Assembly (NCBI GenBank): GCA_017651265.1 | Contig: JAGCDO010000056.1 | Span: 18,834-82,833 of the forward strand | DNA length: 64,000 nt | Direction of reading: 5' to 3' | Origin: Prevotella sp. | Lineage (GTDB): Bacteria; Bacteroidota; Bacteroidia; Bacteroidales; Bacteroidaceae | Part shown: positions 1 through 64,000 of the stretch, piece after piece | Position numbering within the stretch: the stretch's first letter is position 1 | Layout: every line of letters begins with the position of its first letter | Notes under the pieces: generated by a model | What the model was told of the DNA's origin: nothing | Database searches by the model: none | What the model saw: the letters and a program-made list of their open reading frames with translations, nothing else | Made by a program: the position numbers and the translations under genes

Positions 1-805
<805 letters not shown>

Positions 806-873
806 TTAAATAAAGATAAATTCGTCCGTGTAAGAATAAGGTTTTACACCTTATTATATATATAATGCGGATG

Positions 874-881
874 CAAAGATA
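874..881 (-). promoter_or_regulatory. Bacteroidota -7 element upstream of eno
   Basis: TATCTTTG on the minus strand matches the TAnnTTTG -7 consensus of the Bacteroidota primary sigma factor. It lies about 80 nt before the eno start in an A/T-rich intergenic stretch. Confidence 0.7.
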
Positions 882-1010
882 CAGCGATTTTGGCTATATC
901 GGAAAAATCGACTTTTGAATTACTATCGATTTAATGATTTTTAATACACAAACCGTCAGATTGCACGCACTCCTTTTCCGAATGCTCAATGTAGTTGACA
1001 AAATCGGGTA

Positions 1011-2150
1011 TCAGAATGGGGCGAAGGTATCATCCTGAATGTTCTTGATGGCCATGCACTCCATTTCCACGAGCCAGCCTGGGCGACAAACAGGTCCGTT
1101 CACGAACACCTTCGGTTTATCAGGGAACCGTTCATCATAGAGTGCCTTCACAGTATGGTAGTCGGCTATATCGCGCAGATAGACAATCATCTGCATCACC
1201 TCATCATAGGATGAACCTGCTTCCTTCAGCAAAGCTTCCACGTTACCCCACATGTGTAGTGTCTGGGCTGCTACATCACCCTTGTGCACGATCTCACCTT
1301 TGTTGTTGATACTGGCCGTTCCCGAGATGAACACATGGCGGCGGTCGCCGTAGTTGATATAGGTGCCGCGCTCGAAACTCACGCCATAGTCGCTGGTGCG
1401 GTTCAGATGATCGGCAGCATAGAGGTAGTGTACCTGCTCCTTGCAGATGCCGTCAACCGCATAGTTATCCATCTGCGAGAGCACGTGTGCATCAGCCTGT
1501 CGGCCACCGATACCTGTACTGGCAATGAAATGTGTCTCGTCGGTAAGGTTTTGTGTGAAGAACACCGTATTGCGAGCCTTCACCACTCCTGGGTAGTTGT
1601 TATCTACATCGTTCACGAAGAACCATGTGCGGATACAGTTGTCGGCCAAACTGCATCCCTCTTGCATCAGCTGCATGATGTATTCGTTGAGTAGTAGACG
1701 AGTCTGGTATTCTGAGTTCTTGGCCAGGTTATGCGCACTGGCATTCCACAGATGACGGTAGTTGCCATGAGTCACCTCATGCAGTCCGCAGTGCAGGGCA
1801 CGAGTCTCCACATGGGTCTGTAGATAAGCCCATACTGCAATCTTCGTTCCGTCGAGCGGAGCTTGCTCGATGATCGACAAGGCATAGTCGGCATAGTCGC
1901 ACTCCATGGCGAGAATGGCGTCAGCCTGGTTGTATGCATCACTCAGGAAATAGCGTTTGAAAACGGTCTTGGCCCCAGGAAGATCCTCACGCAACAGCTT
2001 GGTATAAGCTTGGTCGATGGCTGCCAGTTGTTCGCGATAGGTCAATGTCCCATCGCTCACATGGAGCATCACGTGGTATTCCGTCACCTCCGTTCCGTTG
2101 TCGAAACAGCTGATTTCAGCATACACCTGATCAAAGATTTTCTTATTCAT
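1011..2150 (-). CDS. Two-domain RidA/YjgF-fold protein (chorismatase-like architecture)
   Basis: The 379-residue protein ends in a clear RidA-type domain (roughly residues 255-379) with RRHVFISGTAS, the VEALLKEAGSSYDEV helix and the CRPGWLVEMECMA strand, where the Arg corresponds to the conserved RidA arginine. The N-terminal half is a divergent domain of the same overall length. This two-domain layout resembles FkbO/Hyg5-type chorismatases and uncharacterised Bacteroidales RidA proteins, so chorismate or an enamine/imine are possible substrates; this is inference. The start at 2150 (MNKKIFDQ) is preferred over the upstream in-frame start at 2186, because a TACCTTTG promoter lies 6 nt before it and transcription would begin at or next to this ATG. 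Confidence 0.75.
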   Translation of the reverse strand: MNKKIFDQVYAEISCFDNGTEVTEYHVMLHVSDGTLTYREQLAAIDQAYTKLLREDLPGAKTVFKRYFLSDAYNQADAILAMECDYADYALSIIEQAPLDGTKIAVWAYLQTHVETRALHCGLHEVTHGNYRHLWNASAHNLAKNSEYQTRLLLNEYIMQLMQEGCSLADNCIRTWFFVNDVDNNYPGVVKARNTVFFTQNLTDETHFIASTGIGGRQADAHVLSQMDNYAVDGICKEQVHYLYAADHLNRTSDYGVSFERGTYINYGDRRHVFISGTASINNKGEIVHKGDVAAQTLHMWGNVEALLKEAGSSYDEVMQMIVYLRDIADYHTVKALYDERFPDKPKVFVNGPVCRPGWLVEMECMAIKNIQDDTFAPF

Positions 2151-2155
2151 GGGTG

Positions 2156-2163
2156 CAAAGGTA
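2156..2163 (-). promoter_or_regulatory. -7 element immediately before the RidA-fold gene
   Basis: TACCTTTG on the minus strand ends 6 nt before the ATG at 2150, preceded by CTTAATCG. Transcription would be expected to start almost at the ATG, giving a leaderless or near-leaderless mRNA. Confidence 0.7.
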
Positions 2164-2212
2164 CGATTAAGTGAGCGAAAAACCAAATTTATTTGAGTTT
2201 TTCCGAACCGAT

Positions 2213-2259
2213 GGAGCAGCGAGAGCCATCATGCTTGCATGTTTGGCCGAGTCGTAACA
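2213..2259 (-). repeat. Dispersed hairpin repeat family A, copy 1
   Basis: The core is GGAGCAGCGAG, then GCCAT, an inner stem CATGC/GCATG closed by TT, then TTTGGC and GAGTCGT. It shares both flanks with copies at 5615-5661 and 62577-62623. The inner stem bases differ between copies but stay complementary (see findings). All three copies are in the same orientation. Confidence 0.85.
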
Positions 2260-2281
2260 GAGGAAAACAAAGTTAACGTGA

Positions 2282-2462
2282 GTACCTTCGGCGTAGCCAA
2301 AGTACGAATAAACGAGCAAAAGGAAAGTTTACTTTTCTTTTCATTTTCCAGTGAAAGTACCTTCGGCGAAGCCAAAGGTACGAATAAGTTGAGCTCAGCC
2401 AAAGTTACGAATAAGCAACCAAAAAGCGCAAAGGTACGAATAAGTGAGAACAACCAAAGGTA
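2282..2462 (-). repeat. Array of promoter-like hairpin repeats
   Basis: Read on the minus strand, this stretch holds five units resembling CTTATTCGTACCTTTG, with -7-like elements ending near 2455, 2429, 2400, 2374 and 2298. Two of them (2282-2305 and 2357-2381) continue into GGCTNCGCCGAAGGTAC and form 10-11 bp hairpins that contain the -7 element. The array lies upstream of the minus-strand RidA-fold gene, which has its own unit at 2156. Related units occur at 13473-13637, 33977-34070 and 36450. Confidence 0.75.
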
Positions 2463-2484
2463 CGAATAACCGAGCGCAAACCCA

Positions 2485-2610
2485 AAAGAGGATGGACTCA
2501 TCCTCTTTGTGTCCCCCTCCTTTTGGGAGGGGCTAGGGATAGGCTCCTCCTTCATTCCCCTCCCATCGTAGGGGAGGGGTCCCTGGCAAGGGGGGTGGGG
2601 TCAGCAATCC
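2485..2610. repeat. G/C-rich hairpin repeats (family B) before the BspA-type gene
   Basis: This holds a 10-bp hairpin (2485-2508, AAAGAGGATG with a GACT loop), then CCCCTCC-TTTT-GGGAGGGG (2514-2532), then CCCCTCCC-ATCGTA-GGGGAGGGG (2557-2579) and a G-rich tail. The first two hairpins plus the following TAGGGRTRGGCTCC are repeated as a composite at 5411-5481. The rest of 2164-2725 holds no gene that I can see. Confidence 0.75.
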
Positions 2611-2667
2611 TTGCTCATAAATACAACATTTTCAGCACTTTTATAACATAGTGTGAAAAATAATTCG

Positions 2668-2675
2668 TATCTTTG
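2668..2675 (+). promoter_or_regulatory. -7 element for the BspA-type gene
   Basis: TATCTTTG matches the TAnnTTTG consensus and lies 50 nt before the ATG at 2726, in an A/T-rich region that follows the G/C-rich repeats. Confidence 0.7.
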
Positions 2676-2725
2676 CCCCCAAAAGGAATTATCTGCAAAG
2701 TACAACTACTAAACCCGATACGCTT

Positions 2726-5341
2726 ATGAATCCGAAAACTATCCTCCTTAGAATGGTTGTTCTGATCGCAACCATGATGAGCGCCCTTGGCGTTCATGCT
2801 GCCGAGGCCTATGCCTGCTACTCGGCATACAACTCGACACTGACGTTCTACTATGACAACCTGCGCAGTACCCGCACACAAACGACCTACGACCTGAACA
2901 CGGGCGATAATAGTCCGAGTTGGCGTAGTGACGATACCTACGCCCGTGTGTACGATGTAGTTTTTGATTCCTCGTTCGCTGGTGCTCGCCCTACAACCAC
3001 TTGCAGTTGGTTCAGTGATATGAAGAATTTGCATTCCATTACAGGTATGAGATACCTGAACACCAGCGAGGTGACTAATATGAAAGCTATGTTCAAAGAG
3101 TGCGTACTCTTGACAAATATCTACATGGGCAGCTTCAATACGTCCAAGGTGACCAATATGAACGCCATGTTCTATAATTGCAGCAATCTGCGAACTATCT
3201 ATGTGGGCAATGGCTGGAGCACAGCAGCTGTGACGTATTCTTCCTTGATGTTCACAAACTGCACCAGTCTGGTAGGCGGCAAGGGCACGACATGGAGTTC
3301 ATCTAATCCGACGGACAAGACCTATGCCCGCATCGACGGCGGTACGAGCAATCCAGGCTACCTCACAAATAATAATAATGTTGATGCCTATGCCTGTTAC
3401 ACCCCAGAGAACACAACACTGACGTTCTATTACGATATCCAGCGAGGTTTACACGAAGACCAAGGAAACAACACCTACGACCTGAATACGGGTAAAAATA
3501 GACCAGGTTGGCAAATCAGCGCTATCTTTAACTATGTGACAAAGGTGGTGTTTAACCCCTCGTTCGCTAATGCCCGCCCCACGTCCACCTACGAATGGTT
3601 TAGGAGTATGCATAAACTACAATCCATCATAGACCTCAGCAACCTAAACACCAGCGAGGTGACCAATATGAATTATATGTTCTATAAGTGTGAGAATTTA
3701 AAGAGCCTTGACCTTAGCCACTTCAATACGTCTATGGTGACTGAAATGTACGGAATGTTCAGTGAATGTAGTAGTCTGACGATTCTTGACTTAAGTGGTT
3801 TCAATACAGCAAAGGTGACAAATATGAATCAGATGTTCTTTTACTGCACCAACCTGCAAACCATCTATGTGACTAGAGGCTGGAGCACGGCAGCTGTGCA
3901 AGAAAGTTATTATTTCTCAGGTATGTTCACGTGCTGCACCAGCCTTGTGGGCGGCAAGGGCACAACCTATAATGAAAACTATGATGATGGCAACTTTGCG
4001 CATATTGACGGTGATGGAGGCCCTGGCTACTTCACAGAGAAACCGAAAGAGGCCTATGCCTGTTATACCTCGACGAATAAAACACTAACGTTCTACTACG
4101 ATAACTTACGCAATACCCGCGAGGGCAAAACCTACAATCTAAACAGAGTCGGAGATCTTGCTTCTTGGATAAATGACGGAAATAATGCTTATGTGACCAA
4201 GGTGGTATTTGACCCCTTGTTCGCTGATGCTCGGCCTACGTCCACTTATGGTTGGTTCTATCAAATGGAGAACCTTCAAACTATCGAAGGTCTGAGTTAC
4301 TTAAACACCAGCGAGGTAACAGATATGACATATATGTTCGGTTACTGTAAGAATTTGACGAGCCTTGACTTAAGTAACTTCAATACGTCCAAGGTGACAG
4401 ATATGAAAAACATGTTCTATAGCTGCTTAAAGCTGCAAACCATCTATGTGGGTAAAGGTTGGAGCACTGCAGCCGTGACAAGTTCTTCAAATATGTTTAT
4501 GGGGTGCCGTGTTCTCGTGGGTGGCCAGGGCACAGCCTATGATGTCAACCATGTGAACAAGACCTATGCCCGTATTGACGGCGAATCCAGCAATCCTGGA
4601 TACTTCACCGCCGCAAACGAAGCCTATGCATGCTATACAGAGTCGAATGCAACATTGACATTCTATTACGACAACCAGCGCAATTCCCGCGAGGGCACGA
4701 CCTACGACCTTAACACGGGCTCCACCGATACCGAATGGGATACTGACGGCACCAGATCCATAGTTACCAAGGTGAAATTTGACCCCTCGTTTGCTGTTGT
4801 CAGTCCAACGACCACAAGCGATTGGTTTTTTGGAATGGGGAAACTCAAAACCATTGAGGGTCTGAGCTACCTGAACACCAGTGAGGTGACCCATATGGGT
4901 TGGATGTTCTCTGGCTGCGAGAGTCTGACGAGCATTGATCTGAGCAGTTTCAATACGTCCAATGTGACCGTTATGACTACTATGTTCTTTGACTGCGGTG
5001 AGCTGAAAACCATCTTTGTGGGCGATGGCTGGAGCACTGCAGCCGTGACGGAGTCCGACTTTATGTTCGATGGCTGCACCAAACTTGTGGGCGGCCAGGG
5101 CACTACGTATAATGCCAACCATGTGGACAAGACCTACGCCCACATCGACGGTGGTACGAGCAATCCGGGCTACTTCACTTATAAGAAACCCTCAGGCATC
5201 GCCACCGACCTTCATCAAGTGACAAGTGATAAGTCAAAAGTACAAAGCAATGAGTGGTACACGATTGATGGTAGGAAGTTGAATGGAATGCCAGCGAAGA
5301 AGGGAGTGTATATCCATAATGGCAGGGCCGTGGTGCTTTAA
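2726..5341 (+). CDS. BspA-family leucine-rich repeat surface protein with four tandem modules
   Basis: The 871-residue secreted protein has an N-terminal signal peptide (about residues 1-26, ending SALGVHAAE). Four modules of about 190-220 residues follow, each opening with AYACY...TLTFYYD (DNA starts near 2806, 3384, 4050 and 4618). They contain BspA/DUF285-type leucine-rich repeats such as LNTSEVTNMxxMF and FNTSKVTNM. BspA-type proteins act in adhesion and host or matrix binding. The last 30 residues (WYTIDGRKLNGMPAKKGVYI) look like a Bacteroidales type IX secretion C-terminal signal, consistent with porU and porV elsewhere in the window; export by that route is inference. A linker just before this tail (5216-5253) is made of AAGTGACAAGTGATAAG-type repeats read in frame. 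Confidence 0.88.
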   Translation: MNPKTILLRMVVLIATMMSALGVHAAEAYACYSAYNSTLTFYYDNLRSTRTQTTYDLNTGDNSPSWRSDDTYARVYDVVFDSSFAGARPTTTCSWFSDMKNLHSITGMRYLNTSEVTNMKAMFKECVLLTNIYMGSFNTSKVTNMNAMFYNCSNLRTIYVGNGWSTAAVTYSSLMFTNCTSLVGGKGTTWSSSNPTDKTYARIDGGTSNPGYLTNNNNVDAYACYTPENTTLTFYYDIQRGLHEDQGNNTYDLNTGKNRPGWQISAIFNYVTKVVFNPSFANARPTSTYEWFRSMHKLQSIIDLSNLNTSEVTNMNYMFYKCENLKSLDLSHFNTSMVTEMYGMFSECSSLTILDLSGFNTAKVTNMNQMFFYCTNLQTIYVTRGWSTAAVQESYYFSGMFTCCTSLVGGKGTTYNENYDDGNFAHIDGDGGPGYFTEKPKEAYACYTSTNKTLTFYYDNLRNTREGKTYNLNRVGDLASWINDGNNAYVTKVVFDPLFADARPTSTYGWFYQMENLQTIEGLSYLNTSEVTDMTYMFGYCKNLTSLDLSNFNTSKVTDMKNMFYSCLKLQTIYVGKGWSTAAVTSSSNMFMGCRVLVGGQGTAYDVNHVNKTYARIDGESSNPGYFTAANEAYACYTESNATLTFYYDNQRNSREGTTYDLNTGSTDTEWDTDGTRSIVTKVKFDPSFAVVSPTTTSDWFFGMGKLKTIEGLSYLNTSEVTHMGWMFSGCESLTSIDLSSFNTSNVTVMTTMFFDCGELKTIFVGDGWSTAAVTESDFMFDGCTKLVGGQGTTYNANHVDKTYAHIDGGTSNPGYFTYKKPSGIATDLHQVTSDKSKVQSNEWYTIDGRKLNGMPAKKGVYIHNGRAVVL
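5216..5253 (+). repeat. In-frame AAGTGACAAGT-type tandem repeat inside the BspA-type gene
   Basis: Degenerate 8-mers (AAGTGACA, AGTGATAA, GTCAAAAG, TACAAAG) encode the QVTSDKSKVQS linker between the repeat modules and the C-terminal signal. The same motif series occurs outside genes at 17244-17289. Confidence 0.6.
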
Positions 5342-5410
5342 GACATAAGAACAGATTTAGACATAATAACATAAGAACATACGTCTTTCACGCGCTAGTA
5401 GTAACAAAGA

Positions 5411-5481
5411 AAGAGGATGAGCAGTTGCTCATCCTCTTCTCTTGTTCCCCTCCTCTTGGGAGGGGTTAGGGGTGGGCTCCC
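5411..5481. terminator. Bidirectional terminator hairpin fused to a family B repeat
   Basis: AAGAGGATGAGCA (5411-5423) and TGCTCATCCTCTT (5426-5438) form a 13-bp perfect stem between the converging BspA-type and smalltalk genes. A second hairpin CCCCTCC-TCTT-GGGAGGGG and TTAGGGGTGGGCTCC follow. The composite repeats the arrangement at 2485-2546. It lacks a long U tract on the plus side, so termination is likely but not certain. Confidence 0.65.
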
Positions 5482-5483
5482 TT

Positions 5484-5579
5484 TTAGCAAATACAGCTGG
5501 TGACACCCAGGCTGGTGGCGATGGCGGTCAAGATGGCCGCTACTGTCTGAATGATGAATTTCCAAGTTTCCTTCTTCAT
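5484..5579 (-). CDS. Smalltalk protein (31 aa)
   Basis: MKKETWKFIIQTVAAILTAI starts a 31-residue peptide ending TSLGVTSCIC. This is the pattern of the Bacteroidota 'smalltalk' family: a short Lys/Trp N-terminus, one membrane helix of about 17 residues and a terminal Cys-containing motif. The function is unknown. Members commonly sit near HU-like DNA-binding proteins and amidases, and an HU-like gene lies just upstream on the same strand here. The start at 5579 is chosen because it gives the family N-terminus. The longer in-frame extension to 5669 reads through repeat family A and is not likely to be protein. Confidence 0.85.
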   Translation of the reverse strand: MKKETWKFIIQTVAAILTAIATSLGVTSCIC

Positions 5580-5614
5580 AAATTTGAAGTTTTTACTTTT
5601 AACTTTGAACTTTT

Positions 5615-5690
5615 GGAGCAGCGAGGGCCATTGTACTTGTACATTTGGCTGAGTCGTGACAAAAGTCATAGAACGAAGTGATATAACTTT
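5615..5690 (-). repeat. Dispersed hairpin repeat family A, copy 2, upstream of smalltalk
   Basis: The core is 5615-5661, with inner stem TGTAC/GTACA. The tail GTGACAAAAGTCATAGAACG (from 5657) is shared with copy 3 at 62619. On the minus strand the element directly precedes the smalltalk gene, separated by AACTTTGAAC-type repeats (5591-5614). The ACTTTATGATTACC end (5687 on) recurs at 47472 in the rpsI-rpsB repeat element. Confidence 0.8.
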
Positions 5691-5726
5691 ATGATTACCT
5701 TTGTTTTTATGGAGTGCCCTGTCGGG

Positions 5727-5826
5727 CAGAAATTTTTCAAAATCTAATTCAAAATCTTACAAAATCCCTTTTTATATTGTTCAATTTTGTTTCAAATTCT
5801 GTAGGATTTCTGCCCGCTTGCGGGCA
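5727..5826. repeat. Inverted repeat with terminal GGGCAGAAAT hairpins
   Basis: GCCC-TGTC-GGGCAGAAAT near 5727-5744 faces ATTTCTGCCCGCTTGCGGGC at 5806-5826, giving a 10-bp inverted repeat around an A/T-rich core. Each arm is also a small hairpin. The right-hand hairpin lies 20 nt past the HU-like stop codon on the minus strand and may act as its terminator. Confidence 0.5.
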
Positions 5827-5845
5827 TCCCCGGGCGGCGAGCGGC

Positions 5846-6295
5846 TTATTCGCCGCTGCCTTCGCCTTCGCCCGCCTCGGGCATTTCCTCCCCGTTCACC
5901 GAGCGGAAACGGGCCTTCTTGGTGAGCATCTTAGCGGTGTACTCGCTCTCCTTGCTCTGGTCGGGCAGGAATCGTACGTGGATGGCCTTCACGTTGTTTG
6001 CTGAGAACTTGCTTTCGTCGGCCACACCCTCGGTGCTTGCGCTCAGGTAGAACGTGCCCAGTCCGTCGAGCTTGATCTTGTTGCCCTCCAGGAGCAGTTC
6101 CTCGAAACACATAATGAATCGTTCCACGACACCCTTCACCACGTCCGAAGTAAAGATCGTACCATGCTTCATCATGTGTCGGCAGAGGTCACTGGTGTTC
6201 ATCGTGTCCTGATGCACCAGGCGGCCGTAGGTCTTGCCGTAGGCGGTACTCTTGTCGTTGTTGTTCTTGTACTTTGCAATAAGTAGTCTTGCCAT
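5846..6295 (-). CDS. HU-family DNA-binding protein (Bacteroidales HU-like)
   Basis: The 149-residue cytoplasmic protein begins MARLLIAKYKNNNDKSTAYG and shows the HU/IHF-like pattern of the Bacteroidota family: a helical N-terminus with MNTSDLCRHMMKHG, then EELLLEGNKIKLDGLGTFYLS, where the GLGTF turn precedes the DNA-binding arms. It has an acidic/Gly tail of about 15 residues (EMPEAGEGEGSGE). Proteins of this type bind and bend DNA. The smalltalk gene lies 266 bp downstream on the same strand, a neighbour pairing often seen in Bacteroidales genomes. The actual DNA target and role are unknown. Confidence 0.85.
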   Translation of the reverse strand: MARLLIAKYKNNNDKSTAYGKTYGRLVHQDTMNTSDLCRHMMKHGTIFTSDVVKGVVERFIMCFEELLLEGNKIKLDGLGTFYLSASTEGVADESKFSANNVKAIHVRFLPDQSKESEYTAKMLTKKARFRSVNGEEMPEAGEGEGSGE

Positions 6296-6519
6296 AATAA
6301 TTAGATTTAATGTTAATAAATAGGGTTAACGATTTGTGAGATGGTCTCCGATACTCCAAGTCTGCGCACTACCTGTTGTCTCGTTGACTTCACTCGCACT
6401 GCATCTTCAAATGCACTGCAAAGTTACTACAAAAACCACCCGTTTCCAAATTTCGACCCCCGTAGCGTGCAAATTTCTGTTAAGAAACCGTAGGAACACT
6501 GTTAAAAAATATTGAACGC

Positions 6520-6575
6520 GGCAAACGCTGTGAGTGATCAAGGCAAACGCTGTGAGTGATCAAGGCAAACACTGG
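6520..6575. repeat. 22-bp direct repeat, two full copies and one partial
   Basis: GGCAAACGCTGTGAGTGATC plus AA occurs at 6520-6541 and 6542-6563, followed by GGCAAACACTGG (6564-6575). There are no spacers, so it is a tandem repeat and not a CRISPR array. It lies in the gene-free stretch 6296-6911 between the HU-like and nuclease genes. Confidence 0.85.
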
Positions 6576-6591
6576 CAGCGAGCAACCCTAA

Positions 6592-6760
6592 ATTTGTGCC
6601 TTTGTGACATGTGATTTTGTGACAATAAGTACCTTGGGAAAGTGCAGAAGACTATTATTATGAGTTATTATTATATAATTATATAATAATAAAATTCTAC
6701 TCCGACTATTTCCGCACCTAATGAACCTCCTTAATGTCACAAAGTCAAAAGTCACAAAGT
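6592..6760. repeat. Facing TTTGTGAC/GTCACAAAG repeats around an A/T-rich core
   Basis: TTTGTGACATGTGATTTTGTGACAATAAG-like sequence (6600-6628) faces GTCACAAAGTCAAAAGTCAC (6735-6754), giving an imperfect inverted repeat around an A/T-rich centre. The same ACTTTTGACTTTGTGACAAT motif recurs at 12879-12898 before the DUF5675 gene. No coding potential is convincing in 6296-6911. Confidence 0.5.
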
Positions 6761-6870
6761 ACAATTTGTGTAATTGCTTGTTTGTAATCTCATGCAAGAT
6801 TGATGGATTGTAAGATTGTAAGTTTTTGCAAATAACAGCAGAATAATTTGGTTGTTCGTACTAAAAATAG

Positions 6871-6878
6871 TACCTTTG
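6871..6878 (+). promoter_or_regulatory. -7 element for the nuclease operon
   Basis: TACCTTTG lies 34 nt before the ATG at 6912, with TTTGGTTG about 17-19 nt upstream as a plausible -33 region. Confidence 0.75.
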
Positions 6879-6911
6879 CAAATCATTGAAAAACAACAAA
6901 TACTATAAAAG

Positions 6912-8129
6912 ATGACACAAGAAGAATCATTCAATCAAGGCTCGATGGTGAAACCGAGCGATGAAATCAGAAGTGCAGTGCGACTGATCAAGGACGCCAT
7001 TCTGCAAAGTCAGGCTCGCGCCGTACAAATGATAAACCAGGAGCAACTATCGTTGTATTATGGAATCGGACGCTACGTGTCGGAACATTCGCGCAAAAGT
7101 TACTGGGGTACAGGTGCCATAGGAACTATCAGTAAGCAGCTGAAATCCGAGCTTCCGGGCTTAAAGGGCTTCTCAGAAGAGAATATCAAACTGATGCGCC
7201 GTTTTTATGAGACATGGAAAGACATCGAAGCTAATTCGGTAGTCGGAACTACCGAAATTACAGATTTTAACAAATCAGGTATTTCTGGTAATTCGGTAGT
7301 CGAAACTACCGAATTGGAAATAGCCGATAATGAGGCAGAATCTATCCGACAATTGCAATTTACCAGAGATGACAATTTTCCCATTACGGCATTCCTAAAT
7401 ATCTCGTTTACACACCATGTCGCCATCTTCCGCTATGCAAAAGAGTATGACGAGCGGAAATACTATATCCAGATGGCCTATCAGAATCGTATGAAGGCAG
7501 ATGATTTGGAACAGGCAATCAAGAATCGTGTGTATGACCATCGTGACAAACTACCCAACAACTTCCTTAGAACTATTCCTGATAAGAAACTGGCTCTAAG
7601 TACCATTCAGATGTTTAAGGACTCCTATTTGTTGGACTATATTAACGTGGAGGACATAGACGAGTCAGATCCCATAAACGTGGACGAGAGGGTGATAGAA
7701 AGCAAGATTGTCATGAATATCAAGAACTTTATCATGACCTTTGGTAAGTCATTTACTTACAAAGGACATCAGGTTCACTACGACAAACTTGGTCATGACC
7801 ATTGGATTGACTTGCTTTTCTTTAATCGTGAGTTGCAGGCTCTTGTGGTAGTGGAGTTGAAAAAAGGGCAGTTCAAACCTTCGTATTTGGGACAACTTGC
7901 TGCATACCTTCGTATTCTTGACGATGACGAGAAACTGCCAGGTGAGAACCCATCTGTGGGAATCATCCTCTGCAAAAAGGCTGACAAGGCTTACGTGGAG
8001 TATGTATTACAAGATTATGTGAAACCTATGGGCGTGGCAACATACAAACACATGCAAGAACGGCTACGTGAACTGTTGCCACCTGAGGAAGAAATAAAAC
8101 GATTGATGTCAAAGGAAGAACATAGATAG
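6912..8129 (+). CDS. PD-(D/E)XK nuclease domain protein (DUF1016/YhcG family)
   Basis: The 405-residue cytoplasmic protein has an N-terminal DUF1016 helical domain (about residues 15-100; QMINQEQLSLYYGIGRYVSE and the SKQLKSELPGLKGFSEENIK segment). A C-terminal nuclease fold contains HWIDLLFFNRELQALVVVELKKG, in which the Asp and the ExK pair are the PD-(D/E)XK active-site residues. The family is often found near restriction-modification genes and is suspected to act on DNA; the substrate is not known. Two 22-26 bp palindromes between the domains (7233-7315) encode NSVVGTTE and NSVVETTEL, a low-complexity linker. It is the first gene of a tight three-gene unit. Confidence 0.85.
   Translation: MTQEESFNQGSMVKPSDEIRSAVRLIKDAILQSQARAVQMINQEQLSLYYGIGRYVSEHSRKSYWGTGAIGTISKQLKSELPGLKGFSEENIKLMRRFYETWKDIEANSVVGTTEITDFNKSGISGNSVVETTELEIADNEAESIRQLQFTRDDNFPITAFLNISFTHHVAIFRYAKEYDERKYYIQMAYQNRMKADDLEQAIKNRVYDHRDKLPNNFLRTIPDKKLALSTIQMFKDSYLLDYINVEDIDESDPINVDERVIESKIVMNIKNFIMTFGKSFTYKGHQVHYDKLGHDHWIDLLFFNRELQALVVVELKKGQFKPSYLGQLAAYLRILDDDEKLPGENPSVGIILCKKADKAYVEYVLQDYVKPMGVATYKHMQERLRELLPPEEEIKRLMSKEEHR
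7233..7315 (+). repeat. Two palindromic hairpins inside the nuclease coding region
   Basis: TTCGGTAGT...ACTACCGAA at 7235-7256 and AATTCGGTAGT-CGAA-ACTACCGAATT at 7290-7315 are near-identical palindromes with stems of 9 and 11 bp. Both keep the reading frame and encode SVVxTTE. Confidence 0.85.
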
Positions 8130-8130
8130 T

Positions 8131-9162
8131 ATGACAAAAGAAAAGATAAGAACGGCCAGTGAAATGCTGGCACAGATTGAGAACGATTTTTTCAGGAAAA
8201 CAAATCTCGCAGAGGCTAGTCGGCTGGCTGGTGATGAGCGCAGGACTTTCGTGCTCGCGCAGGTGGAGCGGTTGTTGACAGAAAAGAATGGTTCATTACC
8301 GTTGGCCATGTTTCTATCGGACATGTTCTGGACGGCTGACGATGGCAGGGAGCCGATAGATGAGTCAAATCCGCTATTATCGCTACCGCAGCAGCAGACG
8401 CTGACGGATGAAGAAGTGAGCCGCCTGCGGCTGATACTGGATGTGGCCGGGCTTTGCCACGACCTGAGTCTGCACTTCTTGTTCGACCTGAAGGAGGCCT
8501 TCGGCATGAAGAATGACTTCTGGGTATCGAACAAGCAACTGGTGGAATGGCTCACTACTACGCCGTATGAACGGATAGCGATGCACACGGCTTACATCTT
8601 GAAGAAACATGCCATCGGCGTGTATGGAGGTCTCCATTATCAGCCTGCACAAGACGAGTTAGCCGAGCTTTACTCGATGGAGTATCATGAACTTGTACGC
8701 GATCCGGAGAGGACGAATATACCTCCTCGCAGCTATGTAAAGACCATCATCGACGCTCTCCAGCAGATAGAGCGGCATTGGCAGCGTGGGTACAGGTTGA
8801 AACTGAGGCCCGATTTGGTGATGCTGCACGATGAGATCTATGGAGTGGTTCCCCGTCAGTTTGACAAGGGGGTGCTGGCGGCTGCTCAGGCTCTCTACGA
8901 CTACATGGATAAGGAACTCTACGGGCGGCTGGTGCTGAAGGAGTATAATTATAATGCTACATCGTGGAACGACCAGCCCGAGTCTGTAAGACGCACTTGG
9001 GCTGAGGTTATGAGTCGGTTTGCCGATAAAGTCCGTGAGATTCGTGCTGAGTATCTTGCCGAAGGCTGGGTGACTGACGATTCGTTGGCTTTCAGTTATC
9101 TGATGGCTCATGCTCAAATGTGCGGTCATGGTTGGTGGCGCGAGGAGGACGATGCCCTATGA
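8131..9162 (+). CDS. Hypothetical protein, 343 aa, in the nuclease operon
   Basis: I recognise no family. The protein is soluble and helix-rich, with no signal peptide or membrane segment, and is rich in acidic and aromatic residues (ends GHGWWREEDDAL). It starts 1 nt after the nuclease stop codon and overlaps the next gene by ATGA, so the three genes are almost certainly co-transcribed and translationally coupled. A role linked to the nuclease, such as a specificity or immunity partner, would be inference from position only. Confidence 0.7.
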   Translation: MTKEKIRTASEMLAQIENDFFRKTNLAEASRLAGDERRTFVLAQVERLLTEKNGSLPLAMFLSDMFWTADDGREPIDESNPLLSLPQQQTLTDEEVSRLRLILDVAGLCHDLSLHFLFDLKEAFGMKNDFWVSNKQLVEWLTTTPYERIAMHTAYILKKHAIGVYGGLHYQPAQDELAELYSMEYHELVRDPERTNIPPRSYVKTIIDALQQIERHWQRGYRLKLRPDLVMLHDEIYGVVPRQFDKGVLAAAQALYDYMDKELYGRLVLKEYNYNATSWNDQPESVRRTWAEVMSRFADKVREIRAEYLAEGWVTDDSLAFSYLMAHAQMCGHGWWREEDDAL

Positions 9163-9722
9163 TGAGTAGTAATCGCGGGGACTATGCCTCGGCCTCGGAG
9201 TGGATATCTGCTCTCAGGCAGGATGAAGCCTGGCTGAGTCAGCAACAACGTCTTCAAGCCTCTGCACCAGATGATGCCGACATTCATAAGGAGGATGCTC
9301 TTAGGAGAATCGGCAAAGGCGAGACCTTTGAGTTCTGGGAGATCTACCGTCATCAGGTGGAGCCTGTGATATGTGAGGTTTGGGACATAGCCGAGTTGTC
9401 GCTGCCCAAACTGAAGATTCAGGCCATTGGAATGCTTTCGATGGAGTGGATTGAGCAGCATACACCAATGGGATTATGTGACCAGCAACAAGGCGTGGTA
9501 GAGAGATTGAAACCGATATTCTATGGTTCTGAAGAGGAAGCAAAGGCTTTTCTTGAGAGCATTCATGGAATGAAAGCCACTCAGATCATAGCAAAGGTGA
9601 ATCAGCTTGTAGCCGATAAGAAAATCTCAGATTTGTCAAAACATCGAGATCTTTGGTCGGTACTTAACGAGAGTAAAATCTATAAAAGGACAGAATCAAA
9701 CTGGAACCAGCAGGTGAAATAA
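9159..9722 (+). CDS. Hypothetical protein, 187 aa, third gene of the nuclease operon
   Basis: I recognise no family. The start at 9159 is chosen because it forms an ATGA overlap with the upstream stop and an AGGAGG lies 10 nt before it; the upstream in-frame ATG at 9120 would overlap by 43 nt. The product is acidic and mainly helical without membrane segments. A strong intrinsic terminator follows 25 nt after the stop, which closes the operon. Confidence 0.65.
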   Translation: MMSSNRGDYASASEWISALRQDEAWLSQQQRLQASAPDDADIHKEDALRRIGKGETFEFWEIYRHQVEPVICEVWDIAELSLPKLKIQAIGMLSMEWIEQHTPMGLCDQQQGVVERLKPIFYGSEEEAKAFLESIHGMKATQIIAKVNQLVADKKISDLSKHRDLWSVLNESKIYKRTESNWNQQVK

Positions 9723-9746
9723 TCACCGTCAAAACATTCAAACATA

Positions 9747-9776
9747 GGGAATCGGCAATTGTCGGTTCCCTTTTTT
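9747..9776 (+). terminator. Intrinsic terminator of the nuclease operon
   Basis: GGGAATCGGC-AATT-GTCGGTTCCC pairs over 10 bp (two G-U) and is followed by six T. Confidence 0.85.
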
Positions 9777-9895
9777 ATGCCCTTACTTGTACAAAAACTT
9801 GTACAAAAACTTGTGTAGCATTTGTATTTACTTGTATTTACTTGTATATCAATCACTTATAGACAGTTTTTCTTTTTATTCCCTCAAAAACGGCA

Positions 9896-9903
9896 TACCT
9901 TTG
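9896..9903 (+). promoter_or_regulatory. -7 element upstream of the DUF3987 gene group
   Basis: TACCTTTG in CGGCATACCTTTGCACCG. It would drive the small ORF at 9975 and the genes from 10238 on. Confidence 0.65.
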
Positions 9904-9974
9904 CACCGTCTTCCGAGATATGCAGCCGATAAGTGAGCGGGCTATCCTTAGAAAAGCGGGAGCAGATTACAATT

Positions 9975-10118
9975 ATGTCACGTACCCGTAACACTATCAT
10001 CATGGCAAGAGGCACCCTCGCAGAGAATGCACGTCGTCAAATGTCGCTGATGAATCGATGCCAAATGCCGAGAACCATGAGGAATAATGACTGGAGCCTC
10101 ATGTGTCACAGAATCTAA
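9975..10118 (+). CDS. Small hypothetical ORF, 47 aa
   Basis: An Arg/Met-rich peptide (MSRTRNTIIMARGTLAENAR...) lies about 70 nt after a -7 element and 119 nt before the next gene. I know no family. It could be a small basic protein or a leader ORF; length and position are the only support. The following stretch 10119-10237 holds short inverted repeats but no other gene. Confidence 0.35.
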   Translation: MSRTRNTIIMARGTLAENARRQMSLMNRCQMPRTMRNNDWSLMCHRI

Positions 10119-10237
10119 TAAAGACCGGTCAACACAAAGTTTCATTCTGAGTTGAGGTGAACGGAGTCTCGCGAGATTTCTCTTCACAGGAAAGGTGGCC
10201 ACCCTTCTGACGCTTCGCTCTCCAAAAAACCAGAAAA

Positions 10238-10684
10238 ATGAGAAGAATTATCTTCAAGAATCAGATCTTACAACAGAACGTCCGGATGGACGGCAGTGTT
10301 AACTTCCAGACTAACGGCGACATCAACATCTATCCGTGTCCGTGGGAGGATGACAAGCAGGTTACTAACGGTGAGCGCGTGCGCTACCGAGCTGGCATCG
10401 AGGTGGATGCCAACGGACGTACCCGAGTGAAACGCTACAACGAAGGCCTTCAAGGTCCTAAGCACGATGTGCTCTTTAAGACTCCCCACGGAGCAGTGAA
10501 GATAACCCGTCCGCAGATTCGGCCCTACGATGGTCGCCGTCGCATGGATGAGGAGTTCGTCTATGTCACGTTCAAGTTCCCGAAGAAGTACGGGGTAGCG
10601 CTTATACGCTCGCTCTATCGGGAGGAGGCCGATGAGATTATGTCTTACTTTAAAACAAGAAAGGAGGAAACGATATGGGAGTAA
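10238..10684 (+). CDS. Hypothetical protein, 148 aa, upstream of the DUF3987 gene
   Basis: I recognise no family. The protein is basic and beta-rich, with no signal peptide or membrane helix; the run RMDEEFVYVTFKFPKKYGVA suggests a compact soluble fold. It overlaps the BT4734/DUF3987 gene by 10 nt (10675-10684), so the two are likely co-translated. Confidence 0.7.
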   Translation: MRRIIFKNQILQQNVRMDGSVNFQTNGDINIYPCPWEDDKQVTNGERVRYRAGIEVDANGRTRVKRYNEGLQGPKHDVLFKTPHGAVKITRPQIRPYDGRRRMDEEFVYVTFKFPKKYGVALIRSLYREEADEIMSYFKTRKEETIWE

Positions 10685-12879
10685 GGAGAGAGTGCTTTAC
10701 GTGTATCGGCAGGGGAGTAACATCCCCTGCTGTTCCGGCCACACGACAGGAATGGGAACGCTTGCGCCTAACACCCTGGTTGAAAGAGATGTGCGACCGT
10801 ATTGAAAAAGGTGAGGAGGAGTTAAAGAATCAACTTCCTGTGTGGACACCTCATTGCGCAGAGTTCAAGAACAACCACCGCGCGGTGGCAGATGCAGTGA
10901 AACCGTTGAAACGACTGATGTTCGACTTCGATGAGAAGGGACATACGGAAGAGATCAAGAATATCCTTTTGAAGAAATCTCCCTACACCGTGCTACTCAT
11001 TGAGGAATCGGTTAGAAGAGGCACGCATGTGTTGGTGGAACTGCCTGATGACGTATCACCTGATGAGGCTCAGGATAAGATGAAAGAGGTTACGGGCTTT
11101 GAACCTGATAGAGCCGTGAAGGATATTGCAAGGTGCATCTATATGGTGCCCACTGGGCATACGCACTATGTGCATGCAAGGCTCTTTGAGGTTTCTGAGG
11201 AAGACATTTCTAAGGAACCGAGGAATCAGGAAATAAATCCTATAATCCCAGATTCCTTTGACAGGAAAGAACGTAGCTTTCCCGACAGCTTCAAAGGGGT
11301 TCCTTATGCTTCCATTATCAGTGAATACTGGCGTCGCACGGGTGGTGAACCCAGCGAAGGTGAGCGCAACAGACGACTGCACCAGTTGGCGACAAACCTG
11401 CGTGCCGTCTGTGACAACTCTGAGGATTGGCTGTTAGAAATCATGCCAAGATATGGATTGGGTGCTCAGGAAATGCGTTCCATTGTTCACTCGGCTTGCA
11501 AGGAACCTACTAAGGGTTCAAGACTAATGGATCAGATAGTGGGTGCACTCGAAACGGGAATCTCGTCTGACGAGGTTGAGGATGCCGAGGTGGTAGCCGA
11601 TGAGACAGGCGTGAAGGTGAATGTCAAAACGTTGCCCTTAGGCTTGAAAGAGAGTCTGGCAGGTGTGCCGGTGACGATGTACATGCCCGTGCTCTGCTCG
11701 GTGCTGCCCATTGCGGCGGCTTACGCCGATCAGGTGGAGGTGGAGTATTGCGACGGCATGCACCAACGACTTGGACTGATGTCGATTATCCGTGGTGAGC
11801 AGGCTTCGGGCAAGAGTGTCTGTAAAAATGCCATCGATGTATGGAAGCGGCAGTTTGAAGAGGAGGATGCCTTGGCCCGCAAGCGTGAAGATGAATGGAA
11901 GGAGCGTAAGAAGAGTCGCAAGGCGAACGAGAAGGCTCCCGACGACCCGAAGGTGCTCATCCGTATGGTGCCGGTCACGGTGTCGTGCTCCACGCTGTTG
12001 AAACGATTCAAGAATTCCAACGGGCATACGCTCTATTCTTTTGGTGAGGAACTTGATACTTTGAGGAAAACCAACGGTGCAGGTTCGTGGTCATCGAAAT
12101 ATGATATCTATCGCCTCTCGTTCGATCGAGGTGAATGGGGACAGGACTACAACTCCGACCAAGCAGAGTCGGGTGTGGTGAAGGTGGCATACAACTGGAC
12201 GATGCTGGGCACCGACGGAGCCATGCACAAATGCTTCAAGGCCGACAATATCGAGAATGGACTGTCGAGTCGTATCATGGTGGCCGAAATGCCCGACTCG
12301 TCGTTCGCGAAGATGCCTAAGTTCGGGCGTCGTTCGGCAGAAGATGAAGCAAGGATTCAAGAGGCGGTTACTCGTCTTCGCTCGTATAGCGGATTCGTTG
12401 ACACGCCCCGTCTTTGCAAGGCCATAGAGACATGGGTAGAACAGAAACGTGTGGAGGCTGCAAAGGACATCGATCGTGTAAAGGACATCTACCGCAAGCG
12501 TGCAGCGGTTATCGGATTCCGTTGTGGGGTGGTGTTCCATCTGCTAAGCGGTGGCAACCGAGAGTCGAAGGCTTGTCTGGACTTTGCCCTGATGATGGCC
12601 GACTATACGCTCCAGCAACAGATAGCCGTCTTCGGCGAGACGCTGGAAAGCCAGTTCATCGATGCACGCACCGAGTGTCAGCGTTACGGGTCGAACCACT
12701 CCGTCTATGACCAGTTACCGCCTTCTTTCACCATGGGCGACCTTCGGTCTTTGAAGCGTGGCTTCTGTGGCGAGTCGGCTCTCAGGAAAATCATCTCACG
12801 CTGGTATCGCGACAAATGGATTGAGAAGACCGACAAGGCGCATTGGAAGAAGCTCAGCGCAGATAATGATACTATGTGA
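10675..12879 (+). CDS. BT4734/BF3469-family protein with DUF3987 (primase/helicase-like) domain
   Basis: The 734-residue cytoplasmic protein has a BT4734-like (VirE-type) N-terminal domain at about residues 60-175 (KRLMFDFDEKGH, VKDIARCIYMVP). The larger DUF3987 region contains a Walker A-like loop GEQASGKSV near residue 371 and later a helical C-terminus. Such proteins recur in Bacteroidota accessory loci and resemble primase-helicases of mobile elements; the biochemical role is unproven. A perfect AGGAGG lies 7 nt before the ATG. That is unusual in Bacteroidota, which mostly lack Shine-Dalgarno signals, and hints at an element-derived origin. Confidence 0.82.
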   Translation: MGVRRECFTCIGRGVTSPAVPATRQEWERLRLTPWLKEMCDRIEKGEEELKNQLPVWTPHCAEFKNNHRAVADAVKPLKRLMFDFDEKGHTEEIKNILLKKSPYTVLLIEESVRRGTHVLVELPDDVSPDEAQDKMKEVTGFEPDRAVKDIARCIYMVPTGHTHYVHARLFEVSEEDISKEPRNQEINPIIPDSFDRKERSFPDSFKGVPYASIISEYWRRTGGEPSEGERNRRLHQLATNLRAVCDNSEDWLLEIMPRYGLGAQEMRSIVHSACKEPTKGSRLMDQIVGALETGISSDEVEDAEVVADETGVKVNVKTLPLGLKESLAGVPVTMYMPVLCSVLPIAAAYADQVEVEYCDGMHQRLGLMSIIRGEQASGKSVCKNAIDVWKRQFEEEDALARKREDEWKERKKSRKANEKAPDDPKVLIRMVPVTVSCSTLLKRFKNSNGHTLYSFGEELDTLRKTNGAGSWSSKYDIYRLSFDRGEWGQDYNSDQAESGVVKVAYNWTMLGTDGAMHKCFKADNIENGLSSRIMVAEMPDSSFAKMPKFGRRSAEDEARIQEAVTRLRSYSGFVDTPRLCKAIETWVEQKRVEAAKDIDRVKDIYRKRAAVIGFRCGVVFHLLSGGNRESKACLDFALMMADYTLQQQIAVFGETLESQFIDARTECQRYGSNHSVYDQLPPSFTMGDLRSLKRGFCGESALRKIISRWYRDKWIEKTDKAHWKKLSADNDTM

Positions 12880-12915
12880 CTTTTGACTTTGTGACAATAA
12901 GGAGGTAAACATAAT

Positions 12916-13395
12916 ATGGAATTGATATTGACAAGAATAGCAAAGAGGCCTAGTTATACCATTGGCAAACTCTCCATCAAGGAGAAAGTAGATGACGAGT
13001 ATTTAGCAGGTGAGAGCACGGTGTATTTCTGCGACACGCTGGAACCGCCTGCATTGGAGAAGAAGACTTCGTTAAGCAAAGAGGTCGTTCTCCGCTCGAA
13101 GAAGAAGGCACAGACGTTAAAACCCTTTGCCATCCCCGAAGGGCGCTACGCCGTAGTGATTACTTTCTCGCCCCAAAAGAAGAAATGGCTACCCCTTTTG
13201 TTGGGTGTGCCGATGTTTGAAGGAATACGCATACATGCTGGCAATACCGCCAAAGATACCTTAGGCTGCATCCTTGTGGGTGAGAACCTGAAGGAGGGCA
13301 TGGTACTGAACTCCAACACTTGGCTGGAACGGTTGAAAAAGAAGATCGTGGAAGCCAAAGATAGGGGTGAAGGGGTGTGGATTACTATCAAGTAA
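12916..13395 (+). CDS. DUF5675 family protein
   Basis: The 159-residue protein matches the DUF5675 pattern: an early beta-strand repeat (YTIGKLSI), [25 protein letters not shown], then [22 protein letters not shown] with invariant His and Cys, ending in a helix. The HAG...DTLGC arrangement suggests a catalytic Cys/His pair like those of L,D-transpeptidase-like enzymes; that is inference. The family is frequent in phage and phage-like loci. GGAGG lies 10 nt before the start, and the upstream gene is 36 bp away, so it probably belongs to the same unit. Confidence 0.82.
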
Positions 13396-13428
13396 TTGAA
13401 AAATGAGAATTGAAAATTGAAAATTAAA
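13392..13428 (+). repeat. AATTGAAAATTG-type tandem repeat after DUF5675
   Basis: Degenerate AATTGAAA/AATGAGAA 8-mers start at the stop codon region. Similar series occur at 20556-20606, 22358-22405 and 48563-48603. Confidence 0.6.
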
Positions 13429-13459
13429 GGGGCTGGCACTTGTTGTCGGCTCTCTTTGT

Positions 13460-15630
<2,171 letters not shown>

Positions 15631-15641
15631 TATAATATGGT

Positions 15642-15671
15642 GGTACGGGGGAGAAGCGCCTCCGTACCCCT
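15642..15671 (+). terminator. Hairpin after the esterase gene
   Basis: GGTACGGGGG (15642-15651) pairs with CCTCCGTACC (15659-15668), a 10-bp stem with one G-U. No clear U tract follows, so it may terminate only weakly. Confidence 0.5.
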
Positions 15672-15709
15672 TACCTTCGCACCTACTTACCTTCAATAAA
15701 CACTAATCT

Positions 15710-17245
15710 ATGACAAAGTTTTACTGGTTCGTTGCTTTATTGATGATAACCCTGTCGTCGTGCTCTCAAAACAAGAAACAATATACGATAGGGGTGTCGC
15801 AATGCTCTGAGGATATCTGGCGTGAGAAACAGAACGCAGAGCTGCGGATGGGGGCTTATTTCCACGACAATGTGGAACTGAAGTTCGCCGCAGCCTATGA
15901 TAGTGATGAGCGACAGGTGCAACAGATCGATAGTCTGATGGACGAGGGTATCGATCTGCTGATTGTGGCTCCTAACCAAGTGAACACCATCTCTCCTGCC
16001 ATCGACAGGGCTTACGACAAGGGTATTCCCGTGATTGTGTTCGAGCGCAAGACAGGTTCGCAGAAATATACCGCCTTTATCAGTGCCGACAACTACGAGA
16101 TGGGGCATGTGATGGGCGAGTATATTGTTTCGCGTCTTCACGGCAAGGGAAATGTCCTCGAGATCAAAGGTCTTGCGGGCTCTTCACCTGCCATAGAGCG
16201 CCACAACGGTTTCATGGACGCCATCAAGGACGAGCCCGGCATCAAGGTGGTGGGTTCGTTGCAAGGTGACTGGACCGAGGAAACGGCTTGCCAGATTTCC
16301 AAACAGTGGCTGGCAGCCAATGAGGGAGTGCCTGTCGACTTGGTGTTCGGCGCTAACGACCGCACGGCCATGGGTGCCCGTGAGGCATTAGGGAAGAAGC
16401 CCCTCTACTGCGGAATCGACGGTCTGCCGGGCAAGGACGGAGGTATCCAGCTGGTACGCGACTCACTGCTTGACGCTTCGTTTATCTACCCCACCCATGG
16501 CGACCAGCTCATGGATTTGGCCATACGTATTCTGGAAGGACAGCCCTATGAGAAAGAGACCATGCTGATGTCGGCTCTTGTGACGCACGACAATGCCAAG
16601 GTCTTGCTCATGCAGAGTGAGGAGATGATGCAACAGGCGAGTCAGCTGGACCAGTTGCACGAAATGGCCGATGGCTATCTGGAAGAGCTTGGAGCACAGC
16701 GTTTGGTAAACTGGCTGGCCTTGGGTTTCATCTTCCTCCTCGTAGGACTGTTCGTACTCTTCTACCTCTATCATCTCCGTAAGATTGCTCTGCAGAGAGA
16801 GCGTGTGATGCATACGTTGTGGAACATGCAACCAGACAGCATTTCCGTTGGTCATGAACAGAACGAGGAGTCAGCAGCCGATTCCTTGCCTACAGATACG
16901 GAGGAGCAGGAAGAAGATGAGCCTACCAATGTCTCTCTCTTCATCACCCGGTTCAAGGAAGTGGTGGAAGCACGCTTGGAGGACAGTGATGTAGGTGTGG
17001 AGGAGCTGGCAGCCGACATGAGTCTTAGTCGGGTACAGCTTTACCGCAAGGTGAAGGCAGTAACAGGTTCTTCGCCTGTTGAACTGTTGCGTACCGCCCG
17101 ATTGAACCGTGCTTACCAGCTGCTGCTTACCTCCGATATGAGCGTCAGCGAGGTGGCCTATGCTGTAGGCTTCACCGCCCCCAGCTACTTTACCAAATGT
17201 TTCAAGGAAGAATACGGTATGGTGCCGGGAGATATTAGGAAGTGA
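15710..17245 (+). CDS. Membrane-spanning sugar sensor/AraC-type regulator of the fructan locus
   Basis: The 511-residue protein has an N-terminal membrane segment or signal ending at Cys 19 (LSSCSQ), then a periplasmic-binding-protein domain of the LacI/ribose-binding type (about 25-305; TIGVSQCSEDIWREKQNAEL, GVPVDLVFGANDRTAMGARE). A transmembrane helix follows (about 330-355), then an acidic linker and an AraC-family helix-turn-helix domain (about 410-511). Unlike hybrid two-component systems that control Bacteroides fructan loci, there is no histidine kinase or receiver domain. It would sense sugar in the periplasm and act directly on DNA at the membrane. It lies just upstream of susC with a palindrome in between. 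Confidence 0.88.
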   Translation: MTKFYWFVALLMITLSSCSQNKKQYTIGVSQCSEDIWREKQNAELRMGAYFHDNVELKFAAAYDSDERQVQQIDSLMDEGIDLLIVAPNQVNTISPAIDRAYDKGIPVIVFERKTGSQKYTAFISADNYEMGHVMGEYIVSRLHGKGNVLEIKGLAGSSPAIERHNGFMDAIKDEPGIKVVGSLQGDWTEETACQISKQWLAANEGVPVDLVFGANDRTAMGAREALGKKPLYCGIDGLPGKDGGIQLVRDSLLDASFIYPTHGDQLMDLAIRILEGQPYEKETMLMSALVTHDNAKVLLMQSEEMMQQASQLDQLHEMADGYLEELGAQRLVNWLALGFIFLLVGLFVLFYLYHLRKIALQRERVMHTLWNMQPDSISVGHEQNEESAADSLPTDTEEQEEDEPTNVSLFITRFKEVVEARLEDSDVGVEELAADMSLSRVQLYRKVKAVTGSSPVELLRTARLNRAYQLLLTSDMSVSEVAYAVGFTAPSYFTKCFKEEYGMVPGDIRK

Positions 17246-17289
17246 TAAGTTACAAGTTCCAAGTGACAAGTAATAAGTGACAAGTTACA
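17244..17289. repeat. AAGTTACAAGTGACAAG-type tandem repeat
   Basis: Degenerate 8-mers (AAGTTACA, AGTTCCAA, GTGACAAG, TAATAAGT) begin at the regulator stop codon. The same series is found in frame in the BspA-type gene at 5216. Confidence 0.65.
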
Positions 17290-17295
17290 AATAGT

Positions 17296-17361
17296 AAATA
17301 TCGTTCATTCTATGGCAAAAATGTTACATGCAACATAATTTGCACGGGATGAACGATATTT
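17296..17361. promoter_or_regulatory. 13-bp inverted repeat, candidate operator of the fructan locus
   Basis: AAATATCGTTCAT (17296-17308) and ATGAACGATATTT (17349-17361) are perfect inverse complements separated by 40 bp, ending 25 bp before the susC -7 element. It stands between the regulator gene and its likely target operon, the expected place for an activator site. It could instead be an mRNA hairpin only if transcription starts further upstream. Confidence 0.6.
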
Positions 17362-17386
17362 TTATGCCCTCACACGTGTTAGTTGA

Positions 17387-17394
17387 TACTTTTG
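17387..17394 (+). promoter_or_regulatory. -7 element of the susC operon
   Basis: TACTTTTG fits TAnnTTTG and lies 50 nt before the susC ATG. Confidence 0.7.
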
Positions 17395-17443
17395 CAACAT
17401 ATTTCAACAATTAGCAAAGTATTAACTAAAAACGTAAAAGCAA

Positions 17444-20400
17444 ATGGAAAGACTAAAGAGATTCCTCATGAGCATGACGCTCATCTTTGCGAGTACTATA
17501 ATGTACGCGCAAGAGATTACGGGAACGGTGGTCGATGCAACTGGTGAGGCTGTGATCGGCGCCACAGTGATGGAGAAGGGAACCTCGAACGGTACGATTA
17601 CCGATTTTGACGGAAACTTCAAATTGAAGGTGAGCGAGGGTGCAACACTTGTATTCTCCTACATTGGATTCAGAACAGAGGAGTTACCAGCACAGCAGGG
17701 CATGAATGTAACGATGCAAGACAATGCAAAGGAACTGGCCGAGGTGGTGGTGGTAGGTTACCAGACCCAGCGTAAGGCCGACTTGACAGGTTCTGTATCG
17801 GTAGTGGAGACAAAAGACCTGAAGAGCTCATCCGACACCGACCCGATGCGAGCCTTACAAGGTAAGGTTCCGGGCATGACCATTACGAGCAATGGTTCAC
17901 CAGTAGGCGCCGGTACGGTACGCATTCGTGGTATCGGTTCATTCAACTCTTCGCAGGATCCTCTCTTCGTGATCGACGGAGTGCCCACAACAACCAACCT
18001 GAACACCCTCAACATGAACGATATTGAGTCTATGCAGGTGTTGAAGGATGCTGCTTCAGCTTCTATCTACGGTAGCCGCGCTGCCAACGGTGTGATCATT
18101 ATCACCACCCGTAGCGGAAAGAAGGGCGACAAGGTGAAGGTTGACTTCTCTGCCAGTCTGACTGCCCAGTTCTACAACTCTCAATCCATGATGAAACTGG
18201 CCAACACAAAGGAATATGCCACCTCAATGGCTCAAGCAGCCATGAACGACGGACTGGATCCTGAGCTGTATGCCAACAACTACGGTCTTACCCTGAATGC
18301 AGCTGCAGGTACTCCTATCAGTGCTTATGATCCCGCTTCAGGACAGATGCGCCAGTTCACCGTGAACGGTCTTTACGACGGTTTCATCAATGCCAAGCGC
18401 ACCATGCGTTTCAGCGATACCGACTGGCTGGAGCAGATCTCTCGCACAGGTTTCGCACAGCACTACGACGTATCTATCTCTAATGCTACGGAAAAATCAT
18501 CAGCTCTCTTCTCTTTCGGATACAAGAAGAACAATGGTATCCTGAAATACACCGACTTTGAGAGCTTCTCCGGTCGTATCAATACCAGCTACAAGGTGAA
18601 CAAGATGATCACCATTGGCGAGAATGCTACGATTACTTATTCTAACCAGGTTGACTGTCAGCCATTGGAGAACGCACTGAAGATGTCGCCCACGGTTCCT
18701 GTCTATGAAGAGGACGGCGTTACCTTCTCGGGTCCCGTAGGTGGTATGAGTGACCGTCAGAACCCACTTCGCGAGCTTTACCACAACCGCGACAACCGTT
18801 TGAAGATGTGGCGTATCTTTGGTAATGGCTACATCAATATTCAGCCTATCAAGGGTCTGACACTACGTTCAAACTTCGGTCTTGACTATTGGTCGGAGTA
18901 TATTCACAGCGTGACCTACACATGGCATTCCGACGTGGTGAACAACTCAACACCATCGGCTAACCTCGGTGCCAAGAACTCAGTGAAGTGGACCTGGTCT
19001 AACACAGCTAACTATAATTTCGTACTTGGCGTGGATCATTCATTCATCCTGCTGGGTGGTATGGAACTCCACAGAGACATTGAGGACAGGGCAAATGCTT
19101 ACGCACAGATGTTCGCCCTTGAGAACTATGACTATATGTATCCCGATGCTGCCACAGGTACACAGCGTGCAGGCGGTATCCAGGAGGGCTACAATCTCGT
19201 TTCTTTCTTCGGAAAGGTTGACTATAACTGGAAGGATTTGCTGCTGGCTTCATTCACTATCCGTCATGACGGATCAAGTAGGTTCGGTGCCAACAACCGC
19301 TATGGTACCTTCCCCGCAGCAACATTAGGTTACCGTATCTCACAGCACCTCGGACAAGACTGGATTGATGATATCAAGGTACGTGCCTCTTGGGGACAGA
19401 CTGGTAACCAGGCTATTTCCAACTATGCTCGCTACGGACTCTATGCTGCTACCTATGGTGGTGGACGTAATGAGTCAACAGCCTACGACCTCGCACTGGC
19501 TGGCAGTGGTATCTTCCCCTCTGGTTTCCGTGCTACACAGGCTCAGAACAACGATCTGAAATGGGAGACCACCGAGCAGTGGAATGCAGGTCTTGACTTC
19601 ACCCTTTTCAACAGCTCCGTCTATGGTACGTTCGATACATATATTAAAAAGGTAAAGGACATGCTCATCAATCCTGCCTATCTGGGTTCGATGGGTGAAG
19701 GTGGTGCCAGCTGGCTCAACGGTCCTTCACTCCAGAACTGGGGTATGGAGCTCGCCCTTGGCTATCGTCACACCACAGCCTACGGTCTGAAGTACAACAT
19801 CAACGGAAACCTCGACTTCTACCGCTCTAAGGTTACCTACCTGCCCGAGACAACAACCGGTTCGTATGTACATACCGCCAAGGAGAACCTCGTAGAGTCT
19901 GGACATCCTTACGGCTCTATCGTAGGCTACGTGGTTGACGGTCTTTTCCAGAACCGTGAAGAAGTGCTGGCAAGCGGTCAGGAGAATGCCCGCGTGGGCG
20001 GTCTGAAGTATGCCGACCTCGATGGTAATGGTATCATCAACGAACAGGATCAGACTTGGATCTTCAACCCGGTGCCCAACTTCTCTTGGGGTTTGAACGT
20101 GGAACTGAGCTACAAGAACTTCGACTTCAATATGTTCTGGCAGGGTGTTGCCGGTCAGGATGTGTACAACGATCAGAAGTTCCAGACCGACTTCTACAGC
20201 ATTACCGATGCAGGATCCAACAAGGGTAACCGTATGCTGGGAGCATGGACAACAGCCAATACCAGCAGTAGCATCCCAGCTCTGACAACCAACAATACAG
20301 GAAACGAAAACCGTGCTTCTACCTACTTCGTGGAGAACGGTTCCTATGCCAAGCTCCGTCAGGTGCAGATCGGCTATAACCTGTCGAACAGCCTTATCGA

Positions 20401-20554
20401 GAAGCTGAAGATGACAAGTGCACGCATCTATCTCTCTGGTCATAACCTGCTCACCCTGAAGAGTAGCAGTCTGACCTGCTCTGATCCTGAGAATCCTCGC
20501 TGGATGTATCCTAACAGCACCAGCATCACCTTCGGAATCCAGGCAAGCTTCTAA
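17444..20554 (+). CDS. SusC-family TonB-dependent transporter (fructan locus)
   Basis: The 1036-residue outer-membrane transporter has a signal peptide (about 1-23, ending TIMYAQE) and a carboxypeptidase-like regulatory domain (ITGTVVDATGEAVIGATVME). The TonB-box-like stretch VVVGYQTQRKADLTGSV is followed by a plug domain (GVPTTTNLNTLNMNDIESMQ, YGSRAANGVI) and a large beta barrel ending in Phe (GIQASF). SusC proteins import oligosaccharides in an energy-dependent way with a SusD lid. The neighbouring GH32 genes show that the cargo is a fructan oligosaccharide. It is the first gene of the operon that runs to 29371. Confidence 0.95.
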   Translation: MERLKRFLMSMTLIFASTIMYAQEITGTVVDATGEAVIGATVMEKGTSNGTITDFDGNFKLKVSEGATLVFSYIGFRTEELPAQQGMNVTMQDNAKELAEVVVVGYQTQRKADLTGSVSVVETKDLKSSSDTDPMRALQGKVPGMTITSNGSPVGAGTVRIRGIGSFNSSQDPLFVIDGVPTTTNLNTLNMNDIESMQVLKDAASASIYGSRAANGVIIITTRSGKKGDKVKVDFSASLTAQFYNSQSMMKLANTKEYATSMAQAAMNDGLDPELYANNYGLTLNAAAGTPISAYDPASGQMRQFTVNGLYDGFINAKRTMRFSDTDWLEQISRTGFAQHYDVSISNATEKSSALFSFGYKKNNGILKYTDFESFSGRINTSYKVNKMITIGENATITYSNQVDCQPLENALKMSPTVPVYEEDGVTFSGPVGGMSDRQNPLRELYHNRDNRLKMWRIFGNGYINIQPIKGLTLRSNFGLDYWSEYIHSVTYTWHSDVVNNSTPSANLGAKNSVKWTWSNTANYNFVLGVDHSFILLGGMELHRDIEDRANAYAQMFALENYDYMYPDAATGTQRAGGIQEGYNLVSFFGKVDYNWKDLLLASFTIRHDGSSRFGANNRYGTFPAATLGYRISQHLGQDWIDDIKVRASWGQTGNQAISNYARYGLYAATYGGGRNESTAYDLALAGSGIFPSGFRATQAQNNDLKWETTEQWNAGLDFTLFNSSVYGTFDTYIKKVKDMLINPAYLGSMGEGGASWLNGPSLQNWGMELALGYRHTTAYGLKYNINGNLDFYRSKVTYLPETTTGSYVHTAKENLVESGHPYGSIVGYVVDGLFQNREEVLASGQENARVGGLKYADLDGNGIINEQDQTWIFNPVPNFSWGLNVELSYKNFDFNMFWQGVAGQDVYNDQKFQTDFYSITDAGSNKGNRMLGAWTTANTSSSIPALTTNNTGNENRASTYFVENGSYAKLRQVQIGYNLSNSLIEKLKMTSARIYLSGHNLLTLKSSSLTCSDPENPRWMYPNSTSITFGIQASF

Positions 20555-20555
20555 G

Positions 20556-20606
20556 AATTGAAGAATTAAAGGATTGAAGGATTAAAGAAGTTAAGAATAA
20601 AAGTTT
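20556..20606 (+). repeat. GAATTGAAGAATTAAAG-type tandem repeat between susC and susD
   Basis: The susC-susD gap is filled by degenerate AATTGAAG/AATTAAAG/GATTGAAG units, like those at 48563-48603. Confidence 0.55.
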
Positions 20607-20622
20607 TAATAGCAATATCATT

Positions 20623-22359
20623 ATGAAAACAATATATAAAGCAATATGTGCAGGTCTGATCGTTTGCGGAACGCTGACTTCTTGCAACGATTTCATCGAT
20701 GTTGAGCCTAAGGGTGTCATCAGTGAGGATCTGGCTATGAGTCAGCCTGAAGAGATGGTAACGGCTGCCTATGCCAAGCTTGGCGACGACTGGTACACTT
20801 ATCCGTTTAACCTCTGGCCTTATGCCGATGTTTCTTCCGACGATGCCATGAAGGGCGGCTCAGGAACAACCGATACGAACTATCACTCTGTTGAGGTGTG
20901 GTCAACACTGACAGCATCTACCCCCGACCACATGGACGAGCTGTGGTATCACCTTTATTGCTCAGTGAGCCGTTGCAACCGTGCCTTGGTTTCTCTGGAG
21001 AACAACGAGACCATGGACGCAAAGACAAAGGCTATCCGCGAGGGTGAGGTTCGCTTCCTCCGTGCCCATTTCTACTTCAAACTCGTCCAGCTCTGGAACC
21101 AGGTGCCTTGGATCGACGAGGAAGTATATAAGGTGCACTCTGAGGAGCAGACTCGTAACGACGAGTTCTCTCACGACGAGCTGATGCAGAAGATCGTGGC
21201 CGACTTTAAGGCCGCCTACGATGTGCTCCCTGTTTCACAGGCTGAAGGCGGTCGTGCCAATAAGATTGCTGCTGCAGCTTATCTGGCTAAGTGCTACCTG
21301 ACCATGGCTTGGGGCGATGGCTATGAGGCCAACACAGGTGTGAGTCACATCAACAACCAGTATATGCAGGAAGTGCTGAAATATACCCAGGAGGTGAAGA
21401 ACTCCCAGTATGGCTACCTCGAGGACTACGGTGATATCTTCCTTCCTGAGTACAAGAACTCCAAGGAGAGCGTGTTTGCCGTACAGCACTCCGACTATCA
21501 GGATGATAATACACTTTACGGACGAGGCAACTGGAGTAATATGCTGAATGGCTGCTGGGGAATGTGGTCGTGTGGATGGGACTTCCATAAGCCTACCCAG
21601 AATCTGGTGAACGCCTTCAAGACCAAAGACGGTCTGCCTATGTTCGACGACTATAACAAGGAGACGGCTTATCCTACCAATGGTGTGCCTAACGCACAGA
21701 AGTGGGATCCGCGCCTTTTCCATACAGTGGGTATTCCTACCTTCCCCTACAAATACGAGGTGGAATATACCATGACCAAGGACAACTCGCGTAATCCTAA
21801 CACCTATGGCTACTATGCTTCGCTGAAGGAGGTGCCGCAGCGCTCAAAGGGTGAGACCTTCGACAACCCCTGGCAGGCTTTCGCCATGAACGACTACGTG
21901 TTCCGCTACACCGACGTGATGCTGATGCGTGCTGAGGCCCTCATCGAGACAGGTGCCTTGGAAGAGGCCCGCACCATTATCAACGATATCCGCAACCGTG
22001 CGAAGAACTCAGTAGCTAAGCACATCGCTTATGCAGCCGACCAGTGCGAGATTGCCCTTTATCCTACCAGCTACTTCCAGGATAAGGAAACAGCCCGCAA
22101 GTGTCTGCAGTGGGAGCGCCGTCTGGAGCTCGCCATGGAGAGCAGTCGTTACTTTGACCTGCGCCGCTGGGGTATTGCCTCACAGACGCTGAACAATTTC
22201 TTCGAGAAAGAGAAAGACGTGTCTTACGACGGTCAGACTTATGCTCAGTACTACAAGGATGCCCACTTCACACCGGGCAAGAACGAGTACTTCCCGCTGC
22301 CTTACATCCAGCTCTACTATGTGCCTGGTCTCTACACCCAGAATAAGGGATACAATTAA
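20623..22359 (+). CDS. SusD-family starch/fructan-binding outer-membrane lipoprotein
   Basis: The 578-residue surface lipoprotein has a lipobox at about residues 19-24 (GTLTSCND, acylated Cys). SusD-type features follow: the N-terminal FIDVEPKGVIS, TPR-like helices (HDELMQKIVADFKAAYDVLP, AAYLAKCYLTMAWGDGY) and the C-terminal WERRLELAMESSRYFDLRRW block typical of RagB/SusD. It caps the SusC transporter and binds the glycan at the surface. It lies 68 bp after susC and ahead of the DUF4960 and GH32 genes, so fructan is the probable ligand. Confidence 0.95.
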   Translation: MKTIYKAICAGLIVCGTLTSCNDFIDVEPKGVISEDLAMSQPEEMVTAAYAKLGDDWYTYPFNLWPYADVSSDDAMKGGSGTTDTNYHSVEVWSTLTASTPDHMDELWYHLYCSVSRCNRALVSLENNETMDAKTKAIREGEVRFLRAHFYFKLVQLWNQVPWIDEEVYKVHSEEQTRNDEFSHDELMQKIVADFKAAYDVLPVSQAEGGRANKIAAAAYLAKCYLTMAWGDGYEANTGVSHINNQYMQEVLKYTQEVKNSQYGYLEDYGDIFLPEYKNSKESVFAVQHSDYQDDNTLYGRGNWSNMLNGCWGMWSCGWDFHKPTQNLVNAFKTKDGLPMFDDYNKETAYPTNGVPNAQKWDPRLFHTVGIPTFPYKYEVEYTMTKDNSRNPNTYGYYASLKEVPQRSKGETFDNPWQAFAMNDYVFRYTDVMLMRAEALIETGALEEARTIINDIRNRAKNSVAKHIAYAADQCEIALYPTSYFQDKETARKCLQWERRLELAMESSRYFDLRRWGIASQTLNNFFEKEKDVSYDGQTYAQYYKDAHFTPGKNEYFPLPYIQLYYVPGLYTQNKGYN

Positions 22360-22405
22360 ATTGAAAATTGATAATTGAAAATTGATAATTGATTGAAAAT
22401 TGTAA
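22358..22405 (+). repeat. AATTGAAAATTGATAATTG tandem repeat
   Basis: Near-perfect AATTGAAA/ATTGATA units fill the gap between susD and the DUF4960 gene. Confidence 0.7.
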
Positions 22406-22410
22406 GCGAT

Positions 22411-23907
22411 ATGAAAAAGTTATCATTCATTATATTAGCGATGTTCGCTCTTGTCCTGACCGCTTGTCAGGACAAGGACATCGACCGCGAGGATATGAAG
22501 CTTGCTGCCCCTGATGCAGCACAGATTACCGGTCAGCTCACTGGCGATGACTACACTTGGACATGGCCGTCTCAGAACAGCAGTATGCAGGTGGCTACTT
22601 ACCGCAACGGAACACTCTCGTCGATCGAGACCGTCAGTGGCAACAGCTATATCCATAAGAACGTGCCCACAAATGTACCGTTTGAGTATGTATTCAAACT
22701 GACCGATGGCAGTAACTTCTCCACCGGTGTCATCAAGAACTATCTGCGCGAAGGTGCTACCAGCATCAGCGGCGTACAGATGAGTCAGGTTGACAAGGCT
22801 GGTGGCTATGATGCCTTGGTAGTATGGGACAAGGCTCCCGATGCTTCTTCCATCCAGTTCACCGCCACCAATGGCAAGCGCACCATCAACGAGACACTCT
22901 CCGGTTCTACCACACAGTATGTCATCAACGACGTGGAGACAGGCGACACCTGGGAAGTGGCTTTGGTGGCCAAGAACGACAAGGGTACATCACTCTCTAC
23001 AAAATCGTCACTCCGTATCGGTAAGACCGCTATCGGCTTCCTGAGCATCTATGCTACTCCCGAAGAGCTGGTTGAGCAGGGTGATGATGATGAGGCTTCA
23101 GCTTGGCTGTGGCTACACGAGACCTATCCTACTGCGCAGTTCGTGCCGTTTAGCAGCATTACCTCTGCCGACGCCGTTGAGCCGTACCGTGTGCTCTTCT
23201 GGCTGCGCGATCTGGAAGACGTGAACGAAAGCGACGTATGGAATATCCCGGCCGACGTAGAGGCTGCCACACCTATCATCAGGGAATGGTACAAGGAGGG
23301 CGGTTCACTGTTGCTCTGGAGTCATGCCACCGTATATGCCGGTCATCTGGGACGTATCAACCTCGACGACATGAAGGGCAACGACCATGCCTTCGGCTTT
23401 GGTAGGGGCGGCATCAACAACGATGTATGGAAGATGGCTGTAGAGCTCAATCCCGACCATAAGTTCAAGAAGGACCACTCTTCGCATCCTATCTATAAAG
23501 GACTGGAAGTGGAGACCACTCCCGACACGAAGCTCATCGCCTTCAAGGGTCCGGGTTGGACAGAAGACCACAACTGTCTGTACTTCAACCTGCCGAGTCT
23601 GTGGACCGGTATCGGTAATACCGATGAGGCTTGCTACACACAGTGTACCCAGACCTACGGCATCTATCCGCTCGGCACTTGGGACAGTCAGATCTGGTGG
23701 GTTAGTCAGATGAATGTCTGGGAAGCTCAGCAGGGTAACACCGAGTTCAAGGGCACGCTCCTCTGTATCGGTAACGGCGGCTGCGAGTTCTCTATGAAGA
23801 ACGCCGATGGTACGCCCGACAAGAGTGCACACCCGAAGAACAATATCTATCAGGACAATGTGCTCACATTGGCTAAGAACAGTTTAGAGTATCTGAAGAC
23901 AAGATAA
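22411..23907 (+). CDS. DUF4960 surface lipoprotein of the fructan locus
   Basis: The 498-residue lipoprotein has a lipobox at about residues 13-19 (LVLTACQD). An N-terminal Ig/fibronectin-like region (about 25-215) is followed by a DUF4960 C-terminal domain (about 220-498; SIYATPEELVEQGDDDEASA, FWLRDLEDVNES, EWYKEGGSLLLWSHAT). Proteins of this class sit in Bacteroides levan/inulin loci and bind fructan at the surface. The ATG at 22411 gives the expected lipoprotein signal; the in-frame TTG at 22393 lies in repeat DNA and is rejected. Confidence 0.85.
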   Translation: MKKLSFIILAMFALVLTACQDKDIDREDMKLAAPDAAQITGQLTGDDYTWTWPSQNSSMQVATYRNGTLSSIETVSGNSYIHKNVPTNVPFEYVFKLTDGSNFSTGVIKNYLREGATSISGVQMSQVDKAGGYDALVVWDKAPDASSIQFTATNGKRTINETLSGSTTQYVINDVETGDTWEVALVAKNDKGTSLSTKSSLRIGKTAIGFLSIYATPEELVEQGDDDEASAWLWLHETYPTAQFVPFSSITSADAVEPYRVLFWLRDLEDVNESDVWNIPADVEAATPIIREWYKEGGSLLLWSHATVYAGHLGRINLDDMKGNDHAFGFGRGGINNDVWKMAVELNPDHKFKKDHSSHPIYKGLEVETTPDTKLIAFKGPGWTEDHNCLYFNLPSLWTGIGNTDEACYTQCTQTYGIYPLGTWDSQIWWVSQMNVWEAQQGNTEFKGTLLCIGNGGCEFSMKNADGTPDKSAHPKNNIYQDNVLTLAKNSLEYLKTR

Positions 23908-23917
23908 ACGAATCACA

Positions 23918-25477
23918 ATGAAAACAGACTTAAGAAAAGTACAGCACTGCCTCCTCACCCCTCTGATGAGGGGAATGGGGGTGGCCCTGTTGCTCCTTTT
24001 CCTTGCCTGTTCGAAGGATGATCCGAAGCAGGACTATAACCCGCTGATTGATGATCCGAAGCCTGAACAGCCGGCAACGCCCACTGAACAGCCTTCCCAG
24101 ACCAGCTACAGCGAGCCATACCGTCCGCAGATTCACTTCACTCCTTCCAAGAACTGGATGAACGATCCCAACGGTATGGTATATGTGGATGGGACGTATC
24201 ACCTGTTCTACCAGTATAATCCGCAGGGAAACGACTGGGGAAACATGTCGTGGGGTCACGCAACGTCAACCGATCTGATTCATTGGAAGGAGCAGGCTGT
24301 TGCCCTTACCCGCGATGAGTTAGGTGATGTGTTCTCGGGTTCTGCCGTTATCGACAAGAACAATACCGCTGGCTTTGGCGCAGGAGCGATGGTAGCTCTC
24401 TACACATCGGCTTCCGGCGCCCAGCAGCAGAGCATTGCCTATTCAACCGACGGCGGTAAGTCGTTTACCCGCTACAGCGGTAATCCCGTCATCAGGAACA
24501 ACGACGATAACCTGCGCGACCCGAAGGTGTTCTGGCATGCCGACTCCAAGCAATGGGTAATGGCGCTGGCCAAGGGCTGGATGAGAGGTGTAGCGTTCTA
24601 TGGTTCCACCGACCTGAAGAGCTGGACGCATCTGAGTACCTTCGTGGTTGACCTCCCCGGACGACCCAGTCTGCAGTGGGAGTGTCCCGACCTCATCCAG
24701 TTCGGCAACAAGTGGGTGCTGCTGGTAAGCGTCAACCCTGGCGGTCCGATACTCGGCTCAGGCACCATGTATTTCGTGGGTAGCTTCGACGGTAAGGAGT
24801 TCAAGGCCGATGCCCTCGACTATCCCCTCTGGCTCGACTACGGTATGGACAACTACGCAGGTGTTACATGGAGCAATACCGACAACCGTAAGATCATGAT
24901 TGGTTGGATGAACAACTGGAACTATGCAGGAAATGTGCCCTGCTCACCTTGGCGGTCGGCTATGACCTTGCCTCGCGAGCTGAAGCTCACCGAGCTGAAC
25001 GGCAAGCCCCTGCTCTGCTGTCCAGTGGTGAATGAAATCGACAAGATTGCCGGTCAGTGGCAGACTGTCAGCACCGATGCCTTACCACTCGATGCGAAGA
25101 AGTCGGCCTACCAGCTGCGCATTACTGTCAACATGGATCAGAACACCACCGTAACCCTCAGCAACGTTAACGACGAGAAGTTCGTGTTCGATGTCAATGC
25201 CTCTGATCGTTCCTTAACGGTACATCGCACCGCAGCGACAGGTAAGACCGATTTCAACGGCAGCTTCTCCATCCCATCGATGAAGGCTCCGCTGAATGTG
25301 GAAGGAAGCAGCGTGGTGATCGATCTGTTTGTCGACCAGTCGTCTGTGGAGCTCCTCACACAGGATGGAGCCATGTCGATGACGAATCTCGTCTTCCCGC
25401 AGTCCATCTACGATCACCTCTCGTTCTCCAACTCAAAGGGTAGTGCCCAGGTACGACCGCTGAGCAGGATATGGTAA
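23918..25477 (+). CDS. GH32 fructan hydrolase, surface lipoprotein
   Basis: The 519-residue enzyme hydrolyses beta-fructosyl linkages of levan, inulin or sucrose. The five-blade propeller domain shows the GH32 motifs WMNDPNG (nucleophile Asp), FSGSAV, NLRDPKVF (transition-state Asp) and WECPDL (acid/base Glu). A beta-sandwich domain follows from about residue 370. The signal peptide ends at a lipobox LLFLACSK, with a Pro-rich tether after it, so it should be anchored in the outer membrane and may act on polymer at the surface. The signal region itself contains a family B G/C-rich hairpin (23951-23984) read as LTPLMRGMGVA. Confidence 0.95.
   Translation: MKTDLRKVQHCLLTPLMRGMGVALLLLFLACSKDDPKQDYNPLIDDPKPEQPATPTEQPSQTSYSEPYRPQIHFTPSKNWMNDPNGMVYVDGTYHLFYQYNPQGNDWGNMSWGHATSTDLIHWKEQAVALTRDELGDVFSGSAVIDKNNTAGFGAGAMVALYTSASGAQQQSIAYSTDGGKSFTRYSGNPVIRNNDDNLRDPKVFWHADSKQWVMALAKGWMRGVAFYGSTDLKSWTHLSTFVVDLPGRPSLQWECPDLIQFGNKWVLLVSVNPGGPILGSGTMYFVGSFDGKEFKADALDYPLWLDYGMDNYAGVTWSNTDNRKIMIGWMNNWNYAGNVPCSPWRSAMTLPRELKLTELNGKPLLCCPVVNEIDKIAGQWQTVSTDALPLDAKKSAYQLRITVNMDQNTTVTLSNVNDEKFVFDVNASDRSLTVHRTAATGKTDFNGSFSIPSMKAPLNVEGSSVVIDLFVDQSSVELLTQDGAMSMTNLVFPQSIYDHLSFSNSKGSAQVRPLSRIW
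23951..23984 (+). repeat. Family B hairpin inside the GH32 signal-peptide coding region
   Basis: CCCCTC-TGAT-GAGGGG followed by AATGGGGGTGG is the same layout as the intergenic repeats at 2514, 5446 and 28353. Confidence 0.7.
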
Positions 25478-25507
25478 TATACACCGTAATCTATTAAAAC
25501 GAACAAT

Positions 25508-27169
25508 ATGAAAAAATTGCTGATGATCTTAACCGTCATGCTGATGACGGTTACCGTGAAAGCCCAGGAAGTGCTCATTCTTGGCGACAATCACGCTATG
25601 CTGAAACTTGACCAGGGTAGGAAATACCTATTGCTACCCGTTCAGGAGAAGGAAGAAAACGCGGCTATTGCCGTGATGGACGGAAGAAATGAAATGGTAA
25701 AAAGATTGAATGTTCGGCTCGCTGTGGACAAGGTGGACTACTTTGTCCCAGTGGAGCTGAAGGATGCCAAGCTGTTCGAAATCACCTTCCATGGCGACCG
25801 TCGTACGAAGGGTGCCATCAAGGATTTTGCCTGTTGGAAGGAGATGAAATACAGCGACTCCTTTGACACTACCAACCGCGAGCCCTTCCGTCCTCTTTAC
25901 CACCACACACCCGTTTATGGCTGGATGAATGATCCGAATGGTATGTTCTATAAGGATGGCACCTGGCATCTATACTACCAGTGGAACCCTTATGGCTCCA
26001 TGTGGGAGAACATGACTTGGGGCCATTCCACCAGTCGTGACCTGATACATTGGGAGAGTCAGCCAACAGCCATCGAAGCCGACTGGCTGGGTGCTATCTT
26101 CTCAGGCTCGTGTGTGACCAACGGAAACGATGTGGTGGCCTTCTATACCTCTGCCGGACAGAGTCAGGTGCAGTCGATGGCTGTATCGAAAGACAATGGA
26201 CGGACATTCAAGAAGTACGAGGGGAACCCCGTCATCATCTCCGACAAACCCGACTTCCGCGACCCGAACGTGTTCTGGTATGCCTCCACCAAGCGCTGGA
26301 TCATGATTCTGGCTGTGGGACAGGAGATGCAGATCTATTCGTCGGCCGACCTCAAAGCATGGCAGTACGAATCGTCATTCGGTCAGGAGTACGGCTGTCA
26401 TGGTGGCGTGTGGGAATGTCCCGACCTGTTCCCTTTAAAACTGCAGAATTCCGAAAAGTGGGTGCTCATCTGCAACATCAACCCCGGCGGACCGTTTGGG
26501 GGTAGTGCCACGCAGTATTTTGTAGGGAAGTTCGATGGTCATAAGTTCACCTGTGAGTCGATGCCGAAGGTAACGAAATGGCTCGACTATGGTAAGGACC
26601 ACTATGCTACGGTGTCGTTCTATAACGCACCCGAAAACCGTCGTGTGGTACTGGCATGGATGTCTAACTGGCAGTATGCCAACCAGGTACCCACCTTGCA
26701 GTTCCGCTCAGCCAACAGCATCCCCCGCGACCTCAGTCTGTTCCATTATGGTGAAGAGACTTATCTAAGTGCGGTGCCTTCCAAGGAGATGCTGGCTGCC
26801 CGTGGTGCCAAACTCAAGAAACCTGCCGAGGCTTGCGAGATTGTGGTCGATGTGAAAGGCTCTGCCGATATTACCCTGTCGAACGCCAAGGGCGAGAAGG
26901 TGGTGATGAGCTACGATGCCCATCAGCAAACCTTCACCATGGACCGCACCAAGAGTGGCGATGTGTCGTTCAGCGAGCACTTCGCTTGCACCACCGAGGC
27001 GCCCACCTATGGCATCATCAAGCAATTGCGCCTCTTCATCGACCGCTGCAGCATCGAGGCTTTCGATGCCGAAGGTAAGATGGTTATGACCAACCTCGTA
27101 TTCCCCTCGGAACCTTATAATATAATAAAGGTGAAGGGCGGTAAGGCCACCATCTATGAGATTCAATAA
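25508..27169 (+). CDS. GH32 fructosidase with N-terminal DUF4980 domain, periplasmic
   Basis: The 553-residue enzyme has an ordinary signal peptide (about 1-20, ending TVKAQE) without a lipobox, so it is likely periplasmic. An N-terminal DUF4980-type beta domain (about 20-125) precedes the GH32 propeller, which contains WMNDPNG, FSGSCV, DFRDPNVF and WECPDLF, with all three catalytic acids present. A C-terminal beta-sandwich ends at YEIQ. It probably finishes the breakdown of imported fructo-oligosaccharides to fructose. It lies 30 bp after the first GH32 gene in the same operon. Confidence 0.95.
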   Translation: MKKLLMILTVMLMTVTVKAQEVLILGDNHAMLKLDQGRKYLLLPVQEKEENAAIAVMDGRNEMVKRLNVRLAVDKVDYFVPVELKDAKLFEITFHGDRRTKGAIKDFACWKEMKYSDSFDTTNREPFRPLYHHTPVYGWMNDPNGMFYKDGTWHLYYQWNPYGSMWENMTWGHSTSRDLIHWESQPTAIEADWLGAIFSGSCVTNGNDVVAFYTSAGQSQVQSMAVSKDNGRTFKKYEGNPVIISDKPDFRDPNVFWYASTKRWIMILAVGQEMQIYSSADLKAWQYESSFGQEYGCHGGVWECPDLFPLKLQNSEKWVLICNINPGGPFGGSATQYFVGKFDGHKFTCESMPKVTKWLDYGKDHYATVSFYNAPENRRVVLAWMSNWQYANQVPTLQFRSANSIPRDLSLFHYGEETYLSAVPSKEMLAARGAKLKKPAEACEIVVDVKGSADITLSNAKGEKVVMSYDAHQQTFTMDRTKSGDVSFSEHFACTTEAPTYGIIKQLRLFIDRCSIEAFDAEGKMVMTNLVFPSEPYNIIKVKGGKATIYEIQ

Positions 27170-27196
27170 ACGTCGAAATAACGAACAATCAAAATC

Positions 27197-28366
27197 ATGA
27201 AACAGAATAAATCTATTTACCTTATCCCAGTGATGCTATGCTTCTTCTGCATGGGCTTCGTGGATCTGGTGGGCATAGCCTCCAACTATGTGAAGGAAGA
27301 CCTCGGATTGTCGAACTCTATGGCCAATGTGTTCCCCTCACTGGTGTTCTTCTGGTTCCTCATCTTCAGCGTTCCCACGGGTATGTTGATGAACAAGATA
27401 GGACGAAAGAAAACGGTCTTGCTGTCGCTGGTGGTTACTGTGATATCACTGCTGCTGCCACTCTTCGGCGAGAGCTTCAGTATCATGCTCGTGGCCTTCT
27501 CGTTGTTAGGTATCGGTAATGCGCTGATGCAGACTTCCCTGAACCCGCTGGTATCAACAGTCATGGGTGGCGGTAATCTCGCTTCAACCCTCACCTTCGG
27601 ACAGTTCGTCAAGGCCATCGCCTCATTCTCGGCTCCTTATCTGGCCATGTGGGGTGCTACGAAACTTATTCCTGAGTTCGGACTCGACTGGCGTGTGCTG
27701 TTCGGCATCTTCCTCGTGGTGGGTGTGCTCTCAGCCTTACTGCTCTTCGTCACCCCTATCGAGGAGCCGCCTATCGAGGGTAAGCCTTCCACCTTCGTGG
27801 AGTGTTTCAAGCTCCTGGGAACACCCATCGTATTACTGTCGTTCCTGGGTATTATGTGCCATGTGGGAATCGATGTGGGTACCAATACAACCGCTCCAAA
27901 GATCCTAATGGAACGACTGGGCATGTCGCTCAACGATGCGGCCTTTGCCACCTCGCTCTACTTTATCTTCCGTACCATCGGTTGCCTCACCGGCTCGTTC
28001 TTCCTCCGTGTACTGAAGATGCGCACCTTCTTCATCATCAGCGTCATCATGATGGCTTTGTCTATGTGCGGTTTGTTCTTCGGCACGGAGAAATGGTTGC
28101 TCTATACCGCTATCGCCCTTGTAGGCTATGGTAACTCGAACGTCTTCTCCATGTGCTTCGCCACCGCTCTTGAGTCCATGCCCGAGAAGCAGAACGAGGT
28201 GTCTGGTCTGATGATCATGGGTCTCTTCGGCGGAACCATCTTCCCGCTCATCATGGGTTTCATGAGCGATGCTATGGGACAGGCTGGTGCCGTACTGGTC
28301 ATGGCGGTAGGCGTCGTTTATCTGTTCACCTATATAAGAAGACTCTCCCCCAACCCCTCCCTCTAG
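27197..28366 (+). CDS. MFS sugar transporter (fructose import)
   Basis: The 389-residue polytopic inner-membrane protein has about 12 hydrophobic helices. It resembles FucP/GlcP-type sugar:proton symporters (start LIPVMLCFFCMGFVDLVG, loop GRKKTV between helices 2 and 3). Position between the GH32 and fructokinase genes makes fructose the likely substrate. The last codons (LSPNPSL) and stop lie inside a family B hairpin (28353-28372), so the native C-terminus seems to have been replaced or extended by repeat sequence. Confidence 0.88.
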   Translation: MKQNKSIYLIPVMLCFFCMGFVDLVGIASNYVKEDLGLSNSMANVFPSLVFFWFLIFSVPTGMLMNKIGRKKTVLLSLVVTVISLLLPLFGESFSIMLVAFSLLGIGNALMQTSLNPLVSTVMGGGNLASTLTFGQFVKAIASFSAPYLAMWGATKLIPEFGLDWRVLFGIFLVVGVLSALLLFVTPIEEPPIEGKPSTFVECFKLLGTPIVLLSFLGIMCHVGIDVGTNTTAPKILMERLGMSLNDAAFATSLYFIFRTIGCLTGSFFLRVLKMRTFFIISVIMMALSMCGLFFGTEKWLLYTAIALVGYGNSNVFSMCFATALESMPEKQNEVSGLMIMGLFGGTIFPLIMGFMSDAMGQAGAVLVMAVGVVYLFTYIRRLSPNPSL

Positions 28367-28497
28367 GGAGGGGAGTAGATAGACTCTTCCAACAATAATC
28401 AACAAGAATTCAATATAAACAATATAACAACAATGAATATGGAAAAGCAAAATGTAACTTCACCCCTCCATCACAGGGAGGGGCAAGGGGAGGGTCT
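28344..28497 (+). repeat. Two family B hairpins at the transporter-fructokinase junction
   Basis: CCCCTCCC-TCTA-GGGAGGGG (28353-28372) contains the stop codon of the transporter. CCCCTCC-ATCACA-GGGAGGGG followed by CAAGGGGAGGG (28463-28493) lies in the first codons of the fructokinase. Confidence 0.8.
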
Positions 28498-29371
28498 CCG
28501 GTATATAGTAGGACTCGGAGAAGTCCTCTGGGATGTACTTCCCGAAGGTAAGAAACTGGGTGGAGCTCCTGCCAATTTTGCCTATCATGCAGGTCAGTTC
28601 TTAGGTAGCGACAACACCATTGCCATTAGTGCGTTAGGCGAGGATAAGCTGGCCGATGAGACCATCGAGGCGTTGAAAGAGCACGACTTGAACTGTCTGC
28701 TGCCTCGGGTGCCGTACCCCACGGGAACGGTGCAGGTGCAGCTGGACGAGCAGGGCATTCCTACCTACGATATCAAGGAGAACGTGGCATGGGACAATAT
28801 CCCCTTCAACGAAGATATCCAGAACATCGCCCGTAACTGTCGTGCCGTTTGCTTCGGTTCATTGGCGCAGCGCAACGTGGTAAGTAGGGAAACCATCCAT
28901 CAGTTCCTCGATGCTACACCAGCCGACTGTATGAAGATCTTCGACATCAACCTGCGTCAGCAGTTCTACACCAAAGAGGTGATACGTGAGTCGCTGCAGC
29001 GTTGCAATGTCTTGAAGATTAACGACGAGGAACTGGTCATCATCGGACGTATGTTCGGCTATCCCGGTTTGGACATGGAGAATAAGTGTTGGCTCATCCT
29101 GGGTAAGTACAATCTCGATATGCTGGTGCTCACTTGTGGTACCAACGGCTCCTACGTCTTCACGCCTGGTGTGATGTCTTTCCAGCAAACACCCAAGGTG
29201 CAGGTGGCCGATACGGTTGGTGCAGGCGATTCCTTCACCGGTTCCTTCTGCGCCTCTATCCTGAACGGCAAGTCGGTTCCCGAGGCCCACATGAAGGCCG
29301 TTGAGGTCTCCGCCTTCGTCTGCACCCAAAACGGTGCTATGCCCACGCTCCCTTCCTCACTCCTTGAATGA
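28433..29371 (+). CDS. Fructokinase, PfkB family
   Basis: The 312-residue cytoplasmic kinase phosphorylates fructose released by the GH32 enzymes. Ribokinase-fold motifs are clear: IVGLGEVLWDVLPEG, KLGGAPANFAYHA for sugar binding, and DTVGAGDSFTGSF with the catalytic Asp and anion hole. It is the last gene of the fructan operon, 66 bp after the transporter. The first 22 residues (up to GLRY) precede the normal family start and read through a family B hairpin, so they are repeat-derived. An alternative ATG at 28439 is in frame. Confidence 0.93.
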   Translation: MNMEKQNVTSPLHHREGQGEGLRYIVGLGEVLWDVLPEGKKLGGAPANFAYHAGQFLGSDNTIAISALGEDKLADETIEALKEHDLNCLLPRVPYPTGTVQVQLDEQGIPTYDIKENVAWDNIPFNEDIQNIARNCRAVCFGSLAQRNVVSRETIHQFLDATPADCMKIFDINLRQQFYTKEVIRESLQRCNVLKINDEELVIIGRMFGYPGLDMENKCWLILGKYNLDMLVLTCGTNGSYVFTPGVMSFQQTPKVQVADTVGAGDSFTGSFCASILNGKSVPEAHMKAVEVSAFVCTQNGAMPTLPSSLLE

Positions 29372-29392
29372 GGAGTGCGGAAGGAGGTTTTC

Positions 29393-29543
29393 GAGGAAGG
29401 AGGAAGGACGAAGGAGGAAGGAGAAAACTACGGAGATACAGGCATTATATACAGGATAAAACCACTGGCGCATAGTACTAATCTCCTTCCTCCCTCCTCC
29501 TTCCTCCTTCCTCGGGAATCCTTTCTCCTTCCTCCTTCCTCGT
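29393..29543. repeat. Purine-rich GGAAGGA repeat facing its TCCTTCC complement (family C)
   Basis: GAGGAAGGAGGAAGGACGAA and 10 more bases (29393-29422) form a block found exactly (30 of 30) at 62283-62312 inside ispD. TCCTTCCTCC-type units at 29480-29543 can pair with it, so a long hairpin could form after the fructokinase gene. Confidence 0.75.
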
Positions 29544-29630
29544 TTGATTTAACAAACCTTAACTCTCCCCCAAGCAAGATTTTTCCTTTTTCGTATTTAT
29601 AAGGCAGATGAACCTATAAAATTATCGAAT

Positions 29631-30956
29631 ATGAAAAAGGAATTGTTTTACGGAATAACCATGATGGCAATGAGCAGTTTGTTGCTGTCGTGTTCCTCTT
29701 CTGAGGAAGTGTTGGATCTTGGTACGACCAAGAAAATGGTGAACATGGTGGCAGACCCCAAGCCGGTGCAGCTGACACAGGCACAAAGGGTGTTCGCCAA
29801 CGACAATAACCAGTTTACACTGAACTTCCTGAAGACGGTGAACGAAACGGATAAAAGCGGTAAGAGCTTTATCTATTCACCGCTCAGCATCACCTATGTG
29901 TTAGGCATGGTGAACGATGCGGCAGAGGGGCAGACCGAACAGGAGCTGGAACAGGTGCTTGGCTTCCACAGAGGAGGCATCCAGGCCGTGAACGACTACT
30001 GCAAGAACCTCATCGACAACCTGCCGCAGGTGGACAATAAGGTAACGCTGGACATTGCCAACGCCATCTTCCTGAACAAGAGATACACCTTGAAGCAGCA
30101 GTTCGAGAAGGATATGACGACCTACTACGATGCGAAGGCCGAGGCGCTCGACTTCTCTTCACCGAGTACATTGGGTCGTATCAATGGCTGGTGTAAAGAA
30201 AAGACGAAGGGTATGATTCCCACCATTTTGGATGCAGTAAACCCCGATATGATGTCTTACTTGCTCAATGCCATCTATTTCAAGGCCAATTGGGCTTCGG
30301 AGTTCGACCCGAAGGACACCAAGGAAGAGCAGTTCCAGATGGAGAAGGGTTCCACCACGCTGCCCATGATGCACCAGAACGTGCTGATCAGATACATGGA
30401 GAACGACATCTATTCAGCCGTTGAGATTCCTTATGGTAATGGCATGTGGAGCATGTGCGTCATGCTACCTGAAGAGGGTAAGACCACCAACGACGTTATC
30501 GACTATCTTGCTCCAACAGGGAGGGACAAGGATGAAACGGTAGTCAATATGCAGTACGATGTCTTTACACCTCTTTATAGTTCCAGACCTTATGAAGTGG
30601 ATTTGAAACTACCCCGCTTCGAGACCTCCTCCGATACGGATGACGTTCAAGACAACTTGATAGGACTCCTGAATAAGATGGGCATTCGCTTAGCTTTTAA
30701 CCCACAACAGGCAGAGATTCCCAACATGTGCGAACAACCCGTCTATATCAACATGATGCGGCAGAAGGCAAAGATCAAGGTGAACGAGGAAGGCTCAGAG
30801 GCAGCCGCAGTAACGATAGCAGGAGTGTTAACTACTTCTGCCCTCCAAGAACCCCGCAAGGCCGTCTTCCACGCCAACCGTCCCTTCGTCTATGTCATCC
30901 GCGAATCCTCCTCCGGTGTCATCCTTTTCGTTGGGAAGTTTACAGGGGAAGTTTAG
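29631..30956 (+). CDS. Serpin (serine protease inhibitor), lipoprotein
   Basis: The 441-residue protein has a lipobox at about residues 18-23 (LLLSCSSS) and the full serpin fold: FIYSPLSITYVLGMVNDAA near the start, LLNAIYFKANWASEFDP, and the C-terminal FHANRPFVYVIRESSSGVIL signature. The hinge EEGSEAAAVT is conserved, so it should be an inhibitory serpin. By hinge counting the scissile bond falls near T-S in GVLTTSAL, which suggests an elastase- or subtilisin-like target; that is inference. It would sit at the cell surface or in the periplasm. No strong -7 element was seen just upstream. Confidence 0.93.
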   Translation: MKKELFYGITMMAMSSLLLSCSSSEEVLDLGTTKKMVNMVADPKPVQLTQAQRVFANDNNQFTLNFLKTVNETDKSGKSFIYSPLSITYVLGMVNDAAEGQTEQELEQVLGFHRGGIQAVNDYCKNLIDNLPQVDNKVTLDIANAIFLNKRYTLKQQFEKDMTTYYDAKAEALDFSSPSTLGRINGWCKEKTKGMIPTILDAVNPDMMSYLLNAIYFKANWASEFDPKDTKEEQFQMEKGSTTLPMMHQNVLIRYMENDIYSAVEIPYGNGMWSMCVMLPEEGKTTNDVIDYLAPTGRDKDETVVNMQYDVFTPLYSSRPYEVDLKLPRFETSSDTDDVQDNLIGLLNKMGIRLAFNPQQAEIPNMCEQPVYINMMRQKAKIKVNEEGSEAAAVTIAGVLTTSALQEPRKAVFHANRPFVYVIRESSSGVILFVGKFTGEV

Positions 30957-31006
30957 AACTGAGTTGGGGGTGAATTCCAACCAGCCTACTTTCACCCACT
31001 TATCAG

Positions 31007-31420
31007 GCTGATAACACCCACTTATCAGCCTTCTAACCCATCGTAACTAGGCTTATAACTTTGTGACCCGTTGTAGAAGAAAAGATATTCCTCCGCCATA
31101 TTAGTGTAATCACATGATTACCAGAAGAATAAGGGCGGAGGAATTTAATGTGGTTATGAGTGGAGCCGAGATTATACGTGAATTGAGTAAGTATTCAAAG
31201 AAGACGATGAACGATGTAAGTTGCTCCGCCAACAACCTGTTGATCATAAGACAATTAGGCGTATTAGCGGAGCATTCGTTTATTCACATCCTTCACACCT
31301 TTACGACGTTAGTTTACTTTTGAATTCCTATAAGCCTTATAATACCCTTCAACTAGGCTTATAACTATACCTAATCAGCCTTATAACTATGCCTAACCAG
31401 CCTTGTTGCGTGACAGGTGT
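31007..31420. repeat. Gene-free stretch with nested inverted repeats and AGGCTTATAACT units
   Basis: 30957-31553 holds no convincing gene. ATTCCTCCGCC (about 31087) faces GGCGGAGGAAT (about 31133) around a perfect GTAATCA-CA-TGATTAC hairpin. TTGCTCCGCC (about 31220) faces GCGGAGCA (about 31268). CTTATAACT-type units (AGGCTTATAACT, CAGCCTTATAACTA) repeat at 31046 and 31353-31405. The 69-codon ORF at 31114-31323 spans these structures and does not look like protein. Confidence 0.55.
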
Positions 31421-31525
31421 TCTTTAGCACCACTTTAAAAGCTACCGAAAGGTGGGAGACTGTTAAAAATGTGGAATTAAGATGGTTTTAGAGCAAGAGA
31501 ACGGGAATATGTGATGTTTTTATCG

Positions 31526-31533
31526 TATCTTTG
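31526..31533 (+). promoter_or_regulatory. -7 element of the Cys-rich/radical SAM pair
   Basis: TATCTTTG, 20 nt before the ATG at 31554. Confidence 0.7.
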
Positions 31534-31553
31534 TCATGTAATAATGTACTTGT

Positions 31554-32177
31554 ATGAAAGGAAAAGAGACCTGCAGGACGCTGAAGAATGTACGCTTGGC
31601 CATTGCTCAGGCCAACGGCATCAGCTATGAACCCACGGAATGTACTCACAAAGGGCCATGTGCTGGCACCTGTCCGCGATGTGAGCAGGAAATGCGTTAT
31701 CTTGAGCAACAGCTCTCGCTACGCAAACGCTTGGGCAAAGCCGTTGCCGTGGTGGGGGTCGCCTTGTCGGCACTACATCCCATGCAAGCACAGGGACAAA
31801 CGCCTGCCCATAAGGCCAAAATATTAGCAGACTCAGTACAACTGGACACTATAACCGTCACTTCGATGCTACGTGAAGGTGAGCAAGGAGTGGTATGGCG
31901 CGGCCAGGTACTTGACGAGGACAGCCTCCCCATGATAGGAGTCACCATCACAAGAGAAGGACAGCCACTATACTCGGTAACAAACATCAACGGTTGTTTT
32001 GCCATCGAGGCCCCCATTGGGAGCAAGATTATGTTTTCCTATGTAGGGTACGAGAGTAAGGAGATTATCATGAAAAGCCAGAACCCCAATCGTGTAATCT
32101 TTGACGAAGTCAGCGATAACCTCATGGGGGAGGTCATTGTTGTACGCACCGATGACGTTTACTACCACAGCAGATAA
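31554..32177 (+). CDS. Cys-rich N-terminus, membrane helix and carboxypeptidase-like regulatory domain
   Basis: The 207-residue protein has a cytoplasmic-looking N-terminal domain (1-60) with a C-x5-C-x3-C-x2-C cluster (CTHKGPCAGTCPRC) and a preceding helix beginning ETCRTLK, known from short Bacteroidales proteins and probably binding metal or Fe-S. A hydrophobic segment follows (about 62-82; AVAVVGVALSALHP), then an exported carboxypeptidase-D-like regulatory beta domain (about 120-180; VLDEDSLPMIGVTI...VGYESKEI) and a VIVVRTDDVYYHSR tail. The gene overlaps a radical SAM gene by 26 nt. A functional pairing is likely but the role is unknown. Confidence 0.75.
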   Translation: MKGKETCRTLKNVRLAIAQANGISYEPTECTHKGPCAGTCPRCEQEMRYLEQQLSLRKRLGKAVAVVGVALSALHPMQAQGQTPAHKAKILADSVQLDTITVTSMLREGEQGVVWRGQVLDEDSLPMIGVTITREGQPLYSVTNINGCFAIEAPIGSKIMFSYVGYESKEIIMKSQNPNRVIFDEVSDNLMGEVIVVRTDDVYYHSR

Positions 32178-32802
32178 CACAAGCCCATCAGGCGTAGCGC
32201 CACTCATCGGACTGAACAGGCATCGGCTGGCCACCGACGGGAAAGGAGTTACCACATTGGTGGCCTTTCACGGTTGCCCACTGCGGTGTGCCTATTGCCT
32301 GAACAGGCGCTGCCAGGAATCCAATGGTGTGTGGCGCGAGCTGACAACAGACGAGTTGCTTAGCGAGGTCATGGTTGACCATCTTTACTTTCTGGCAACG
32401 GGTGGCGGCATATGCTTCGGCGGCGGTGAGCCCTGCCTGCGCTCTAACTTTATCTGCGAGTTCGCCGACAAGATGCCGTCAGAGTGGAGAATAACAATAG
32501 AAACGAGTCTTAACGTGGACAATAAACTGGTGGAACAGCTGTTTCCGAAGGTCAGCCAGTGGGTAGTGGACGTGAAAGACATGAACCCCGAGATCTATTG
32601 TAAATATACAGGAAGCGACAACCACCTCGTTGCGGAGAACCTTGAATGGCTCAAAAGACAGCATTCAGATAAAGGAAATATTATGCTGCGCCTGCCGCAT
32701 ATCCCCGGCTACAACACAGCGGAAGACATCGAAAAGAGCCGCCAAAGCCTGCTACAGATGGGCTTCACCGTGTTCGACGACTTTGAATACACTATCTTCT
32801 AA
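32152..32802 (+). CDS. Radical SAM enzyme (activase-like, no SPASM domain)
   Basis: The 216-residue cytoplasmic enzyme has the CxxxCxxC cluster motif in FHGCPLRCAYCLNRRC, the GGGE motif in CFGGGEPCL for SAM binding, and the ETSLNVD strand. Its short length resembles glycyl-radical-enzyme activases such as PflA/NrdG-type proteins, and it lacks a C-terminal SPASM domain. No glycyl radical enzyme lies nearby. The start at 32152 gives MTFTTTADN and overlaps the Cys-rich gene; a TTG further upstream at 32101 is less likely. The 3' end overlaps the convergent lipoprotein gene by 11 nt. Confidence 0.85.
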   Translation: MTFTTTADNTSPSGVAPLIGLNRHRLATDGKGVTTLVAFHGCPLRCAYCLNRRCQESNGVWRELTTDELLSEVMVDHLYFLATGGGICFGGGEPCLRSNFICEFADKMPSEWRITIETSLNVDNKLVEQLFPKVSQWVVDVKDMNPEIYCKYTGSDNHLVAENLEWLKRQHSDKGNIMLRLPHIPGYNTAEDIEKSRQSLLQMGFTVFDDFEYTIF

Positions 32803-33703
32803 TAGTGAACCCCACTTTTTGTATACCGCGCTTATACACATTGGCGAGGATGAGGTAGTAGTGCAGCGTTTCGCCCTGTTTCATCGATTGTTTGATGTAT
32901 GCCATCTCGCTCTCGGTAAGTATGTTCTTGAAGAGGAAGCCGGAATGAGAGCTGGGCACAAGGCGTATCTCATCGGTAATGGGTGAAAGAATGTAAGCGT
33001 ATGTTGCCATATAACGGGCACCTGCCTGCCATAGTGGATGGCTCTTGTCGAGAATGTTCTCTAAGTAGATTTGTGCATGCTTGTCAAATTCGGGTGTCGG
33101 CGTGCCATCAGCGTATGTCATCTTACCATCGGCATCCACTATATATTCACCTCCTTTGGCTATGGCATACTTTTCTACCGGGCACTGCTGCTCATATGTT
33201 ATGTCGGCTTCGCTATTTACTACTTTCTCTGCTGGCTCTCCCACTTCTTCCACTTTCTTGTCGGTGAGGATGTGTACCAGTTCGTAGGTGCGGTTACTGG
33301 TATCCTGCGGTGGATTGGCCAAAATAGTTCGCTTTACGCGCAGCTCGTATTCATGCCCTCTTTCGTAGGTAAAACCCTTGATGCCGCTGATGGGCAGGTT
33401 CTGCCATTGTCCCGGCTCGTCCTCTGTCATCACTCGCATGCACTCGATGGGATGTTCCCCCATGCTGTCGAAGAGATCGTACATAACACCCGGTTCTGCG
33501 GAAACACTCATGGCAATCACCTTGGTAATGTCCTTGTCGTTGTCATCGTCGTCGCTGCAAGAGCCGAGGGGGAAAGTAGCAAGCAGCATCAAAGTCCCGA
33601 TTAAGCAAGAGGAAAGTGATGCTTGAATAGCTTTCCTGAGCATGAGATGTTTCGGCCAAAGGCCATAGGCGATGGCGCAAATCCTGATTTTCATTGTTTT
33701 CAT
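32792..33703 (-). CDS. DUF4377 lipoprotein
   Basis: The 303-residue lipoprotein has a hydrophobic signal and lipobox (FPLGSCSDDDD), an Asp-rich tether, and a DUF4377 domain (about residues 95-150; NLPISGIKGFTYERGHEYEL). A long C-terminal region of unknown fold ends KVGFTIRR. The domain is common in Bacteroidota lipoproteins and has no known function. Two starts are possible: 33703 (MKTMKIRI) or 33643 (MLRKAIQAS). The second gives a more usual lipoprotein signal length, so the first 20 residues are uncertain. Confidence 0.8.
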   Translation of the reverse strand: MKTMKIRICAIAYGLWPKHLMLRKAIQASLSSCLIGTLMLLATFPLGSCSDDDDNDKDITKVIAMSVSAEPGVMYDLFDSMGEHPIECMRVMTEDEPGQWQNLPISGIKGFTYERGHEYELRVKRTILANPPQDTSNRTYELVHILTDKKVEEVGEPAEKVVNSEADITYEQQCPVEKYAIAKGGEYIVDADGKMTYADGTPTPEFDKHAQIYLENILDKSHPLWQAGARYMATYAYILSPITDEIRLVPSSHSGFLFKNILTESEMAYIKQSMKQGETLHYYLILANVYKRGIQKVGFTIRR

Positions 33704-33881
33704 CTGTGTTATATTTGTTGTAAATGTTTTCTTATAAACACCGAAAACAGGAAATACTGCACTGGTAAGGTGTTAAAATATCAAAACACAGATTTTTCGT
33801 TGCTCACAGAGACTATGATATAATAAAAGAAAGAAGTGTGTTGTAACTAACTAATAGTCAACACACTTCTTTCAAGCCTTG

Positions 33882-33963
33882 TACCCAGAGCCGGGGTCGA
33901 ACCGGCACGGGTTGCCCCACTGGTGTTTGAGACCAGCGCGTCTACCGATTCCGCCATCTGGGC
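33882..33963 (-). tRNA. tRNA-Leu (CAA)
   Basis: The 82-nt class II tRNA has acceptor GCCCAGA paired with TCTGGGT and discriminator A. The anticodon stem CTGGT/ACCAG has loop CTCAAAC, giving anticodon CAA. A long variable arm and T arm with GGTTCGACCCC follow. CCA is not encoded (ACAAGG follows). Its promoter lies at 33977-33984. Confidence 0.95.
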
Positions 33964-33976
33964 TTCAATGCGGGTG

Positions 33977-33984
33977 CAAAGGTA
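33977..33984 (-). promoter_or_regulatory. -7 element of tRNA-Leu
   Basis: TACCTTTG in CTTATTCGTACCTTTGCACC, 13 nt before the tRNA 5' end. It belongs to the repeated CTTATTCGTACCTTTG family. Confidence 0.8.
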
Positions 33985-34046
33985 CGAATAAGTGAGCAAA
34001 GAACAAAATAAAAATAAGAGTTTTTTATTTTTTCTTTCGAACGGGA

Positions 34047-34070
34047 GTACTTTCGGCGCAGCCAAAGTAC
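34047..34070. repeat. Promoter-hairpin repeat unit upstream of tRNA-Leu
   Basis: On minus, GTACTTTGGC-TGC-GCCGAAAGTAC is the hairpin form of the repeat, with compensated changes against the 2357-2381 copy. The rest of 33985-34288 is A/T-rich and gene-free; a weak TATCTTAG at 34246-34253 could serve manC. Confidence 0.7.
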
Positions 34071-34288
34071 GAAAAATCTGAGTAAGTGAGAAGAAAAAAA
34101 GTCATTTTTTTCTCGAACGTGAAGATTTTATTTAATAAGTGAGCAAAATCGAGCAAAATCGAGCAAAAAACCGATACAAACAACCGCTATTTTGCCAAAT
34201 TTTCTAAAAATCATACTTTTTATTTGCCTACTCCACAATAAATGTATATCTTAGTGCCGTTATATACATAGAGTAACCTATCATTATC

Positions 34289-35380
34289 ATGACAACATAT
34301 AACAAGGACAATTACTGTGTGATTCTGGCCGGCGGTAAAGGTCGCCGATTGTGGCCCTGCAGTCGTTCGAAAAAACCAAAGCAGTTTGTTGATTTCTTTT
34401 CAACAGGTCAGACTTTATTACAAAGCACCTTCAGCAGGATTTCCAAGCTGATTTCCATAGATAACATTTATGTAAGTACGAACCACGAATATGCACATTA
34501 CGTGTTGGAGCAGCTGCCCGACCTTCCACCAGAGAATGTGTTGAGCGAACCGATTCACCGTAATACAGCACCCAGTGTGGCGTGGGCAACCTATCGCATC
34601 CGGCGAAGGAATAACAATGCCCGCATAACGATCGTTCCATCCGATCAGGCTGTGTTCAAGGAGGAGATGTTCTTAGAGAATATCAGTGAAGGACTCGACC
34701 TGGTGGCCGCAAAGGATATTGTGCTGACGATGGGCGTGAAGCCCACCCGTCCCGAACCAGGCTACGGCTATATCCAGAAAGGAAACACAACGGACAATGA
34801 ACAAGTGTTCGAGGTGAAGTCGGTTACAGAGAAACCCGACCGCCAGTTTGCGCAGATGTTCATGGAGAGCGGGGAGTTCCTATGGAATACAGGTATCTAC
34901 CTGTCGAACGTGAAACACTTGCGTGATTGCCTTCACCATATCTTCCCCAAAGTACTACGGCAGATTGACGAAGCCAAAGAGGTAACACTCGAAGAGGAAC
35001 TGCTGTTCATCGAGGAGAAATTCCCGTCGTATCCCAATGTGTCTATCGACTCAGGATTGCTCGACGGCAATGATGAGGTGTATGTGATGAACTGCGACTT
35101 CGGCTGGGCCGACTTGGGTATGTGGCATTCCATCTACGAGAGCATGAAGAAGAGTGATGATGATAATGTGGTGATCACCGATAGGATCATTATCGAGAAC
35201 AGTCGTGACAATATCATCAAACTCCCCAAAGACCATTTGGGTATTATCCACGGTCTTGAGGGTTTCATCGTGGCTGAACAAGATAATGTATTACTGATCT
35301 GCAAGAAGGAAGACTCATCTGCACTGGTGCGTAAATACATCAGTGAGGCGCAGATTAAATACGGTGACGATTTTGTTTGA
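34289..35380 (+). CDS. manC: Mannose-1-phosphate guanylyltransferase
   Basis: The 363-residue cytoplasmic enzyme makes GDP-mannose from mannose-1-phosphate and GTP, a precursor of mannosylated and fucosylated surface glycans. It has the nucleotidyltransferase loop ILAGGKGRRLWPCSRSKKPK with QF, the TIVPSDQAV block, the FxEKPD-type VTEKPDRQFA, and NTGIY. It lacks the C-terminal isomerase domain of bifunctional forms, so it is the monofunctional type. The next gene follows after 14 nt. Confidence 0.92.
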   Translation: MTTYNKDNYCVILAGGKGRRLWPCSRSKKPKQFVDFFSTGQTLLQSTFSRISKLISIDNIYVSTNHEYAHYVLEQLPDLPPENVLSEPIHRNTAPSVAWATYRIRRRNNNARITIVPSDQAVFKEEMFLENISEGLDLVAAKDIVLTMGVKPTRPEPGYGYIQKGNTTDNEQVFEVKSVTEKPDRQFAQMFMESGEFLWNTGIYLSNVKHLRDCLHHIFPKVLRQIDEAKEVTLEEELLFIEEKFPSYPNVSIDSGLLDGNDEVYVMNCDFGWADLGMWHSIYESMKKSDDDNVVITDRIIIENSRDNIIKLPKDHLGIIHGLEGFIVAEQDNVLLICKKEDSSALVRKYISEAQIKYGDDFV

Positions 35381-35394
35381 TAAATTAAAAAAAT

Positions 35395-35784
35395 ATGGAT
35401 ATATTTAGTAAGATTGCTGCAGGTGAGATTCCCAGCTACAAATGTGCAGAGAACGAGGAGTTCTATGCTTTCCTTGATATCAATCCGTTGGTGAAGGGTC
35501 ATACCCTTGTAATCCCTCGTAGGGAAGTAGATTACATCTTCGACATGGAAGATGATGAGATAGCCCGCTTCCAGGTATTTGCCAAGCAAGTGGCAAAGGC
35601 CATCAAGGCCGCCTTCCCTTGCAAGAAGGTAGCTCAGGTGGTATTAGGATTGGAAGTGCCTCATGCCCACATCCATCTAATTCCTATGCAATCAGAGAAA
35701 GATGTTGATTTCCGTCGTGAGAAACTTCAGCTCACGGAAGAGGAATTCAAGGAAATCGCAGGAAAAATCTTGGAGAATTTCTAA
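35395..35784 (+). CDS. HIT family protein
   Basis: The 129-residue protein of the histidine triad superfamily probably hydrolyses purine nucleoside phosphoramidates or dinucleotides. It begins FSKIAAGEIPSYKCAENEEF and contains the triad as HAHIHLIP near residue 92. The start is 14 nt after manC, so the two are likely co-transcribed; a shared terminator with greA lies 4 nt past the stop. Confidence 0.93.
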   Translation: MDIFSKIAAGEIPSYKCAENEEFYAFLDINPLVKGHTLVIPRREVDYIFDMEDDEIARFQVFAKQVAKAIKAAFPCKKVAQVVLGLEVPHAHIHLIPMQSEKDVDFRREKLQLTEEEFKEIAGKILENF

Positions 35785-35788
35785 AGAA

Positions 35789-35816
35789 ATTACAGTAGGC
35801 CTTAGCCTACTGTAAT
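35789..35816. terminator. Shared bidirectional terminator of HIT and greA
   Basis: ATTACAGTAGGC-CTTA-GCCTACTGTAAT is a perfect 12-bp stem. It overlaps the last codons and stop of greA (35802-35804), so one hairpin serves both converging genes. Confidence 0.85.
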
Positions 35817-36269
35817 CTTATCAATACGCAGCTTAATGGTGCCGCGGGGAATCTTGATTTCCACCTCGTCGCCCACCTTGTGGTTGAGCAGACCTTGAGC
35901 AATGGGGGTGGTAATGGAAATCTTTCCTTCGCGCAGGTTTGCTTCGCTCTCGCTCACGATGGTATAGACCATCTTCGCCTTGTTGGCCAGATTGGTCATC
36001 TCCACCTTTGAGAGAATCTGAACAGCATCGGTACTCAAGCGCGACACATCCACCACCTTTGCCTCGGAGATCTGCACCTTCAGACGGTTGATCTTATCTT
36101 CGAGGTTTGCCTGTGCCTCCTTGGCAGCATCATACTCGCTATTCTCGCTCAAGTCGCCCTTGTCGCGGGCCTCGGCAATGGCTGCAGAAGCCTTCGGGCG
36201 CTCAATGCTCTCCAATCGTTTCAGTTCGGCTACCAGTTTGTCGTAGCCTTCTTGTGACATATAAGCCAT
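35802..36269 (-). CDS. greA: Transcription elongation factor GreA
   Basis: The 155-residue protein rescues backtracked RNA polymerase by stimulating transcript cleavage. The N-terminal coiled coil carries the acidic tip in EARDKGDLSENSEYDAAKEA (the conserved D and E residues). The C-terminal domain has ISITTPIAQGLLNHKVGDEV and KIPRGTIKLRI. The length matches the family. Its mRNA has a 105-nt leader with a stable hairpin. Confidence 0.96.
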   Translation of the reverse strand: MAYMSQEGYDKLVAELKRLESIERPKASAAIAEARDKGDLSENSEYDAAKEAQANLEDKINRLKVQISEAKVVDVSRLSTDAVQILSKVEMTNLANKAKMVYTIVSESEANLREGKISITTPIAQGLLNHKVGDEVEIKIPRGTIKLRIDKITVG

Positions 36270-36317
36270 AATCTATTTATTTTTAGTTGTTTTCAAAAAG
36301 TAAGCAAAATAGAAAGA

Positions 36318-36346
36318 ATTCCGACTTCCTTTGCCAGAGTCGGAAT
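36318..36346 (-). promoter_or_regulatory. Hairpin in the greA leader
   Basis: ATTCCGACT (36318-36326) and AGTCGGAAT (36338-36346) form a 9-bp perfect stem between the greA promoter and start codon. TTCTTTC follows on the minus strand, so it could act as an attenuator. Confidence 0.5.
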
Positions 36347-36379
36347 CCCTTACCTTGTCTAATCTTTAATTATCCGTGG

Positions 36380-36387
36380 CAAAGTTA
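36380..36387 (-). promoter_or_regulatory. -7 element of greA
   Basis: TAACTTTG on minus fits TAnnTTTG, about 110 nt before the greA start. Confidence 0.65.
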
Positions 36388-36449
36388 GGGATTATTTTCG
36401 ACACCAACAAATATTTTGGAGATAATTTGCTTTTGTTCCCGCTTATTTG

Positions 36450-36457
36450 TACCTTTG
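36450..36457 (+). promoter_or_regulatory. -7 element of the HAD-GtrA operon
   Basis: TACCTTTG ends 6 nt before the ATG at 36464 (GTACCTTTGTCCCCAATG). This is a near-leaderless arrangement like those at 2156 and 56831. Confidence 0.75.
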
Positions 36458-36463
36458 TCCCCA

Positions 36464-37057
36464 ATGAAAGTGTATGCATTTGATTTCGACGGTACGCTGA
36501 CACGACGCGACTCTTTCGTGGAGTTCATCCGTTTCGTCAAAGGCGATAAGGAATTCCTGAAGTGCTTCCTCCGCTATTCGCTCCAGCTGGTGGCGATGAA
36601 GTTAGGACTGTATCCTAACTGGAAGGTGAAACGACAGGTGTTCAGCTATTGCTTCGCCGGAATGACCGAGGCGGTGTTTGAAGCCTATTGCACCCAGTTT
36701 GCCCAATCGAAGGCGGCCATCATGCGTGCTGCAGGACTGGAGAAGATACGCACCTTACTGAAAGAGGCCGACACGGATGTGGTGGTGGTGAGCGCCAGCG
36801 TGGAAGACTGGGTGCGCCCGTTCTTTGGTGAGCTGGCTTCGTCGATGAAGTTCCTCTGCACTAAGGTGGAGGTGAAGGAAGGCCGGTTGACGGGGCGATT
36901 CCTTACCAAGAACTGCTTCGGGAAGCAGAAGGTAGTACGTCTGCAGGAGCTGTATCCTGATCGTAAGGAGATGGTGCTCACGGCCTATGGTGACAGTCGG
37001 GGTGACAAAGAGATGCTGGACTATGCAAATGAAGGGTATTATAAACCGTTTAGATAA
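36464..37057 (+). CDS. HAD-IB family phosphatase
   Basis: The 197-residue cytoplasmic phosphatase has motif I DFDGTLTRRDSF (nucleophile and acid Asp), motif II VVVVSASVEDW, motif III Lys in the TKNCFGKQKVV region and motif IV YGDSRGDKEM. The substrate is unknown. In this context (GtrA and polytopic glycan proteins downstream) a lipid-linked sugar phosphate is possible, by inference. The start at 36464 follows the -7 element by 6 nt; an upstream in-frame start at 36416 would precede the promoter. It overlaps gtrA by 29 nt. Confidence 0.88.
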   Translation: MKVYAFDFDGTLTRRDSFVEFIRFVKGDKEFLKCFLRYSLQLVAMKLGLYPNWKVKRQVFSYCFAGMTEAVFEAYCTQFAQSKAAIMRAAGLEKIRTLLKEADTDVVVVSASVEDWVRPFFGELASSMKFLCTKVEVKEGRLTGRFLTKNCFGKQKVVRLQELYPDRKEMVLTAYGDSRGDKEMLDYANEGYYKPFR

Positions 37058-37418
37058 GGACCGACTGGGTGAGATCGTCCGATTCGGCGTGGTGGGCGTG
37101 CTTGCCACGTTTATCCAGTATGCTGTCTATTGGGTACTCATCCATTGGCTCAATCCCAGTGTGGCCATGACCATAGGCTATCTGGTCAGTTTCGTGTTCA
37201 ACTTCATTGCCTCTACCCATTACACCTTCCGTGTGAAGGCCAATGTGCGCCGCGGGGCAGGCTTCGCCTTGTCGCATGTGGTGAACTGGTTGCTGCAGAT
37301 GATACTGCTGAACTTCTTCCTTTGGTTGGGCGTGAGCAAGCCGTGGGCTCCCATCCCGATGTTCTGTATCTGCGTGCCCGTGAATTTCCTGTTGGTTAGA
37401 TTCTTTTTGAAACGATGA
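37029..37418 (+). CDS. GtrA family membrane protein
   Basis: The 129-residue protein has four hydrophobic helices and the GtrA signature (VRFGVVGVLATFIQYAVYWV, VAMTIGYLVSFVFNFIASTH). GtrA-type proteins are thought to help move polyprenyl-linked sugars across the inner membrane. The start at 37029 (MKGIINRLDK) lies inside the HAD gene. It overlaps the following gene by ATGA, so the operon is translationally coupled. Confidence 0.85.
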   Translation: MKGIINRLDKDRLGEIVRFGVVGVLATFIQYAVYWVLIHWLNPSVAMTIGYLVSFVFNFIASTHYTFRVKANVRRGAGFALSHVVNWLLQMILLNFFLWLGVSKPWAPIPMFCICVPVNFLLVRFFLKR

Positions 37419-38830
37419 GAGAGATATTGCGCATGTTCAAGATCCGTCGTGAGGAACGGTGGCTGGCACTGGCAGTGGTGCTGGTGTTTGTCGTGCTGAA
37501 TATGCTGACCATCTATAAGTATGGCGACCTGTTTATGCGTCCTGCTGATGACTACTGGAAGCTGTTCATCGGGAGATTCCGTGTGTCGGGCTATGATCCC
37601 ATCACCTATTATGTACTGTCCGACTGGGAGACACGCTATAATGTGTATCGCCATCCGCTGCTTGCCTTCTTCATGTACCTGCCTTACCTGCTGAACCAAG
37701 GGGTGATGGCGCTGACAGGACTGAACGGGGTACAGGTGGTGACAGCCCTGATTCTGGTAGCGGCCTCCTTGTATTCGTTCCTGTTCCTGCATCGCATCTT
37801 CCGTGAAATCATAGGACTGGCAAAGAGTGACGCTCTGCTTCTCTCCTCGCTGTATTTCTCGTTTGCCTATATCATGGTGGCTACGATGGTGCCCGATCAT
37901 TTCATCCTCTCGATGATGATGCTCCTGCTGACTCTTCTTTTAGCAGGACGGCAGTTGAAGGAGGGACGACAGATGAAGCGTTCACAAACCATCTGGCTCT
38001 TTATCTTCACCGCAGGCATCTCGCTGAACAACGGTATCAAGGTGTTCTTGGCTGACCTGTTCGTCAACGGGAAGCGTTTCTTCCGTCCGCAGAACCTGAT
38101 CCTGACCGTGGCAGTGCCTGCTGTGCTGATGTGGCTGTTCTGCCGGTGGGAGTACAAGACCTTTGTAGTGGAGAAGGAAAAGGCACGGCATGCGCAGAAG
38201 AAACAGGAGCGGGAAGAAAAGAAGGAAAAGGAGAGAGTGCTTCGGTTGGAGACTGCCCGAAAGGATTCCATCCGTAAGGCTCAAGGGGATACCATGGCGG
38301 CAGCTACTCCTGTGAAACCTGCTGTGAAGAAACGCGTTTATACCGGTAAGCCCATCGGCAAGGGAGAGTTTATGCGGTGGACGGATATTACCACCTCGCG
38401 TTGGGAGACCACGGTGGAGAACCTCTTCGGGGAGTCGTTGCAGCTGCACGAGCAGCATCTCTTGGGGGATGTGTTCCGCCGAAGACCCATCATCGTGAGG
38501 TATGACCATTGGTGGAACTATGGGGTTGAGGCTGTTGCCGTACTGCTGTTCCTGGTAGGTATCTGGTGCGGAAGACGTTCGAGGTTTCTTTGGCTCACTC
38601 TTTCGTTCATGGCCGTTGATATGGCCTTGCACATGGGACTGGGTTTCGGTATTAACGAGATCTATATCATGTCGCCGCATTACCTGTATGCTATTCCCAT
38701 TGCCATGGCTTATCTGCTGAAAGCAAAGACGAAGGTAATGAGATTGTCAGTGCGCACGCTCGTACTGCTACTAGCGGTGTATCTGTGGATTCATAACGGC
38801 TGGTTGCTGACTCAATATATGCTAACATGA
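37415..38830 (+). CDS. Polytopic membrane protein, DUF6080-like, 471 aa
   Basis: This is an inner-membrane protein with about nine or ten helices. It is homologous to the next gene (shared RREERWLALAVVL-type N-terminus, VSGYDPITYYVLSDWE, ENLFGESLQLHEQHLLGDVF and GFGINEIYIMSPHYLYAIPI). The general plan resembles GT-C-like or polymerase-like membrane proteins, but no catalytic motif was certain. A very basic/acidic insertion (about residues 245-305; EKARHAQKKQEREEKKEKER) is absent from the paralogue. DUF6080 is my best family guess. Coupled by ATGA overlaps on both sides. Confidence 0.75.
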   Translation: MREILRMFKIRREERWLALAVVLVFVVLNMLTIYKYGDLFMRPADDYWKLFIGRFRVSGYDPITYYVLSDWETRYNVYRHPLLAFFMYLPYLLNQGVMALTGLNGVQVVTALILVAASLYSFLFLHRIFREIIGLAKSDALLLSSLYFSFAYIMVATMVPDHFILSMMMLLLTLLLAGRQLKEGRQMKRSQTIWLFIFTAGISLNNGIKVFLADLFVNGKRFFRPQNLILTVAVPAVLMWLFCRWEYKTFVVEKEKARHAQKKQEREEKKEKERVLRLETARKDSIRKAQGDTMAAATPVKPAVKKRVYTGKPIGKGEFMRWTDITTSRWETTVENLFGESLQLHEQHLLGDVFRRRPIIVRYDHWWNYGVEAVAVLLFLVGIWCGRRSRFLWLTLSFMAVDMALHMGLGFGINEIYIMSPHYLYAIPIAMAYLLKAKTKVMRLSVRTLVLLLAVYLWIHNGWLLTQYMLT

Positions 38831-40083
38831 TGAAGGACTTGTGTGTTTCCAAGGAAGAGCGGTGGCCGGCGGTGTATGCGCTGGTGTTTATCCTGTCGTT
38901 TCAGTATCTGATGATCTCGAAGTTCTTTGGTTTGTTTGCCGACTACAGTGAACAAAACTGGAACACGTTCATGAGAAACTACCACATGTCGGGCTTCGAT
39001 CCCATCAGCTATGCGGTGCTGTCGGAATGGCATCAGGGATATGATGTGGTGAGGCACCCTTTTCTGGCCTTTCTGATGTATCCTTTCTCCTTGCTCAACG
39101 GACTGCTGGAACAGCTCACTTCCGTGAACTGTGCACAGTTGGTAATGGGTGCCTTATTAGTGTTCTGCGCCTTTTATACCTTTCTGTTCATGCACAGGAT
39201 TCTGCGTGAGGTGGTGGGGGTTGACCGTCTGGCAGCTTTCCTCCTTACCGCTTTCTTCTTCAGTTGCGCGTATATCTGGTTGACGGTTCTTGTGGCCGAC
39301 CATTTCTGCCTGTCGTTATTCCTTATTATATATATACTGTACCGGTCGGGGGTGAAACTGCGGAAAGGGGAATGTTTCAGTATCTGGGAGACCATCTGCT
39401 CGTTTATTGTGGTGGCAGGTGTGACACTCAGCAATGGAGCCATTGTTTTCCTTTGTGTACTATTCGTCAACGGCCGTGGTTTTTTCCAGAAAGCGTTTTT
39501 CCAGAAAGCGGTAGTGATACCTTCTATTTGTATGTTGGCGTTTGCCTTCCTGCTGAACCTCACCACCGACAAGGTGCCGTCGGAGAAAGAAAACCCCATC
39601 GGGGAACAGATGGAATGGGTGGGTACGGATGTGTCGCGCCTGGATATCCTGGTGGAGAATGTGTTCGGTGAGTCTATTCAGCTGCACCGTGAGCATCTGT
39701 TAGGAGATATTTTGATGAAACGTCCTGTTATTGTTCGTTATACATGGCCTGTTCAATATGTTGTGGAGGCCGTCATCATCATCCTGTTCCTGTTGGGGAC
39801 TTGGTGTGGACGTAACGAACGGTTCTTGTGGCTGCTGATGAGTGTGCTGGCTTTCAACCTCGTACTGCATGTACTTCTTGGCTTTGCCATTAACGAGGTG
39901 TATATCATGGCTGCCCATTGGCTCTTTGTGCTACCGCTTACCATAGCGTGGCTGTTGAAGGAGAATCATCAGTGGGCGCGGCTGGTTGTGCTGATCCTGA
40001 TAGCCATCATTACAGTCTATTTACTGCTCTATCATGGCTATTGGCTCCATCGTTATCTGACATGGCCTATTCTTGCCAAATAA
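38827..40083 (+). CDS. Polytopic membrane protein, DUF6080-like paralogue, 418 aa
   Basis: This is a tandem paralogue of the preceding gene with the same order of helices and the conserved MSGFDPISYAVLSEWH, ENVFGESIQLHREHLLGDIL and GFAINEVYIMAAHW blocks. It lacks the charged insertion. It is the last gene of the operon that starts at 36464 and ends with no intergenic base before the convergent glycosyltransferase gene (40083/40084). The role in surface glycan assembly is inferred from neighbours only. Confidence 0.75.
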   Translation: MMKDLCVSKEERWPAVYALVFILSFQYLMISKFFGLFADYSEQNWNTFMRNYHMSGFDPISYAVLSEWHQGYDVVRHPFLAFLMYPFSLLNGLLEQLTSVNCAQLVMGALLVFCAFYTFLFMHRILREVVGVDRLAAFLLTAFFFSCAYIWLTVLVADHFCLSLFLIIYILYRSGVKLRKGECFSIWETICSFIVVAGVTLSNGAIVFLCVLFVNGRGFFQKAFFQKAVVIPSICMLAFAFLLNLTTDKVPSEKENPIGEQMEWVGTDVSRLDILVENVFGESIQLHREHLLGDILMKRPVIVRYTWPVQYVVEAVIIILFLLGTWCGRNERFLWLLMSVLAFNLVLHVLLGFAINEVYIMAAHWLFVLPLTIAWLLKENHQWARLVVLILIAIITVYLLLYHGYWLHRYLTWPILAK

Positions 40084-41103
40084 TCAGAAGTGTTTTTTCT
40101 TCTTTGTCCATTTACGGAAACGGTTGCTGATGGCCTGTCCGATTTGCTTGAAGTTACCATGACGGAGGTTCAGCCATAGTTCCTCAAGGGAACGACAGGT
40201 CTTCAACCAGGGATGTCCCCAGGCATTGATGCGGTAGAGACGGTCCTTGTAGCTGGTGTCTTCGATGACGTATTGAGGATGACGGAGAGGGAACTGGAGC
40301 TCATGGCGTTTCATGGTGAAGATACGGCGGAAAGCCCGAGGGGTGGTGTAGATGCTTCCCGTGAAATGGGTGCTGTCGGCGGTCAGTCCTCTGTTGTTGA
40401 TCAGGTTGCGGGATGGCATGATGGCCATTGCATTATTCAGGATCATGCTCGACCAGAAGATGCTCTCGTAGAATTCCTTTCCTGCGGCACGGTGGTCATA
40501 ACACATCTTGATGAACTCGTTCCTATATTTACGCGCATGAACCACACCACGAAGACGTTGCATGGCATAATCATCGTCGAGGAACGAATACTTTCCGTCC
40601 CATTGGTCGATTACTCGCCGCCACGAAGCCCATCCCCAGATGCTGCATGTCTGCGTGAAGAAATAGTCGTAAGGGGTGTCTGGGGTTACCTCATCGATGT
40701 TGAATCCCGAGATCATCCAGATACGTTCATCATCTTCATAGCGGTCGAGCAGTTCCTTACAGAAGGGGAAGAACGACTGTGACGGCACATCGTCATCTTC
40801 TAAGACGATACATTTGTCAACAACAGAGAAAGCCCATTTCTGCGATAGGTATTCCGAAGGGTCGCAACCATAGTTCTTTTCCTGGTACTTGCGGTGCACC
40901 TCACACTCCCAGTCGATGTCCTCCACCACTTTCCGACAGGCTTCAATACCTGCCATGTCACGCTCTCCACGCGGACCGTCCTGATAGAGGAACAACTTGG
41001 AAGGCCGCGCCTTTCTCACTTCATCGAACACTTCTTTGAGGTGGTCGGGACGGTTGAAGAACAGGATCAATACAGCTACATCGATTTTAGCAGGGTGTTT
41101 CAT
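40084..41103 (-). CDS. Glycosyltransferase, GT2/GNT-I-like fold
   Basis: The 339-residue cytoplasmic or membrane-associated enzyme opens with VAVLILFFNRPDHLKEVFDE (GT-A nucleotide-sugar fold). It has the metal-binding VLEDDDVPS (DxD-type) near residue 135 and CSIWGWASWRRVIDQW further on. The C-terminus is basic (KKKKHF). It is the last gene of the five-gene minus operon with overlapping starts and stops (4-nt overlap with the flippase), so it probably adds a sugar to the same glycan. Confidence 0.85.
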   Translation of the reverse strand: MKHPAKIDVAVLILFFNRPDHLKEVFDEVRKARPSKLFLYQDGPRGERDMAGIEACRKVVEDIDWECEVHRKYQEKNYGCDPSEYLSQKWAFSVVDKCIVLEDDDVPSQSFFPFCKELLDRYEDDERIWMISGFNIDEVTPDTPYDYFFTQTCSIWGWASWRRVIDQWDGKYSFLDDDYAMQRLRGVVHARKYRNEFIKMCYDHRAAGKEFYESIFWSSMILNNAMAIMPSRNLINNRGLTADSTHFTGSIYTTPRAFRRIFTMKRHELQFPLRHPQYVIEDTSYKDRLYRINAWGHPWLKTCRSLEELWLNLRHGNFKQIGQAISNRFRKWTKKKKHF

Positions 41104-42560
41104 GGTGCTTGTTTTTTTGTTTTCGACAGGATGAACTGCATACAGTCTTTCAGGATCTGAGCTCCGGCAATCCTCATGATGAGGTAGTAGATGATGACAG
41201 CCAGGATAACCCTGACAATCAGCAGGAGGATAAGGTTATGTATTCCGCGGGTGATGAAGGCGGTTAGCAGCATGGTTCCCAAGGCGCATAGGGCAAAGGG
41301 AGCAATATCTTTGAGTAAGGAGAGCAGACGGTAGCCGGTGAGCTGTTGTACGAAGTGGTGCCATACAAACAGCCAGCAGGTATTCAGGATGACATACCCA
41401 ATGACCATCGTGCGCACCCCATAGGGATAGAGCACGAGCATGAGGATGAGCTGACAGATTCCTAATGCCAGTGTGTTCCACATATAGGTATCCGACTTCC
41501 CCTTACTGATAATCATATTATATAATAAGGTGTTGATGGGCATGAAGGCACCGGCAATGCAAAGCAGTTGCAAGTAGGAGGCGCTGGTGCTCCATTTCTC
41601 GCCGATGGCGGTGACGATGAACTCGTGCGACACCATGCCAAAGCCAAACAGCAGGGGGAAGGAGAGGAAGGCGGTGAAACGGATGAGCTTGCGCATAGCC
41701 CTGAGTTGTCGTTCTCCATCGCTCTTCAAATCAATAAATACCGGTTGTGCCACAGTCTGCACCATACCTTGCAAGAGGTTGAAGCACTTGTAGTCCCATT
41801 GGTAAGCCTGGTTGTAGTTTCCTGCATCTTTGGGAGTAAAGAACCGTCCGAGCAGGATATTGAGGATTTGGTTGTTCACCTGTGTGAAGATGGCCGAGAA
41901 CATGATCTTACAGCTGAAGGGGAACATACGCTTGATGGGCTCCGGATCAAAGTGCCATCTCGGTCGCCAGTCGGAATAATGCCAGTACATCAGGGTGCAG
42001 ATGAGCACATAGACGATGCTCTGAGTGGCCAATGACCAATAAGAGAAACCTTTCCAGGCCATCACAGCACCGATGATGTTCGAAATGATGATAGCGATCA
42101 TACCGCTCTTTGCCTGTTGTTTGGTGCGCAGGTTCTTAAAGAGGTAGGCCGACTGTGCCAATCCGAAGCTGGAGAACACAAAGCTCAGGAAGACATAACG
42201 GCAAAGCGGGGTGAGTTCCGGCTGGTCGTAGAAATGTGCGATGAGCGGGGCACAAAAGAATAGGATGACATAGATGCAGAGGCTCACCACGATATTGAAC
42301 CAGAATACCGAGTTATAGTCATTGTCGGTAGGATGCTCCATGTTGGCTAAGGCGACCTTGAAACCGCTGCTCTGCAGCTCGACAGCAATGACGGTAAAGA
42401 TGGTGATCATGGCCATCATACCAAAATCATCAGCCGACAATAGACGTGCGAGAATAATGCCGAACACCAGTCCGATGAGCTGTTGCACGCCATTGTTCAT
42501 ACCGCCCCAGAACAGTCCTTTGGCAGTTTTCTCTTTCAGTGATTCAGTATCGTTAGTCAT
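41100..42560 (-). CDS. Polysaccharide flippase, Wzx/MATE-like
   Basis: The 486-residue protein has 12-14 hydrophobic helices of the polysaccharide biosynthesis (PST/MOP) family. It starts KTAKGLFWGGMNNGVQQLIG and continues with GIILARLLSADDFGMMAMIT, the typical first two helices. It would flip a lipid-linked oligosaccharide to the periplasm. It overlaps licD by 8 nt and the glycosyltransferase by 4 nt. Confidence 0.9.
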   Translation of the reverse strand: MTNDTESLKEKTAKGLFWGGMNNGVQQLIGLVFGIILARLLSADDFGMMAMITIFTVIAVELQSSGFKVALANMEHPTDNDYNSVFWFNIVVSLCIYVILFFCAPLIAHFYDQPELTPLCRYVFLSFVFSSFGLAQSAYLFKNLRTKQQAKSGMIAIIISNIIGAVMAWKGFSYWSLATQSIVYVLICTLMYWHYSDWRPRWHFDPEPIKRMFPFSCKIMFSAIFTQVNNQILNILLGRFFTPKDAGNYNQAYQWDYKCFNLLQGMVQTVAQPVFIDLKSDGERQLRAMRKLIRFTAFLSFPLLFGFGMVSHEFIVTAIGEKWSTSASYLQLLCIAGAFMPINTLLYNMIISKGKSDTYMWNTLALGICQLILMLVLYPYGVRTMVIGYVILNTCWLFVWHHFVQQLTGYRLLSLLKDIAPFALCALGTMLLTAFITRGIHNLILLLIVRVILAVIIYYLIMRIAGAQILKDCMQFILSKTKKQAP

Positions 42561-43365
42561 AGATCTCTATATGATTGACATGCGGATGGATCGAATCAAG
42601 ATCAGGCAACTGCGTATAGTCGCCATAGATGCAGCGCAGATGGTGATCATAATCATGTGGCACAGGGAACTGATACCCTTCAAACACATGCTCGGCCAGC
42701 GGGAAGATGTCTTCGGCAAAGCGTGGATTGTGGTAAGGAATGCCCATGCCGCTTGTGAGGAGGGTGGAGGATGAAGTACGGAGGAACTTGCGAAGGAAGG
42801 GGAAGACATAGCGGTTGTTGAAGTTGAAGATGCGTCTTACCCGCTTGATGGCCTTAGCATCATCCTTACTCTTTCGCCATACCTTGTACATGTGTCCAAC
42901 AGAAAGCTCTGTGAATTTGTGCAGCCAGATGGGATGCTCTTCCATGGGGAAGATGTCGATGTATATACCCTGCTCTTTCCACATCCGGTCGTAGTTGTTC
43001 CCCTCGTTCAGCAGCGAACGACGGTCGCGCACCTTGGCATAGAAGAAGAAATAGTTCGGATCTGTCTCGTCCGTCTGCAGGGCAAGCCAGTCGGGCAGTT
43101 CCTTAGTCAGCACCTCCAGTAACCGGAGGTAGTCGTTTCTCATCATCTCAATGTCGAGGTCATCATCCCAGGGAATGAAGCCGTTATGACGTACAGCCCC
43201 AATCAGCGTACCGCTGCTGAGCCAATAGGGTATCTGATGCTTTCGGCAGATCTTATCGATCACCACCAGAATCTCCAGCATGCGAAGCTGATGCTTCCGC
43301 AGCTGGGAACCGTCGGGGTTGAAGCGTTGGCGCAGTGCCTGATGGTCAATCGTTGTTGTCTGCAT
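42553..43365 (-). CDS. LicD family phosphotransferase
   Basis: The 270-residue enzyme is of the LicD/fukutin nucleotidyltransferase-fold family, which transfers phosphocholine or similar groups from CDP-linked donors to glycans. The key block WLSSGTLIGAVRHNGFIPWD with DDLD is present near residues 43-66 and supplies the metal-binding Asp residues. Placed two genes after a CTP:phosphocholine cytidylyltransferase-like fusion, it should use the product of that enzyme. It overlaps the dehydrogenase gene by 20 nt. Confidence 0.9.
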   Translation of the reverse strand: MQTTTIDHQALRQRFNPDGSQLRKHQLRMLEILVVIDKICRKHQIPYWLSSGTLIGAVRHNGFIPWDDDLDIEMMRNDYLRLLEVLTKELPDWLALQTDETDPNYFFFYAKVRDRRSLLNEGNNYDRMWKEQGIYIDIFPMEEHPIWLHKFTELSVGHMYKVWRKSKDDAKAIKRVRRIFNFNNRYVFPFLRKFLRTSSSTLLTSGMGIPYHNPRFAEDIFPLAEHVFEGYQFPVPHDYDHHLRCIYGDYTQLPDLDSIHPHVNHIEIYD

Positions 43366-44374
43366 ATCGTATTATTTGTTGTCCCCACCGTTGCACCTCG
43401 TCCATGGTGGGGGTATTGACATTCTTTTCTTTAGCTAATTGCCGCAGGAGGTCAAGACCGTAGGGGAAGTCCTCTGTGAAATACCTGTTGCGGAGATCGG
43501 GAACGAAGCCCTCTGCAGTCTCCATCATCGGCGAAAGGATACCCTGGAACGCCTTGATCGACCGTAGCTTACGGGTAAGAGAGGGTGCATCATGACTCTC
43601 GTAGTAGTCGAGCACTGTAGGCAGACAGTCGGCTGATACCGGCAACTCCTTCAGTAGGTCGTGCAGTTCCTCGTCCATCTTGATATAGATAGCAGAGGCC
43701 TCATCGGTCCATTCCCCATAGAACGCACAGTTTCGCGGGTAGGTGATACCCGGCTGCCAGTCTTTCCACATCGTATAGAGACGTGCCGGGTGCAAAATAG
43801 GATTGCTGTTACTGATGCTTGCCTCGTAGTAGCTGCCCAGCACCTCCACAGGAATGTGGAATAGCTCCTCCAGCTGCTCCTTCAGTCGTTCCCTATTCAC
43901 AACCCGTTCCATCCCGATGCGCATCAGCGGTCGTCGTCCCAGCAAGTGCGCCGAGTGCCCGTATTCCTCCATTCGTGAGATGAAAGGAACGCGCTGGAAA
44001 CCGAACAGGGGTGTTCCCTCGGGTAGGATGTGCAGGGCTTCCTCGAAGAACCCCGTGCTTGAAACGATGCTACCCACAGTGGTCAGCGGTGAGAGAGCAG
44101 GGGCAATCCGACGGAGCATACTGGCAATGGAGAATCCCGGCAGACAGAGCAGTACGATGTCTACTCCCCTTACTACCTCGGCAGGTTCTGAAGAAACCGT
44201 TTGCAGTCGTCCTTTCAACACCTCCCCCTCGGGAGTTGTGATTTCCAGTTGTCTCTGCCAGCGTTCCGGTTGCCGTGTCAGCAGGTTCACCTCACAGTTA
44301 TCCTGTGCTGCCAGGAATCCTGCCACCACATGTCCCAGGTTACCACCGCCGCAGATGCAAACCCTGTATTTCAT
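43346..44374 (-). CDS. NAD/NADP octopine/nopaline-type dehydrogenase
   Basis: The 342-residue cytoplasmic enzyme has an N-terminal Rossmann domain (ICGGGNLGHVVAGFLA) and a C-terminal opine dehydrogenase domain with the conserved ISNSNPILHPARLY (catalytic His region). Family members join an amine to a 2-oxo acid by reductive amination. Between a nucleotidyltransferase-aminotransferase fusion and LicD, it may build an N-carboxyalkyl amino-alcohol headgroup; that is inference. ATGA overlap with the fusion gene. Confidence 0.87.
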   Translation of the reverse strand: MKYRVCICGGGNLGHVVAGFLAAQDNCEVNLLTRQPERWQRQLEITTPEGEVLKGRLQTVSSEPAEVVRGVDIVLLCLPGFSIASMLRRIAPALSPLTTVGSIVSSTGFFEEALHILPEGTPLFGFQRVPFISRMEEYGHSAHLLGRRPLMRIGMERVVNRERLKEQLEELFHIPVEVLGSYYEASISNSNPILHPARLYTMWKDWQPGITYPRNCAFYGEWTDEASAIYIKMDEELHDLLKELPVSADCLPTVLDYYESHDAPSLTRKLRSIKAFQGILSPMMETAEGFVPDLRNRYFTEDFPYGLDLLRQLAKEKNVNTPTMDEVQRWGQQIIRYADNND

Positions 44375-46218
44375 CGGCTTGAGAATTGTAGAAGGGCATC
44401 TACCAGACGGGTATTGTCCTCATGGTTACGTACAGCAATACGCATATACTGTTTCTTCGGATCAAGACCGGGCTTTCCGCTACAGTCGCGTGTCAGGATA
44501 TTGTGTTGTCTCAGCATATAGATCACAATCTCCTTTGCCGTAAAGGGTGGCAGTATCTCGCACAGGAAATAGTTGGCCTGCGAGGGCATCACGCGGAAGA
44601 AAGGAACCGTTCGCAGTCGGCTTTCAAACTCATCCCGTTCCGCAACGAATTTTTCGCATGCTTTCAGGTAATCCTTCTCGTGCTTATTGTAAATCTGCAT
44701 GAAGAACTCGGCGAACGAGTTGAGGTTCCATATCGACACCTCTTTTTTAATACGGGCAATGAGTTCTTTGTCGGCAGAGGCAAGAATACCTAAGCGCAGT
44801 CCGGGAACACCATAGCTCTTGGAGATACTCTTCATGACTGCCATGTGGGGATAGGTCTCAAGGATAGCATCACTGAGCAGGGAGTTGGTGGCGTAGTCCT
44901 TACTGAAATCCACAAAGCTCTCGTCAACCACCAGACGGATGTTTCGCTCCTCGCACCATGCCGCCAGTCTCAGCACATCCGTCTTGGGGATGAAGTTTCC
45001 TGTGGGGTTATCAGGATTGATGAGCATCAGTGTCTGTATATCCTTGTCGGCAAAGAACGTCATTAAGTCATCGGCCGTATAACGATAGTCCTCATTATCG
45101 GGCACGAAGGTAACCTGACTGTCTTTATCGTATCTATTGGGATACTCCTCGAACGTAGGACGAATGAAACCTACTTTGAACTTTGAATTATGAATTATGA
45201 ACTTTGTGAAAGTCTCCATCAGAACTTTGATGAGCTCTGCAGCTCCGTTTCCTGGTACGATGTAGGGTTCGCTCACACCAAAGCTCTTGCTGGCAATGAG
45301 TGTATTCACCTTCATGCCTGAGGGATATTCCGTGAGCAACGTATCGAAGTTACTGCGCAGCTCATCCTTCAAACGCTTACTGGGGAAATAAGGGTTCACC
45401 AGATAGCAGTAGTCGAGCATCTGCGGGAACCGCCAGAAACCGCCGAACCTGCCGTAATATTTGCGCAGCACGTCCTGGTCATCGGCAAACAAAGCCTCTG
45501 CAATGTCCAGATCCTGCTTGTCGTCTATCTCATACCACCTCTCCCTGCCAATATCCAGCGCTTTCAGGTTACTGTTGTCGAGCAGGGTGATGATACGCAG
45601 TACGTTCTCGTAATACTCGTTGTCGCCCACCGCCTTGGTGTAGGCATCCAGGAAGGGCACGTAGCTGTTCTTCAGGAATTCCTTACTGAACTTGTAGATG
45701 TTCACCGTTTTGTAGTAGGAATCCACATAATTATAGTCGAAGGCCTGCTTGGGTATGAAATTCACGATGTTGTTGTCGGTGTCGATGCGCACCATCGTTC
45801 CGTCCATCCAACTCTCATACTTTGCCACGAGGGCAAGGTTGGGATAAGGGTTCTCCAGGATCATGGGGAACAGACGGTCGGAGAAGATCAGGTCGCTCTC
45901 GATGAGCAGCGTGTCATCTTCCTGCAGCCGTTCCTTAGCCAACCAGAGAGAGTAAATGTTATTGGTTTTGTCATATACCGGGTTTTCCACGTATTCAATG
46001 GTCAGCTGGTCGGCATAGCGCGTACCTATGTAGTTCTTCAGGTTCTCTGCCTGATAGCCCACCACGATAACCACGCGACTCAATTCCAGGTTGCTCAGCT
46101 GGTGGAGCAGTCGGTCAATGAGTCTTACGCCGTTTACCGGGACCATGCACTTCGTGTTGTCCTTAGTATATTCGCCGAGTCTGCGGCCCATTCCCGCCGC
46201 CAGGATGATTGCTTGCAT
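44371..46218 (-). CDS. Fusion: LicC-like nucleotidyltransferase plus class I/II aminotransferase-fold domain
   Basis: In this 615-residue protein, residues 1-235 form a sugar/choline-phosphate nucleotidyltransferase (AIILAAGMGRRLGEYTKDN, KCM, LLIESDLIFS) like LicC. Residues 240-615 form a PLP-dependent fold-type I enzyme similar to HisC/CobD (NPDNPTGNFIPKTD, VVDESFVDFS, and KSISKSYGVPGLRLG with the PLP Lys). The second half could be an aminotransferase or a CobD-like phosphoamino-acid decarboxylase, making the aminoalcohol phosphate that the first half activates with CTP. First gene of the minus operon. Residues 339-348 (FIIHNSKFKV) are encoded by an AATTATGAATTATGAAC-type repeat. Confidence 0.9.
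   Translation of the reverse strand: MQAIILAAGMGRRLGEYTKDNTKCMVPVNGVRLIDRLLHQLSNLELSRVVIVVGYQAENLKNYIGTRYADQLTIEYVENPVYDKTNNIYSLWLAKERLQEDDTLLIESDLIFSDRLFPMILENPYPNLALVAKYESWMDGTMVRIDTDNNIVNFIPKQAFDYNYVDSYYKTVNIYKFSKEFLKNSYVPFLDAYTKAVGDNEYYENVLRIITLLDNSNLKALDIGRERWYEIDDKQDLDIAEALFADDQDVLRKYYGRFGGFWRFPQMLDYCYLVNPYFPSKRLKDELRSNFDTLLTEYPSGMKVNTLIASKSFGVSEPYIVPGNGAAELIKVLMETFTKFIIHNSKFKVGFIRPTFEEYPNRYDKDSQVTFVPDNEDYRYTADDLMTFFADKDIQTLMLINPDNPTGNFIPKTDVLRLAAWCEERNIRLVVDESFVDFSKDYATNSLLSDAILETYPHMAVMKSISKSYGVPGLRLGILASADKELIARIKKEVSIWNLNSFAEFFMQIYNKHEKDYLKACEKFVAERDEFESRLRTVPFFRVMPSQANYFLCEILPPFTAKEIVIYMLRQHNILTRDCSGKPGLDPKKQYMRIAVRNHEDNTRLVDALLQFSSR
45176..45211 (-). repeat. In-frame AACTTTGAATTATGAAC repeat inside the fusion gene
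   Basis: GAACTTTGAATTATGAATTATGAACTTTG-type sequence, the kind seen between genes (47450, 62660), adds about ten residues (FIIHNSKFKV) to the aminotransferase-fold domain. Confidence 0.7.
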
Positions 46219-46245
46219 AGTTTCGTTATTTCTGCATCATTGTTG

Positions 46246-46253
46246 CAAAGGTA
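46246..46253 (-). promoter_or_regulatory. -7 element of the fusion-LicD operon
   Basis: TACCTTTG on minus, 28 nt before the ATG at 46218. Confidence 0.75.
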
Positions 46254-46370
46254 AGGCTTTTCAATGGATCTTGCAACCCAACAAAGTGATTTTAGTCCAT
46301 CGGTTAGTTAAATAATTATAATTTTTTACGCACGTTCAGTGACAGTCATACGTATTCCCAAGAAAATCAG

Positions 46371-46378
46371 TACCTTTG
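46371..46378 (+). promoter_or_regulatory. -7 element of rplM-rpsI
   Basis: TACCTTTG in AATCAGTACCTTTGCAACC. Transcription would start near 46384, giving a leader of about 198 nt. Confidence 0.8.
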
Positions 46379-46383
46379 CAACC

Positions 46384-46581
46384 CGATTCTACGTGGGGCC
46401 GTATGAACCCCCGAGGGTAGCGTGTAAATAGCAGCCTTGGCAGGAATGCCGTCGTTGTGGTTTGTGAATCGCTGCTCACTGGCAGGCGGAGAGTCTGCTC
46501 GCTTCCAGGTGCGTGAAGCCAGGCGCGGTCGGATGGCGACATATCCGTATTAGAAACGTTTTTATATTTTATTCATTATCA
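46384..46581 (+). promoter_or_regulatory. Long structured leader of rplM
   Basis: The 198-nt leader is G/C-rich compared with its surroundings and has several helices visible by eye. CGATTC (46384) pairs with GAATCG (46466), enclosing GGGG/CCCC (46395/46408) and GGCA-GGAA-TGCC (46439-46450). Then come CACTGG/CCAGGTG (46477/46505) and CGGAT/ATCCG (46530/46543). It carries no convincing ORF. A ribosomal-protein autoregulatory element is the obvious candidate. Confidence 0.6.
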
Positions 46582-47043
46582 ATGGACACTTTAAGTTACA
46601 AGACTATTTCCGTTAACAAGGAAACAGCACAGAAGGAGTGGGTGGTTGTTGATGCTACCGACCAGGTAGTGGGCCGTCTCGCTTCTAAGGTAGCGAAGTT
46701 GATTCGCGGTAAGTACAAGCCCACATTTACCCCGCACGTTGATTGCGGCGACAATGTGATCATCATCAATGCCAAGAAGGCTTATTTCACTGGCAAGAAG
46801 GAGACCGACAAGGTTTACACTCGCTACACAGGTTATCCTGGTGGTCAGCGTTTCACCACACCGGCACAGCTCCGCACTCGTGAGTTCGGTATGGACCGTA
46901 TCCTGCGTCATGCTGTTAAAGGCATGCTTCCTAAAGGTCGTCTGGGCCGTCAGCTGCTCGACAACCTCTATGTTTACAATGGCACAGAGCATCCCCATGA
47001 GGCTCAGAAGCCCAAGGCAATTGATATTAACCTGTTAAAATAA
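46582..47043 (+). CDS. rplM: 50S ribosomal protein L13
   Basis: The 153-residue ribosomal protein has the family's features: KEWVVVDATDQVVGRLASK, TPHVDCGDNVIIINA, KVYTRYTGYPGG and VKGMLPKGRLGRQLL. The start at 46582 gives the usual N-terminus; the in-frame ATG at 46513 lies in the structured leader. It is followed 9 nt later by rpsI, the usual pair. Confidence 0.97.
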   Translation: MDTLSYKTISVNKETAQKEWVVVDATDQVVGRLASKVAKLIRGKYKPTFTPHVDCGDNVIIINAKKAYFTGKKETDKVYTRYTGYPGGQRFTTPAQLRTREFGMDRILRHAVKGMLPKGRLGRQLLDNLYVYNGTEHPHEAQKPKAIDINLLK

Positions 47044-47052
47044 TAAGACAAG

Positions 47053-47439
47053 ATGGAAGTAATTAATGCATTAGGTCGCCGTAAGAGTGCTATTGCACGT
47101 ATTTACGTCAGTGAAGGAACAGGCAAGATTACAATCAATAAGAAAGATATTACCGAGTATTTCCCTTCTGCCATCCTGCAGTATGTGGTGAAGCAGCCGC
47201 TGAACCTGCTGGACGTTGCTGAGAAGTACGACATCAAGGTGAATCTCGACGGTGGTGGTTTCACAGGACAGAGCCAGGCTCTGCGTCTCGCCATTGCCCG
47301 TGCACTGGTAAAGATCAACGCCGAAGATAAGAAGAAACTGAAGGATCAGGGCTTCCTGACACGCGACAGTCGTGAGGTTGAGCGTAAGAAGCCGGGACAG
47401 CCGAAGGCTCGTCGTCGCTTCCAGTTCAGTAAGCGTTAA
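47053..47439 (+). CDS. rpsI: 30S ribosomal protein S9
   Basis: The 128-residue protein has GRRKSAIARIYVSEGTGKI at the N-terminus, GGGFTGQSQALRLAIARAL in the middle and the basic C-terminal tail RKKPGQPKARRRFQFSKR that reaches the P-site tRNA. It forms an operon with rplM. Confidence 0.98.
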   Translation: MEVINALGRRKSAIARIYVSEGTGKITINKKDITEYFPSAILQYVVKQPLNLLDVAEKYDIKVNLDGGGFTGQSQALRLAIARALVKINAEDKKKLKDQGFLTRDSREVERKKPGQPKARRRFQFSKR

Positions 47440-47451
47440 TCTTTCTTTGAA

Positions 47452-47633
47452 CTTTGAACTTTGAGGTTTGAACTTTATGATTACCTCATAAGAAATAGTT
47501 CATGAAAGAATAATCGTTTAGCATCTAAACCAATTGGACTCTGATATGAGTTTGCGAACAGAACAAATCATAAAGTTCTTTGCAGAGCAAAGCGGCAGAG
47601 CCGAGCGCAATGTTAAAAGCTCAAAGTTCAAAG
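47452..47633. repeat. Hairpin repeat element between rpsI and rpsB (family D plus AACTTTGA repeats)
   Basis: CTTTGAACTTTGAG (47452-47465) and CTCAAAGTTCAAAG (47620-47633) are 14-bp perfect inverse complements. Inside them GAACTTTATGATT (47470-47482) pairs with AATCATAAAGTTC (47566-47578). Then come hairpins CTTTGC-AGA-GCAAAG (47578-47592) and CGGC-AGA-GCCG (47593-47603). AAGCGGCAGAGCCGAGCG (47590-47607) recurs inverted and exact at 58437-58454 within a glycosyltransferase gene. Confidence 0.8.
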
Positions 47634-47700
47634 ACTACCAGTTGGTTGGTTCTAACAAGAATTAAAAAGAAAGTAAACAATTAAAACATTAAGAAAGAAA

Positions 47701-48564
47701 ATGGCAAGAACAAATTTTGACATGTTGCTCGAGGCCGGATGTCACTTCGGTCACCTCAAGCGCAAGTGGAACCCCGCCATGGCTCCTTACATCTTCATGG
47801 AGCGCAATGGTATTCATATCATCGACCTGCACAAGACAGTTGCTAAGATCGACGAGGCTGCTGAGGCCTTGAAGCAGATTGCAAAGTCTGGTAAGAAGGT
47901 GCTCTTCGTAGCTACCAAGAAGCAGGCTAAGGATATCGTGGCCGAGAAGGCTACTGCTGTGAACATGCCCTACGTTATCGAGCGTTGGCCGGGCGGTATG
48001 CTCACCAACTTCCCTACTATCCGTAAGGCTGTGAAGAAGATGGCTACCATCGACAAGCTCATGAGCGACGGTACTTATGGAAACCTCTCTAAGCGTGAGA
48101 TCCTCCAGGTGAGCCGTCAGCGTGCCAAGTTGGAGAAGAACCTCGGTTCTATCGCTGACCTGACCCGTCTGCCCTCTGCCCTGTTCGTGATCGACGTGAT
48201 GAAGGAGCACATTGCTGTGAAAGAGGCTAAGCGCCTGGGTATCCCCGTGTTCGCTATCGTTGACACCAACAGCAACCCCAACGACATCGACTTCATGATT
48301 CCCGCTAACGACGATGCTAAGGACTCTATCGAGGTAATCCTGAATGCTTGCTGCACAGCAATCGCTGAAGGTCTCGAGGAGCGCAAGGCTGAGCGCGCTG
48401 ACGAGAAGGCTGCTAAGGAGCAGGCTGAGGAAGTTGCTGAGGCAAAGCCCCGTGCACGTCGTGCTCGTAAAGAGGCTCCCGCTGCTGAGGCTCCCGTTGA
48501 GGAGGCACCTGCCGCTGAGGAAGCTGCTGCTGAGGCTCCCGCAGAAGAAGCTGCTGCTGAGTAA
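47701..48564 (+). CDS. rpsB: 30S ribosomal protein S2
   Basis: The 287-residue protein has LEAGCHFGHLKRKWNPAMAP, the VLFVATKKQAKDIV and WPGGMLTNFPTI motifs, and LPSALFVIDVMKEHIAVKEA. The last 60 residues are an Ala/Glu-rich tail (repeated EAPAAE) with a short basic RARRARKE patch, a lineage-specific extension. It is co-transcribed with tsf, 43 bp downstream. Confidence 0.98.
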   Translation: MARTNFDMLLEAGCHFGHLKRKWNPAMAPYIFMERNGIHIIDLHKTVAKIDEAAEALKQIAKSGKKVLFVATKKQAKDIVAEKATAVNMPYVIERWPGGMLTNFPTIRKAVKKMATIDKLMSDGTYGNLSKREILQVSRQRAKLEKNLGSIADLTRLPSALFVIDVMKEHIAVKEAKRLGIPVFAIVDTNSNPNDIDFMIPANDDAKDSIEVILNACCTAIAEGLEERKAERADEKAAKEQAEEVAEAKPRARRARKEAPAAEAPVEEAPAAEEAAAEAPAEEAAAE

Positions 48565-48603
48565 TTAAAGAATAGAAGAATTATATAATTGAAGAATTAA
48601 AGT
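48563..48603 (+). repeat. AATTAAAGAATAGAAGAATT-type repeat between rpsB and tsf
   Basis: Degenerate AATTAAAG/AATAGAAG/AATTGAAG units fill the spacer, as between susC and susD. Confidence 0.55.
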
Positions 48604-48607
48604 TATT

Positions 48608-49606
48608 ATGGCAATTTCAATTGATGATATTAAGAAGCTTCGCGCCATGACAGGTGCCGGATTGGCTGATGTCAAGAAGGCTCTGACTGAGGCTGAGGGT
48701 GATTTCGACCATGCCAAGGAGCTGCTCCGCGAGCGCGGTCTGGCTATCGCCGCTAAGCGCAGCGACCGCGAGACTTCCAATGGTTGTGTTCTCGTAAAGG
48801 CTGAGAACGGCTTTGCCGCTACTATCGCCTTGAAGTGCGAGACCGACTTCGTTGCTAACGGTGCTGACTTCATCGCACTCACACAGAGCATCCTCGATGC
48901 TGCCGTGGCTAACAAGTGCCAGAGCCTCGACGAGGTGAAGGAACTCACACTGGCCGATGGTCAGAAGGTGGCCGACGCTGTTACTCAGCGTTCAGGTATC
49001 ACTGGTGAGAAGATGGAGTTGGATGGTTACCTCACACTCGCTGGCGAGAATATCGAGGTGTACGACCACATGGGTAAGCACACACTTGCTACCATGGTTC
49101 AGACCAACAAGACTGCTACTGAGGCTGGTCACAAGCTGGCTATGCAGGTAGCTGCCATGAAGCCGGTGGCTCTCGACGCTCAGAGCGTTCCCCAGGCTGT
49201 GCTCGATGAGGAGTACAAGACTGCTGTGGAGAAGACCAAGCTGGAGCAGGTAGAGAAGTATGTTGACTCTGTTCTGAAGAAGAACGGTATCAACCCGAAC
49301 CTGGTGGATAGCGAGGATCATATCGAGAGCAACATCAAGAAGGGCTGGCTCACTGAAGAGGAGGCTCAGAAGGCTCGCGAGCTGAAGGAGAAGGCTGCTG
49401 CCGAGAAGGCTGCTAACCTGCCCGCTCAGATGATCGAGAACATCGCTAAGGGTCGTGTTCAGAAGTTCCTGAAGGAGAACTGCCTGGTTGACCAGGAGTT
49501 CCAGTTCGGTGATGGCGACAAGGCTACTGTTTCTCAGTGGCTCGCTACTCAGGACAAGGAGCTGAAGATCGTTGACTTCAAGCGCTTCACCCTCGTAGCA
49601 GAATAA
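48608..49606 (+). CDS. tsf: Elongation factor Ts
   Basis: The 332-residue guanine-nucleotide exchange factor for EF-Tu has an N-terminal UBA-like domain (LRAMTGAGLADVKKALTEAE), the core ALKCETDFVANGADFI, and HTLATMVQTNK. It is longer than the E. coli protein, like other Bacteroidota members. A strong terminator follows. Confidence 0.98.
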   Translation: MAISIDDIKKLRAMTGAGLADVKKALTEAEGDFDHAKELLRERGLAIAAKRSDRETSNGCVLVKAENGFAATIALKCETDFVANGADFIALTQSILDAAVANKCQSLDEVKELTLADGQKVADAVTQRSGITGEKMELDGYLTLAGENIEVYDHMGKHTLATMVQTNKTATEAGHKLAMQVAAMKPVALDAQSVPQAVLDEEYKTAVEKTKLEQVEKYVDSVLKKNGINPNLVDSEDHIESNIKKGWLTEEEAQKARELKEKAAAEKAANLPAQMIENIAKGRVQKFLKENCLVDQEFQFGDGDKATVSQWLATQDKELKIVDFKRFTLVAE

Positions 49607-49629
49607 CATTTTTACTACTATAGAAAGAA

Positions 49630-49665
49630 TCGGCATTGCTCCATGGGCAGTGCCGGTTTTTTGTT
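49630..49665 (+). terminator. Intrinsic terminator of rpsB-tsf
   Basis: CGGCATTGC-TCCATGG-GCAGTGCCG (9 bp, one G-U) followed by TTTTTTG. Confidence 0.9.
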
Positions 49666-49724
49666 TTATTAAGAATAAGCAACTTCCTGTTTCTTGATAC
49701 TATTTTGAGCATTGATTTCTATCG

Positions 49725-49767
49725 TTTTGCGACAGATTTAGGGGTGGTTTTTCCCTTTGTCGCAAAA
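49725..49767. promoter_or_regulatory. 10-bp inverted repeat upstream of the PepSY-like gene
   Basis: TTTTGCGACA (49725-49734) and TGTCGCAAAA (49758-49767), with a third half-site CTGTCGCAAC at 49776. This lies 69 bp before the -7 element at 49836-49843, so it could be an operator. The rest of 49607-49919 is gene-free. Confidence 0.5.
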
Positions 49768-49835
49768 AGGAGGCTCTGTCGCAACTAACTGAGCAGAAAA
49801 ACGCGAAAAAAGATTCGGGGGTGGAAATACCGTTA

Positions 49836-49843
49836 TAATTTTG
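49836..49843 (+). promoter_or_regulatory. -7 element of the PepSY-like gene
   Basis: TAATTTTG fits TAnnTTTG, about 77 nt before the start at 49920. Confidence 0.6.
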
Positions 49844-49919
49844 CAGTGTCGAAAGGACAAAACAACAATCCTAAAGACAAGAGATAAGAAACAAGATTAT
49901 AATTGGTTTAAAGTTTACA

Positions 49920-50357
49920 ATGATGTTAGAGTTAGTATTTCTCCTCGCAGCACTCGCGTGCATGGTATTGGTTGCTTCATCAACCTTCGTTAATGACAAG
50001 ATGATCTATGCCGACCAACTTCCAATAATGGCCAAGGCATTCGTGGATCAGAACTTCCCCGGGCACAGCATCGCCTATGCCACGATCGACAGGTCGTTTG
50101 CAGACGACATGTATGAGGTGTGCCTGAACAACGGCGTGGAGCTGGGGTTTGACGACCAGGGCAACTGGGATAAGGTTGACTGCAACACAAATGCCGTTCC
50201 GAGTCAGCTCATCCCCGAAAGTGTTGACAACTACGTGAAATCCAACTATGCCGATGTTGTCATCAACAGAATTTACAAGAAATTCTATGGTTACAAGGTG
50301 GAGCTGTCAAATCATCTCAACCTGAAACTCAACAACGAAGGGGAATTGACCAACTAG
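49920..50357 (+). CDS. PepSY-like (DUF2874) exported protein
   Basis: The 145-residue protein has an N-terminal hydrophobic segment (about 3-22; LELVFLLAALACMVLVASS), probably a signal peptide. Two PepSY-like repeats follow: QLPIMAKAFVDQNFPGHSIA...GNWDKVDC and SQLIPESVDNYVKSNYADVV...NNEGELTN. Such proteins are periplasmic and of unknown function. It has its own promoter and a strong terminator, so it is monocistronic. Confidence 0.82.
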   Translation: MMLELVFLLAALACMVLVASSTFVNDKMIYADQLPIMAKAFVDQNFPGHSIAYATIDRSFADDMYEVCLNNGVELGFDDQGNWDKVDCNTNAVPSQLIPESVDNYVKSNYADVVINRIYKKFYGYKVELSNHLNLKLNNEGELTN

Positions 50358-50387
50358 GGAATCTAACACCCAACTAACATGAGACGA

Positions 50388-50417
50388 AGAGGCAGGAATA
50401 TTCCTGCCTCTTTTTTT
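50388..50417 (+). terminator. Intrinsic terminator of the PepSY-like gene
   Basis: AGAGGCAGGAA-TA-TTCCTGCCTCT (11 bp perfect) followed by a T run. Confidence 0.9.
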
Positions 50418-50450
50418 CTCCTCTTTCTTGAAACATACTAATTTTTGTGC

Positions 50451-50458
50451 TATCTTTG
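50451..50458 (+). promoter_or_regulatory. -7 element of the FAH-porU-porV unit
   Basis: TATCTTTG, 31 nt before the ATG at 50490. Confidence 0.75.
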
Positions 50459-50489
50459 CACCATCAAATCACAATAAATAGTACATGAT

Positions 50490-51107
50490 ATGAAGATATT
50501 TGCCGTAGGAATGAATTACCTCCAACACAATAAAGAGCTACATGGTGCGTTATATAAACCAGACGCTCCAGTTATCTTCACCAAGGCCGACTCGTCGTTG
50601 CTGAAAGACAAGAAGCCGTTGTTCCTGCCCGAGGAACTGGGAAGGATTGACTACGAAACGGAGCTGGTAGTACGTATTTGTCGCTTAGGAAAGGGTATTT
50701 CCCAACGTTTTGCCCATCGGTACTATGATGCGGTGACGGTGGGAATAGACTTTACGGCACGCGACCTGCAGCGGAAGCTGTGTGAGGCAGGAAAGCCCTG
50801 GGATCTCTGCAAGGGGTTCGACGGGGCTGCAGCCATTGGAGAGTGGGTGCCCGTGGAGAAGTTTCGCGATATTCAGGCCATCCATTTCCACCTGGACATC
50901 AACGGCAAGACCGTTCAGGAGGGCTGCACCAGCGATATGCTCTACAAGGTGGATGAACTGATTAGCTATATCAGCAGGTGGTTTACACTGAAGACAGGCG
51001 ACATTCTTTATACGGGAACCCCTGCAGGAGTAGGACCCGTCAGCATCAATGACCATCTGGAAGGATGGCTGGAAGAACGGAAGGTGCTGGAAATGAACGT
51101 GAAATAA
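50490..51107 (+). CDS. Fumarylacetoacetate hydrolase family protein
   Basis: The 205-residue cytoplasmic enzyme has the FAH fold: the N-terminal MKIFAVGMNYLQHNKELHG, metal-binding Glu/Asp residues in IDYETELVVRI and VTVGIDFTARDLQ, and GDILYTGTPAGVGPV. Short stand-alone members act as acylpyruvate hydrolases or oxaloacetate decarboxylases; the exact substrate here is unknown. The porU coding frame begins at the base after its stop codon. Confidence 0.92.
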   Translation: MKIFAVGMNYLQHNKELHGALYKPDAPVIFTKADSSLLKDKKPLFLPEELGRIDYETELVVRICRLGKGISQRFAHRYYDAVTVGIDFTARDLQRKLCEAGKPWDLCKGFDGAAAIGEWVPVEKFRDIQAIHFHLDINGKTVQEGCTSDMLYKVDELISYISRWFTLKTGDILYTGTPAGVGPVSINDHLEGWLEERKVLEMNVK

Positions 51108-54100
51108 TTGATAGACTTGAGAATACTCAGATCGATAGTAAGTACGCTTATGCTGTTGTGCGCACTGTGTTTGCAGGCACAACGGCAGTTGTTCTTTAAC
51201 CTGACCGCCGAGGAGGTGAGGATAGGGGAGACTCTGCCCGTATTCGTACATACGATGGAACTGGGGAAGAACTACGGCGATTCCACCTACACGGTAAGCA
51301 TCAAATACCCAGAGTTCATCACGATGAGCAACGAAGATGCGAAACGCTGCAAGGAATTGTGCGAACATGAACCGCAGGAACTGCCCGTAATCGTTACTGA
51401 ACAGGTGGTTGACAGGAAATGCGGCGTCATGCATATCCTGTTCTCGCCCATTGTGGTGCGCGAAGGGAAATGGATGAAGATGGTGAGCTTCATGCTCAAC
51501 ATCGAGGCTAAGGCAAATGCAACAGCCAATGTGCAAAATGTGGAGACTCGTGCCACGGCAGCTTCCTCTCGCTATGCGGAACATTCCGTGCTGGCAAGCG
51601 GCAAATGGGCGAAGATACGTATTCCTGAATCAGGCATCTATCAGCTCACCGATGCGCTCATCAAGAAAGCGGGCTTCTCTAATTTGAATAAGGTAAAGAT
51701 CTACGGATATGGTGGCGCCTTGCAACCCGAGAGAATCACAGGGAGCTATCTGACTGAGACCGACGATTTGAAAGAGGTGCCTACCTGTACGGTGAACGGG
51801 CGACGACTCTTCCATGGTCAGGGACCTGTGACATGGAGCAGCTACTATCCGCAGCGTACACGAAACCCCTTCTCCGACTACGGCTATTATTTCCTGACTG
51901 AAAGCGATGCTGAACCGTTGGCCGTTGACAGTGCGACCTTCGTGGGTTCGTTCTACCCGTCAGCCGACTATAACCACTCTCTCCATGAGGTGGATAACTT
52001 CGCGTGGTTCGAGGGAGGACGGAACCTCTTTGAGGATGATCCCATCGTGGAGGGGAAATCAAAGACCTATACCATCAAGGGAGCAGGACCGCAGGGTACG
52101 GGCTGGGACGATGAGACCTGTCTGTATGTGGCGTTGTCAACCAGTAAGGGAGCCACGGCAAGCGTGGAGATGAACGACTCGCTGCTGGGCACAATGACCT
52201 TGACGCTGAGCGACACCCACTACGATACGGGTACATCCAACGGAGCCACTTTCTATATCGAGGGCTTTAGGGATGTGAACACCGTGAAGATTACGAACAA
52301 GGAAGGAAGTGACATCCGACTCGACTATATCGGTGCGATGGCCGGAGGCTACCGTCCTGTGGAGAAACTCAGCAGTGAGTCGTTCCCGGAACCTGAATAT
52401 GTGTATAACATCACTAACCAGGACCTCCATGCCGACCAAGGCTATCAGATGGTGATCATCATCCCTGCCTCGCAGACCTTCCTGCAGCAGGCGGAACGAC
52501 TGAAGGAGTGCCATGAGAAATACGACGGACTGAAGGTCCGGATTGTGCCAGCCGATGAGCTGTTCAATGAGTTCTCCAGCGGAACACCTGACACAAATGC
52601 CTACCGTCGGTATATGAAGATGCTCTACGATAGGGCGGAGAATGATTCGGAGATGCCTCGTTACCTGTTGCTCTTCGGCGACTGTGCCTGGGATAACCGC
52701 ATGAACACCAGGACTTGGAAGAACTATAGTCCTGACGACTTCCTGCTGTGTCACGAGAGCGAGAACTCGTTCAACAGGGTGTATTGCTATGTGGACGAGA
52801 ATTTCTTCTGCTATCTTGACGATGGTGAGGGCGGTAACCCGCAGAGAACCGACCGTGCCGATGTGGCTGTAGGTCGTTTCCCCGTGCGTACGGTGGCAGA
52901 GGCCAAGACCATGGTTGACAAGGTGGTGAGCTATATCGAGAACAAGAATGCAGGAGCTTGGCAGAATACAGTCATGATCATGGGTGATGACGGAAATAAC
53001 AATGTGCACATGACCGATGCTATTGCGGCTGCCGACATCGTGCAAGCAGGGAATCCTTCCCTCTATGTGAAGCGTGTGATGTGGGATGCCTACAACCGCA
53101 CATCATCTTCCACAGGTAACACCTATCCCGACGTAACAGCACTGGTGAAACAGCAGCAAGCCAACGGTGCACTGATCATGGACTACTGCGGTCATGGCAG
53201 TGCAACGAGCATCTCGCACGAAAGAGTGTTGGGCCTGGCTGACTTCCAGAGCTTCGTGAATACGAACCTGCCGCTTTGGATTACCGCCTCTTGTGATATC
53301 ATGCCCTTTGACGGTCAGACCGACAATATCGGCGAGGCTGCCCTGTACAACACCAAGGGTGGAGCCGTGGCCTTCTTCGGTACTACAAGAACGGTATACA
53401 CCAATTATAACATGCTCATCAACACGCAATACCTCAAGGCTTTGTTTGAGCGTGACAGCAAGGGGAAGTACAACTCCATCGGCGAGGCACAACGACTGGC
53501 TAAGAACAGAATCCTGTCGAGTACGCTGATTGGCTACGACAAGGACGGAACGCCGAAGTACAGCTACGACCATACGGTGAACAAACTGCAGTATGCGCTG
53601 TTGGGCGATCCTGCCCTGGTACTGAATGTACCTACGCTTGAAGCAGTGGTCGATGAGATCAATGGAGAACCGGTGGACAAGGCTGAGGTGCTGCCTGAGA
53701 TGAAGGCAGGCTCTGTGGCTACGGTAAAGGGACATATTGAAAGGAACGGTGTGAAAGATCCGTCATTCAAGGGAACCCTGCATGCTACGGTGAGGGATGC
53801 GAAGGAAACCATCACCTGTCAGCTGAACGATACTTCCATCGATGGAGCCACGAGGGCTTTCCAATATGAAGACCGTACCAAGGTGCTGTTCAGCGGAAGC
53901 AGTAGTGTGAACGACGGTGAATTCACGTTCTCTTTCGCCATTCCCAAAGATATCAACTACAGTGGAGAGAGCGGACTGATCAATATCTACGCGCTGAAAG
54001 AGGATCTCTCGGAGGCGGCCAACGGAAACAGCGACCATTTCCTGGTGGGCGGCTCGGCATTGGCTGCAAACGACTCCATCGGACCGTCGGTGTTCTGTTA

Positions 54101-54731
54101 CCTGAACTCTCCTGACTTCGTGAATGGGGGCGACGTGAACACCACTCCGTATTTCGTAGCAGAGATTACCGACAAGGACGGACTGAATACCACAGGTAAT
54201 GGTATCGGTCATGACCTGGAACTGGTGATCGACGGTGAGATGTCGAGAACCTATAACCTGAACGATCATTTCCGTTACGACTTCGGCTCCTATACACAAG
54301 GAACCACCTATTATAGTATTCCCGCACTGAGCACTGGTAAGCACAGACTGAAGTTCCGTGCTTGGGATATCCTGAACAACTCCACCACCACGGAACTCAC
54401 TTTCAACGTGGTGCGCTCACTGAAGCCAGGCAGTCTGGACGTGAATGTTTCCCAGAACCCAGCACGGACAAGTACCACTTTCATCGTGAACCACGACCGC
54501 ATAGGCAGTCCGGTGGATGTGGAGATAGAGATCTACGACATCAGCGGTCGCCGACTGTGGAAGATTGAGAACACGGGCGTGACCACCGACGGGGCCTTTA
54601 CCACAGAGTGGGACCTGACCACAGGTAATGGGAAACTGCAGACGGGTGTCTATCTGTACCGCGTACAGCTGGGATGCGATGGAAGCAGTAAGGTGTCGAA
54701 AGCCAAGAAACTGGTGATTATCAATGAATAA
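51108..54731 (+). CDS. porU: Type IX secretion sortase PorU
   Basis: The 1207-residue cell-surface protein is a C25 (gingipain-like) cysteine peptidase that removes the C-terminal signal from type IX cargo and attaches the cargo to the surface. A signal peptide (LMLLCALCLQAQRQ) is followed by a long N-terminal domain. The C25 domain (about 440-840) has the catalytic His in DYCGHGSATSIS and Cys in ITASCDIMPFD. It ends in a type IX C-terminal domain (VEIEIYDISGRRLW...GVYLYRVQ). The start is unusual: no ATG fits, and TTG at 51108, adjacent to the FAH stop, or TTG at 51117 gives the signal peptide. Confidence 0.93.
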   Translation: MIDLRILRSIVSTLMLLCALCLQAQRQLFFNLTAEEVRIGETLPVFVHTMELGKNYGDSTYTVSIKYPEFITMSNEDAKRCKELCEHEPQELPVIVTEQVVDRKCGVMHILFSPIVVREGKWMKMVSFMLNIEAKANATANVQNVETRATAASSRYAEHSVLASGKWAKIRIPESGIYQLTDALIKKAGFSNLNKVKIYGYGGALQPERITGSYLTETDDLKEVPTCTVNGRRLFHGQGPVTWSSYYPQRTRNPFSDYGYYFLTESDAEPLAVDSATFVGSFYPSADYNHSLHEVDNFAWFEGGRNLFEDDPIVEGKSKTYTIKGAGPQGTGWDDETCLYVALSTSKGATASVEMNDSLLGTMTLTLSDTHYDTGTSNGATFYIEGFRDVNTVKITNKEGSDIRLDYIGAMAGGYRPVEKLSSESFPEPEYVYNITNQDLHADQGYQMVIIIPASQTFLQQAERLKECHEKYDGLKVRIVPADELFNEFSSGTPDTNAYRRYMKMLYDRAENDSEMPRYLLLFGDCAWDNRMNTRTWKNYSPDDFLLCHESENSFNRVYCYVDENFFCYLDDGEGGNPQRTDRADVAVGRFPVRTVAEAKTMVDKVVSYIENKNAGAWQNTVMIMGDDGNNNVHMTDAIAAADIVQAGNPSLYVKRVMWDAYNRTSSSTGNTYPDVTALVKQQQANGALIMDYCGHGSATSISHERVLGLADFQSFVNTNLPLWITASCDIMPFDGQTDNIGEAALYNTKGGAVAFFGTTRTVYTNYNMLINTQYLKALFERDSKGKYNSIGEAQRLAKNRILSSTLIGYDKDGTPKYSYDHTVNKLQYALLGDPALVLNVPTLEAVVDEINGEPVDKAEVLPEMKAGSVATVKGHIERNGVKDPSFKGTLHATVRDAKETITCQLNDTSIDGATRAFQYEDRTKVLFSGSSSVNDGEFTFSFAIPKDINYSGESGLINIYALKEDLSEAANGNSDHFLVGGSALAANDSIGPSVFCYLNSPDFVNGGDVNTTPYFVAEITDKDGLNTTGNGIGHDLELVIDGEMSRTYNLNDHFRYDFGSYTQGTTYYSIPALSTGKHRLKFRAWDILNNSTTTELTFNVVRSLKPGSLDVNVSQNPARTSTTFIVNHDRIGSPVDVEIEIYDISGRRLWKIENTGVTTDGAFTTEWDLTTGNGKLQTGVYLYRVQLGCDGSSKVSKAKKLVIINE

Positions 54732-55917
54732 ACGTAATATAAAGAATATGGAAAGAAAAGACAATAAGCGGATCATGAGAAGAGTATTTACGCTTCTTAT
54801 GCTCTTCTTGCCTCTCACTGCAGCGGCACAGGACAAGGAGGATATGTTCAATCCGGTACATGCCTCTGTGACTTCACAGACCATTGCTCCGGATGCCCGT
54901 GCAGCAGGTATGGGTGATGTGGGTGCTGCCACCGATCCTGACGTGAACTCGCAGTACTGGAACCCGGCTAAGTATCCCTTCACAATCAGTCGTGCAGGCG
55001 TGGCTCTGAACTACACCCCCTGGCTCCGTCAGCTGGTGAATGATATGGACCTGGCTTATCTGGCCGGCTACTACCGCATTGGTGACTACAGCGCGGTGAG
55101 TGGTTCGTTGCGTTATTTCTCTCTGGGTGAGGTGTTCACGAGCATGGATGATGATGCCATGACCATCAACCCGTACGAGATGTCGCTCGATGTGGCCTAC
55201 TCGCTGATGCTCAGCGAGAAGTTCTCTATTGCTGCGGGTGTGAGGTGGATCTATTCCGACCTGACCTACGACTATACCGATGACGTGTCGCCAGGTAGTG
55301 CGTTTGCAGCCGATATCGCTTGCTATTATAATAACTATGTGAATATCGGTCAGCGTGAGTGCCAGTTAGGACTGGGTTTGAACATCAGTAACATCGGTAG
55401 TAAGATCTCTTTCGGCGGTGATGACCATAGTGAGTTCATTCCTACCAATATGCGACTGGGTGCTTCGCTGATGGTGCCTGTGGATGAGTATAACCGTTTC
55501 AGTATTGCTGCCGACGCCAACAAACTGCTGGTGCCTACCTATCCAAAGGATGAGAACGGTAACTATAGTGAGGCGTATGCCGAGGATCATTATTATAATG
55601 TGAGTAGCATCAGCGGTATCTTCAAGAGCTTCAATGATGCCCCGGGTGGCTTCAAGGAAGAGCTGGAGGAGGTGAGCTGGAGTGTAGGTGCTGAGTATGT
55701 ATACCACGATCAGTTCACCCTGCGCGGTGGTTATCACCATGAAAGCGAGAACAAGGGTAACCGTAAGTACTTCACCTTAGGTGCTGGCTTCCGCATGAAC
55801 GTGTTCTCACTGGATGTGGGCTACGTGATTGCCACGGCGAAGAGTAATCCACTTGACCAGACCCTCCGCTTTACATTGGCATTCGACATGGACGGAATCA
55901 AAGACCTGTTTAGATAG
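54724..55917 (+). CDS. porV: Type IX secretion outer-membrane protein PorV
   Basis: The 397-residue beta-barrel shuttle protein carries type IX substrates to the PorU sortase. It has a signal peptide ending LPLTAAAQD and the PorV hallmark TIAPDARAAGMGDVGAATDPDV, with a barrel ending KDLFR. The first ATG (54724) overlaps the porU stop; a second ATG at 54748 (MERKDNKR) is also plausible. The porU-porV linkage is the normal one in Bacteroidota. Confidence 0.95.
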   Translation: MNKRNIKNMERKDNKRIMRRVFTLLMLFLPLTAAAQDKEDMFNPVHASVTSQTIAPDARAAGMGDVGAATDPDVNSQYWNPAKYPFTISRAGVALNYTPWLRQLVNDMDLAYLAGYYRIGDYSAVSGSLRYFSLGEVFTSMDDDAMTINPYEMSLDVAYSLMLSEKFSIAAGVRWIYSDLTYDYTDDVSPGSAFAADIACYYNNYVNIGQRECQLGLGLNISNIGSKISFGGDDHSEFIPTNMRLGASLMVPVDEYNRFSIAADANKLLVPTYPKDENGNYSEAYAEDHYYNVSSISGIFKSFNDAPGGFKEELEEVSWSVGAEYVYHDQFTLRGGYHHESENKGNRKYFTLGAGFRMNVFSLDVGYVIATAKSNPLDQTLRFTLAFDMDGIKDLFR

Positions 55918-55979
55918 TTTATAGTTTATAGTTCATAGTTCATAGTTCATAGTGCATAGTTCATAGTTGATAGTTGAGA
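55917..55979 (+). repeat. ATAGTTCATAGTTC tandem repeat between porV and ispF
   Basis: Seven or more degenerate TTATAGTT/TCATAGTT/GCATAGTT units fill the spacer. Confidence 0.8.
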
Positions 55980-55982
55980 GTT

Positions 55983-56465
55983 ATGAAGGTGAGAGTTGGA
56001 ATGGGCTTTGATGTTCACCGTTTGGTGGAAGGTCGTGATTTGTGGTTAGGAGGTATCAAGATAGAGCATTCGTTAGGATTGTTGGGACACAGTGATGCAG
56101 ACGTGCTGATTCATGCTATCTGCGATGCGCTGTTGGGCGCTGCCAATATGCGCGATATAGGCTACCACTTCCCAGACACTTCTGATGAAACGCTGGACAT
56201 GGACAGTAAGGTGATTCTCCGAAAGACCATGGAGCTGATCAAGAGCAAAGGCTATGCGTTCGGGAATCTCGATGCTACCGTATGTGCCGAACGACCGAAG
56301 ATCAATCCTCATGTGCCGGCCATGAAAAAGTGCCTGGCCGAGATCATCGGTACGGATGAGGATAACATCTCCATCAAGGCTACCACCACCGAAAAGTTGG
56401 GCTTTACCGGTCGTGAAGAAGGTATGAGTGCCTATGCCACCGTACTGATTACCAAAGAGGACTAA
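55983..56465 (+). CDS. ispF: 2-C-methyl-D-erythritol 2,4-cyclodiphosphate synthase
   Basis: The 160-residue enzyme of the non-mevalonate isoprenoid pathway has GMGFDVHRLVEGRDLWLGG (zinc-binding D and H), LLGHSDADVLIHAICDALLG, and TTTEKLGFTGREEGM. It catalyses the step two after IspD, whose gene at the right end of the window is interrupted. The start at 55983 gives the usual N-terminus. Confidence 0.97.
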   Translation: MKVRVGMGFDVHRLVEGRDLWLGGIKIEHSLGLLGHSDADVLIHAICDALLGAANMRDIGYHFPDTSDETLDMDSKVILRKTMELIKSKGYAFGNLDATVCAERPKINPHVPAMKKCLAEIIGTDEDNISIKATTTEKLGFTGREEGMSAYATVLITKED

Positions 56466-56587
56466 ATAAGGCGTTTTTCTTATCATTTTGCAGGTGTTAT
56501 CGCACACAATACTTGATTTGCATCAAGAAAAACGTTATTTTTTGCCAAAATATAAGTAGAATCCATTGCGGATTTGCAAAATCGTTG

Positions 56588-56595
56588 TACCTTTG
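56588..56595 (+). promoter_or_regulatory. -7 element of a small independent transcript
   Basis: TACCTTTG in GTTGTACCTTTGCATCG. No larger gene begins before the terminator at 56756. Confidence 0.75.
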
Positions 56596-56675
56596 CATCG
56601 TCAAAAGGTTAATAGATTGTTTAGGTTAGTAGTAATAGATTTAGGTTTTTAGTTATTAGATTAAGGTAAGTTTTC

Positions 56676-56723
56676 ATGATTGTTGAAATGGATGACAATG
56701 GTAACCGTGAGGTTCCCATTTGA
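56676..56723 (+). CDS. Micro-ORF, 15 aa, within the small transcript
   Basis: MIVEMDDNGNREVPI, an acidic peptide with a stop at 56721. It is the only ATG-started frame of note in the unit. It may be a translated microprotein or chance; there is no family evidence. Confidence 0.3.
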   Translation: MIVEMDDNGNREVPI

Positions 56724-56755
56724 TTCAGAAAAGGATTTTTAGTTAAACATAGTTG

Positions 56756-56795
56756 ATACGTTGCAGCTCGTGGTGAGTTGTAACGTATTTTTTTT
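56756..56795 (+). terminator. Strong intrinsic terminator of the small transcript
   Basis: ATACGTTGCAGCTC (56756-56769) pairs with GAGTTGTAACGTAT (56775-56788) over 14 bp (two G-U), loop GTGGT, followed by a run of T to 56795. Confidence 0.92.
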
Positions 56796-56830
56796 CTATG
56801 CGTTTTATTCCACAGTATGATTTTTTTTCG

Positions 56831-56838
56831 TACTTTTG
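56831..56838 (+). promoter_or_regulatory. -7 element of the glycosyltransferase pair
   Basis: TACTTTTG ends 8 nt before the ATG at 56847, a near-leaderless start. Confidence 0.7.
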
Positions 56839-56846
56839 TCCCCACT

Positions 56847-58112
56847 ATGAGAGTACTGATTGTGAATACGAGTGAGAAGACCGGAGGAGCCGCACTGGCT
56901 GCCAACCGTCTGATGGAGGCACTGAAGAACAATGGTGCAAAGGCCATGATGCTGGTACGTGACAAGGAGACCGACCAGATCAGCGTGGCGGCCCTGCCGC
57001 AGCAGTGGCGCCTCAGGTGGTCTTTCCTTTGGGAACGCTGGTGTGTGTTCTGGCGTCTCCACTTCCGCAGAAAGCATTTGTTTGATGTCGATATAGCCAA
57101 TACAGGTGCAGATATCACAAAGACCCGTGAGTTTCAGGAGGCTGATATCATCCATCTGCATTGGATCAATCAAGGTATGTTGTCGTTGAAGGGTATCCGC
57201 AGAATCCTTGAAAGCGGTAAGCCGGTGGTGTGGACCATGCATGATATATGGCCAGCCACAGCCATCTGTCATCTCACCCTCGACTGCAGGCAGTTTGAAG
57301 GGCAGTGCGCTCGTTGCCGACTCCTACCGGGAGGAGGTTCCAAGAACGACCTATCCTCCCGTGTCTGGCGCAAGAAAAAGAAAATGCTCGAAGGTCAGCA
57401 TATATCGTTTGTCGCTTGCAGTAAGTGGCTGGCCAGCGAAGCCCAGAATAGCGGTCTGCTGCAAGGACAGTCGGTCACGAGTATTCCCAACCCCATTGAC
57501 ACCCGCATCTATTGTCCGTCCGATCGTCTGAAGGCCCGCCAGGCCGCAGGTCTTCCACAGGAAGGTCGTATCATCTTGTTCGTATCGCAAAGGGCCACGA
57601 ACCCCTACAAGGGTATGCAGTACCTGATAGAAGCCTGTCATCTTCTTGCACAACAGTATCCCGACATGGTGCAAAACACTGCTGTGGCCATCTTGGGCGG
57701 TCATGCCGAGGAACTGACGGGTAAGCTCCCGTTCCCCACTCATGCCCTGGGTTATATCAACGATGAGCATAAGGTGGTCAGCGTGTATAACGCCGCCGAT
57801 GTGTTTGTGCTGCCCTCTCTCTCAGAGAATCTTCCCAATACCATCATGGAGGCGATGGCCTGTGGTATTCCCAGCGTAGGCTTCCGTGTTGGAGGAATCC
57901 CAGAGGAGATAGACCATTGTCAGAACGGCTATGTAGCCAACTACAAGGATGCTGCCGATCTGGCCAAAGGAATACGGTGGGCTTTGGATGAGGCCGACCG
58001 TGAAGAGGTGAAGAAAGCCTGTCTGATGAAGGTGGCCCGTAACTATTCGCAGCAGAGTGTCGCCAAGCGATATATGGACATATATGAGTCGATGGTTCTT
58101 CCCCAGAATTAA
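56847..58112 (+). CDS. Glycosyltransferase family 4
   Basis: The 421-residue GT-B enzyme opens MRVLIVNTSEKTGGAALAAN, has IHLHWINQGMLSLKGIRRI in the acceptor domain, and carries the GT4 donor signature PSLSENLPNTIMEAMACGIP with a catalytic-type Glu pair, then the GGIPEEI loop. A DIWPATAICH segment and a Cys-rich CARCRLLPGG patch resemble GT4 enzymes of surface polysaccharide loci. The start at 56847 is favoured by the promoter just upstream. The next gene starts 12 nt later. Confidence 0.92.
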   Translation: MRVLIVNTSEKTGGAALAANRLMEALKNNGAKAMMLVRDKETDQISVAALPQQWRLRWSFLWERWCVFWRLHFRRKHLFDVDIANTGADITKTREFQEADIIHLHWINQGMLSLKGIRRILESGKPVVWTMHDIWPATAICHLTLDCRQFEGQCARCRLLPGGGSKNDLSSRVWRKKKKMLEGQHISFVACSKWLASEAQNSGLLQGQSVTSIPNPIDTRIYCPSDRLKARQAAGLPQEGRIILFVSQRATNPYKGMQYLIEACHLLAQQYPDMVQNTAVAILGGHAEELTGKLPFPTHALGYINDEHKVVSVYNAADVFVLPSLSENLPNTIMEAMACGIPSVGFRVGGIPEEIDHCQNGYVANYKDAADLAKGIRWALDEADREEVKKACLMKVARNYSQQSVAKRYMDIYESMVLPQN

Positions 58113-58124
58113 AGAAAGATCATC

Positions 58125-58916
58125 ATGAAGATATCCATTATCACCGTTACCTATAACGCCGCCAGCGTCCTGTCACGCACCCTCGACAGCGTGAAAAGTC
58201 AGTCGTGGCAACAGATAGAGCACCTTATTATCGATGGGGCCTCGAAGGATGAAACCGTTAGTATGGCTGAGACCTACAAGGCACAGTGCCCGTACGAGGT
58301 GGTGATCCTATCCGAGCCAGACAAAGGTCTCTATGATGCCATGAATAAAGGTCTGCGGTTGGCAACAGGCGACTACCTGGTGTTCCTGAATGCGGGAGAC
58401 ACACTACACGCCGCCGACACCCTCGAAACAATTTTCCGCTCGGCTCTGCCGCTTCGCTACGCGAAGAATTGTCAATTGTCAATTGTCAATTGTCAAAGAC
58501 CTGGAGTGCTCTACGGCGATACGGCCATTACCGATGAACAAGGACAATTCCTTCACCTGCGCCGACTGCGTCCTCCCAAGAAGCTCTCGTGGAAGTCGTT
58601 CCGTCAGGGAATGCTCGTCTGTCATCAGGCTTTCTATGCCTTGACCGATATTGCAAAGGAAATCCCCTACGACCCGCGTTACCGTTATTCAGCCGATGTT
58701 GACTGGTGTATCAGGGTGATGAAGGAGGCGCAGCAACGACAGCTTCCGCTGGTAAATACACATGCTATCGTGGCCGACTATCAGGAGGAAGGGCAGACCA
58801 CCATTCATCACCGCGATTCGCTGAAGGAACGGTTCGACGTGATGCGCCGCCACTACGGACTGTTCTCCACGGTTTGCATGCACATCTGGTTTGTCTTCAG
58901 ACAACTCATCAAATGA
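58125..58916 (+). CDS. Glycosyltransferase family 2
   Basis: The 263-residue GT-A enzyme has KISIITVTYNAASVLSRTLD, the LIIDGASKDET strand, and the SEPDKGLYDAMNKGLRLATG block with DxD-type residues. About 21 residues near 105-125 (SALPLRYAKNCQLSIVNCQ) are encoded by repeat family D followed by four AATTGTC units, in frame, between the usual donor domain and GVLYGDTAITD. The insertion lies in a loop, so activity may be kept. Probably co-transcribed with the upstream GT4. Confidence 0.9.
   Translation: MKISIITVTYNAASVLSRTLDSVKSQSWQQIEHLIIDGASKDETVSMAETYKAQCPYEVVILSEPDKGLYDAMNKGLRLATGDYLVFLNAGDTLHAADTLETIFRSALPLRYAKNCQLSIVNCQRPGVLYGDTAITDEQGQFLHLRRLRPPKKLSWKSFRQGMLVCHQAFYALTDIAKEIPYDPRYRYSADVDWCIRVMKEAQQRQLPLVNTHAIVADYQEEGQTTIHHRDSLKERFDVMRRHYGLFSTVCMHIWFVFRQLIK
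58437..58494 (+). repeat. Repeat family D plus four AATTGTC units inside the GT2 gene
   Basis: CGCTCGGCTCTGCCGCTT (58437-58454) is the exact inverse complement of 47590-47607. A hairpin CTTCGC-TAC-GCGAAG (58452-58466) follows, then AATTGTC x4 (58467-58494). Confidence 0.85.
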
Positions 58917-58918
58917 AA

Positions 58919-58953
58919 AAGGGACTCGCCGTAGCGAACCCCTTCTCATCTCA
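58919..58953. terminator. Imperfect hairpin between converging GT2 and M23 genes
   Basis: AAGGGACTCGC-CGTA-GCGAACCCCTT pairs with two central mismatches. On minus it is followed by a T run. Confidence 0.5.
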
Positions 58954-58975
58954 TATATAAAGTATCACCTTTTTC

Positions 58976-59935
58976 TTAAGAGAATTTCAGCACCTGTCCC
59001 ACCTTGATGTTGGAGTTCTTACCCAGTCGGTTGATCTTGCGGAGCTGGTCAACAGTGAGACCGTGACTCTTGGCAATGGAAAAGAGCGTCTCGCCCTTCT
59101 GAACCTTGTGGGTTGTGGCCTTCGGTGCAGCAGCCGTTTTCTTTACGTTTGTAGCAGGCTTAGCAGATGTCTGGTCATTGGGCTCGCCAATAACGGGAAC
59201 ATTCTGCACCTCAGTCTTCGGCTGCACATTCTTGGCAATGGTAGTCTGCTTTCTGGCGTTACTGTTGCGGAACATATAGTAGTCGCCTGTCACATCCTGG
59301 TTCTTGAAGTCGAACATCAGGGCAGGATCAAGGGCCACGCCGCACAGACGGGTCTCGAAATGCAGGTGAGAACCCGTGCTTCGTCCTGTATTACCACCCA
59401 GACCGATGGGATCACCAGCCTTCACGTTCTGGTTCTCGTTCACCAGTCGCTTGGACATATGTCCGTAGATGGTCTCCAAACCATTATGGTGGCGAATCAC
59501 CACATAGTTACCGTAGCCGGCAGCCTCGTAGTTGGCCACACGGATCTTTCCATCGAAGGCAGCACGGATAGTATCGCCGATATAAACCTTCACGTCAATA
59601 CCCTTGTGCATACGTCCCCAACGGCGACCGTAGTTACTGGTTACAACCCTGCTGGGTGTAGGCATATGATAGCCACGGAGGTCGATCCTGAAGGAATCAG
59701 GCAATTCAGTAGCACGGTGTGCATACTTATTGCTCCATTCTGAATAAAGTTGTGATGATAACGATTGAGCCTGTTCACGCTGCAAGATGTTGCGGAGGGC
59801 TACTGTATCTACTGCTTTCATTTTCCGGTCGATCGGTGCTTGGCGAGCCAGCAGGTCTTGTCCCATTACTGGTGTTGCGGCCAAAGCCAATACGACAGTC
59901 ATTGCAAATGTTCTTATTCTTTTTTGTAAATGCAT
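58976..59935 (-). CDS. M23 family metallopeptidase with LysM domain
   Basis: The 319-residue secreted peptidoglycan endopeptidase or its regulator has a signal peptide (ALAATPVMGQD). The M23 domain (about 90-205) has GRMHKGIDVKVYIGD, VIRHHNGLETIYGHMSK and GSHLHFETR, which hold the zinc-binding His and Asp residues. A Pro/Thr/Lys-rich linker and a C-terminal LysM motif (KVQKGETLFSIAKSHG...GQVLKFS) follow. All metal ligands are present, so it may be active. The ATG at 59935 is preferred over a TTG two codons upstream. Confidence 0.93.
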   Translation of the reverse strand: MHLQKRIRTFAMTVVLALAATPVMGQDLLARQAPIDRKMKAVDTVALRNILQREQAQSLSSQLYSEWSNKYAHRATELPDSFRIDLRGYHMPTPSRVVTSNYGRRWGRMHKGIDVKVYIGDTIRAAFDGKIRVANYEAAGYGNYVVIRHHNGLETIYGHMSKRLVNENQNVKAGDPIGLGGNTGRSTGSHLHFETRLCGVALDPALMFDFKNQDVTGDYYMFRNSNARKQTTIAKNVQPKTEVQNVPVIGEPNDQTSAKPATNVKKTAAAPKATTHKVQKGETLFSIAKSHGLTVDQLRKINRLGKNSNIKVGQVLKFS

Positions 59936-60029
59936 AATCAATTTTTTCGCCTGAAAAGTAGGCAGTTAATAGTGTTCAGTGGAAAGCCGATAAAAGATAA
60001 ACAACCATCGGTTTTACCAAAAATCGTTG

Positions 60030-60037
60030 CAAAGATA
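60030..60037 (-). promoter_or_regulatory. -7 element of the M23 gene
   Basis: TATCTTTG on minus, about 95 nt before the start. Confidence 0.65.
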
Positions 60038-60175
60038 GGAAAAATAATTGGATATGAGTGTGATATTAACAGTTTTTATTCCCTATTTAACTATTTATAT
60101 GCACATTTCATGTATTTTGTGCACGTTCACATCCAATAATTAACGATTTTGTGTATCATCATGCATTTCATGGTT

Positions 60176-62275
60176 TTATGAGATGGCCGACCAGTTTACG
60201 TTCGTTTTCCGCAATTCGGCCAGTCGGTTCCAAAGCATTTCATTTTCTGTTTTCTTGCAGTCGGGATCATCATCAATAATCTTCTGCGCCTCATCACGTG
60301 CCAATTGCACCAGCTGACCGTCGCGAGCAATATCGGCAATCTTCAGGTCAAACGCCATACCGCTCTGCTGCGTTCCTTCCAAGTCACCCGGTCCTCTCAG
60401 TTTCAGGTCGGCCTCGGCAATCTGGAACCCATCGTTCGTGTCGCACATGATATCGATGCGTTTGGCAGTCTCCTTACTGAGTTGGTGGGTGGTTACGAGG
60501 ATGCAATACGACTGGTCGGCCCCTCTTCCCACCCTGCCGCGCAGCTGGTGCAGCTGTGACAAGCCGAAACGCTGGGCGTCTAGGATCACCATCACCGAAG
60601 CATTGGGCACATTCACACCCACCTCAATCACCGTGGTGGCCACAAGGATCTGCGTCTCACCACGCACAAAGCGCTGCATCTCCTCTTCCTTGTCGGCAGG
60701 TTTCATCTGACCGTGCACCTTACTGAGTTTGAATTCGGGGAACACCTGCAGCAGTGTCTCGAACCCCTCCTCGAGGTTCTTCAGGTCGATGCGTTCACTC
60801 TCCTTGATCAGCGGGAACACGATATACACCTGTCGGCCCTGGTTGATCTGCTGGCGGATGCCCTGATACAGACTGGTTGTCTGGTTATCGTATTTATGTA
60901 GTGTTACCACCGGCTTCCTGCCAGGCGGCAGCTCATCAATCACACTCACGTCGAGGTCGCCATAGATGGTCATGGCTAAGGTACGGGGAATAGGCGTGGC
61001 CGTCATCACCAATACATGCGGCGGGTTCACACTCTTGCTCCACAGCTTGGCCCGTTGCGCCACACCGAAGCGGTGCTGCTCATCCACCACCACGAAACCC
61101 AAGTGAAGGAACTGCACCGTATCCTCTATCACCGCATGCGTACCCACGAGAATCTGCACGCTGCCGTCGGCAATACCCTGCAGAATCTCCTTTCGTTTCT
61201 TTCCCTTGACAATACCCGTGAGCAGTTCCACCCGTACAGGCATATCACCCAAGAACTCACGGATGGTGGCCAGGTGTTGCTCGGCCAGAATCTCCGTAGG
61301 TGCCATGATGCAAGCCTGGTAGTTGTTGTCAAGGGCAATCAGCATCGACATCAGCGCCACCAATGTCTTCCCCGATCCCACATCCCCTTGCAGCAGTCGG
61401 TTCATCTGTCGCCCGCTTCCCATATCCGTGCGAATCTCTCGTATCACCCTTTTCTGTGCATTAGTCAGTGGGAAGGGCAGGTGTCGCTGGTAGAACTCGT
61501 TGAAGATGCTGCCCACATGCTCGAACACATATCCGTGGTATTTCCTTCTATGGTCGCTGGCGTAGCGCACAATATTCAGCTGCACGTAGAACAGTTCCTC
61601 GAATTTCAGTCGTACGCGCGCATGCCTCAGCTCTTCGGCAGTCTTGGGATAGTGGATATGTCGGAAGGCCGTATCGCGCGAAACCAGTCGCAGACGGTTG
61701 GCAATAAACGGCGGCAATGTCTCAGGCAGCGGGTCGGTAAGCTTTTCCAGCATACTCTTCATGATCTTCTCGATGGTCCGTGAGGTGATACCCGCCTTCT
61801 TCATGCGCTCCGTGGTAGAGTAGTAAGGCTGCATACCCATCTCTGTGAGCTGCACCTCGCTCATCTTCTCCACCTCGGGATGAGCAAACTGGTAGCGCCC
61901 GTTATAGATGGTGGGTTTGCCGAACACGATATATTCGGTGTTCACCTGATAGTTCTTCGTAATCTGCTTGGCGTGCATGAACCACACCAAGTCAACAATC
62001 CCCGTCCCATCGGTCATGTGTGCCACAATACGTTTCTTCCGCGGGCCCATATCAAACTCCTCGAAGCTCAGAATCTCCCCTTTCACCTGTACGAAAGGCA
62101 TCTCGCTGGTGAGCTCATTGATATGGAACACCCTACTGCGGTCCACATATTTATAAGGATAATACTCCAACAGGTCACCAAATGTCTTGATGCCCAGTTC
62201 CTTGCTCAGGATCTCCTTTCTTTTCGGACCGACTCCTGGCACATACTGAATGTCTTGTTGGAGGATGGTGTACAT
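60176..62275 (-). CDS. recG: ATP-dependent DNA helicase RecG
   Basis: The 699-residue helicase remodels stalled replication forks and Holliday junctions. The N-terminal wedge/OB domain (about 1-260) includes QYVPGVGPKRKEIL and VQVKGEILSFEEFDMG. The helicase core has Walker A GDVGSGKT, the DEQH box in VVDEQHRFGV, TATPIPRTLAMT and the C-terminal QLRGRVGRG motif. The length is typical. Its start lies 3 nt after the ispD stop, so they are co-transcribed. Confidence 0.97.
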   Translation of the reverse strand: MYTILQQDIQYVPGVGPKRKEILSKELGIKTFGDLLEYYPYKYVDRSRVFHINELTSEMPFVQVKGEILSFEEFDMGPRKKRIVAHMTDGTGIVDLVWFMHAKQITKNYQVNTEYIVFGKPTIYNGRYQFAHPEVEKMSEVQLTEMGMQPYYSTTERMKKAGITSRTIEKIMKSMLEKLTDPLPETLPPFIANRLRLVSRDTAFRHIHYPKTAEELRHARVRLKFEELFYVQLNIVRYASDHRRKYHGYVFEHVGSIFNEFYQRHLPFPLTNAQKRVIREIRTDMGSGRQMNRLLQGDVGSGKTLVALMSMLIALDNNYQACIMAPTEILAEQHLATIREFLGDMPVRVELLTGIVKGKKRKEILQGIADGSVQILVGTHAVIEDTVQFLHLGFVVVDEQHRFGVAQRAKLWSKSVNPPHVLVMTATPIPRTLAMTIYGDLDVSVIDELPPGRKPVVTLHKYDNQTTSLYQGIRQQINQGRQVYIVFPLIKESERIDLKNLEEGFETLLQVFPEFKLSKVHGQMKPADKEEEMQRFVRGETQILVATTVIEVGVNVPNASVMVILDAQRFGLSQLHQLRGRVGRGADQSYCILVTTHQLSKETAKRIDIMCDTNDGFQIAEADLKLRGPGDLEGTQQSGMAFDLKIADIARDGQLVQLARDEAQKIIDDDPDCKKTENEMLWNRLAELRKTNVNWSAIS

Positions 62276-62278
62276 TTT

Positions 62279-62593
62279 TTAGGAGGAAGGAGGAAGGACG
62301 AAGGAGGAAGGACGAGAGGAAAGGGGGGAAATTGCGAGGGAGGAAAGAATGGCTTCAGCGACGACACAATCGAACGGTGTGGTAATCTTGATGTTCTCAC
62401 GGTTCCCCTCCACCAGCGTCACTGCACACCCCATGCTCTCCACCACCGAAGCATCGTCGGTGAAGCTGTCACGGTAGTCCTGCGCATACGCTTTCTTGTG
62501 CAGTTGGATATCAAACACTTGCGGCGTCTGCACCAAACGATACTCATCACGCGGCACAGTAGAACTTTGAACTTTTGGAGCAGCGAGGGCCAT
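62279..62593 (-). pseudogene. ispD: ispD, 3' fragment (C-terminal part with Lys of the active site)
   Basis: It carries [30 protein letters not shown] and the NIKITTPFD segment with the catalytic Lys region of IspD. The frame is shifted by +1 relative to the 5' fragment, because 112 bp of repeat family A and flanks lie between. The ATG at 62593 comes from the inserted repeat, so a separate C-terminal polypeptide could be made. The last residues ([12 protein letters not shown]) are encoded by repeat family C and extend the normal C-terminus. Confidence 0.85.
62283..62312 (-). repeat. Repeat family C block at the 3' end of ispD
   Basis: A 30-bp purine-rich block is identical to 29393-29422, where it stands between fructokinase and serpin. 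Confidence 0.85.
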
Positions 62594-62687
62594 CGTGCTT
62601 GCACGTTTGGCCGAGTCGTGACAAAAGTCATGGAACGAAGTGACATAACTATGAACTGTGAACTTTGAACTTTTAACTTTGAACTTT
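62563..62687 (-). repeat. Repeat family A copy 3 interrupting ispD, flanked by 13-bp direct repeats
   Basis: AACTTTGAACTTT occurs at 62563-62575 and 62675-62687, a period of 112 bp. Between them are the family A core (62577-62623, inner stem CGTGC/GCACG), the shared tail and further AACTTTGA-type units. On the coding (minus) strand the upstream repeat reads AAA GTT CAA AGT and is followed at once by TAA; the downstream repeat reads the same and continues TCT ACT in the ispD C-terminal frame. Confidence 0.85.
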
Positions 62688-63119
62688 GGTTCCCAAATGT
62701 CGGATGGTTTCTACCACCGGAATAACGGGAATGGCGGTCCCCACCTTTCGGGCTGTTTCGTAACAGTTGCGTATCACCTCTACCGACGGGAACGGTCGTA
62801 CCCCATCGTGCACACCCACCAGTCCTTGTGCATCATCAGGAATCAGCTTCAAGCCGTTCTTGATGGAATGGAAGCGCGTCTCGCCGCCATCAGCAATGGA
62901 ATAGTCTTCCACGAACTGGTATTCATCGCACAACGCCTGCCAGTATTCCTGTTGCTGCTTGGGTAGCACAAGGATAATGTTCAGCTCCTTGCTATACTCA
63001 CGGAACCGCTTCACGGTGTGCATCAGCACGGGCATACCTCCAATGGGCAGGAACTGCTTGGGGATATCAGTCCCCATACGTAGTCCCTTCCCTCCAGCCA
63101 GAATGATGATATAGTCCAT
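62673..63119 (-). pseudogene. ispD: ispD, 5' fragment (2-C-methyl-D-erythritol 4-phosphate cytidylyltransferase)
   Basis: The 148 codons carry the N-terminal CTP-binding part: ILAGGKGLRMGTDIPKQFLP (Gly loop, Arg and Lys), ADGGETRFHSIKNGL and VGVHDGVRPFPS. They end GTKVQS followed by TAA created by the inserted repeat. Normal IspD continues for about 80 residues, and both parts are needed for the known active site. The enzyme makes CDP-methylerythritol in the isoprenoid pathway, which also includes ispF in this window. Without the 112-bp period the two parts would form one 242-residue frame. Confidence 0.9.
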
Positions 63120-63133
63120 AGCGGATAGGTTAC

Positions 63134-63706
63134 TTATAACATTCGCGCCTCCATCAGGTGGATATACCGCATACCTTCGGCCACCTCAGTAGCTTTCTCC
63201 TCGCTCACCAAGAGGGCCAGCAGGGAGTAGGCGTATGGGAAGGCAGCAGCCGGTCCTTCACCCGTAATGATGTTCCCGTCGATGGTCCAGAGGTCGCCCG
63301 TATAGGTAGCCCCCTCCAGCTTCTCTTCGAACCCGGGATAGCAGGTGGCACGCTTACCGCGGAGAATCCCAAGTCCGCCCAGAACCATTGGTGCGGCGCA
63401 GATGGCCGAAACCATCTTCCCTGCCTCAGCCTGAGCCACAAGAGCCTTCTTCAGACCTTCGTGCTCGTTCAGGTTAGCTGCCCCAGGCATTCCACCCGGC
63501 AGCATCAGCAGGTCCGCATCACTCAGGTCGGCCTCCTCGAAGATCAGGTCGGTAACTATTTGCACGCCGTGTGCCGACTCAACAATATTACTATCGGTGA
63601 TGCTCACGGTTTGAATATCCACTCCGCCGCGACGCAGCACATCTACAGGTATCAGCGCCTCGATCTCCTCGAAGCCGTCTGCCATAAACTGATATACTTT
63701 TGCCAT
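63134..63706 (-). CDS. DJ-1/PfpI family protein (YajL-like)
   Basis: The 190-residue cytoplasmic protein has YQFMADGFEEIEALIPVDVL with the conserved acidic residue, DLLMLPGGMPGAANL and SAICAAPMVLGGLGIL, where the Cys is the nucleophilic elbow of the DJ-1 fold. Members are described as glyoxalase III or protein/nucleotide deglycases, a disputed function. The start at 63706 (MAKVYQFM) is the family start; an upstream ATG at 63745 lies at the promoter. First gene of the minus unit with ispD and recG, 14 nt before ispD. Confidence 0.9.
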   Translation of the reverse strand: MAKVYQFMADGFEEIEALIPVDVLRRGGVDIQTVSITDSNIVESAHGVQIVTDLIFEEADLSDADLLMLPGGMPGAANLNEHEGLKKALVAQAEAGKMVSAICAAPMVLGGLGILRGKRATCYPGFEEKLEGATYTGDLWTIDGNIITGEGPAAAFPYAYSLLALLVSEEKATEVAEGMRYIHLMEARML

Positions 63707-63733
63707 AATCCGATAATGTTTAGGTTTGATTTG

Positions 63734-63741
63734 CAAATATA
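63734..63741 (-). promoter_or_regulatory. -7 element of the DJ-1-ispD-recG unit
   Basis: TATATTTG on minus fits TAnnTTTG, 28 nt before the DJ-1 start. Confidence 0.65.
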
Positions 63742-63855
63742 GCAATATTTTTTGAGATAACGGGGAGGAAGGGAGGAAAAATGAGTTAAAAGCAAGTTTT
63801 TCTTCTCTACGGATTAGACGAATTCTTTGTCGCCTGCGGCGAGAATCCTTTTATG

Positions 63856-64000
63856 CTACTTCTGTTTGATGTATTTCTTCTCGCCGTTGACGAAACTATT
63901 GAGCACAGACCATTCCTTGGGAATACAGAAATTGTTCTCAACATCAGCGATTGCTACGTAATAGCCTTTGGGCGTGATGCCAAAGAGAACGCGCGTTGAA
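63856..64000 (-). CDS. 3' end of an unidentified gene (runs off the right edge)
   Basis: An open minus-strand frame of 47 codons enters from the edge: it includes TRVLFGITPKGYYVAIADVE and ends NGEKKYIKQK, stop at 63856-63858. The codon use is gene-like, and no other frame is open as sensibly. No family can be named from this tail. Confidence 0.55.
   Translation of the reverse strand, partial: STRVLFGITPKGYYVAIADVENNFCIPKEWSVLNSFVNGEKKYIKQK

Follow-up and report, generated by a model that had tools for sequence, protein, structure and literature searches.

The window analysed here is a 64,000-nucleotide stretch of Prevotella sp. DNA from a genome of 3.16 Mb in 69 contigs (93.9% complete). The ORF list and the sequence showed that ispD, the gene for an enzyme of isoprenoid synthesis (2-C-methyl-D-erythritol 4-phosphate cytidylyltransferase), consists of two minus-strand ORFs, broken at a 133-bp stretch. 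A DJ-1/PfpI gene, assigned by Pfam, adjoins ispD on its upstream side, and recG lies directly downstream. The features of the locus, in window coordinates, are as follows.

62673..63119, minus strand: ispD N half, 148 aa; PF01128 95.3 bits (profile 3-136), NF001186 205.6 bits
62676..62710, minus strand: 35-nt overlap of the N-half and C-half (+1) open frames, from the stop positions 62675 and 62713
62647..62688, minus strand: heptamer tract upstream of the core, with six CAAAGTT-related units of 7 bp; unlike the sequence in the relatives G110, G195 and G332
62577..62646, minus strand: 70-bp core of the family A repeat element with a hairpin within it; defined by blastn copies, a covarying stem and presence or absence relative to G110
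62561..62576, minus strand: short downstream heptamer tract, AAAGTTC; longer in G110 by 21 bp (three units), in frame
62279..62593, minus strand: ispD C half, 104 aa if begun at the element's ATG at 62593; PF01128 72 bits (profile 142-220), NF001186 108.6 bits
62279..62345, minus strand: IspD C-terminal tail, largely CCTTCCT-type heptamers, by comparison with G110 and G195
60176..62275, minus strand: recG, directly downstream of ispD, with Pfam RecG domains
55989..56450, plus strand (approximate window coordinates; G000:C55:74822-75283): ispF, intact; PF02542 228.6 bits

The 133 bases separate HL (residue 142) from TVPRDEYR and comprise a few linker bases, the upstream tract, the core and the short downstream tract. 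The frame of the C half is also that of the element, and the linker has no stop in it; the N half alone is offset, by a net +1. Comparison with sister species placed the origin of this offset in or beside the upstream heptamer tract. Both halves were individually above the PF01128 cut-off (95.3 and 72 bits), and neither reached the NCBIfam equivalog cut-off (205.6 and 108.6 vs 253 bits). These results confirmed an earlier note on this DNA, which had described IspD as split in two halves at a family A repeat, with regard to both ORFs, their coordinates and their PF01128 homology; its statement that ispF is intact also held (228.6 bits).

The direct repeat AACTTTGAACTTT was found at 62563 and 62675, spaced 112 bp apart, with AGT followed by TAA at the upstream copy (62675-62673) and an in-frame ATG at 62593, all as previously described. 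Subtracting 112 bp does join the halves into a 242-residue frame (133 - 112 = 21), and in this respect the claim of an "exact frame-restoring period" is arithmetically correct; however, the 112-bp spacing is one of several registers, and the property was chosen afterwards. Since the copy at 62661, at 98-bp spacing, matches over 14 bp rather than 13 and yet gives no joined frame, restoration of the frame amounts to a one-in-three property. The C-terminal tails of IspD, just before recG, also differ between the study genome, G110 (L155) and G195 (L156), carrying CCTTCCT or CACACTC heptamer tracts; at the position of 62279-62345, G110 has other heptamers instead and the tail of G195 is shorter.

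The element in sister species

We searched 398 same-genus genomes at the DNA level, at least 339 of which gave a match. Among the matches listed, the same element occupied the same place of ispD in G110 and G195. The linker in G110 is 177 bp long, open and in frame, giving a single chain of 299 aa, and that in G195 is 105 bp, likewise open and in frame, with a single chain of 258 aa. Both insert-bearing proteins passed the NCBIfam cut-off (311 bits for G195 and 316 bits for G110, vs 253), and the methionine corresponding to the ATG at 62593 is internal to the chain in both. In a third relative, G332 (88% complete), an AATGTTC heptamer repeat of 60 bp lies in frame at the ispD site. G110 and G195 (each 99% complete) each have one PF01128 gene above the cut-off, and no second one was found in G110, G195 or G332.

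These comparisons bear on the proposal of a recent inactivating insertion. Because G110 and G195 share the element, it is not recent in ispD, and that part of the proposal failed; the frame offset, on the other hand, is private to the study genome. No exact empty site of the ispD copy, a check suggested by the earlier note, was found in relatives: the sequence upstream of the element is not conserved between the study genome and the sisters, and G332 carries another repeat.

Ribosome bypassing of the T4 gene 60 type, or +1 frameshifting, could in principle join the two halves. The locus resembles gene 60 in its matched AGT/AGT codons, the TAA after the first and the hairpin between them, and the two frames overlap by 35 nt, but the codon arrangement is expected from the direct repeat itself. 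According to passages in PMC11194080, gene 60 sliding is processive over 50-56 nt with a steep loss beyond 56, whereas the gap here is 112 nt, about twice the T4 gap of about 50 nt. The hairpin, which had been called stable, proved to be of ordinary stability (70 nt, -17.5 kcal/mol, z -0.99), as 25 of 200 shuffled sequences folded at least as well. The locus also differs from gene 60 in its unconserved upstream sequence, and the sister genes, in which the element forms one open frame with both halves, need no bypass. On gap length, hairpin z-score and the open frame in the sisters, bypassing was rejected, and we consider that either form of recoding is very unlikely here.

Census of the ispD linker

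We measured ispD linkers from the same genus. The loci came mostly from the top of the search lists, with 80 further loci, and were chosen by similarity to the study ispD rather than drawn from the whole genus. Of 214 loci, 209 were measurable (the exceptions were L032, L066, L069, L071 and L128), and these formed 159 k-mer clusters. The results showed that the linker is divisible by three, and has no in-frame stop, in 158 of the 159 clusters; the study genome is the exception in both respects. An open frame of 210-300 aa was present in 157 clusters, the others being the study gene and one gene truncated at a contig end. Linker length was 9-24 bp in 111 clusters and 30-144 bp in the remaining 48 (the 177-bp linker of G110 falls in the G195 cluster), and 47 of these 48 long linkers, of any kind, are in frame. 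Among the 21 linkers of at least 60 bp other than that of the study genome, stops in the reading frame were found in 0 of 21, whereas each of the five other frames contained stops in 6-18 of 21. Outside the genus, the linker measured 18-24 bp in nine of ten loci and 48 bp in one, with four further loci unmeasurable.

We then mapped the long and short states onto an ispD tree built without the linker by a quick method, with SH-aLRT support only. At least 27 changes of state were needed, and well-supported branches forced 12 of these. With the labels shuffled, 41 changes were needed, so long linkers are clustered on the tree and their state is also partly inherited.

By sequence rules, 20 of the 48 long linkers are recognisable repeats, comprising ten GGAC/GTCC palindromes, six heptamer tracts, two family A elements and two CTCGAG-type repeats. 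Three further linkers share VQRSI-like and three QTLCE-like peptides, and 22 belong to no family by the motif rules. The multicopy status of the inserts was checked with two queries, the family A element and the palindrome. The palindrome gave 33 matches in G323, 16 in G173, 10 in G018 and one each in G258 and G273, and none in G216, G110 or the study genome, so that five of the eight genomes gave one or none. Our preferred reading is that the ispD loop is probably a site at which translated repeat DNA, comparable to the palindromic elements of Rickettsia, has landed repeatedly. Repeat-like in-frame inserts were also seen in other loops of IspD, in G022 (L065) and G008 (L067).

Repeat elements elsewhere in the genome

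By blastn, the element with its tracts matched 55 places in the study genome; the hairpin part was included in 27 of these, and the others covered mainly tract. G110 gave 43 matches, 25 of which included the hairpin part. The element is thus multicopy and dispersed in both genomes. An alignment covered 21 of the study genome's 24 core-bearing loci (three were omitted); in it, five of the 15 predicted stem pairs showed double compensatory changes, mostly in the upper stem, in keeping with a palindromic structure; the RNAalifold covariation term was small, at -0.6 of -10.0 kcal/mol. The 70-bp core is present at L035 of the study genome and absent from the orthologous heptamer tract in G110 (L292), which indicates that copies are gained or lost between close relatives. 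Heptamer-type tracts also differ in length between the two genomes, by 28 bp and 7 bp intergenically and by 21 bp inside ispD.

Several other differences from G110 were recorded. A second small palindrome of about 28-30 bp, ending in GCAAAGCGGCAGAGCCGAGCG, lies beside heptamer tracts at 47580-47607, where its presence differs between the study genome and G110, and it also occurs within the ispD linker of G110 (L155). The glycosyltransferase family 2 gene at 58125-58916 (plus strand) contains an in-frame 45-bp stretch with four AATTGTC heptamers that G110 is without, and for the LicD-family gene at 42553-43365 (minus strand) G110 has a net 45 bp extra, in frame, that is missing here. About 11.4 kb of the study genome (2187-13607) is missing from G110 between otherwise contiguous flanks.

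Structure of the insertion site

An AlphaFold2 model of the G195 IspD was built from 45 sequences (mean pLDDT 88.7). In this model the insert residues, about 144-174, have a pLDDT of about 50-70 and lie between the strands 139-143 and 175-179. Among solved structures, B. subtilis IspD (5hs2) is closest in fold (TM 0.87 by target). From the model and the alignment to solved IspD chains, we place the insertion point at the tip of a hairpin that is probably the IspD beta-arm. The beta-arm is a small subdomain that joins the two monomers and holds the MEP site, according to passages in PMC11770629. We infer from the model that the insert may form a disordered extension that would leave the IspD fold intact.

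Constraint on the two halves and source of IspD activity

We compared the two halves of the study gene with those of the sister species. Between the study genome and G110, dN/dS was 0.058 for the C half and 0.099 for the N half; across the 72 codons compared, the C half is identical in protein to both G110 and G195, and the N half gave 0.10 and 0.13, respectively. The study genome's own branch carries 4 synonymous and 0 non-synonymous changes in the C half. In the N half there are 6 synonymous changes and 1 non-synonymous one, besides a further 2 and 3 left unpolarised; these counts are too small to date the frame change. The conserved residues of IspD are retained in both halves, as compared with G110 and G195. 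Judged from these substitutions, the C half, past the break, appears at least as constrained as the N half. These data, together with the indels described below, fit a frame change that happened very recently, an assembly fault confined to the tract, or halves that both still function.

Several bacteria cannot survive without their MEP enzymes, according to passages in PMC11770629, and something must therefore supply IspD activity here. The mevalonate pathway was rejected as the isoprenoid source, as no match to its HMG-CoA reductase was found in the study genome, and ispF and ispG are present. The suggestion of rescue by a second ispD gained no support in this genome (93.9% complete), in which no other PF01128 match was above the cut-off. 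A third match, at G000:C36, was set aside, since it scored 25.8 bits, below the cut-off, and covered only profile 3-55 in a 210-aa ORF.

If ispD is dead here, its replacement could be an ispD encoded in the 6% of the genome that is missing, or some other enzyme. Such a replacement would accord with the 93.9% completeness and with the second full-length IspD-family match, of about 133-139 bits, found in seven of 23 same-genus relatives (G001, G002, G003, G010, G012, G015 and G016); these second matches are perhaps polyol-phosphate cytidylyltransferases. Yet G110, G195 and G332 have no second gene above the cut-off and the C half shows no decay, and we regard replacement as quite improbable.

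The frame offset: a possible sequence error or frameshift

The offset may be an artefact of sequencing or assembly, confined to the heptamer tract; the living strain would then have an in-frame insert like those of its sisters. The offset arises at a repeat tract, the element and its tracts are multicopy (55 matches), and the study gene is the sole out-of-frame case among the 159 clusters. That repeats lead to misassembly in Bacteroidia is documented (PMC5771137), although the passages concerned deal with repeats at least as long as the reads, and the 133-bp linker is within the usual reach of short reads, with tract units that differ from each other. We also aligned about 50 kb of the window (13608-64000) to G110, setting aside one divergent ORF (49920-50357). 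The indels well inside ORFs of at least 100 aa were all multiples of three, except in ispD and the divergent ORF, and five others, lying no more than about 31 bases from a gene end (15630, 17240, 23906, 28336 and 35784), were not. The internal indels indicate that the sequence is not error-rich in general, so that the error, if it is one, stands alone in the aligned region. On this evidence an error at the tract is a real possibility, though short of an even chance.

A genuine recent frameshift, tolerated for a time or reversed by a change in tract length in the manner of contingency-like switching, is also conceivable. The units are 7 bp long, and tract lengths are not those of G110, either intergenically (differences of 28 bp and 7 bp) or within ispD (21 bp). 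Against this stand the lethality of MEP enzyme loss in several bacteria (PMC11770629, in part) together with the missing HMG-CoA reductase, the lack of an obvious use in switching off ispD, and the few perfect units. The upstream tract contains few perfect 7-bp repeats, and simple slippage is thus no compelling cause, while an assembler had less reason to err; heptamer slippage as a proven cause was dropped on this ground. A genuine frameshift is possible but doubtful, and an unstable tract that flips the frame is quite improbable.

A possible two-chain enzyme

In another reading the enzyme works as two chains: the N half would end at the TAA at 62675, translation would restart at the element's ATG at 62593, and the halves would assemble at the beta-arm tip. 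This break falls within a loop that accommodates as much as 144 bp among the census clusters, and 177 bp in the case of G110; the C half is constrained on the study genome's branch, an in-frame ATG exists, and a second ispD was not found. However, none of the 158 other clusters has a split ispD, and the T and G of the ATG are paired in the predicted hairpin stem; these two observations count against two chains. Furthermore, no Shine-Dalgarno-like motif was seen by eye, 79 nt separate the stop from the start, and the same methionine is internal in G110 and G195. A two-chain IspD is unlikely on balance, and it is equally unlikely that a mobile repeat element, by carrying a stop and a fresh start codon into the beta-arm loop, turned an essential single-chain enzyme into a natural split enzyme at a recurrent landing loop.

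Proposed explanation

We propose that the beta-arm hairpin tip between ...ETIRHL and TVPRDEYR... is a permissive loop, at which Prevotella-type genomes would repeatedly have gained short inserts, many of them recognisable repeats (7-bp tandem tracts and small palindromes). The insert would be translated in frame as a disordered extension, with the enzyme still working. Both read-through and activity are suggested by the frame, the constraint and the sole ispD found in G110, G195 and G332. In the study genome, the length of the upstream 7-bp tract would leave the frame of the N half shifted by one base relative to that of the element and C half. As each unit has 7 bp, the frame would shift whenever units are gained or lost in a number other than a multiple of three, and this is the presumed cause. 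We hold it likely that the loop is permissive and carries translated repeat inserts, with a net +1 frame change in the study copy that is either recent or an artefact of assembly. For that copy itself, we moderately favour an insert that is normally read through, in which the frame changed recently or the sequence was wrongly assembled at this one place.

The enzyme is essential and a drug target, and in this common gut genus a single position of it carries inserts of several repeat types; among the 159 clusters, the state changed no fewer than 12 times on well-supported branches. These inserts make testable a rule on which loops accept translated repeat DNA and on how the reading frame filters insertions, and the study copy is a rare out-of-frame case that shows this filter.

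Comparison with known repeat systems

REP elements of the GTAG/CGTC families that lie inside ORFs code for 20-82 residues, according to passages in PMC3733652, a paper in which Prevotella is not mentioned. REP families are tied to RAYT tyrosine transposases. The ispD element is alike in being a palindromic repeat within an ORF. It differs in that the study genome (93.9% complete) gave 0 matches to the Y1 transposase (PF01797, Y1_Tnp), the ground on which RAYT-driven mobility of the element was rejected. The tracts, for their part, recall by description the STRR heptanucleotide repeats of cyanobacteria, 7-bp tandem units scattered in the genome; here, coding genes too contain such units.

The best-known cases of 'selfish' repeats lying in frame within conserved genes come from Rickettsia. 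Rickettsia palindromic elements (RPEs) are short, multicopy palindromic DNA; besides lying between genes, they occur as in-frame fusions within conserved protein genes, where they contribute additional residues, according to passages in PMC2229807. In the open-access full-text literature, outside which most subscription journals lie, we found no earlier report of repeat inserts recurring at the IspD loop; as far as that literature tells, what is new is the phylum, the co-occurrence of palindromes with heptamer tracts, and the recurrent use of a single loop. The ispD element is likened to, rather than assigned to, the RPE and REP families, and by analogy it may function like both. Like RPEs, it is a multicopy palindromic repeat that lies in frame within a conserved gene in G110 and G195 (out of frame in the study copy), a likeness of description rather than of compared sequences. 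Rickettsia belongs to a different phylum, and in the case described here several repeat types, some of them 7-bp tandem tracts, share one loop of one enzyme.
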